A stretch of 32,196 nucleotides of DNA, from NCBI GenBank assembly GCA_017650925.1, contig JAGCDY010000087.1:1-32196 (forward strand), in the 5' to 3' direction. The notes under the pieces were generated by a model. The model was not told the DNA's origin. It did no database searches and worked only from the letters and a program-made list of their open reading frames with translations. The DNA comes from a bacterium (GTDB taxonomy: Bacteria; Auribacterota; UBA3054). Positions 1 through 32,196 of this stretch are shown here, one piece after another (the first letter of the stretch is position 1; each line of letters begins with the position of its first letter). Made by a program: the position numbers and the translations under genes.

Positions 1-686
1 ATGTAGGAGCGGTGCGGCTCAAGAAGGATGTCGCCTAAGGTCGGGCCGCCGGGCTCCGGCATGTAGCTGAGATCATAGCCGGCGTCCTGGAAGAGGATCT
101 TGCGGGCAAGGGAGAAGCCGTTGGTGTGAAGGCCGCTGCTGGGAAGCGCGACCGCGACGTCGCCGGGCTTGATGGTCTTGCCGTCGATGAGTTTCTTTCT
201 GTTGACGACGCCGACGATGCAGCCGGCCAGGTCGTACTGGCCCTTGCAGTAAGTGCCGGGCATTTCGGCGGTCTCGCCGCCAAGTAAGGCGCAGTTGTTC
301 GTGCGGCACTCTTCCGTAATGCCGGCCACGATCTCTGTTACGCCTTCCACCGTTAAGTCAGCGGCCGCCACGTAGTCTAAGAAGAAGAGCGGACGGGCGC
401 CCTGGACGACGATGTCGTCGCAGCAGTGCGCGACGATGTCGTGGCCCACGCCCCTGAAGCGGTTCAGCTGCGCGGCGAGGTGCAGTTTCGTGCCGACGCC
501 GTCGATGGAGGCGACCAGGACGTTTTCGCCTTCGCCTAAGCCAGTGATGTCGTAAAGTCCGCCGAAGAGACCGATGTCAGCTAGGACAGCGGGGCTGAAA
601 GTGGAGCGGACCATGCCTTTGATGTCTTTGACGATCTGATTCCCCTTGTCGATGTCGACGCCGGCCTCAGTGTACTTGGATTTCAT
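1..686 (-). CDS. purM: Phosphoribosylformylglycinamidine cyclo-ligase (AIR synthetase), 3' end outside window
   Basis: PurM closes formylglycinamidine ribonucleotide to aminoimidazole ribonucleotide with ATP, a cytosolic step of de novo purine synthesis. 228 residues are visible of a family length near 345, so roughly the last third is off the left edge. Seen: the N-terminal GVDIDKGN motif (9-16), FGGLYD (41-46), the nucleotide/substrate loop DGVGTKL (62-68), GGETAEMPG (136-144) and SSGLHTNGFSL (183-193), all in family order. The start at 686 was chosen because GAGGGA lies just upstream; an in-frame ATG at 698 has no ribosome-binding site. It follows comF on the same strand after a 64-base AT-rich gap that may hold its own promoter. 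Assignment is firm. Confidence 0.96.
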   Translation of the reverse strand, partial: MKSKYTEAGVDIDKGNQIVKDIKGMVRSTFSPAVLADIGLFGGLYDITGLGEGENVLVASIDGVGTKLHLAAQLNRFRGVGHDIVAHCCDDIVVQGARPLFFLDYVAAADLTVEGVTEIVAGITEECRTNNCALLGGETAEMPGTYCKGQYDLAGCIVGVVNRKKLIDGKTIKPGDVAVALPSSGLHTNGFSLARKILFQDAGYDLSYMPEPGGPTLGDILLEPHRSY

Positions 687-725
687 AGCTTCCCTCATTT
701 TATTTTTATGAACACACACTTAAAT

Positions 726-754
726 TTAATATTAATATAATAGCAAAATTTCAA
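726..754 (-). promoter_or_regulatory. Candidate sigma-70 promoter for purM
   Basis: In the AT-rich gap between comF and purM, the minus strand reads TTGAAA (754-749), a 17-base spacer, then TATTAA (731-726). The -35 box overlaps the comF stop codon. The following leader is about 35 bases and carries the GAGGGA ribosome-binding site of purM. The match is reasonable, but the region is so AT-rich that chance matches are expected; read-through from comF is also possible. Confidence 0.35.
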
Positions 755-1566
755 GTCTTGGCCACGGTGAGCAGAATGATGTTTTTAGCGCCCGCGTATT
801 TGAGCTGGCGGGCGCAGAGCTCCGCGGTCGTCCCGGTCGTGCAGACGTCGTCTATGACGGCTGTTATCATGTGTTTGGGCTGATTTCGAAAGTATTTCGC
901 GTACCGTTTGTCGAACTGGAAGGCCCCGAGCAGGTTCCTCATTCTCGCCTCCCTCGAAAGGGAAGCCTGGGGCGACTGATAGCGCGTCCTTTTCAGCGCT
1001 TTTACGACCGGGATCTTCGTCCGCCTGGAAAGCTCGTAGGCAAGGTCCTCGGCTTGGTTGTAGCCCCTGATTAATCTTTTGGCCCAGTGCATGGGAACGG
1101 GAACTAGAGCGTAGATGTAAGGGGAAAGGACGTTGAATTCCGGGTGCGACGTGATAATGTCCGTCAGAGGGTCCGCGAGATAGCGCGCGTTGCCGTATTT
1201 GAATTTCGAGACAAGGTGAGGGGCAAGGCCCGTGTAGGCGGCGCCGGCTATGACGCGGCTCAAGGGCGCGCGCTTGCTCTTAGCTTGGCAGTCCGGGCAG
1301 AGAAGCGTTTCCTCGTCGAGGGAAACATCAATTTTGGAGCAGCCGAGACAGTAGGGCGCTTCGGTAAGAGTAAGAGATTCCCGGCATTTGGGGCAGAGCT
1401 TTTGTCTGCCGCGGCTGTCTAAGGGCGCCTTGCAGTAATAACAGACGGGAGGGAAGAAGAGATGAGCAAGCGCTTCCCACAGCTCCGCGGTGGGAAGCGC
1501 AAGCCTTTCCCTATTCCAGTATCTTGGAAAAAGTTGTGATGTCTTTAGCGCGTCCGGTATTCTCAT
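751..1566 (-). CDS. ComF family phosphoribosyltransferase-like protein
   Basis: A 271-residue ComF/GntX-type protein. Seen: an N-terminal zinc-finger region with four CxxC pairs (C42/C45, C58/C61, C73/C76, C90/C93), then a type I phosphoribosyltransferase domain with RGYNQAEDLA (168-177) and the PRPP-binding loop IDDVCTTGTT (238-247). Family members take part in DNA uptake in competent bacteria (ComFC) but are also widespread where competence is not known, so the role here is open. An upstream in-frame ATG at 1614 would give 287 residues; 1566 is preferred because GAGG precedes it closely and the overlap with the upstream phosphoesterase gene is shorter (56 bases). The start is the uncertain part; even 1566 leaves about 25 residues before typical ComF homology begins. 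No competence genes are visible nearby. Confidence 0.88.
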   Translation of the reverse strand: MRIPDALKTSQLFPRYWNRERLALPTAELWEALAHLFFPPVCYYCKAPLDSRGRQKLCPKCRESLTLTEAPYCLGCSKIDVSLDEETLLCPDCQAKSKRAPLSRVIAGAAYTGLAPHLVSKFKYGNARYLADPLTDIITSHPEFNVLSPYIYALVPVPMHWAKRLIRGYNQAEDLAYELSRRTKIPVVKALKRTRYQSPQASLSREARMRNLLGAFQFDKRYAKYFRNQPKHMITAVIDDVCTTGTTAELCARQLKYAGAKNIILLTVAKT

Positions 1567-2281
1567 CGACCTCAACGACAGCTCCAGAGACCTGGCAGGG
1601 GCCGTCCGCCACATGGAATTTCTGCGGGAGCCCGGTAATGAAATGCTCCAAGACCGGCTCTATTTCCCGCCCGATGACGGATTCCTCGGGACCCACCATG
1701 CCCAGATCCGTTAAGTAAGCGGTCCCATGGTGGAGGATTTTTGCGTCGGAAGTTTGAACGTGCGTGTGAGTGCCCACCAATACAGAGACTTTTCCGTTCA
1801 GGTGGTGGCCCATGGCGATCTTCTCGCTGGTCGCCTCCGCGTGGAAATCGACGATTATGACCTTGGACTTCACCTGTTCCAAGATCCTGTCGACTTCCAC
1901 GAAGGGATTCTGGCTGGGCTGCATGAAGGTCTGGCCCTGCAGATTGATGACCGCGACGTCAACGTTCTTCCACTTCGTCTCCAAAAAGCCTACGCCCACG
2001 TCGGAAGTAATGGCGTTGGCCGGCCTGACGATGCGGTTCAGGCTGAGCATCTCGCGGTAGTCCTTCTGGCGGAAGGCGTGGTCGCCCAAAGTGATGACGT
2101 CCACGCCGCCCGCCAAAAGCTCCTTGGCGATCTCGACCGTAAGGCCGCTGCCTCCGGCGGCGTTCTCCGCGTTGGCCACGCAGAAATCCGCCTCGAAGTG
2201 AGCCTTGGTCTTAGGCAGGTATTTCATGAGGACCGTGCGGCCGCAGCGCCCCACGACGTCCCCGAAGAGCAGTATTCTCAT
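1511..2281 (-). CDS. TIGR00282/YmdB-family metallophosphoesterase
   Basis: A 256-residue calcineurin-like phosphoesterase of the YmdB family; YmdB of Bacillus has 2',3'-cyclic-nucleotide phosphodiesterase activity and affects biofilm and motility decisions. Metal-site motifs seen in order: GDVVG with D8, NAEN with E39/N40, GDH at 66-68, FHAE with H147, and GTHTH with H172/H174. The second motif is usually given as G-N-H; here the codon is GAC, so the position is Asp67. Length matches the family. The ATG overlaps the rny stop codon as ATGA, which implies translational coupling. The rny-ymdB pairing is also conserved in Firmicutes, which supports a shared role in RNA turnover, though the substrate here is unknown. 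Confidence 0.93.
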   Translation of the reverse strand: MRILLFGDVVGRCGRTVLMKYLPKTKAHFEADFCVANAENAAGGSGLTVEIAKELLAGGVDVITLGDHAFRQKDYREMLSLNRIVRPANAITSDVGVGFLETKWKNVDVAVINLQGQTFMQPSQNPFVEVDRILEQVKSKVIIVDFHAEATSEKIAMGHHLNGKVSVLVGTHTHVQTSDAKILHHGTAYLTDLGMVGPEESVIGREIEPVLEHFITGLPQKFHVADGPCQVSGAVVEVDENTGRAKDITTFSKILE

Positions 2282-3852
2282 TTCGCGTACTCGACGACTC
2301 TGGTCTCCCTGACCACGCAGACTTTGATCTGGCCGGGGAACTGGACCTCGTCGGAGACTCTTTTCGCGATGTCCCTGGCGATGACCAGCATCTTGTTATC
2401 ATCGATAGATTCCGCGTCGACGATGACGCGCAGCTCCCTGCCTGCCTGCACGGCGAAGGCGTTCTGGACGCCCTCAATCTCGCCGGCGATCTTTTCCAAT
2501 TGTTCGATGCGTCTGAGGTAAGTGTCGTAAGCCTCGCTGCGGGCGCCCGGGCGGGCCGCGCTGATAGCGTCAGCCGCGCTGCAAAGGACAGCCATGCGGG
2601 ACTTCGCTTCCGTTTCGTTGTGGTGCGCCGCGATCGCGTTGACGACCTTGTCGCACTCCTGGTAGTGGCGGGCGAGCTCCGCGCCGATCGAGGCATGCGG
2701 GCCCTCGACCTCGTGGTCGACGGCCTTGCCGATGTCGTGGAGAAGACCGGCTCTCTTAGCCAAGGTCGGATCCTCTCTCATTTCGGTAGAGAGGGCGCCC
2801 ATGATCTTGGAGACCTCTATGGAGTGCGCCAGCAAATTCTGGCCGTAGCTCGTACGGAATTTCAAACGGCCGACGAGCTTCACCAGTTCGGGGTGCAGTC
2901 CGCTGATGCCGAGGTCCAGGCAGGCCTTCTGGCCGGCTTCCTCGATCTCCTGGTCGATCTCGCTTCTCACCGTATTGAGAACTTCCTCGATGCGGGCCGG
3001 GTGGATGCGGCCGTCCGCGATAAGGCGTTCCAAGGTGCGCTTGGCAATTTCCCTTCTGACCGGGTCGAAGCCGGAGATGACTACCGCGTTCGGCGTGTCG
3101 TCGATCAGTATCTCAACGCCTGTCTCCTGCTCGAGGGCCCTGATGTTGCGGCCCTCGCGGCCTATTATGCGGCCCTTGAGGTCATCGCTGGGAAGAGAAA
3201 CGGAAGCGACCGTGTTCTCCGCGACATATTCGGAGGCGCAGCGCTGGATAGCTCTGGCGATGATGTCGCAGGCGACGGAATGGGCCTGCTCCTCGGCTTC
3301 CTGCTGGCGGCGGCGGATAAGGTTAGCGGCGTCGTACTCGACCTCGCGCTCAAGCTTTTCCCTTAAGCTCTTTACGGCTTCTTCGCGGGAGAGTCCGGCC
3401 ACTCTCTCGAGGGCGGCCTCCTCTTCCTGGATCAGTTTTTCTATCTTCTCTTTGGAGACTTCGAGCTGCTTGCGTTCGCCGGCCAGTTTTTCGCGATCGC
3501 TTTCCAGAGCCTGCTCTTTCTGCTCTATCTGGTCGGCACGCTTGTCGCAGGCGGCCTTCTTCTGCTCGATCCTCTCCTCTTCTTTCTTCAGTTCACGCCT
3601 GGTGTCCTTGGTGCTGTTCTCGAAATCCTGGCGCATCTTATGCTCTTTGTCTTTCAGCTCGAGATCGCTTTCCCTTTTGATCTGGTGCGCTTCTCTTTTT
3701 GCCTTGTCGATCAGCCTTCTGGCCTCGTCTTTCACTTTGTTTTCCCTTGAGCGCTCTTTCGCTTTATGAACGGCGCTTAAGATGATCGCTCCCAAAATGA
3801 AGCCAACGACCGCGGCGGCCGCGATAAGAATGATCGCAGTTGTCTGTTCCAT
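2278..3852 (-). CDS. rny: Ribonuclease Y (membrane-anchored endoribonuclease)
   Basis: RNase Y starts decay of many mRNAs from the inner membrane. The 524-residue protein has the complete family layout: an N-terminal membrane helix (about 6-28), a long charged coiled coil (about 30-190), a KH domain with GRIIGREGRNIR (227-238), and an HD domain with H343, the HD pair at H372-D373 and following conserved histidines (H380, H386, H410/H411). The start is supported by AGGA about eight bases upstream. Its stop overlaps the phosphoesterase start (ATGA) and its start lies 10 bases after the cyclo-ligase stop, so it is within an operon. RNase Y as the main decay enzyme is usual for Firmicutes and several other phyla, including parts of the PVC group. 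Firm assignment. Confidence 0.97.
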   Translation of the reverse strand: MEQTTAIILIAAAAVVGFILGAIILSAVHKAKERSRENKVKDEARRLIDKAKREAHQIKRESDLELKDKEHKMRQDFENSTKDTRRELKKEEERIEQKKAACDKRADQIEQKEQALESDREKLAGERKQLEVSKEKIEKLIQEEEAALERVAGLSREEAVKSLREKLEREVEYDAANLIRRRQQEAEEQAHSVACDIIARAIQRCASEYVAENTVASVSLPSDDLKGRIIGREGRNIRALEQETGVEILIDDTPNAVVISGFDPVRREIAKRTLERLIADGRIHPARIEEVLNTVRSEIDQEIEEAGQKACLDLGISGLHPELVKLVGRLKFRTSYGQNLLAHSIEVSKIMGALSTEMREDPTLAKRAGLLHDIGKAVDHEVEGPHASIGAELARHYQECDKVVNAIAAHHNETEAKSRMAVLCSAADAISAARPGARSEAYDTYLRRIEQLEKIAGEIEGVQNAFAVQAGRELRVIVDAESIDDNKMLVIARDIAKRVSDEVQFPGQIKVCVVRETRVVEYAK

Positions 3853-3862
3853 ATCTATGTCC

Positions 3863-4477
3863 TTATATATGTTGATTAATATAGATCTCCCCTGGCGAGA
3901 TAACTTTGTCCAGGGAGGCGTCCCACTCTTCTGTGGGAATCCTGTCCGCTATTTGGCAACTAAACGCCACGCCGGCTATCGTATCCCCGGCGCGCTGAAA
4001 AGCGCGGAGCCTTTCCAGCGTTCTGTCGTAATAGCCCCCGCCTTGACCCAGCCTGCGACACCCCCGGTCGAAGGCTACGCCGGGCAGAAGCCAGAGCGTA
4101 TCGGAACATTCTTTCATAGGGTCCCAGAGAGGCAGATCCTCTTTGGGCTCCCTTATCCCGAAGGAACCAATGGCGAAGTATTCTTCGGTAAGTCCCTTCA
4201 CTTCCCTGAAAATAAGATCTTTCCCTTTGACGACCGGAAGCACGAGCTTCTTTCCGTCAGCGAGAACTTTCTCATTCAATTCCGTCAGATCCAGTTCAGA
4301 GCCCAGCGCCATGTACGAAACGATGACGCCAGACTTCTGATATTCCTGGCTTTCAATGATCCTGCCGAAAACTTGGCGCGTTTCAGAGCTTCTTCTTTCC
4401 TTTGTCAGCGCTTTCCTCTCTGCGCGCATTCTCGCGCGCAGCTCTTCTTTGAGAGCGCCAGTTGGACAATCTTTCAT
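3863..4477 (-). CDS. fau: 5-formyltetrahydrofolate cyclo-ligase (MTHFS / YgfA family)
   Basis: Converts 5-formyltetrahydrofolate to 5,10-methenyltetrahydrofolate with ATP, returning the storage or inhibitory folate to one-carbon metabolism. Seen in 204 residues: an N-terminal basic helix (8-30), SFGIREP (105-111), PGVAFD (132-137) and the nucleotide loop RLGQGGGYYDR (142-152). The open frame extends to an ATG at 4585, but 4477 is chosen: a GAGAG ribosome-binding site sits 6-7 bases upstream and the protein then begins just before the conserved basic helix. Even so the gene overlaps the end of rarA by 95 bases, a long overlap. In Enterobacteria this gene follows the 6S RNA gene; here 6S RNA, rarA and this gene are consecutive, so the linkage is preserved with rarA in between. 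Confidence 0.92.
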   Translation of the reverse strand: MKDCPTGALKEELRARMRAERKALTKERRSSETRQVFGRIIESQEYQKSGVIVSYMALGSELDLTELNEKVLADGKKLVLPVVKGKDLIFREVKGLTEEYFAIGSFGIREPKEDLPLWDPMKECSDTLWLLPGVAFDRGCRRLGQGGGYYDRTLERLRAFQRAGDTIAGVAFSCQIADRIPTEEWDASLDKVISPGEIYINQHI

Positions 4478-5810
4478 TGATTCTCTCTTCCGCGCCGAAG
4501 CGTGTCGGCTTGTAATATAGTTTTTCAAGGGGCATATATTCCTGAGCGGCGGAAAAATGTCCCTCGGCGTTGTGGCTGTATTCATAGCCCTTGCCGTGGC
4601 CCAGTTCCTCGGCGCCCTTGTAATGGGCGTCCTTGAGATGGTCCGGCACTTCCATTGTTATGTTCTCGGCCACGTCCTTCCAGGCCGCCTCGAGCCCCAT
4701 GTAAGCCGCGTTGGATTTCGGACAGCAGGCAAGGTAGGTAACAACGTGGCCCAAATTGATCCTCACTTCCGGCATGCCGATCCTTTCCGCCGCCTGATAG
4801 GCCGCCATGGCCAGAGGCAGGGCAAGATAGTCGGCGCAGCCAATGTCCTCGCTCGCGAAGATGACCATCCTGCGCGCGATGAAGCGCGGGTCCTCGCCGG
4901 CCTGGAGCATCTTGGCGAGCCAGTAGAGCGCGGCGTCGGGATCGGAACCGCGCATGGATTTTATGAAAGCGGAAATAGTGTCGTAATGGCCGTCGCCGTC
5001 CCGGTCGTAAAGCAGGACTTTCTTCTGCAGGGAGGCTTCCGCGTCCTTGATCGTGACGTTGATCCTTCCCTTTTCGTCGGGTTTTGTCGTGGTGGCCGCG
5101 AGTTCCAGGGCGTTCAGCGCGACCCTGGCGTCGCCTTCGCAGCGCTGGGCTAAGAATGAGAGCGCGTCTGGCTCGACCGTAAGGTCCATCTTCCCCAGTC
5201 CCCTTTCCTCGTCCTTCAAGGCTCTTTCAAGCACGGCCAGAATGTCGTCCTTTTCGAGCGGCTTGAACTGGAAGATCCTCGAACGGGAAAGCAGCGCGTT
5301 ATTCAAAGCGAAATAAGGATTCTCGGTCGTCGCGCCGATAAGGATCAAAGTCCCGTTCTCAACATGCGGCAATAAAACATCCTGTTGCGCCTTATTGAAA
5401 CGGTGGATCTCGTCGAGGAACAAAACGGCGCCCAAACGCCCGGCTTTTCTCCTTGAGCGCGAGAAATCGACGACGTCCCTGACGTCCTTTACGCTCGAAG
5501 CGACGGCTGACAGGCGGCAGAAAGGCCGCTTCGTCGTCAGAGCGATAACTTCCGCCAGAGTAGTCTTGCCGCAGCCCGGAGGTCCGAAGAAGATGGCGGA
5601 GGAGAGCTTGTCGGCAAGGATCGCGCGCTGCAAAAGCGAGCCTTCGTAGATAAGATGCTTCTGTCCGGCGATCTCGCTAAGATCGCGGGGGCGCATGCGG
5701 AAGGCTAAGGGAGCGTTGGCGGCATCGGCGTTCTCAAATTGATTGAGCGCGGGATCGCCGGGGATATCTCTTTGTTCCGAGAAGGAAAAAAGTTCAGGTT
5801 CGTCAGTCAT
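4383..5810 (-). CDS. rarA: Replication-associated recombination protein A (RarA/MgsA), AAA+ ATPase
   Basis: A 475-residue clamp-loader-like AAA+ protein that acts at stalled replication forks and gaps and interacts with SSB in known family members. Seen: Walker A GPPGCGKT (76-83), Walker B LFLDEIHRF (130-138), sensor-1 GATTENP (159-165), and LLSRSR with the putative arginine finger (173-178), followed by the lid and the C-terminal tetramerisation region. The basic C-terminal tail (about 450-475) overlaps the cyclo-ligase gene. No Shine-Dalgarno is evident before ATG 5810. The start codon is about 40 bases after the predicted 3' end of 6S RNA, with no obvious promoter between, so it is probably transcribed together with that RNA. 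Confidence 0.96.
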   Translation of the reverse strand: MTDEPELFSFSEQRDIPGDPALNQFENADAANAPLAFRMRPRDLSEIAGQKHLIYEGSLLQRAILADKLSSAIFFGPPGCGKTTLAEVIALTTKRPFCRLSAVASSVKDVRDVVDFSRSRRKAGRLGAVLFLDEIHRFNKAQQDVLLPHVENGTLILIGATTENPYFALNNALLSRSRIFQFKPLEKDDILAVLERALKDEERGLGKMDLTVEPDALSFLAQRCEGDARVALNALELAATTTKPDEKGRINVTIKDAEASLQKKVLLYDRDGDGHYDTISAFIKSMRGSDPDAALYWLAKMLQAGEDPRFIARRMVIFASEDIGCADYLALPLAMAAYQAAERIGMPEVRINLGHVVTYLACCPKSNAAYMGLEAAWKDVAENITMEVPDHLKDAHYKGAEELGHGKGYEYSHNAEGHFSAAQEYMPLEKLYYKPTRFGAEERINERLSNWRSQRRAARENARREESADKGKKKL

Positions 5811-5849
5811 TAGATCTATGTTGGGACTGACCGGAATGAGCTGAAAAAT

Positions 5850-6031
5850 GGGGCCCTGCTGGTGCCGTAGATACTTAATGGTCTAAACTCAGAATCCTAA
5901 AAATAAGGCTTGCAAGATTTTAAGGCTTCCCGCTCGAAGACGGGCCTGCACAACCACCTTGTACTCGCCCCTTTACATTAGCGAATGTCAGTTCAGGCTC
6001 TTTTTGGTATGTTAGCGAACACCGCAGGGTA
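5850..6031 (-). ncRNA. ssrS: 6S RNA (regulator of sigma-70 RNA polymerase)
   Basis: The 314-base gap before rarA contains a 6S RNA candidate. On the minus strand the arm CCCTGCGGTG (6029-6020) pairs with CACCAGCAGGG (5864-5854) with one bulged base, giving the long closing stem; the arms are about 176 bases apart, the normal 6S size. Inside lie an asymmetric bubble (GTTCGCTAAC side), an apical stem GCCTG/CAGGC (5998-5994 with 5948-5944), a small hairpin (5988-5975), a CCCG/CGGG hairpin (5944-5929), and GAAGCCTTAAAA (5929-5918), which matches the conserved segment of E. coli 6S RNA. The 3' end is followed by a T-run (5848-5844). 6S RNA mimics an open promoter and binds the housekeeping holoenzyme. 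Downstream are rarA and the YgfA-type cyclo-ligase, a known 6S neighbour. Exact ends are estimates. Confidence 0.87.
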
Positions 6032-6080
6032 AAACTCATTTCAAATTTCCAATTTCAATTCCATTCCGGCCCGGGGGCCA

Positions 6081-6142
6081 TATATATTCAAACTCTTTAC
6101 GAGACTGCAAACATTATAGCAAATTTAATTCAAGATAGCCAA
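6081..6142 (-). promoter_or_regulatory. Candidate promoters upstream of 6S RNA
   Basis: Two sigma-70-like matches read toward the 6S RNA gene: TTGGCT (6142-6137)-18-TATAAT (6118-6113), which begins inside the end of the upstream phosphatase gene, and TTGCAG (6110-6105)-18-TATATA (6086-6081). Either would start transcription about 45-75 bases before the mature 5' end, giving a precursor to be trimmed. No better match is seen directly at the expected 5' end, where the sequence is TTGAAATTGG-rich but lacks a clear -10. The rest of 6032-6080 holds only a GC palindrome (6068-6079). Confidence 0.35.
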
Positions 6143-6886
6143 CGCCAGCTTGTGGAGAGTGGGAGGACCGGCAAGACAAGAGGAAGCCCCTACCGGATCC
6201 TGGCCTTCCCAGCCCGTGATGACGCCGCCCGCGCCCCTGATGACAGGGATGAGCGGCAGGATGTCCCAGGGGTTCATCTCCGCGTCGGACATGACCGCGC
6301 AAAGCCCGCCCGCGATGAGAGCGTAGCCGTAGCAGTCGCCCCACATCCGGAAGATCTTGCCTTCTTCGATAAGAGCGTCGAATTTAGGCCGGCTTTTCAG
6401 TCTGGCTATGTCGCATATGTCCGTGGTCAGGATAACGGCCTCCTTGAGGCTCAGAGCGTCTTTAACGTGCACCGGGGTGCCGTTCACCTCCGTTACCGTA
6501 TTGTCGCCCAAGTAAACCTCGTCACGCATCGGAAGCCCTATGGCGCCGAGGATCGGCTTGCCGTCCTTTAGGAGCGCGATCAGCGTGCCGAACAAGGGAG
6601 AGCCGGAGACGAAGGACTTCGTGCCGTCGATGGGGTCTAATACCCAGGTGTACTCGGCGCTTCCGCCCGCTCCGAACTCCTCGCCCAGGATAGCGTGGCT
6701 GGGGAAATTCTTGGCGATCATTTCCCTCAGCATCATCTCGGCCTTGCGGTCTATTTCCGTCACAGGGCTTAGGTCCTTTTTCACTTCCACGTGGTAGGCG
6801 CGGGAATTGAAGGCGTCCCTGATGAAGGGCATCACGACCTTCAGCATAGCCTTCGTGAAATCTTTGTATTGGTCCAGCTCGGTCAT
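6125..6886 (-). CDS. Inositol monophosphatase family protein, likely HisN-type histidinol-phosphatase
   Basis: A 253-residue Mg-dependent phosphatase of the IMPase fold. Seen: the GEE metal ligands (68-70), DPIDGT (84-89), and the C-terminal site WGDCYGYALIAGG (182-194) with NPWD (205-208). The FVSGSPLFGTLIAL stretch (92-105) and the W-G-D-C-Y-G-Y motif are those of the branch containing histidinol-phosphatase HisN of Actinobacteria and plants rather than of SuhB or CysQ, so histidinol phosphate is the best-guess substrate; inositol or another sugar phosphate cannot be excluded. No other his gene is present. The ATG overlaps the aminopeptidase stop as ATGA, so it is translationally coupled. 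It is the last gene before the 6S RNA gap. Confidence 0.88.
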   Translation of the reverse strand: MTELDQYKDFTKAMLKVVMPFIRDAFNSRAYHVEVKKDLSPVTEIDRKAEMMLREMIAKNFPSHAILGEEFGAGGSAEYTWVLDPIDGTKSFVSGSPLFGTLIALLKDGKPILGAIGLPMRDEVYLGDNTVTEVNGTPVHVKDALSLKEAVILTTDICDIARLKSRPKFDALIEEGKIFRMWGDCYGYALIAGGLCAVMSDAEMNPWDILPLIPVIRGAGGVITGWEGQDPVGASSCLAGPPTLHKLALAILN

Positions 6887-8340
6887 AATTTCTCCTCCAG
6901 GAGTTTTATAAAGAGCCTGACGCCGAAACCGGTGGCGCCCATGGGCTGGTAGCCGTCGGAAGCGGGACGCATGCCCGTTCCGGCGATGTCGACGTGCGCG
7001 AAGGGAACGCTAGGCGCGAATTTCTTCAAAAAGAGCGCGGCCGTGGAAGAGCCGGCCGGGCGGCCGCCGCCGTTCTTTATGTTGGCCACGTAGCTCTTAA
7101 GAAGCTTCTCGTAGCACTTGAACATCGGCATGCGCCAGAGCCTTTCGCCGCAAGTTTCGCCGGAAGCTAAAAGCGCTTCCGCCAATTTGTCGTCCTCGCA
7201 GAAGAGGCCCGCCGCGTCGTAGCCCAAGGCCGTAACGATGGCGCCCGTTAAGGTCGCGATGTCGATCACCGCTTTCGGCTTGAATTCGCCGGCCCTGATG
7301 AGACCGTCCGCCAGGATGAGGCGGCCTTCCGCGTCGGTAGAGATGATCTCGACCGTCACGCCGTTTTTGTATTCGATGACGTCGCCCGGCAAAAGTGCGT
7401 CGGGGCCCGGCATGTTGTTGGTCGCGGGGACAAGACCCACGACGTTCTTCTTAAGCTTCAAGGCGGCCGCGGCGTAGAGCGTTCCGATTACGCTGGCGCC
7501 GCCGTGCTTGTCCATACGCATGGCTTCCATGCCGGCGCTGGGCTTGATGGAGATGCCGCCGGAGTCGAAGGTCAGGCCCTTGCCGACGAAGACGACGGGC
7601 GCTTCCTTCTTGTTCTTGGCGCCGCGCCACTCGAGCTCGATGAAGCGCGCCGGCTGGCTGGACCCGCGGTTGACCGCCAGAAGGCCGGCCATTTTCCGTT
7701 TCTTGATCTCCGCCATCTCCATTATCCTAACCTGCAGCCCAAAATGCTTCAAACTCTTGGCGACCTGGGCGAGGCGCTCGGCGTTCATGACGGAGTGCGG
7801 CGCGTTGGCCAGCTCCCTGGCGAGGTAGACGCCCTCGGCAACAGCGAGCGTTTCCTTAAGAAGCTTGTTGATCTTCTTGGGATCCTCCTCCCCGACCAGG
7901 AAGCAAATCTCCTCGAAAGGAGTTCTCACTCTCGGCGTGAAGTCGCCTCTGTATTCGCAGCCGCGCAGCAGAAAACCCTCGAGGAAAGCCGGAGCGGCCT
8001 CGCACTCGCAGATAACGTCGCTTCTCCACGGCAGCACCCTGAATTTCTTAACGTCCGTCTTGGCCAGGGCATCGCCGGCTGAGACCGCGGCGCGCCTCAG
8101 ATCCTCGAGCGTCAGATCCTTGACGTTCCCGAGTCCGCAGAGGAAAAGGCGGCCCACTTCACCGTCGGTATAAACAGAGAGCGTCTCTCCGGGCTCGGCC
8201 TTGAAATCCTCCCAGACTTTCTTGGTCAGGGGGAAAGTTTTCTGCGCTTCCTTTAAAAGTTCTTTCGTTAAAAAGAGGACGGCCGCCTCTTTGGGGGCGC
8301 CCTGTTTTCCGCTTTGGCACGTGATCTTCAATTCGGACAT
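6883..8340 (-). CDS. pepA: Leucyl aminopeptidase, M17 family
   Basis: A cytosolic two-metal aminopeptidase that removes N-terminal residues from peptides; some members also bind DNA. In 485 residues the C-terminal catalytic domain shows the M17 motifs: VGKGLTFDSGG (252-262, K254 and D259), MRMDKHGGA (274-282, D277), and STDAEGRLILADGL (334-347, D336, E338, R340). The N-terminal third is the less conserved M17 N-domain. Length is normal. Start 8340 is supported by AAGGAGA eight bases upstream. It lies 16 bases after the prenyl synthase gene and overlaps the phosphatase gene, so it is an internal operon gene. A dedicated link to its neighbours is not evident. Confidence 0.96.
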   Translation of the reverse strand: MSELKITCQSGKQGAPKEAAVLFLTKELLKEAQKTFPLTKKVWEDFKAEPGETLSVYTDGEVGRLFLCGLGNVKDLTLEDLRRAAVSAGDALAKTDVKKFRVLPWRSDVICECEAAPAFLEGFLLRGCEYRGDFTPRVRTPFEEICFLVGEEDPKKINKLLKETLAVAEGVYLARELANAPHSVMNAERLAQVAKSLKHFGLQVRIMEMAEIKKRKMAGLLAVNRGSSQPARFIELEWRGAKNKKEAPVVFVGKGLTFDSGGISIKPSAGMEAMRMDKHGGASVIGTLYAAAALKLKKNVVGLVPATNNMPGPDALLPGDVIEYKNGVTVEIISTDAEGRLILADGLIRAGEFKPKAVIDIATLTGAIVTALGYDAAGLFCEDDKLAEALLASGETCGERLWRMPMFKCYEKLLKSYVANIKNGGGRPAGSSTAALFLKKFAPSVPFAHVDIAGTGMRPASDGYQPMGATGFGVRLFIKLLEEKL

Positions 8341-8356
8341 AACTTGATTCTCCTTA

Positions 8357-9421
8357 TTACGCGTTTCTATTTTTGCTCAGCTCTATGAGAGCCGAAAGAT
8401 ATTCTCTGCCTGACTTGACCTTCGCTCCGAGAAGGGCTCTTTCAGCCCGCTTTCCCAAAGCTTCGGCCAGACCGTTGATCTCGGAACGAATTCCCTTCTT
8501 CTCCAAAAGCTCCCTGACATAGGCGACTTCCTTTTCGCCGACCGTTTGGGAGCCGAAGATCTTTTTCAGCTCCGCCAATTCCTTTTTGCTAGCAGATGAA
8601 AAGAGTCTCTGCGTGAAGAGCGTTTTCTTATTCTCCCTGATGTCGGATCCCACGGGTTTGCCTAACTTCGCTTCGTTCCCGAAGAGGCCGAGCTCGTCGT
8701 CCCTGATCTGGAAGAGCACCCCCAGGGCGAGGGCGTACTTAGCGAGCTTTTTCTCAAGGTCGGCTTTGCCACCTCCCAGCATGACGCCGGAAAGGAGCGG
8801 CAGCGTAAAGGTGTAGCCCGCCGTCTTGCCTTCATAGAGCGCCATGATCCTTTTTTCTTCCGGCATCTTTTCGCAGAGGGAAAGATAGGCGTCCTCCATC
8901 TCCGCGGCGCCGACATGGGCGAATTCCTTTCCCCAGAAAGAGGCGACCTGCCTTAAAGTCGCGTCGTTGCTCTTCGTTTCAAGCAGAAGCGTGAAGGTCA
9001 GCATCAGCGCGATGTCGCCGAGACAAATGGCCAGCGACTCGCCTAACTTTTCCGTGCCCTTGAGACCGAGCTTGGCTGTGTCTATCGCGAAGGCGCGGTG
9101 CGCCGAGGGCTTCCCCCGGCGGAAGGCGTCGCCGTCTATTATGTCGTCGTGCATCAATATGCCGGACTGGAAAAGCTCGATGGCCGCGGCCGCGGGATAG
9201 AGCCCCTTTATGTCAGCGCCCGCCGCCTCCGCGCCGAGAAGCACGAGGTTTCCCCTCAGGCACTTCCCGCCTTTGGTGTACTCAATGAGCCTATTTGGAA
9301 GGTCGCCGAGGAAAGGCACTTTTAAAAGCGCTTTCGTCTCCTTTTTGAGAAGGAACTTTTCCAGCGTTGCTATTATCTTTTCCTTGCGTTTAGCAAAGAG
9401 CGTTTTCAAATCATTTTTCAT
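8357..9421 (-). CDS. Polyprenyl (trans-isoprenyl) diphosphate synthase
   Basis: Condenses isopentenyl diphosphate onto an allylic primer to make a farnesyl, geranylgeranyl or longer diphosphate. In 354 residues: GGKCLRG (51-57), the first aspartate-rich motif DDIID (92-96) preceded by LMH, KT (199-200), and a second aspartate motif QIRDDELGLFG (238-248) followed by GKPVGSDIRENKKTL (254-268). The second motif is DDELG rather than the common DDxxD, a variant also found in actinobacterial and archaeal-like synthases. Chain length cannot be read with certainty. The ATG at 9421 lies inside the end of mrdA (11-base overlap) with no separate ribosome-binding site. Its position next to cell-wall genes would suit a role in making lipid carriers or quinone tails, but that is inference. 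Confidence 0.92.
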   Translation of the reverse strand: MKNDLKTLFAKRKEKIIATLEKFLLKKETKALLKVPFLGDLPNRLIEYTKGGKCLRGNLVLLGAEAAGADIKGLYPAAAAIELFQSGILMHDDIIDGDAFRRGKPSAHRAFAIDTAKLGLKGTEKLGESLAICLGDIALMLTFTLLLETKSNDATLRQVASFWGKEFAHVGAAEMEDAYLSLCEKMPEEKRIMALYEGKTAGYTFTLPLLSGVMLGGGKADLEKKLAKYALALGVLFQIRDDELGLFGNEAKLGKPVGSDIRENKKTLFTQRLFSSASKKELAELKKIFGSQTVGEKEVAYVRELLEKKGIRSEINGLAEALGKRAERALLGAKVKSGREYLSALIELSKNRNA

Positions 9422-11210
9422 TTTTAGCCGTTTTGTTTTTCCTGATCTTGACGTATGTCTTGTAAATGTCGCCGGCGATCGGCGCGGCGTCCGTGCCGCC
9501 GCTCGTCGCGTTCTCGACGACTATAGCCATCGCCACTTCCGGATCGTCGTAGGGCGCGTAGGAGGCGAACCAGGCGAAGGTCTTTTTGCCGAGCATGGCG
9601 GAGCCCGTCTTGCCGCAGATCGTGATGCCGGGGACTTTCGCTCTTCGGCCCGAGCCGTTGGGCTTGTTGACGACGGCGTACATGCCTTCCCTCACCGCTT
9701 TCAGAGCCTCAGGCTTGAATTCGGAGTGCCTCACTTCCGGGCGCTCGCCGTTGTAGACCGTCTCGATCCCGCCCTGCCTAAAAGATTTTATGAGCGTCAG
9801 AGGCATGACCGTGCCGCCCGTCGCCAGAGCCGCCGCCATCCTCGCGATCTGCACCGGCGTAACCAGAATGAAGCCGTGGCCGATGGAAAGGTTGACGGTG
9901 TCGCCGGGATACCAGGACTCGCCCTGGATGTTCTTTTTCCAGACAGGCGTCGGGATCTGGCCGTAGGCTTCCGAGGGCAGCTCGACGCCCGTGCGGTCGC
10001 CCAGTCCCAGCGCGCGGGCGTATTTCGCGAGATTGTCCGCGCCGATCTGGTTGGCGTAATGGCAGAAGAAAGTGTTGCAGGAAACTCTAAGAGCGTCCTC
10101 CAAGGTTATATCGCCGTAGACGGCCTTGTGATAGTTCCTGATCGTATGGTTGCCGACCTGCACCTCGCCGGTGTCGTGATAGACCGTTCTGGAAGTGAAG
10201 ACGCCCGTTTCCAGGCCCGCCAGGGACGTGACGAGCTTGAAGACCGAACCAAGAGGATAGAGGCCCTGTGTCGCGCGGTTCAGAAGAGGATGGTCGGGAT
10301 TGTCCCTCAAAAGGGCGTAATTAGTCTGGCTTATTCCCCCAATGAAGAGGTTCGGGTCGTAGGAAGGCGAACTGACCATGGCCAGTATCTCGCCCGTTTT
10401 GACGTCGACGACGACCGCCGCGCCGACCTTGCCTTTCATAGCGTCGCTGGCGGCCTTCTGGAGCCTGACGTCCAGCGTCGTCACGATGTCTTTGCCGGGA
10501 ATGGCGTCCTCCTGGAGAAGGACTCCGGTGTAGCGCCCGACGCGGTCGACTTCCACCATCCTTCTGCCGTTGCGGCCGTGCAGAATATCGTCGCAATAGT
10601 ATTCCATTCCCTCGCGGCCGACGATGTCGTTGATGTGGAAAGGCTCAACCGATCCCCTGAGACGCTTGTCGTTGGAGCGAATGAGGCCGGTGTAGCCAGT
10701 CACGTGCCCGAAGACGGAGCCGTAGGGATAGCGCCTGGCCGCCTCGTAGTCCAGTATCAATCCCGGGATCTCGTCGCTCCTTTCGGCCACGCGGGTGAAA
10801 AGTTCTTCCGAAACGTTCCTGGCCAGGGTCGCCGTGCCGTCCGGCAGGCGCTTCTTGGGCCTTAAGTTCTCGCTCAGTTCTCCCGGCATGCAGCGCAGAA
10901 GGTACGCCAGCCTCGTCACAGCATTGCTCTGGGCCCTTTTCGAATAGACAGAGGCCTGATACGCCACGTTCCTTTCAGGGCTGTTGTAGGCGATGATCTG
11001 GCCGTTGCGGTCCAAGATCTCGCCCCTGGCGGCGTCCACCCAGACTTTCCTGGTCGACTGGTTCGTGACGCGCCGGCGGTAGTTCTCGCCGTGCAGAAGC
11101 TGCAGATAAGCCAGCCTCAGGGCAAGGACTATGAAGGCCGCGAGAATTATGCGCGCCAAGATCTCAAGCCTGAAAAACGAGAGCAGCCGACTTTTGGGAA
11201 GCTTTACCAA
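9411..11210 (-). CDS. mrdA: Penicillin-binding protein 2 (elongasome transpeptidase)
   Basis: A class B PBP that cross-links peptidoglycan during lateral growth with RodA and MreBCD. In 599 residues: a cytoplasmic basic N-terminus, one membrane helix (about 20-38), the pedestal/dimerisation region with RGEILDRNG (62-70), and the transpeptidase domain with SVFK (S322 nucleophile, K325), SCN (377-379) and KTGS (534-537). Length is typical. The start codon is TTG at 11210, overlapping the mreD stop; GGAGG seven bases upstream supports it. The order mreC-mreD-mrdA is the classical mre arrangement, but rodA does not follow and mreB does not precede. Confidence 0.95.
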   Translation of the reverse strand: MVKLPKSRLLSFFRLEILARIILAAFIVLALRLAYLQLLHGENYRRRVTNQSTRKVWVDAARGEILDRNGQIIAYNSPERNVAYQASVYSKRAQSNAVTRLAYLLRCMPGELSENLRPKKRLPDGTATLARNVSEELFTRVAERSDEIPGLILDYEAARRYPYGSVFGHVTGYTGLIRSNDKRLRGSVEPFHINDIVGREGMEYYCDDILHGRNGRRMVEVDRVGRYTGVLLQEDAIPGKDIVTTLDVRLQKAASDAMKGKVGAAVVVDVKTGEILAMVSSPSYDPNLFIGGISQTNYALLRDNPDHPLLNRATQGLYPLGSVFKLVTSLAGLETGVFTSRTVYHDTGEVQVGNHTIRNYHKAVYGDITLEDALRVSCNTFFCHYANQIGADNLAKYARALGLGDRTGVELPSEAYGQIPTPVWKKNIQGESWYPGDTVNLSIGHGFILVTPVQIARMAAALATGGTVMPLTLIKSFRQGGIETVYNGERPEVRHSEFKPEALKAVREGMYAVVNKPNGSGRRAKVPGITICGKTGSAMLGKKTFAWFASYAPYDDPEVAMAIVVENATSGGTDAAPIAGDIYKTYVKIRKNKTAKNEK

Positions 11211-11677
11211 ACCTTGCCCTCCAATTCAGCCTTGAACCTGGCGACGCGGAAAGTGAAGACCGTAAAGAGCCCCGCGCTGACAACTGAGCTTGCCAAAGGC
11301 GGGAAGCACAGGGGCATCAATATGAGGTCGGTCGTAAACGACGCGAAGATATAGCCGCAGATCTGCCACATGAAGGAAAAGACCACGCCCGCCGCGAAGA
11401 CCATTCCCTGCCTGGTGCGCCAGCTCTCAAAAAAGGTCACGCGCCAGAGCCACTGGGCCATAATTAAACCGGTCAACAGAACGAGCAGCGGCTGGGGGAA
11501 GACAGCGGAGACCAGAAGACCGGTCAGAACGGTCCAGAGGATCATCTCCCTCACGCTCTTCGTGATCGACCAGAGCAGCAGAAGCGGCGTCAGAAAATCG
11601 AAGAATAGCCCGCCGAAGATCCTGGCGAAGCTGATCTGCAGAAAGAGAACCAGAAGCACGAGAAGAAGGTCTCTCAT
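11204..11677 (-). CDS. mreD: Rod shape-determining protein MreD
   Basis: A 157-residue polytopic inner-membrane protein with about five hydrophobic helices and few charged residues between them, the usual size and texture for MreD. MreD sequences diverge strongly, so the call leans on context: it lies exactly between mreC and mrdA. Its start overlaps the mreC stop as ATGA, with GAGGAG upstream, and its stop overlaps the mrdA start. It is expected to join MreC in linking the cytoskeleton to PBP2. Confidence 0.85.
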   Translation of the reverse strand: MRDLLLVLLVLFLQISFARIFGGLFFDFLTPLLLLWSITKSVREMILWTVLTGLLVSAVFPQPLLVLLTGLIMAQWLWRVTFFESWRTRQGMVFAAGVVFSFMWQICGYIFASFTTDLILMPLCFPPLASSVVSAGLFTVFTFRVARFKAELEGKVW

Positions 11678-12507
11678 TTCTCCTCTTCCGGTTCGGGTGA
11701 CAGGGAAAGATTAGGCGGCGCGTGCTTGATGACCGTCACGGTCTCCATGGAACGCATGTCAGCCGCCAGCTGCACTTCCGCGCGCTGGTAGAAATTGCGT
11801 TCGTCTCTCTCGACTCTGATCACTGATCCTATGTGGTAGCCGGCCGGGAAAACGCTGCCCGTGCCGGAAGTGTAGACTTCGTCGCCGATATTAATTTTGG
11901 CGTCCAGCGGCAGGAAATTGATCCTGGCCAAACCTTCGCCGCGACCTTCAAGAATACCGGCCGCTTCCGAAGGCCGCAAAAGCACGCCGACTTTAAAGGT
12001 GGGGTCGTTGATCAGAAGGACTTTGGAATTCAGGAAACCGGCTTCCACTATCTTGCCGATCAGCACGCCGCCCCTGACGACCGGCATGCTCGGCAAGAGC
12101 CCGTCGCGGCGCCCTCTGGAAATGATTATCGTCTTGCTCCAGCTGAACTCGTCGCGGAAGACGACGGGCGCCGGCAAAAGCTCGAAATCGTAATCGCGCT
12201 GAAGGTTCAGCATCTGCTCGAGCTCGTGCACTCTGGCCTGAAGGTCCCTGGTCTGGTCGTACTTTCTCTGCAGCGCTTCCAACTGCAGCTTCAGCGCGTT
12301 GTTCTCCCTCAGGACCGCGCTCCTAAATTGGTAGAGGTTCCAGAAGTAATTCAGCTTCTGCCCGGGATAGTTGACGATCCTGACGAAAAATCCGGAAACG
12401 TCCAGCGTCAGACTGCGGGAAAAACTTCCAAGCCAGCCGACCCTGGCGCAGAAAATAATCACCAGGGCGGCGATGAAAAGTATCAGGATGTTCCTTTTTC
12501 TAAACAT
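11674..12507 (-). CDS. mreC: Rod shape-determining protein MreC
   Basis: A 277-residue bitopic membrane protein: a membrane helix (about 7-22), a periplasmic coiled coil (about 60-102), then the paired beta-barrel domain with GRRDGLLPSMPVV (132-144), INDPTFKVGVLL (166-177) and GDEVYTSG (208-215) followed by FPAGYHIG (220-227), all typical of MreC. It forms the periplasmic scaffold that activates PBP2. The ATG lies eight bases inside the end of the upstream CotH gene and AAGGAGG is upstream, so translation of mreC is likely coupled to that secreted protein. mreB, the normal gene upstream of mreC, is absent here. Confidence 0.94.
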   Translation of the reverse strand: MFRKRNILILFIAALVIIFCARVGWLGSFSRSLTLDVSGFFVRIVNYPGQKLNYFWNLYQFRSAVLRENNALKLQLEALQRKYDQTRDLQARVHELEQMLNLQRDYDFELLPAPVVFRDEFSWSKTIIISRGRRDGLLPSMPVVRGGVLIGKIVEAGFLNSKVLLINDPTFKVGVLLRPSEAAGILEGRGEGLARINFLPLDAKINIGDEVYTSGTGSVFPAGYHIGSVIRVERDERNFYQRAEVQLAADMRSMETVTVIKHAPPNLSLSPEPEEEK

Positions 12508-15502
12508 TCAAAATCCTCCTTTTTCCCAGAAGGAAAAGTAAGATCAAAATTCCAATCGCCGGTTCGGGCGCTTCCTCAACCGTAAAGTCCGCTTCGCCCC
12601 GCATGGGGAGATCTATTTCGCCCCTGGCGTAGCAGCAGCGGAAGGTCATAGAATTGGTCAATACTATCGGAACGTCCGCGTAAATTTTCGCCGTCTGGGA
12701 ATCCCAGGGATCGCTGCCGTCCAGGGTGTAGACGATCTTTTTCGCGCCGGTGAGCGTTAATTCCGTTCCGCAGTCCACCGTTCCTCCGCAGACGGAAAGG
12801 ATGGGCGGATCGATCTCAGGGAACCAGCCCGCGGCGCGGAACTGCTCGAGGTTCAAAGCGTGGCGGTGGGGCAGGAATTTGTCCCTCAGATAGTCGATGT
12901 TGGGCTGCCAGTCGCGGTCTCTCCTCAAGGGAAGCCTGTCACCGTAAGGCGCCCTGATGTCGCCCCAGCGCGCCGATTCGCAGACTATGGCGTCGTAAAT
13001 AGAGTCCGCCCGCCGCATGAAGAGTGATTGCAGTTTTTCCGGAACGACGGCTCCGCCGTTGAAGTAGCGCTTGCAGACTCTGTCGATGAAAAGCTCACGG
13101 TAAGGGGCGCACTTCATCAGCTCCTGGTGGAGGAAGGTATAGTTGAAATGCTTGAACTCCTCGCCAACTGTCGTCTTCAAGGTCAGGTTCGTGTTGTAAT
13201 AGGCGCGCACCAAAGAATGCTCGTTGTCGTGACAAATGAACTTGAAACCTTTAGGATCGACTTTGTTGTAAAGGGCGTAGAAGTTGTTCACCCTGTGCCC
13301 GGTGACCGCCACGGGACAGTCCATGTTGCAGACGATGTTGTTCAAAATGGCGTTGTCAGCCACGTTGGTGGGATCCAACAGTCCCGTTTCAACGGCGTTT
13401 TTGTAGCTCGCGCTGTCGAAACCGTTGGTGGTCATTTTATAGAGCCGTCGGAAAGCCTTGGTGTCTCCGTTGACCGCCGAGATGACGAAATTGTCGACCT
13501 TGACGACATCGTAATCTTCTTTGTCCCCGCCAAGGTAAGAGGCGGCAAAGTGTTCCTCCGGCCTTTCCTCGGTCTGGTAAAGGCCCCAGTAGTGGCCGTT
13601 CAGAAGCAGATGATAGCTGCGGCTCCTGGTGGCGTGTAATCCCAATGACAAAGCCAGGTCCCTGACGAAGGCGTCCCGGCAGTATATGGCCTGGTAGGCG
13701 TCGTTCTCAAAATTCCAGGAATAATTCTGGGCGCACCTCAGGTCGACTCTTCGGAAACTGTCCGCGCCTTCGTCCTCAAAAAGAGGGAATTTAAGTTTGC
13801 CGTCGTATTCATCCCTGAAAAAGAGCCTAAATCCGTGCTTGGGATTCTTGGCTGCCCTGCTGGCGGCGCCCCTGATCCTCAATCCGCAGTTAATAGAGAA
13901 GCCTTCCTTTCCGTCATGATTCAAGAGCTCTATGTGAGCGGGGCGTTCCCAAAGTTCGCCGTCAGATCTCGCGTTGACATAGATGCCGGTGCTGGCGCTG
14001 AAAAGATTCCCGGGGCTCGTAATAACGGAAATAAAGGGCAGCTGCTTCATGCCGGGTCTCATCGCGTCCTTGTAAGTATCGCTTTGGGTTATCCTAGTAT
14101 CCATCCCGTAATCCATTCTCTGATTGTTTACGGAATTGGTGGGCCATAGATCGCCCGGAGGAACGCCGTCGGGAGCATTGATAACATCGTCCAAAAACAC
14201 GTAGGTGCCGACAAATTCCACCGCGCCGCCCGCGTTGTCTTTGAAGGCCTTGGCCCTTACGATGGTGGTCTTGTCGATCATAAAACGGCCTCTGTAAACG
14301 GTACCGTGGTTTTCAGACGGGACTGTTCCGTCCAGCGTGTATCTTATTTTCGCGTCCGAAAGATCGCACAAAAGCCTAAGTTCAAAGGGCTCCTCGTAAA
14401 AACCCGGCTCCTCGCTTGGAGCTACTTTGCCAATGACCTCATCGAAACTGTCTCTGTTCGGAAATCCCGGGGAAGCGGGCTGCATGTAGCGCAGCGTTTC
14501 GTTGGTGAAGGATACGGGCGCTCCGCCCGTCAGCTTCGGGCTTATCAGAAATTCCTCGTCGTTCTTGTCGGCAATGGTGCCAACTATGGCCAGAACATTC
14601 GTTCCCGTATGCAGGAGCGTGCGGTATTTCGTGACGTCGAAGTCAGTCCAAACGACGGCGGCCTTTTTCTCGCGGTTGGAAACCGCGTAGGCTTCCGCTC
14701 CGGAACCGGACATCCTCTCTTCCCTGGTTACGGGAACGCCGTTCAGGTACGCCTCGAAGGAATCGCAGTAAAGCAGGCTCATTGACAGGGTGTAAAAGGC
14801 GGGCGCGTCAGCAAGGACAAAAGGATAGCGAATGAAGGCCGCGCGCCTTTTTTTATACATCGCTTCCTTTATGTTCACCTTGAAATGCTTGCTGAAATCG
14901 TACTCGCCGCCCTTGTTGCATTCGAAGCCCACGCCTCCGTTGCCCTTGAGGAAAGTGGAGTCGTCGTAACCCGGAAGATACCAGACATTATCCAGCGCCC
15001 CATTGCCGGGGACGCAGACCCTGCAAGGATTTTTTTCTTTCAGCAGCGCGACATCCTGCGTTCCCGCCTCCCCGCACCAGCCAAAGGAAACGTCGGGGTA
15101 TTGCGGCGGAAAAGTCGGGTAAAATTCCGAAACGACCTTGCCGCCCGGCTTAGCGAGACCAAGATACTCCCCTTCCGCGGAAAGCTTGAAACCGGTGTGC
15201 AGTTCTTTGCCGGGAACACTCTGGGCGACGTCGGAGGCGAAGACCAGAAGATAGCCGCGGGCCGTCAGGTTGGTGGCCGGGAAGGTCCATTTGAAAGGCT
15301 TCTTGGCGCTGTCGCTGAGGCCGTAGCCCTCGAGGTCGATATCCTCGTCGCTGTCGTTGTAGATCTCGATCCAGTCGGAGCACTCGCCGAAACAATCCTT
15401 CAGCCCCGACTTGTTGGAGGCCAGGAACTCGTTGATGCGCAAAGCTTCCGCCGCGCAGGCGGAAAGAAGCGCGATAAAAATTATGACAAGGGACCGGGCC
15501 AA
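12500..15502 (-). CDS. Secreted CotH-kinase-like protein with lamin-tail-like domain and PEP-CTERM-like tail (1000 aa)
   Basis: Layout: Sec signal peptide (about 1-20); lamin-tail-like domain beginning LRINEFLASN (21-130); a jelly-roll-like insert (170-330); a chitobiase C-terminal/Fn3-like module with RYTLDG (387-392); a CotH kinase-like domain (about 490-830) with LRIRGAASR (541-549), LLLNGHYWGLYQ (632-643) and ICHDNEH (756-762); a second YTLDGSDPW module (925-933); and a C-terminal APEPA motif (978-982), hydrophobic stretch and basic KRR. CotH of Bacillus is a protein kinase of spore-coat proteins; activity here is unproven. The tail predicts processing by an exosortase, none of which is seen. 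The start is TTG at 15502, two bases after the stop of the paralogous gene, and the stop overlaps mreC. Paralogue of the upstream 1168-residue protein. Domain naming is firm, function is not. Confidence 0.85.
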   Translation of the reverse strand: MARSLVIIFIALLSACAAEALRINEFLASNKSGLKDCFGECSDWIEIYNDSDEDIDLEGYGLSDSAKKPFKWTFPATNLTARGYLLVFASDVAQSVPGKELHTGFKLSAEGEYLGLAKPGGKVVSEFYPTFPPQYPDVSFGWCGEAGTQDVALLKEKNPCRVCVPGNGALDNVWYLPGYDDSTFLKGNGGVGFECNKGGEYDFSKHFKVNIKEAMYKKRRAAFIRYPFVLADAPAFYTLSMSLLYCDSFEAYLNGVPVTREERMSGSGAEAYAVSNREKKAAVVWTDFDVTKYRTLLHTGTNVLAIVGTIADKNDEEFLISPKLTGGAPVSFTNETLRYMQPASPGFPNRDSFDEVIGKVAPSEEPGFYEEPFELRLLCDLSDAKIRYTLDGTVPSENHGTVYRGRFMIDKTTIVRAKAFKDNAGGAVEFVGTYVFLDDVINAPDGVPPGDLWPTNSVNNQRMDYGMDTRITQSDTYKDAMRPGMKQLPFISVITSPGNLFSASTGIYVNARSDGELWERPAHIELLNHDGKEGFSINCGLRIRGAASRAAKNPKHGFRLFFRDEYDGKLKFPLFEDEGADSFRRVDLRCAQNYSWNFENDAYQAIYCRDAFVRDLALSLGLHATRSRSYHLLLNGHYWGLYQTEERPEEHFAASYLGGDKEDYDVVKVDNFVISAVNGDTKAFRRLYKMTTNGFDSASYKNAVETGLLDPTNVADNAILNNIVCNMDCPVAVTGHRVNNFYALYNKVDPKGFKFICHDNEHSLVRAYYNTNLTLKTTVGEEFKHFNYTFLHQELMKCAPYRELFIDRVCKRYFNGGAVVPEKLQSLFMRRADSIYDAIVCESARWGDIRAPYGDRLPLRRDRDWQPNIDYLRDKFLPHRHALNLEQFRAAGWFPEIDPPILSVCGGTVDCGTELTLTGAKKIVYTLDGSDPWDSQTAKIYADVPIVLTNSMTFRCCYARGEIDLPMRGEADFTVEEAPEPAIGILILLFLLGKRRILNV

Positions 15503-15504
15503 GC

Positions 15505-18500
15505 TTACTTCAACCTTCGCGCGAAAAGAAGAGCGAACATGGCCGCGGCCAGACAGGCGGGCTCAGGCAGGTCTTCCCTGCCGGGAGAGCCGTAAGGTTC
15601 GCCGGAGAGGCGCCAGGCGCCCTTGATGCTGTAACCTTCCAATGGCGTCTCGTAGCTGACCGGCACGATGGAGGGGCCGTAGCCGCGGGCGCCGTCGTAC
15701 CAATAGCCGTCGAAACTGAAATTGTAATTGGTCAAAAACAGCGCTTCGCCGTCGTTAGAGAGACTGCCGTCGTAGGCGCCGGCGATGTAGAGGTCGTTGG
15801 TCTCGTAGCGTTCCGCGAAAGCCTCCAGATTCTTGACGACAAGAACGTAGCCCTGCTCCGGCACAGCCTTGGAGCCCTGCGCGAAAACGAATTCCACGCC
15901 GCCGGTTATGGACTGGCCCTCGGGATAGAAGGGCTTGTTGGAATTGTTGAAGAGCTCGATGAACTCGAAATCCTTTTCCGTGAAGCGGGAACCCTCCTCG
16001 GGAGGCGCCGGCATGTACATGAGCTCGCTGACGATCAGAGGGCTCTTCTCGGAGAGCGTGAAGTAAGCGGAGACGTCCAGAGGCGCGTCGCTGTAGGCGG
16101 GATCGTAGCAGCAGCGGATGTAGGTGGGCTGCGTGATGGAAAGGGGGCCCGTGTAGCGCTTGGCCGTGGAGGAAGTGTAGGGGTCGCTGCCGTCAGTCGT
16201 GTACTTGATGAAGGTCTGGCCGTTCAGGGTGACCCTCGTTCCGGGGGCCACGCGTCCGCCCATGGGGATCATCCTGGGAGGCGCCATGCTGGGATACCAG
16301 CCGCGGTTCCTGAACTGCTCGAGGTTCTTCGTGTTCCTGGTCGCGAAGAAGGTGTTGGTGATCCACTGGATCTCCGGCCACCAGTAATCGTCCCTGTTGA
16401 GGGGCTGGTAAGAACGGCAGTCGGTCCTGACGTCGCCCCAGCGGGCGGATTCGCCAAGGATGGCCTTGTCGATCTCGTGGACGCGGGAAAGGAGCAGCCT
16501 GGAAGCCTTGGGGGCGGTCATAAGGCCGTCGTTGAAATAATGCAGACTGACGCGGGACTGGAAGACGCGCTTGTAGGCGTCCACAGCGCAGAGGCGCTGG
16601 TGCAGGTAGCGGGGGTTGAAGGCGCCCGTGCCGTCGCGGCCGGTCGTGATGTTGCCGGTCTTGTCGGTGTTGAGGTACATCTTCACCATGGCGTGCTCGG
16701 TGTCGTGGCAGAAATACTTGAAGCCGCCCTGGCGTACGCGGTCGTATATGGCGAAGAAGTTGTTGGGGCCGCTGTCCGTCATGGTCAGAGGACCGTCGGT
16801 GTTGCCCAGGAAGTTGTTGATGATGGTGTAGTCCGCCAAATTCGTGGGATCCAGGAGGACAGGGAACCTCGGGTTCCTGGTGCCATCCGGGTTGCGGCCC
16901 ACGGCCTTCAGGTAAGTCTCTTCCGTAAATCCGTCTCTAGCCATCTGCCAAAGCGACTTCCAGCCGTCAATGTTGCCGCTGTTGACGACCGCCACGTAGC
17001 CGTCGGGCTTGATGACGTCGTAGTCGTCCTTGTCGCCGCCGAAATAAGTCTCGGCGAAATGCTCCTCGGCCCTTTCCTGGAACTGGTAGAGGCCCCAGTA
17101 GTGGCCGTTCAGGAGAATGTGGACGTAGCGGCTCCTGGTGTAAGGTTCGCCCATCTCGCGCTGCATGTCGCGGGCGAAGACGTCGCGGCACATGATGTTT
17201 TCCCTGGCGTCGTTGCCGCCTTCGCAGCTCCAGGAGTAGTTCTGGGCGGTCCTGATGTCCATCTTGTCGAATTCAAGAGCGCCTTCGGAACCGAAGAGCG
17301 GATACTCCAGTTTGGAGTTGCCGTATTCGCCGCGGAAGAAGAGACGCCAGGAGTGCTTGGCGTTGCCGGAACTTCTGCTGGCGCCGCCCCTGATCCTGAG
17401 ACCGCAGCCTACGTTGAAGCCAGCGCTGCCGTCGTGGGTGAGATACATCAATTGGGCGTAGCGCTCCCAGTTGCGGCCGTCCTGCCAGGCGTTGACGTAG
17501 ATGCCCGTCCTGGAGTCGAAGAGGTTGCCGGGGCTCGTCACGATGGAGAGCATGGGGATCTGCTCGAAGGCCGCCTTCATTTCTCCGCCGTAGCGATCGG
17601 ACTGCGTGATGCGGGTGTCCATGCCGTAGTCGAAGCGCTGGTTGTTTATGGAGCCGCTCGGCCACTTGGGGCCGGGGCGGGCGCCGCTGGGCGCGCTGAT
17701 GACGTCGTCTAGGAAGACGAAGGTCCTGGCGGAGGGCCTGGGGCTGTAAGCGCCTTCCTTGAAAGCGCCCGCCCTGATGACGGTGGTCTCGTAAATGTTA
17801 AGGGGACCGCTGTAGACCATTCCGTTGCTGGCCGTGGGCTCGGTGGCGTCCAAGGTGTAGCGGATGGTAACGCCCTCGTCCGGGGAGGTGATGGTCAGCT
17901 GGAAAGAATCCTCATAGAAGCCGGAGTCCTTGCTGAAGATCAGGGGCTGCAGAAATTCCTCGTAGGCTTCCCCGTTGACCGCGCCGGGAGTCGGGCGGGT
18001 GAAATAGCCGCGCTCGGTGAAGACCATGCTGTCCACGCCCTTGGCCCTCAGCTCCGCTTCCATAAGGAAGTCCGTGCTGGTGGTGGTGTCGTTGAGGCCG
18101 TGCACGCACAAAACGTTGTTGCCCTTGCGCAGAAGGTTGATGTAGGTGGAAATGTCCACGTCCTCGAAGACGAGAATGTTGCTCTCGTTGTGGTAGGTGG
18201 GCGAGCAGGAATCCCAGCTGACGGTGGCGGGGGCGTTGACTCTCGCCACTTCCACGCCGTTAAGGTAGACGACGAAGCCGTCGTCGTAGAGCATCCTGAG
18301 AACGAGCTTCTGAAGGTTGGGCTTCTCTTCCAGGGTAAACGGCATGCGGATGTAGACGGTGCCGTTCTTGTCGTACATCTCGCTCTCCACGTTTATGCCC
18401 ATGCAGGGAATGACGGAGGTGGAGCTGGAGGGATTCTTCTCGTAGCCTACGCCGGAAGTGCCGGAACTCCAGGCGGAGTCGTCGAAGGTGGACCTGTACC

Positions 18501-19011
18501 AGATGCCGTCAAGGTCGCCGTTAGTCGGAACGAGATAGCGGCAGAAGGAATTGGTGGACCTTAAGATCACTTCCTCGGTGGTCACTATGCAGCCGTCGCC
18601 GTAACTGACGTCCTCGTACTGCACGGGGAAAGTCGGCGCGTATTCGGAGACCACCTGACCCGCCGGGTTATAAAGGCCTAAGTATTCGCCGCTGGCGGAA
18701 AGCTTGAAGCCGGTGTGCATCTCCTCGCCCGGTTCGGAGATCTCCCTATCGGAGCACCAGACGAGCATGTACGTTCCGGCCACGAAGTTGGTGGCGGGGA
18801 AATCCCATTTGTGGGGCTTCTTTTCGTTGTCCGTCAGACCCCAGCCTTCCAGGGAGAAGGTGTCGCCGTCGTTGTAGAGCTCCACCCAGTCAGAGCTGTC
18901 GCCGAAGGAGTCCCTGATGGTCCCCTTGTTGGAAGCCATGAATTCCGTGATGCGGACGGCCTGAAGCGAAAGGGCCGCCGAAAGCGTCAAAAGAAAAAGC
19001 GTTCGTTTCAT
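15505..19011 (-). CDS. Secreted CotH-kinase-like protein with two lamin-tail-like domains and PEP-CTERM-like tail (1168 aa)
   Basis: The same order as its downstream paralogue: signal peptide (about 1-18), lamin-tail-like domain from VRITEFMASN (19-130), jelly-roll-like insert (165-325), chitobiase C-terminal/Fn3-like module with RYTLDATEP (384-392), CotH kinase-like domain (about 485-850) with LRIRGGASR (538-546), ILLNGHYWGLYQ (632-643) and FCHDTEH (767-773), and a second module with YTTDGSDP (937-944). It then has an extra second lamin-tail-like domain (about 990-1110, from LIVSELMYMP), and ends LPEPA (1148-1152), a hydrophobic stretch and ARRLK. The added domain explains most of the length difference. 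The start has only a weak AGG nine bases upstream and lies 12 bases after the DUF945-like gene. Lamin-tail domains may bind glycans or DNA; the ligand is unknown. A tandem duplication is the simplest origin of the pair. Confidence 0.85.
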   Translation of the reverse strand: MKRTLFLLTLSAALSLQAVRITEFMASNKGTIRDSFGDSSDWVELYNDGDTFSLEGWGLTDNEKKPHKWDFPATNFVAGTYMLVWCSDREISEPGEEMHTGFKLSASGEYLGLYNPAGQVVSEYAPTFPVQYEDVSYGDGCIVTTEEVILRSTNSFCRYLVPTNGDLDGIWYRSTFDDSAWSSGTSGVGYEKNPSSSTSVIPCMGINVESEMYDKNGTVYIRMPFTLEEKPNLQKLVLRMLYDDGFVVYLNGVEVARVNAPATVSWDSCSPTYHNESNILVFEDVDISTYINLLRKGNNVLCVHGLNDTTTSTDFLMEAELRAKGVDSMVFTERGYFTRPTPGAVNGEAYEEFLQPLIFSKDSGFYEDSFQLTITSPDEGVTIRYTLDATEPTASNGMVYSGPLNIYETTVIRAGAFKEGAYSPRPSARTFVFLDDVISAPSGARPGPKWPSGSINNQRFDYGMDTRITQSDRYGGEMKAAFEQIPMLSIVTSPGNLFDSRTGIYVNAWQDGRNWERYAQLMYLTHDGSAGFNVGCGLRIRGGASRSSGNAKHSWRLFFRGEYGNSKLEYPLFGSEGALEFDKMDIRTAQNYSWSCEGGNDARENIMCRDVFARDMQREMGEPYTRSRYVHILLNGHYWGLYQFQERAEEHFAETYFGGDKDDYDVIKPDGYVAVVNSGNIDGWKSLWQMARDGFTEETYLKAVGRNPDGTRNPRFPVLLDPTNLADYTIINNFLGNTDGPLTMTDSGPNNFFAIYDRVRQGGFKYFCHDTEHAMVKMYLNTDKTGNITTGRDGTGAFNPRYLHQRLCAVDAYKRVFQSRVSLHYFNDGLMTAPKASRLLLSRVHEIDKAILGESARWGDVRTDCRSYQPLNRDDYWWPEIQWITNTFFATRNTKNLEQFRNRGWYPSMAPPRMIPMGGRVAPGTRVTLNGQTFIKYTTDGSDPYTSSTAKRYTGPLSITQPTYIRCCYDPAYSDAPLDVSAYFTLSEKSPLIVSELMYMPAPPEEGSRFTEKDFEFIELFNNSNKPFYPEGQSITGGVEFVFAQGSKAVPEQGYVLVVKNLEAFAERYETNDLYIAGAYDGSLSNDGEALFLTNYNFSFDGYWYDGARGYGPSIVPVSYETPLEGYSIKGAWRLSGEPYGSPGREDLPEPACLAAAMFALLFARRLK

Positions 19012-19023
19012 AGTGTTACCTGA

Positions 19024-20292
19024 CTATCTGCGTTGCAAAAGAGTTTCAAAATCTTTGTGAATGACGTAATATCCGTTGCTTAAGGAAGCCTCGATCAAAA
19101 GCTCGTCTTCCGAAACGTCGAAGACCTCAGCTATGGTCCCTCCTTCCTTGAAAGCGGCCTGCGGCAGAACGACGTCGAAGCCTCCCTCGAGGTTGTCTTT
19201 AAGACGCAGGATGTCCCGCCAGTTTTTAAGTTTCACCTTCGAAGTGTCTATGCGGAAGCTTACGGTTCCGTCGCCCTCCGGCATCTTCACCGTGCCGGAG
19301 CAGTCGAGGGCCGGGCCGCATTTCAAAAATTCCTTGCCGCTCTCCATTATGTCGGCGAACTTCGAGATCATGCCGAAATTGACGCCGGCGGCGCGCTGCC
19401 TGTTCAGGCCGACCGCGGCCGTCCTGAGCTCGTTGAGTCTCTCGATGTTGCAGTTCTTGAGTTTCAGCTTGAGATCCATTGGCAGCGCGCGGTCCTTGAC
19501 TTCCGTTTCGGAATTCAGGCAGAGGACCATGTTGTGCAGTTTGTTGCTGACGCTGCCGCTCAGAAGCAGCTTGCCGTTTTTGGAGCTGAAGCCGGGGCCT
19601 CTGACGTTTTCGAGATCCCCCGTGAAACAATAGGCCCTGACGTTTTCCGCGAGCACGCGGCTGGTGCCTTGCAGAACGAAGTTCGTGAAGCCGCCGCCGG
19701 CCGCTTTAAGCCCGTCGGCGCAAAGGGTGAAGGAAGCCTCCTTGCCGCTCAGGGGGATCTTCATGGCGCCCGTGATGTCCGACAATTCGCAGCTCATAGA
19801 AAGCCAGGAATACTCCGGGAAGATCTCGCCGAGCTCCTCGGCCTCGAACGTCCCGCCCGGGATCCTGAAGGTCGCCCTTACGCAGGCGTCCCAGCCGAGG
19901 CTGGCCTTGAGGTCTATGTCCTTCGCGATGTTGCCGGGAGCCTTGACGACGGTCTTGCCTTCCCCCTTGCAGTAGAAAGTCCTGTCCTTCAGAGACGGGC
20001 AGTGGTAAATGGAAAAGTCGGACTGGATGACGATGTTGGTCAGAAGCGGCTCAAGATTATCGAGCTCGTTTTTGGAAAGGCACCTGCTCATCAGTTCGTG
20101 GGCGTTGAACTCCACGAGGCAATTCGATTTGAAATATCCCCTCTCGTAGCTCCTCACCGCGTCTTCCCCGACGGGGGAGCGTTTAAAGAAGCCCGTTATC
20201 TCGCGTTCGGCCAAACATCCGTTGACGTAAGGCAGAAGCAAAAGGACGATTATAAGAACGGCGGCTGCCGCCAAAAGGATCTTTTTACTCAT
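19024..20292 (-). CDS. Membrane-anchored DUF945/YdgA-like protein (422 aa)
   Basis: The N-terminus is a lysine pair followed by one strong hydrophobic helix (about 5-22), then an extracytoplasmic beta-rich domain. The pattern of helix, GCLAER (25-30) and SYERGYF (48-54) followed by alternating beta strands resembles DUF945 (YdgA family) proteins, which are inner-membrane-anchored periplasmic proteins of unknown biochemical role. The smaller upstream gene product has the same style. The ATG overlaps the preceding stop (8 bases) with GGGAGG six bases upstream. It directly precedes the two CotH genes. Family assignment is by visual resemblance only; what is sure is a single-pass or signal-anchored envelope protein. 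Confidence 0.6.
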   Translation of the reverse strand: MSKKILLAAAAVLIIVLLLLPYVNGCLAEREITGFFKRSPVGEDAVRSYERGYFKSNCLVEFNAHELMSRCLSKNELDNLEPLLTNIVIQSDFSIYHCPSLKDRTFYCKGEGKTVVKAPGNIAKDIDLKASLGWDACVRATFRIPGGTFEAEELGEIFPEYSWLSMSCELSDITGAMKIPLSGKEASFTLCADGLKAAGGGFTNFVLQGTSRVLAENVRAYCFTGDLENVRGPGFSSKNGKLLLSGSVSNKLHNMVLCLNSETEVKDRALPMDLKLKLKNCNIERLNELRTAAVGLNRQRAAGVNFGMISKFADIMESGKEFLKCGPALDCSGTVKMPEGDGTVSFRIDTSKVKLKNWRDILRLKDNLEGGFDVVLPQAAFKEGGTIAEVFDVSEDELLIEASLSNGYYVIHKDFETLLQRR

Positions 20293-21127
20293 CAGCGCCT
20301 CCCGAGATCAAAGTCTCTAGGTTTGCCTCGCCTTTCAAACAGCCGGCGAGCTGGGAAAAAAACTTGTCCTTCGTTTCGAATTCTATGGTCTTTCCGGAAA
20401 GGTCTCCGAGGGGGCTCGTGCCTTTCTGCACTTCGCACTTAAAGTCTTTTTTGGCGCCGCCCTTAATGACCGGCTTGCTTTCTATTTTGACGACCAGGCC
20501 GCTCAGCGTCCCTTCCTGGAAACGCACAATATCGGCGCATAAGGTTCCCGAAGTCTGCTCGTCTTCCGTAGTGGAGGAATACTTGAGGCCTGAAAGCGCC
20601 AGGCCGGGCCAGATGGCGAGCCGCTCGGCCGCCATTTCCATCGCCTTCCCCTCGTCTCTGAGCCAGAAATTGCTCGAGCAGAAAAGCACGCCCTCGCTCT
20701 CCATAACGCTGTCGTAGATCTTAACGGTGCGTGAATTCGCCCCGAAAAGCTTGTTCGTGCGCCACTCTTCGCCCGTCAGCTCCCAGTCGGGGCCCGACAG
20801 GGTAAGCACGGTGTGCTCGGCTCCCTTTAAAAGATGCAGCGGGCCGTGGGTGACCTCGGTCCTCACATTAAGGCTGAAATCCCGGAAAAAGTCGACGGCC
20901 TCCTTGGGGAGCCCCATGGAGGATAGGGTGGAGGAAAGCGGCTCATCCAGCGTAAGCTCGGAAGAAAGATAGCCAACGTCAACGAAGAACGGCCTGGCGT
21001 TGATCCCAAGATCCTCGCAGGCGCTCCTGTAGCGCTCCTCGACCGCCGACACGCTCATTTTGCCCAAAATGTAAGGGCAGAGAACGCAGACGATCACGAC
21101 TAGCGCTATGGCCAGGTATTTCATCAT
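20285..21127 (-). CDS. Membrane-anchored DUF945-like protein (280 aa), first gene of the operon
   Basis: A short cytoplasmic end, one hydrophobic helix (about 3-21), then an extracytoplasmic domain. EVTHGPLHLL (91-100) after a beta strand recalls the V-x-H-G-P strand of YdgA/DUF945 proteins, and VGYLSSELTL (51-60) corresponds to the early G-x-x-S strand. An in-frame ATG exists at 21154, but 21127 is chosen because AGGGAG lies seven bases before it; 21124 is a second possibility. It follows a good promoter and leads a tight run of minus-strand genes. No catalytic motif is seen. It could be a paralogue of the 422-residue downstream protein with a shorter C-terminal part. Confidence 0.6.
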   Translation of the reverse strand: MMKYLAIALVVIVCVLCPYILGKMSVSAVEERYRSACEDLGINARPFFVDVGYLSSELTLDEPLSSTLSSMGLPKEAVDFFRDFSLNVRTEVTHGPLHLLKGAEHTVLTLSGPDWELTGEEWRTNKLFGANSRTVKIYDSVMESEGVLFCSSNFWLRDEGKAMEMAAERLAIWPGLALSGLKYSSTTEDEQTSGTLCADIVRFQEGTLSGLVVKIESKPVIKGGAKKDFKCEVQKGTSPLGDLSGKTIEFETKDKFFSQLAGCLKGEANLETLISGGADE

Positions 21128-21171
21128 TGCTATGCTCCCTGAAAAAGTAAACAATTAACCATTATTTATTT

Positions 21172-21201
21172 ATTTTAGCATAAATTGGAAAATGGCCTCA
21201 A
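21172..21201 (-). promoter_or_regulatory. Sigma-70-like promoter for the DUF945-CotH-mreCD-mrdA operon
   Basis: On the minus strand TTGAGG (21201-21196), an 18-base spacer, then TAAAAT (21177-21172) with an upstream TGC that makes an extended -10. It lies in the only gap (21128-21226) between the secreted helical protein gene and the head of the long operon, about 45 bases before the chosen ATG. The remaining gap is AT-rich and shows no convincing terminator for the upstream gene. Confidence 0.55.
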
Positions 21202-21226
21202 GGGAGAAAAAGCCAAAAAAGGAAGG

Positions 21227-23185
21227 CTATTCGGCCTGGGGGAACCAGCGGAGATCCTGGGCTTCCCTGCCGAGGTCGGTCTCGGGGCAGCGGCTTATAA
21301 GAGTCTCGTAAAATCTGCGCGACGTTTCGATGTCGCGGTTCTCGGTCCACCTGCCGGCTTCGATAAGAAGCTCGGCCAGACCGTCGCTGTTGTCGGGCAT
21401 CAGTTCGACCGCCAGCCAGACCTGGCTGACGGCGCAGTCGAGGCAGAACTGCGTGGCCGGAAGATTTTTGGCGTGCTTCTTCACCCTTTCCTCTTCGTCG
21501 CGGCTAATGGGAGCCAAACTGCTCTGCCATCTGTCGTGCGTAAGGAAAGAGCGCGGCTCCCTACCCTCGCTGGAAAACCAGTCCGGGGCCGTCTCGGTGG
21601 CGAAAAGGGGTTCCCCGCCGTAGTAGATGCCCCTGGCGGCGTCGCCTATGGCCTCGCCTCTTTCGGAAGCGGAAAGCGCGGTGTTCTTACCCATTTCCAG
21701 GCTGGTCAGGATCTGGTCGGCGCTGGCCCTGTTGATGCGCGGGAAATAAGGGCCGGCGTCCTTTAGGTCGCCTTCCCTGGCCAGGCGGCGGGCCAGAAGA
21801 TATCTGAGCCTCGGAGTTACGGGATCGTCTTTTTGGCTGTCCCGCTCCCTTTCCCTGACGTAATTCTCAAGTTCCTTGGCCGTCATGACCTGTTCGGCAA
21901 CGTAAGCCGCCTCCTGCCAGTCTTCGGCAGCCAGCAAAAGCTTCAGGGCCTCCTTGTAGCGTCCGTCGGAAAGATAGAGGTAGGCTAGGTCGCGGCCGAT
22001 GGCGTTCCTCAGTTCGGAGGACATGTTCGGGAAGCTGAAAAAGAGCGTCGCCAGGTCGCTCTCGGCTTCAGAACGCTTCGAGTCGGCGAGCTTCTTCTTA
22101 GCCATGATCCAGCCGGCGAAGGGCGACATGAACCTGGCGCGGCGGATGGCTTCCTCGACCAGCTCCTTGTCGCCGATCCTGTAGGCCGCGACCGCGGCGA
22201 GATCCGCCAGATCCTCGAGGCGCCCCTCGTTTTTCAGCGCCCTCAGCCAGTGGGCTATGGCCTCCTTGTCGACGATGTCGAGCGTTCCCAGCCGCGGGTT
22301 CGAGTAAAGCGTGGCGGCGTGCCAGGATGTCATTTTCGCCACCGCCTGGTTTTTGGCGGCGATCGAAAGGTCGGCCCCTTCGCTCTTCATGATAAGGTTC
22401 GCGATGTGGTGGATCATATCTTCTTTCCTGAAGCCCAGAAGGTTCAGGGCGAAGTAGCAGTTCATGGCCTGGGGATAGTTGGTGACGGCGGCGTAAGAGG
22501 ACGCCTCGCAGCGCAGCAGGCAGGCCGTCAGCTTCGGGTCGAAATTGTTCCTCTTCTGCAGATCTTTTCTGATCTCCTCCAAGTCCCTTATGGTCCTGTA
22601 GGGATCCGTTTCGGAGTAAGAATCGGCCGTCAGCGTCCTCGCCCAGTCGCTGCAGTAGATCCTGCGGTTGGCCGGGAGCGCCTTTATCTTCTCCCAGGTA
22701 TTCCTTGCGCTTTCCGGATCGTCGCGGTAATAAAATTGCAGCCCCTCAAGGAAGAAGCGGAACTCCTCCGGCATGTCTTCCGGGAATTCCATCAGTTCCA
22801 GTTCCGGCTTCTCAGGCGTGTCGTAAAGACCGTAGCGCGCCCAGTAGCGGCGGTAGTTGTAATCGTCCCTTGCCCTGGTGAAATCAAGGAAAGCGCTCTC
22901 GACCCTGTGATAGATCTCAACAAGCTCGGCCTGGCGCTCCTTTTTGAGCTGGGTGAAGGAAAGGGCCTGGGCAAACTCCGTGTCGCCCGGCTGCCAGCCC
23001 GTCAGATCGGCGGGGGAAAGCTTGTCGCGGCCGGAAAGGGCTATTATGGCGCTGTTGGTCGGCCAGGGCGGAGTCAAGGCAAGTATCCTCGCCGCCTCGT
23101 CGGCCGACAAAAGCAGATCCTCGCCCAGGGAGGGCAGGGACAAAAGAAGGCAAAAGGCCGGATATATCAGTCCTTTTCTCAGCAT
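21227..23185 (-). CDS. Secreted protein, probably alpha-helical repeat (TPR-like), function unknown
   Basis: 652 residues. A Sec signal (about 1-21, MLRKGLIYPAFCLLLSLPS) is followed by long amphipathic helices with many Ala/Leu/Arg and Y-x-x-A-L patterns, for example DGRYKEALKLLLAAEDW and EDWQEAAYVAEQ in the C-terminal half, consistent with TPR or similar helical repeats. No catalytic motif is recognised. The open frame continues upstream to 23302, but that would cross the divergent promoter and the start of the M48 gene; 23185 begins exactly at the signal peptide. There is no Shine-Dalgarno; a TATAAT ends nine bases before the ATG, so the message may be leaderless. It is divergent from the M48 lipoprotein, a possible periplasmic partner. 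Helical-repeat periplasmic proteins often act as scaffolds, but nothing here proves it. Confidence 0.75.
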   Translation of the reverse strand: MLRKGLIYPAFCLLLSLPSLGEDLLLSADEAARILALTPPWPTNSAIIALSGRDKLSPADLTGWQPGDTEFAQALSFTQLKKERQAELVEIYHRVESAFLDFTRARDDYNYRRYWARYGLYDTPEKPELELMEFPEDMPEEFRFFLEGLQFYYRDDPESARNTWEKIKALPANRRIYCSDWARTLTADSYSETDPYRTIRDLEEIRKDLQKRNNFDPKLTACLLRCEASSYAAVTNYPQAMNCYFALNLLGFRKEDMIHHIANLIMKSEGADLSIAAKNQAVAKMTSWHAATLYSNPRLGTLDIVDKEAIAHWLRALKNEGRLEDLADLAAVAAYRIGDKELVEEAIRRARFMSPFAGWIMAKKKLADSKRSEAESDLATLFFSFPNMSSELRNAIGRDLAYLYLSDGRYKEALKLLLAAEDWQEAAYVAEQVMTAKELENYVRERERDSQKDDPVTPRLRYLLARRLAREGDLKDAGPYFPRINRASADQILTSLEMGKNTALSASERGEAIGDAARGIYYGGEPLFATETAPDWFSSEGREPRSFLTHDRWQSSLAPISRDEEERVKKHAKNLPATQFCLDCAVSQVWLAVELMPDNSDGLAELLIEAGRWTENRDIETSRRFYETLISRCPETDLGREAQDLRWFPQAE

Positions 23186-23194
23186 GCGGTAGAT

Positions 23195-23200
23195 ATTATA
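23195..23200 (-). promoter_or_regulatory. -10 element for the 652-residue secreted protein; divergent promoter region 23186-23262
   Basis: The minus strand reads TTTGTATAATATCTACCGC immediately before ATG 23185. TATAAT is perfect and lies nine bases from the ATG, so transcription would start within a few bases of the start codon. The -35 match is poor. The same 77-base gap must also hold the promoter of the M48 gene; TTGATA at 23218-23223 (plus strand) could be its -35 box, but no good -10 at proper spacing was found. The M48 gene has a clear AAGGAG six bases before its ATG. Confidence 0.45.
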
Positions 23201-23262
23201 CAAATTCCCTTCGAGTTTTGATAAGATAAAACTACATTTAAACCAATAATTAAGGAGCTTGT

Positions 23263-24045
23263 ATGCGTAAAATTTCCTTACTGGCGCTTTTCGCCGCCGC
23301 ACTTTTCTTACAGGCCTGCTACACCGTCCCCGTCACCGGGCGCTCGGCCTTCATCATGACATCCGTAGCTGAGGAAAAAGCTTTGGGCTTGGAAGCCTAC
23401 AACGCTTACAAGACAAACGCTGTCGTCTTGAACGACTATGCCATCAACAACCGCATCAGAACCATCGGACAGAGGATCGCGAAGATCGCCGAATCCGACA
23501 CCCAGGGCATGGACTGGGAGTGGGAGTTCGTAGTCTTTGACGACAGCCAGACCGCCAACGCGTGGTGCCTGCCCGGCGGCAAAGTGGCCGTCTACACCGG
23601 CATTCTCCCGTACGCCAAGAACGACGCGCAGCTGGCGACCGTCATGGCCCACGAGATCGGCCACGCGGTGGCCCGCCACGGCGTTGAGAGGATGGGCACC
23701 GAGACCGCCGTCTCTGTCATCGGCAGCGTAATAGGCAGCAGCGTCTCCGACGCCAACGCCGAAGCGGTCATGGCCGCCTACGGCGTGGGAAGCAGCCTCA
23801 TGGTGACCCTCCCCTTCTCCCGCGACGACGAATACGAAGCCGACCAGATCGGCATGAACTACATGGCCAGGGCGGGCTACGATCCCAACGAAGCCATCAA
23901 GTTCTGGGAAAACTTCATGGAGGCCGGCGGCTCTTCCGTTCCGGAACTGCTCTCCACGCACCCCTCCGACGCCAACCGTATCGCGAAACTTAAAACTTAC
24001 CTCCCCGCCAACGAGGAACTTTACAAAAAAGCGACCGGCAAATAG
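23263..24045 (+). CDS. M48-family zinc metalloprotease, lipoprotein
   Basis: 260 residues. A lipoprotein signal with lipobox LQAC (16-19, Cys19) is followed by an M48 peptidase domain: HEIGH (130-134) supplies two zinc ligands and the catalytic Glu, and SRDDEYEAD (186-194) supplies the third ligand, probably E190. The residue after Cys19 is Tyr, not Asp, so outer-membrane sorting is expected under the usual rule. Relatives include YggG/LoiP and BepA, which degrade or process outer-membrane proteins; the TPR half of BepA is absent, which makes the divergent helical-repeat protein gene interesting as a neighbour. AAGGAG precedes the ATG. Its TAG stop shares one base with the GTG start of the next gene. 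Confidence 0.92.
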   Translation: MRKISLLALFAAALFLQACYTVPVTGRSAFIMTSVAEEKALGLEAYNAYKTNAVVLNDYAINNRIRTIGQRIAKIAESDTQGMDWEWEFVVFDDSQTANAWCLPGGKVAVYTGILPYAKNDAQLATVMAHEIGHAVARHGVERMGTETAVSVIGSVIGSSVSDANAEAVMAAYGVGSSLMVTLPFSRDDEYEADQIGMNYMARAGYDPNEAIKFWENFMEAGGSSVPELLSTHPSDANRIAKLKTYLPANEELYKKATGK

Positions 24046-25034
24046 TGCTCAGTCCTCTCAAAATAGGGGGGCTTAGTTTTGAGCCGGCCGTCGCGCTCGC
24101 GCCGATGGCCGGCTACAGCGACTATCCCATGCGCTGCATCGTCAGAGAACTGGGAGGCTGCGGGCTTTTCTATACAGAGCTCATCAGCTGCCATTCCGTT
24201 ATCCACGCGCACGAAAAGACCAGGTCGCTTTTGAAAAGCGGCCACGAGGAGTATCCCCTCGCCGTCCAGCTCTTCGGCTCGCACTTAGAATTCATGCCGG
24301 CGGCCGCCTCGCAGCTTGAGGCGCTTGGCGCGGGAATGATAGACATCAACATGGGCTGCCCCGTCTCGAAGGTCGTCAAAACGGGAGGCGGCGCGGTCCT
24401 TATGAAGGAGCCGGAGACGGCCGCCAAGATCGTGAAGGCCGTAAGGAACGCCATATCCGTTCCCCTGACCGTCAAAATGAGGATCGGCTGGGATTCCAAT
24501 TCCATCAACGGTCCGGAGTTCGCGGCCAGGATGGTCGATAGCGGGGCGCAGTGCGTCGCGGTCCACGGCCGCACGAGAGCCCAGGGCTACGCCGGGAAAG
24601 CCGATTGGTCTGAGATCGCCAAAGTCGTGAAGGCCGTGAAAAAAGCGGATTCGACCGTTCCTGTCATCGCCAACGGTGACATCGTCGATCCAATAAGCGC
24701 CAAAGAGATAATCGAAACGACCGGCTGCGACGGCATCATGATAGGAAGGGCCGCCATGGGGGCGCCCTGGCTCTTCAGAAGAGTCGAGCGCTACCTGAAA
24801 GACGGAACGCTGATCGACGACCCGTCGTTCCCCGAGAAGGGAGATCTCGCCTTGCGGCACTTGAAGCTCCTTACGGAAACGTACGGGGAAAAGGGCGCTT
24901 CATTGCACATCCGCCGCATAGCCTGCGCCTACGGCCGCGGCAAACTGGGCGTCGCGGAATTCCGGCGCCGGATCGTCGGAGTCGAATCGACCGCCGAAGC
25001 CGCGGCGATAATAAAAGAATTTTTCAGGAGCTGA
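24045..25034 (+). CDS. tRNA-dihydrouridine synthase (DusB-like)
   Basis: An FMN-dependent enzyme that reduces specific uridines in tRNA D-loops. In 329 residues: APMAGYSDYPMR (19-30), INMGCPVSKV (101-110, catalytic Cys105), TVKMRIGWD (142-150, K144), VHGRTRAQGY (173-182, H174), ANGDI (209-213) and MIGRAAMGAPW (232-242). The order and spacing fit DusB/DusA-type TIM barrels followed by a helical C-terminal domain. The start is GTG at 24045, overlapping the previous stop by one base with no evident Shine-Dalgarno, so it is likely translated by coupling; the next Met (residue 21) is already inside the barrel. The tRNA position modified cannot be read directly. Confidence 0.95.
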   Translation: MLSPLKIGGLSFEPAVALAPMAGYSDYPMRCIVRELGGCGLFYTELISCHSVIHAHEKTRSLLKSGHEEYPLAVQLFGSHLEFMPAAASQLEALGAGMIDINMGCPVSKVVKTGGGAVLMKEPETAAKIVKAVRNAISVPLTVKMRIGWDSNSINGPEFAARMVDSGAQCVAVHGRTRAQGYAGKADWSEIAKVVKAVKKADSTVPVIANGDIVDPISAKEIIETTGCDGIMIGRAAMGAPWLFRRVERYLKDGTLIDDPSFPEKGDLALRHLKLLTETYGEKGASLHIRRIACAYGRGKLGVAEFRRRIVGVESTAEAAAIIKEFFRS

Positions 25035-25036
25035 TA

Positions 25037-25531
25037 ATGAGCGAAGTGAAACTTGAAAAAGCGACCGACATAAAGGAACTCGCGAAGCTGGCGGAAAGCA
25101 TCTGGCTCGAGCACTGGCTGCCGAAGCTGCCAAAAGGACAAACGGAATACATGATCGAAAAATTCCAGTCCGAAAAGGCCATAATAGAGCAGATCGCCAA
25201 CGACAACTACGTTTACTTCTACCTCAAGGAAGGCGAAACGATCCTTGGCTACACGGGGCTCTCCCTGAGGCCTGACCAGCTCTTTTTGTCGAAGCTTTAC
25301 GTGAAAGCGGAATTCCGCAACCAAGGCTACGGCAGAAAGGCTTTCGAGGAGATCAAAAAGTTCGCCCGCGAAAACGGGCGTGACCGCATTGTCCTGACCG
25401 TCAAGAAGACCAACGCCCCGACGATCGCGGCCTACAAAAACTGGGGCTTTTCGACGATCGACAGCATCGTGACGGACATCGGTATGGGCTACGTTATGGA
25501 CGACTATGTCATGGAATACCGGCTAGTCTGA
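25037..25531 (+). CDS. GNAT-family N-acetyltransferase
   Basis: A 164-residue GNAT protein. The acetyl-CoA-binding motif A is clear: LYVKAEFRNQGYG (87-99) with the R/Q-x-x-G-x-G loop RNQGYG (94-99), followed by KAFEEIKKFA and later TVKKTNAPTIAAYKNWGF, the usual motif B region with a terminal Tyr-Lys-x-x-Gly-Phe. The acceptor substrate cannot be predicted. AGGAG seven bases before the ATG supports the start, which lies two bases after the dus stop. It sits between dus and waaA; no functional link is apparent. Confidence 0.9.
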   Translation: MSEVKLEKATDIKELAKLAESIWLEHWLPKLPKGQTEYMIEKFQSEKAIIEQIANDNYVYFYLKEGETILGYTGLSLRPDQLFLSKLYVKAEFRNQGYGRKAFEEIKKFARENGRDRIVLTVKKTNAPTIAAYKNWGFSTIDSIVTDIGMGYVMDDYVMEYRLV

Positions 25532-25537
25532 TATAAT
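25529..25537 (+). promoter_or_regulatory. Extended -10 promoter element immediately before waaA
   Basis: The 15-base gap before waaA contains an extended -10, TGATATAAT (25529-25537). TATAAT ends nine bases before the waaA ATG and the following bases ATCTA are the same as before the 652-residue gene. No Shine-Dalgarno lies between it and the ATG. It suggests an internal promoter giving a leaderless waaA message; a good -35 is not seen, as is common with extended -10 promoters. Confidence 0.45.
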
Positions 25538-25546
25538 ATCTAGATA

Positions 25547-26851
25547 ATGTCTTATTACAGCAAGTTATACAACCTGGTCCTCTTGCCGAGCGTGGTCATC
25601 GCCTCCCCGGTCTGGCTGCCGGTCCTTCTGTCCAAAAAGAAGCACAGAGTCAACTTCTGGCAGCGCCTGGGTTTCCTGACCAAGGAGCAGAAAGCGAGGC
25701 TTCCCGAAAAGCCCAGGATCTGGTTCCACGCCGTTTCCGTCGGCGAATTCAACCTGACCTTGACGCTCCTCAACGTCCTGAGGCCGCTTCTCAAGGACAA
25801 ATACGGCTTCGTCGTCTCCGTCACGACGGCCACCGGCTACGAGATAGCCAAGAAGAAGCTGCCCCCGGAAGACGGGCTCATCTACTTCCCCGCCGAGTTT
25901 TATTTCTCCATGGAGCACGTCATCAAGGTCGTGAACCCGGTGGCGGCCGTTATTATGGAGACCGAGATCTGGCCCAATTTCATCTGGGGCCTCGCCAAGC
26001 GCCATGTCCCCATTCTTTTGGCCAACGGGAGACTCTCCGACAACTCCTTCCACGGCTACGGCAGGATAAAGCTTTTTGTAAAAGACGTCTTGAGGCACAT
26101 CGACCGCTGCATGATGCAGACGCCGGGCGACGCCAGGCGTCTTCTGAGGCTCGGCGCGAGAGCCGAGACCGTCAGCTGCGACGGCAACATCAAGTTCGAT
26201 TCTGTTGCGGCCTACGAGCCCGCGCCCAGAGACCGGGCCCTCATCGAGGAACTGGGCTTCCCGGAAAATTACGAAGTCTTTTTGGGCGCCGCCCTTGAGA
26301 AATCTGGCCGCGAGGACGGCATGATCCTGGACGTCTTCTCGCTTATCAGAAGAGAGCACAAGGATCTGGCCCTCATAATGGTGCCGCGCCATCCGGAGAG
26401 AGGCGACGCCATGGCGAAAGCCGTCAGCGAAAGAGGCTTCATACCGAGAAGGCGCTCCAAAAAGGAACAGTTCACCGATCCCAAAAAGGAGATCTACATC
26501 GTCGACACGATCGGCGAACTGAAGCGCTTCTACACGCTGAGTTCCATCGCCTATGTCGGAAAATCGATGTTCTCTCCCGGAGGCGGACAGAACATGCTGG
26601 AGCCGGTCGCCTTGGGACGCCCGACCTTGTACGGCCCGCACACCAGGAACTTCAGGGGCATAGCCGACGTGCTGGCCCAGCGGGGAGGCTCCGAAATAGC
26701 CCAGGACGCCTGGCAGCTTAAAGAGAAAGTCTGCGAGATCCTAAGCGACAAGAAGCGCGCTTTCGACCTCGTGCAGAGAGGCCAGGCCTATATTAGAACG
26801 CAGCAGGGAGTGACCGCGAGGATCGCTGATGAGATTGTCAACATGCTTTAG
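25547..26851 (+). CDS. waaA: 3-deoxy-D-manno-octulosonic acid (Kdo) transferase
   Basis: A GT30 glycosyltransferase that adds Kdo from CMP-Kdo to lipid IVA at the cytoplasmic face of the inner membrane, so the organism makes LPS or a related lipid A. In 434 residues: an N-terminal hydrophobic anchor (about 5-27), WFHAVSVGEF (59-68) with the likely catalytic Glu67, METEIWPN (137-144), LANGRLSDNS (158-167), and a C-terminal GGGQNMLEP motif for CMP-Kdo binding. Length is typical. The number of Kdo residues added cannot be told. Its stop overlaps the RNase D gene by 23 bases. Confidence 0.96.
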   Translation: MSYYSKLYNLVLLPSVVIASPVWLPVLLSKKKHRVNFWQRLGFLTKEQKARLPEKPRIWFHAVSVGEFNLTLTLLNVLRPLLKDKYGFVVSVTTATGYEIAKKKLPPEDGLIYFPAEFYFSMEHVIKVVNPVAAVIMETEIWPNFIWGLAKRHVPILLANGRLSDNSFHGYGRIKLFVKDVLRHIDRCMMQTPGDARRLLRLGARAETVSCDGNIKFDSVAAYEPAPRDRALIEELGFPENYEVFLGAALEKSGREDGMILDVFSLIRREHKDLALIMVPRHPERGDAMAKAVSERGFIPRRRSKKEQFTDPKKEIYIVDTIGELKRFYTLSSIAYVGKSMFSPGGGQNMLEPVALGRPTLYGPHTRNFRGIADVLAQRGGSEIAQDAWQLKEKVCEILSDKKRAFDLVQRGQAYIRTQQGVTARIADEIVNML

Positions 26852-28076
26852 GGTGCTGAGATCCGCCGCGAGGGAAAACGTCAATTCCTTCCGTGCGTTC
26901 ATGGCCGGCTTAAGGGGCCGGACCTTCACTCCGGAACACGATTTCGTTTACATCCGAGCTTTCGAAGACTGGCAGAAAGCTGCCGCGCTGCTCAAAGAAA
27001 ACAAAGCCATAGCGGTAGACCTGGAAGCCAACAGCCTGCACTACTACCCCGAGTCCATCTGCCTTATCCAGATCGGCTGCCCCGGCTACAACTTTATCGT
27101 CGATCCCGAGGCCGTGGGCGACGGAGAGCTCTTAAGGGAGATCTTCGGCGACCCGAAAATAGAGAAGATCTTCCATTCCTGCGATTACGACATGCGCTCG
27201 CTCTACAGAGACTACCACGCGGAAGTCAAAAACATTTTCGACACCGCCATCGCGGCCCAGTTTCTGGGCTCGACGCACACTGGTCTGGGCGCCGTCATAA
27301 AGGAGTACCTCGGAACGGACATCGTGAAAGACAAGAAGCTCCAGCAGATGAACTGGGGCGAAAGACCTCTGCCGGACGAAGCGCTGCGCTACGCCGTCAA
27401 CGACATCGCCTATCTCATAAAGCTCTCAAAAAGGCAGAAAGCCCTTTTGAAAAAGCGCGGCCGCCTTACATGGGTGGTCGAGGAGTCGGAGCGCATGGCG
27501 AAGATGCGCTTCAAGGAACCTCTGCCGGACGCCCTGGCCTTTTCCATCATAAAGGGCTGGCACGCCCTGGAGCCCCAAGAACTGGCGGTCTTCCGCGCGC
27601 TTTTCCAAATGAGAGAAAAGATCGCTCTGCGCCGCCACAGGCCTCCCTTCAAGGTCCTGGGCTCGCAGACCATGTTCCATTTGTCAAAGCACCCAAGGTG
27701 CGACCTTTCGAAAGTCAACGGCCTCGGGCCTTTCTTCCTGCGCCACCACGGCCAGGAGCTGAGGGAAACGCTGAGGGCGGCGGAAAAACTCCCGCCTCTT
27801 GTGATTGTGGAGTTCAAAAAAGAGCTGCCCGTGTGGCGGCGCTCCTCCATGGAGAGAATGGGGAAACTGAAAGACTGGCGCGTGAAAAAAGGCGAAGAGC
27901 TCGGTCTCGAGCCCTCCCTTATCTGGCCCTCCTCCGGTCTGGAAAGACTTTCCCTCTATCCAGAGAAAAGGCAGAACGAATTCAACACTCCCCAGGAAGA
28001 CGTGAGGGATTGGCAGAGGAACGCTTTCAAATCAGAACTTGATGCCCTGCCCGTTTGGGGAAGGAGGATCAAATGA
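26829..28076 (+). CDS. rnd: Ribonuclease D-like 3'-5' exonuclease with HRDC domain
   Basis: A 415-residue DEDDy exonuclease for 3' trimming of tRNA and other stable RNAs. Catalytic residues seen: AVDLEANS (62-69, D64 and E66), HSCDYDMRSL (116-125, D121) and the Y-x-x-x-D of RYAVNDIAYL (187-196, Y188 and D192). A DEDDy domain (about 35-205) is followed by an HRDC-like helical domain (about 225-310) and a C-terminal extension. The start at 26829 is favoured by GAGGA seven bases upstream even though it lies inside the end of waaA; an ATG at 26901 lacks such a site. The stop forms ATGA with the next gene. Confidence 0.93.
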   Translation: MRLSTCFRVLRSAARENVNSFRAFMAGLRGRTFTPEHDFVYIRAFEDWQKAAALLKENKAIAVDLEANSLHYYPESICLIQIGCPGYNFIVDPEAVGDGELLREIFGDPKIEKIFHSCDYDMRSLYRDYHAEVKNIFDTAIAAQFLGSTHTGLGAVIKEYLGTDIVKDKKLQQMNWGERPLPDEALRYAVNDIAYLIKLSKRQKALLKKRGRLTWVVEESERMAKMRFKEPLPDALAFSIIKGWHALEPQELAVFRALFQMREKIALRRHRPPFKVLGSQTMFHLSKHPRCDLSKVNGLGPFFLRHHGQELRETLRAAEKLPPLVIVEFKKELPVWRRSSMERMGKLKDWRVKKGEELGLEPSLIWPSSGLERLSLYPEKRQNEFNTPQEDVRDWQRNAFKSELDALPVWGRRIK

Positions 28077-28834
28077 GCCTCAAAGACGAACTCTCCATAG
28101 CCTTCGACATCCAGCACAGCCTGCTGCCCAAGCTCGATAAATTCAACGCCAACGAGCCGAGGATCGAGGCCGCCGGCGTCCTGAAGCCCGCCCTGACGGT
28201 GGGCGGCGACCTCTACAACGTCTTCTTCGTCGACCGCAGCCACCTTTGCGTCTGCATGGGCGACGTCTCCGGCAAAGGGATCTCCGCGGCGCTCTTCATG
28301 GCGGTCGTGCAGACGCTAGTCCGGTCGGCGGCCCGCTACAACGCCTCGCCGGCGGCCATATTGGACCACGTCAACAAAGACCGCGCCGCCAACAACGAGA
28401 GCTGCATGTTCGTGACGCTCTTCATTGCCGTCATAAACTTAAGGAGCGGCACGATGGCCTACTGCAACGGCGGCCACAACCCGCCCGTCATAATTCATCC
28501 CGACGGGAAAGCGGTCTTCCTGCGCTCCATGAACGGCGGCTTGGTCGGCATGACGGATGTTATAACCTACCACGACGATTATCTTGTCCTGAAGCCGAAC
28601 GACACGCTTTTCCTTTACACCGACGGCGTGACGGAAGCCTTCAGCAAGGAGGGCAATATGTACGGCGACGCGAGGCTCAACGCCTTTCTGCAGGGCAAAA
28701 ACGTTCTTTCCGCCCAGGGGATCGTCGACGCGGTCTGGAACGACGTCGAAAATTTCGCCAAGGGCGCTCCCCAATCCGACGACATTTCCATGCTGGCGAT
28801 CCGCTATCTTGGCAACGAGGTGAAAAATGCCTAG
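28073..28834 (+). CDS. Stand-alone PP2C-type (SpoIIE/RsbU) serine phosphatase
   Basis: 253 residues comprising little more than the catalytic domain. Seen: the linker helix FDIQHSLLP (11-19), GGDLYNVF (44-51), GDVSGKG (63-69), NGGHNP (132-137), YTDGVTEA (182-189) and SDDISML (235-241), which include the metal-binding aspartates. Such phosphatases usually dephosphorylate anti-sigma-factor antagonists (STAS proteins) in partner-switching pathways, with a sensor domain at the N-terminus; here no sensor domain, STAS protein or anti-sigma kinase is encoded nearby. The start at 28073 overlaps the rnd stop (ATGA) and has AAGGAGG six bases upstream; an earlier ATG at 28055 was rejected. The target is unknown. 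Confidence 0.93.
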   Translation: MSLKDELSIAFDIQHSLLPKLDKFNANEPRIEAAGVLKPALTVGGDLYNVFFVDRSHLCVCMGDVSGKGISAALFMAVVQTLVRSAARYNASPAAILDHVNKDRAANNESCMFVTLFIAVINLRSGTMAYCNGGHNPPVIIHPDGKAVFLRSMNGGLVGMTDVITYHDDYLVLKPNDTLFLYTDGVTEAFSKEGNMYGDARLNAFLQGKNVLSAQGIVDAVWNDVENFAKGAPQSDDISMLAIRYLGNEVKNA

Positions 28835-29420
28835 GATCATAACCGGACTATACAAGGGAAAACTTCTGGAGACTCCGGAAGGCTGGGAAGTGCGGCCTAC
28901 TTCCGACCGGGTCAGGACCTCCGTTTTCAACATTCTGCATTCCTGGCTGCCCGGGAAAACGGTCTTAGACCTCTACGCCGGCTGCGGCGCCATAGGCCTG
29001 GAGTGCCTCTCCCGCGGCGCCAAGCACGTGACTTTCGTGGAAAGGGCGCCGGAAGCCCTGCGCGTCCTGGAAGCCAACGCCAAACGCCTCGGCGCCACAA
29101 GCAACGCGCTCATTTGGCGCGCCGACGTCTGGGACGTCCTAAAGGGCGCCAAGGGTTCGCCCATGGATCTCATCTACGCCGATCCCCCCTACCGGGAGGT
29201 CGACATGGAGAGGCTTCTCGCCTCCATCGACGCCTCCTCTTTCGCGAACGACGACACAATCGTTATAATAGAGCATGATTACAGTGTGAAGTGCGAAAAA
29301 GGCACCGAGATCGCCTCCTGGCGCTGCTACCGTACCAACGACTACGGCAAGGCCCAGGTGAGCTTCTTCGGCCGCACAGCATCCTTTTCACAAGAGGAGG
29401 AGGAAAATGAAAAACAATAA
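28827..29420 (+). CDS. rsmD: 16S rRNA (guanine966-N2)-methyltransferase
   Basis: A 197-residue Rossmann-fold methyltransferase that methylates G966 of 16S rRNA in the 30S head. Seen: an N-terminal RIITGLYKGK (3-12), RPTSDRVRTSVFNIL (23-37), the SAM motif LDLYAGCGAIGLE (47-59), FVERAPEAL (70-78), and the catalytic YADPPY (117-122). Length is typical. GAGGTGA lies five bases before the ATG, which is inside the end of the phosphatase gene (8-base overlap). rsmD followed by coaD is one of the commonest bacterial gene pairs, and it supports both calls. Confidence 0.96.
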   Translation: MPRIITGLYKGKLLETPEGWEVRPTSDRVRTSVFNILHSWLPGKTVLDLYAGCGAIGLECLSRGAKHVTFVERAPEALRVLEANAKRLGATSNALIWRADVWDVLKGAKGSPMDLIYADPPYREVDMERLLASIDASSFANDDTIVIIEHDYSVKCEKGTEIASWRCYRTNDYGKAQVSFFGRTASFSQEEEENEKQ

Positions 29421-29901
29421 GATCCGCCGGGCCGTTTACGCCGGCACCTTCGACCCCATCACGAACGGACACTTGGACGTCATCATGAGGGCCGCCAAGA
29501 TATTCGATGAGATCATAGTCGGCGTCGCGGACGCCGTGCATAAGAAAACGCTCTTCTCCCCCAAGGAAAGACTCGCGCTCGTAAAGGAAGTCATAAAGGA
29601 CATCCCGAACGTCAAGGCCGAGATCTTCGAAACACTCCTCGTCGACTGGGCCAAAGAAAAGAAAGCCGTAGCCGTCGTCCGAGGCTTAAGAGCCATGACC
29701 GACTTCGAGTTCGAATTCCAAATGGCCCTCACCAACAGAAGGCTCAACGAAGACCTCGAAGCCGTCTTCTTAATGACCAGAGAGGACCTCGCATACATCA
29801 GCTCCACCAACGTCAAAGAGATCGCTCTCTTAGGCGGCGACGTCACAGGCATGGTCCCTCCCCCCGCCGCGAAAGCCCTCTACAAGAAATTTAAGAAATA
29901 A
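29407..29901 (+). CDS. coaD: Phosphopantetheine adenylyltransferase
   Basis: Transfers AMP from ATP to 4'-phosphopantetheine in the fourth step of coenzyme A synthesis. The 164-residue protein has the nucleotidyltransferase motif GTFDPITNGH (13-22), VVRGLRAMTDFEFEFQMA in the middle, and ISSTNVKEIA near the C-terminus, where the usual form is ISSSxVKEIA. The size is that of the hexameric bacterial enzyme. A strong AGGAGGAGG site precedes the ATG, which lies 14 bases inside rsmD. It is the last gene of the plus-strand operon and is followed by a strong terminator about 100 bases on. Confidence 0.97.
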   Translation: MKNNKIRRAVYAGTFDPITNGHLDVIMRAAKIFDEIIVGVADAVHKKTLFSPKERLALVKEVIKDIPNVKAEIFETLLVDWAKEKKAVAVVRGLRAMTDFEFEFQMALTNRRLNEDLEAVFLMTREDLAYISSTNVKEIALLGGDVTGMVPPPAAKALYKKFKK

Positions 29902-29912
29902 GCGCGATAGAG

Positions 29913-29976
29913 GCTCGCGGACTACGCGCGAATCGTGAGAACGCAGCATATACCCCCCGCTCACGGACTACGCGCG
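29913..29976 (+). repeat. Two near-identical 18-base direct repeats, 46 bases apart
   Basis: GCTCGCGGACTACGCGCG (29913-29930) recurs as GCTCACGGACTACGCGCG (29959-29976) with one mismatch. They lie in the non-coding gap between coaD and the terminator hairpin. No open frame, promoter or known RNA motif was recognised around them. They could be a fragment of a dispersed GC-rich intergenic repeat; two copies are too few to call. Confidence 0.5.
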
Positions 29977-29998
29977 CCTTGCCTTGATTAGCGTCCTC

Positions 29999-30070
29999 CG
30001 TCAGAAAAAAAACAACCCCCTCAAGATTTTGTTACGAAGTAAAATCAAGAGGGGGTTGTTTTTTCTGACG
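29999..30070. terminator. Bidirectional intrinsic terminator between converging genes
   Basis: A very long inverted repeat: the left arm (29999-30030) pairs with the right arm (30041-30070) around a 10-base loop GTTACGAAGT. The stem contains CAACCCCCTC/GAGGGGGTTG, one AA/AA internal mismatch, and an A-tract opposite a T-tract (8 A, 6 T), so each strand has a GC-rich stem followed by a run of T. It can stop transcription of coaD from the left and of the repeat-protein gene (ending at 30084) from the right. Confidence 0.92.
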
Positions 30071-30083
30071 GAAAGAAGAGCGC

Positions 30084-32196
30084 TTACTTCCTGCGGAGGA
30101 AAGCCGCCAGCGCAAGCAGGGCCAAACCGAAGATAGCCGGTTCAGGAGTCGGGGCAATGGTAGAGCCAGAGCTGCTAACGCTGCCGGCGTAGGTCTTGCC
30201 GTTGTTGCCAGTGATAGTGTAATCGCCTTCCGGCAGGTAGAAGTAGAGGTCGTAGGTGTCGGAGTGGCCCTCGCCCTCGTAGCCGTAAGTCAGCGAATCC
30301 GCCTTGCGGGTGGCCGTGAAGGAGATGTCGCCGTCGCCAACGCCGTAAATGGAGTTGACCGTGGGAGCGGTGGCGTCAGTCAGCGTCGCCACGTAGATAA
30401 CTTCGCCGTTCGAAGCGTTCTTGGGAGATGGACCGTCGCCCGCTCCAGCGCCCTGGCCGATGGGAGAGCCGCTGCTAGAGGAGGCTTTAACGGAGCCGCC
30501 GGAGATGTAGATGGCGGGAACCGTTCCGCTCTCGCCGCCGGCGTTGCCGGCGCCGATGCCGGCGCCGCTGCCGGCGGAGGCTTCGATCGTGCCGCCCGTG
30601 ATGGTTATCGTACCGGGAGCAATGTGGCCGCCTTCGTCGCCGCAGCCGATGCCGGCGCCGTTGCCACCAACCGCTTTCACGTAGCCGCCGTTGATGGTGA
30701 CCGTGCCGGTGCCGCCTTCCCAGCCGGTTCCGCCGCCGATGCCCGCACCAAGCCAGCCGGCGGTGGCCGTGACGGAACCGCCGTTGATGGTCACGTTGGC
30801 TTTGGCATGCTCACCGCCGCCGATGCCGGACGCATAAGTCGCGCCGTTGGCGGTGATGGTTCCGTCGTTGATCACGATGGCGCCGGAAGTTTCCCAGGAA
30901 TTGCCACCGAGGCCGGCGGCCGCGCCGCCCTGGCTGGTGGCGGTAAGCGAGCCTGTGCCGCTGATGGTGACAGACGCGCCGCTAGCTACGCGCAGGCCGG
31001 CGGCCGCGGTAGAAGTCAGAATGTTGTTGCCGGACAGAACCAGATTCACGTTGCCGCTCTGGATGTTGAAAGCGCAGCTGACGCCGGTTATGGAAGCGCC
31101 GTCCAAGGTAACGGTCGGATTATCGGAAGAATTGACGGTGACCGAGCATTCCGTGGTCGTGCCGTCGATCACGTAGTTGCCGTAAAGGCCGACGACTCTG
31201 CCGCCTTGGGTGGCGCCAGTCTCGGTCTCGATGGTTATGTCGCCGTCTCCAGCATGCAAATAAACTATGCCGGGAATGTAGCGGGTCAAAGTGCCGGGCC
31301 CGTCCTCGATGGTGCCGGAGAAATTCCTGCCGTTTGTGCCGCTGACCGTGTATTCGCCGTTGGGGAGATAGAAGTAAAGATCCGAATCGGAAACGTGACC
31401 GGGGCCGGTGTAGGAATAAGTGTAGGCAAGCTCGTCTTTGGTCGTGGTGAAGGTGTAAGTATTGCCCTGCGTGCTGAACGCCGAGGCTACCGTCGCCTTA
31501 TAAACCGGGTCTCCGCCAACGCCTGTCTTAGGCGGGGTGTTGGGCCCCTGGCCGGCGCCTTGACCGATAGGGGAACCGCTGTTAGACGAAGCTTTGATGG
31601 AGCCGCCGGAGATGTAGATGTCCGGGACGGTTCCGCTCTCGCCGCTGGCATTGCCGGCGCCGATGCCCGCGCCGCTGCCGGCGGAGGCTTCGATCGTGCC
31701 GCCAGTAATGGTGATGGTGCCCGGAGCAATGTGACCGCCTTCGTCGCCGCAGCCGATGCCGGCGACGTTGCCGCCCGTCGCTTTCACGTAGCCGCCGTTG
31801 ATGGTGATGGTGCCCGCGCCGCCTTCCCAGCCGGTGCCGCCGCCGATGCCGGCCGCGTAGCCGCCGGCGTTGGCCGTGATGTCGCCGCCGTTGATGGTGA
31901 CGTTAGCAACGGCGTGTCCGCCGCCGCCGATGCCGGACGCGAAAGCCGCGCCGTTGGCCGTGATAGTTCCGTCGTTGATCACAACGGCGCCGGAAGCTTC
32001 CCGGGATTTGCTGCCGATGCCGGCGCCTTCTCCGCCCTGGCTGGTGGCGTCAAGCGAGCCTATTCCTTCGATAGTCACGGAAGCGCCGGAGGCAACGTGC
32101 AGGCCGGCAGATTCCGTGGAGACCAGCGTGCTGGTGCCGCGCAAGTCTAAAGTCACGTCGCCGCTCTGGATGTCGCAAGCGCAGCTGACGCCGGAA
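30084..32196 (-). CDS. Repetitive PEP-CTERM-like surface protein, N-terminal part outside window
   Basis: 703 residues are visible; the frame stays open to the right edge and the residues before the first possible start (GTG at 32156) continue the repeat, so the gene is partial. It consists of about two units of some 369 residues, each rich in Gly, Thr, Ser and Ala, with short strands such as GTITITGGTIEASAGSGAGIG-like turns repeated every 20-30 residues, which suggests a right-handed beta-helix or similar solenoid. Each unit ends in a smaller beta domain with LYFYLPxGxYT. The C-terminus is TPEPA, a hydrophobic helix and RRK, a PEP-CTERM-like signal for exosortase processing. Relatives of this texture are annotated as carbohydrate-binding-domain proteins in gut bacteria, but no ligand can be inferred. 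Confidence 0.85.
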   Translation of the reverse strand, partial: SGVSCACDIQSGDVTLDLRGTSTLVSTESAGLHVASGASVTIEGIGSLDATSQGGEGAGIGSKSREASGAVVINDGTITANGAAFASGIGGGGHAVANVTINGGDITANAGGYAAGIGGGTGWEGGAGTITINGGYVKATGGNVAGIGCGDEGGHIAPGTITITGGTIEASAGSGAGIGAGNASGESGTVPDIYISGGSIKASSNSGSPIGQGAGQGPNTPPKTGVGGDPVYKATVASAFSTQGNTYTFTTTKDELAYTYSYTGPGHVSDSDLYFYLPNGEYTVSGTNGRNFSGTIEDGPGTLTRYIPGIVYLHAGDGDITIETETGATQGGRVVGLYGNYVIDGTTTECSVTVNSSDNPTVTLDGASITGVSCAFNIQSGNVNLVLSGNNILTSTAAAGLRVASGASVTISGTGSLTATSQGGAAAGLGGNSWETSGAIVINDGTITANGATYASGIGGGEHAKANVTINGGSVTATAGWLGAGIGGGTGWEGGTGTVTINGGYVKAVGGNGAGIGCGDEGGHIAPGTITITGGTIEASAGSGAGIGAGNAGGESGTVPAIYISGGSVKASSSSGSPIGQGAGAGDGPSPKNASNGEVIYVATLTDATAPTVNSIYGVGDGDISFTATRKADSLTYGYEGEGHSDTYDLYFYLPEGDYTITGNNGKTYAGSVSSSGSTIAPTPEPAIFGLALLALAAFLRRK
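30180..32196 (-). repeat. Tandem coding repeat of 1107 bp (one full and one partial copy)
   Basis: Corresponding positions are exactly 1107 bases apart in two places checked (30484 and 31591; 31071 and 32178), that is 369 codons. At the 3' end of the unit the offset becomes 1131 because the C-terminal copy has an insertion of about eight codons near 30310-30370. The DNA is strikingly alike between copies, including synonymous positions, so duplication is recent or maintained by gene conversion. The second copy is truncated by the window edge; more copies may follow. Confidence 0.85.

Follow-up and report, generated by a model that had tools for sequence, protein, structure and literature searches.

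6S RNA, a familiar bacterial RNA, switches off RNA polymerase when cells are at rest, and the sequence on the 3′ side of its bubble varies among the known examples. The mechanism of the family combines promoter mimicry with a product RNA (PMC8876501). The genomic neighborhoods of 6S genes have also been described. In particular, 6S lies next to ygfA in several proteobacterial classes (alpha- and gamma-proteobacteria among them) and in some Firmicutes (PMC9130861), has rarA as a neighbor in lactic acid bacteria and Bacillus subtilis (PMC8414754), and lies within a zapA-6S-ygfA arrangement in beta- and gamma-proteobacteria (PMC7641849). In E. coli, 6S RNA is cut from longer transcripts that are able to run into ygfA (PMC7641849 and references therein). 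Published work on other phyla already covers the links 6S-ygfA, 6S-rarA and zapA-6S-ygfA, and the RNA described here adds a new member to an established family. A literature search, conducted without the main 6S survey (Wehner 2014), found no published description of the combined array in the phyla considered here.

The locus lies in the window, the whole stretch of 32,196 nt of an Auribacterota contig that was analyzed, in a genus whose named members come from ruminant guts. The first-pass annotation, made from the sequence alone, had proposed a 6S RNA gene in the gap at 5850-6031 and had named the Rfam 6S model on the minus strand as its check. The check was run and bears the proposal out: RF00013 matches 5849-6033 on the minus strand over its full length (model positions 1-187) with 58.9 bits against a gathering cut-off of 46.4 (E = 2e-9 in the window with Rfam 15; E = 3e-11 when the whole genome is searched). 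The match is the sole RNA at gathering thresholds in the whole window (Rfam 15), the gap between the flanking inositol-monophosphatase-family gene and rarA holds no open reading frame of at least 80 aa, and one 6S copy was found in the draft genome (1.98 Mb, 89.7% complete). Together with the covariation described below, this match identifies the core of about 185 nt (5849-6033, minus strand) as a genuine 6S RNA gene, an ssrS homologue that is ordinary in kind, and firmly places 6S RNA in an uncultured lineage.

The closing stem carries the strongest structural signal. Its 5′ arm, CCCUGCGGUGUUCGC, occupies 6015-6029 and its 3′ arm, ACGGCACCAGCAGGGC, occupies 5853-5868 on the minus strand, as located by the Rfam alignment and by covariation; the pairing CCCUGCGGUGUUCG / CGGCACCAGCAGGG, read earlier with its arms about 176 nt apart, is present as stated. 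Across 36 sequences, the stem has 13 pairs with 97% of cells paired, and 7 of the 13 pairs show double changes. None of 500 shuffles reaches the observed covariation score, and every slid control collapses. The window sequence forms 39 of the 50 projected Rfam pairs. RNAalifold recovers the closing stem alone from the 36-sequence alignment, because the bubble and the apical arm align poorly. In contrast to these comparative results, the single sequence on its own folds with no greater stability than its shuffles (z = -0.07, not significant); folding energy was therefore dropped as evidence for 6S, and the structural hallmarks listed in the first-pass annotation would not by themselves have been proof.

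The remaining parts of the rod are also in place. The asymmetric bubble read from the sequence agrees with the Rfam structure, in which each side of the rod carries the central bubble where it is expected, between the closing and apical arms. The motif GAAGCCTTAAAA, noted for its likeness to E. coli 6S RNA, is found at 5929-5918 and fits the Rfam consensus GAAgCcuaAA; on the 3′ side of the apical arm it reads GAAGCCUUAAAA (5918-5929, minus strand), and GAAGCCUUAAA is conserved in 8/8 genus members. The predicted template for the product RNA spans 5987-6000 on the minus strand, covering the 5′ side of the bubble and the start of the downstream helix; from its position and its likeness to the B. 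subtilis type, the product RNA would be 5′-GUCAGUUCAGGCUC. A nearly invariant CCAACA/CUGACA block also points to this template. On the 3′ side of the bubble, a CACCCAC block that is present in most other relatives is absent in 8/8 genus members, so the bubble is divergent in the window's genus; this is taken as divergence rather than exclusion, because 6S sequence varies in that part. At about 5890-5911 in the window, the genus carries CUUAUU(U/C)(U/C)UAG where most relatives carry CACCCAC.

A decayed 6S pseudogene would account for a score of 58.9 bits that is lower than in most of the order (up to 80.8 bits). However, the core is nearly unchanged in 8/8 genus members while the sequence downstream of it diverges, and the pairs of the closing stem are maintained, which makes decay extremely improbable.

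Downstream of the core, the genes form a rarA-ygfA-rny-ymdB array (1511-5810), all on one strand. The start codon of rarA (also mgsA), encoding a replication-associated recombination ATPase (4383-5810, minus strand; Pfam MgsA_C and AAA_assoc_2), is an ATG at 5810, 39 nt past the end of 6S. It is followed on the same strand by a ygfA-type 5-formyltetrahydrofolate cyclo-ligase gene (3863-4585; Pfam 5-FTHF_cyc-lig), which starts some 1.26 kb beyond 6S, on the far side of rarA, by rny, encoding RNase Y (2278-3852; Pfam RNase_Y_N, KH_1 and HD), and by a ymdB-like gene (1511-2281; Pfam YmdB). Directly upstream of 6S is an inositol-monophosphatase-family gene (6125-6886, minus strand; Pfam Inositol_P) with its stop at 6125. 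Elsewhere in the window, two large, adjacent and related open reading frames of 1000 and 1168 aa (12500-19011) have N-termini that look lamin-tail-like by eye, and a 690-aa open reading frame (30084-32156) has internal glycine-rich repeats and a PEP-CTERM-like tail (PEPAIFGLALLALAAFLRRK).

The RNA and its neighborhood recur among relatives. RF00013 is positive in 36 of 59 sampled relatives, including 7/7 genus members besides the window's genome and 6/7 other members of the order. In the sole order miss (G013), the best RarA match starts at contig base 1 and holds only the end of RarA, so the stretch ahead of rarA falls outside the assembly. A model built in this analysis (R1) recovers 6 more of the 14 negatives in the order and phylum, 5 of them weakly. 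In a tree of RarA sequences, the window's order does not group convincingly with any named phylum. Three genomes of the same phylum (G017, G024 and G031) have two 6S-like matches each, the second away from rarA. Within the window's order, 6S-rarA-rny occurs in every family, and most of these families, like the window, have ygfA intervening between rarA and rny; no ygfA was detected in one family of the order (f3). Across the phylum, most families with a 6S gene show 6S-rarA-ygfA-rny-ymdB on a single strand. Many of these families have a ZapA-family gene upstream of 6S (Pfam PF05164 in the 5 scanned), often preceded by a gene judged by its sequence to be pheT-like, and the commonest order is zapA-6S-rarA-ygfA-rny-ymdB. 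In the window's genus, inositol-monophosphatase-family and leucyl-aminopeptidase-like genes stand in the zapA position instead, and no ZapA was detected in the window's genome. Four families (f10, f11, f14 and f17) keep rarA-ygfA-rny with no 6S detectable there. The rarA-ygfA-rny array also persists in other families and phyla even without a detectable upstream 6S.

The first-pass annotation described the locus as a 6S-ygfA linkage with rarA inserted. The presence of rarA between the two is real; the implied direction of change does not follow. The 6S-rarA-ygfA arrangement is usual in the window's phylum, in Omnitrophota and in some Verrucomicrobiota, and an array with 6S-ygfA but no rarA is seen in one of the phylum's families (f13, G027; zapA-6S-ygfA-rny) and, as 6S-ygfA-rny, in two genomes outside the phylum (G048 and G057). 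Insertion and loss of rarA are both possible.

The linkage with rarA is wider than had been supposed. Among 75 loci gathered by RarA similarity alone, and not by 6S, 48 have a 6S on the same strand upstream of rarA (E < 1e-4), and in 45 of those 48 it touches the RarA match or is separated from it by no more than 500 nt. By phylum, an upstream 6S occurs in 24/26 Omnitrophota loci and in 19/38 Verrucomicrobiota loci; Rfam itself passes 12 of the 15 rarA-selected 6S loci tested. The 6S-rarA link is therefore a feature of several phyla, and the neighborhood containing 6S is conserved across several that are little studied. Overall, 6S stands ahead of rarA across Omnitrophota and parts of Verrucomicrobiota and Kiritimatiellota, often followed by ygfA-rny-ymdB, and this arrangement provides a positional rule for locating divergent 6S genes.

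These gene orders bear on how the RNA is transcribed. A T-run following 6S had been listed among its hallmarks; it is present at 5848-5844, but it is not a conserved terminator, because it is missing in same-genus species (G001 and G005-G007) and no intrinsic terminator was called at its site. Nor was any terminator called in the 6S-rarA interval. On the 5′ side there is a promoter-like site, TTGGCT-18-TATAAT with an extended -10 TG (6113-6142, minus strand), where 1 was found versus 0.5 expected in shuffles; its -10 box is conserved in the genus. Transcription from this site would start near 6106 and give the RNA a leader about 70 nt long. In a different family (f5), a promoter-like -10 was read by eye directly before the core. 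A hairpin masking the rarA start codon (GTCAGTC/GACTGAC), seen by eye in some members, was rejected as a candidate element: it is broken in G002 and absent in G005-G007.

The short distance of 39 nt to rarA, the lack of a called terminator between them, and the loss of CACCCAC in the genus would also fit an element that works mainly in cis, as the leader of the rarA operon, having kept a 6S-like fold and lost its action in trans on RNA polymerase. Against this, the fold covaries like that of working 6S RNAs, and no other 6S copy was found in the window's genome. Moreover, the same RNA stands ahead of ygfA rather than rarA in f13 and in the two genomes from outside the phylum, so it has no fixed downstream partner. 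A mainly cis-acting leader is thus very unlikely. The locus is, with high confidence, best explained as a whole as the 6S RNA gene of an uncultured bacterium, from its promoter to polymerase block, product RNA and read-through. Beyond the observed sequence, structure, covariation, gene order and outer-helix conservation, its expected behavior is drawn from the 6S family, including polymerase binding, product RNA, growth-phase control, co-transcription and trimming. Transcription would proceed leftward from the promoter near 6113-6142, probably yielding a longer transcript able to read on into rarA-ygfA-rny-ymdB. The RNA would fold as a rod whose central bubble mimics an open promoter; in stationary phase it should bind and block the housekeeping (sigma-70-type) form of the RNA polymerase holoenzyme, and it would be released once a short product RNA has been synthesized by the polymerase on the bubble.

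The sequences flanking the core can also pair with each other, outside the canonical closing stem. This probable outer helix has a 5′ arm, GGCCGGAAUGG-AA-UUGAAA, at 6053-6071, and a 3′ arm, UUUCAG-C-UCAUUCCGGUC, at 5829-5846, between 6S and the rarA start codon (both minus strand). With the promoter-like box some 70 nt ahead of the core, the outer 5′ arm is expected to be part of the primary transcript. Versus shuffles, flank pairing has a negative z in 14/14 order members, with a mean of -2.55, compared to -0.27 in the rest of the phylum and -0.25 at named loci of other phyla (Mann-Whitney p = 2e-6 for the order versus elsewhere, the 14 order members being related sequences). Six sequence groups have different helix sequences, and of the 720 possible ways to match the groups' arms, the one that joins each to its own partner comes out best; the helix survives a complete change of sequence between families, and it is weak or absent outside the order. 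Chance or compositional pairing of the flanks, without selection, would agree with the modest pairing of the window itself (z of about -1.5 to -1.8 versus shuffles) and with a few unrelated loci that also reach a z below -2.5. The contrast between the order and all other loci, and the own-partner matching of the six groups, make chance pairing an unlikely explanation. The outer helix is therefore probably a selected structure in the window's order; it is held as probable rather than proven because the 14 sequences are related and the window's own z is modest.

In rRNA, leader-trailer helices are cut by RNase III, and an outer helix by itself likewise suggests RNase III. However, RNase III was undetected in 8/8 genus genomes (G000-G007, 83-93% complete) by two models (TIGR02191 and PF14622), whereas it is present in 4 other order members and in 4/4 other phylum members tested. 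The enzyme has apparently been lost in the window's genus; it is therefore unlikely to process the outer helix there, and that route was rejected. RNase E/G is present in the window's genome and RNase Y is encoded in the array itself. The 6S ends may accordingly be trimmed by RNase E/G or RNase Y together with exonucleases, or the long form may be the one used; pairing of the flanks in the order would either lengthen the rod or define the ends for trimming. We tentatively propose, at somewhat less than even confidence, that the order's 6S is a longer variant, a functional form or precursor with about 17 further pairs that form an outer helix outside the canonical closing stem; compensatory changes between families would preserve this helix, which persists even in a genus without RNase III, so that the 6S ends would be made by another route. 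If true, the outer helix is a modest new variant of 6S RNA, and together with the missing RNase III it raises a testable question of how 6S ends form.

Compared to known systems, the RNA resembles E. coli ssrS (RF00013) in its full-length model match, its rod with a central bubble, the GAAGCCUUAAAA motif in its apical arm and a ygfA gene in the downstream array; unlike E. coli ssrS, it has rarA between 6S and ygfA, no upstream zapA, and an outer helix around the core. The outer pairing on both sides of a stable RNA recalls the processing helices of rRNA leaders and trailers, from which it differs in that RNase III is undetected in the window's genus. The other families of the phylum, with zapA-6S-rarA-ygfA and in one case zapA-6S-ygfA, parallel the zapA-ssrS-ygfA arrangement of beta- and gamma-proteobacteria (PMC7641849), whereas the array here additionally contains rarA, rny and ymdB. 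Further, the RNA is linked to rarA like the 6S of lactic acid bacteria and the 6S-1 (bsrA) of B. subtilis (PMC8414754), but in reversed order: in lactic acid bacteria rarA is upstream of 6S, whereas in the window 6S is upstream of rarA on the same strand.
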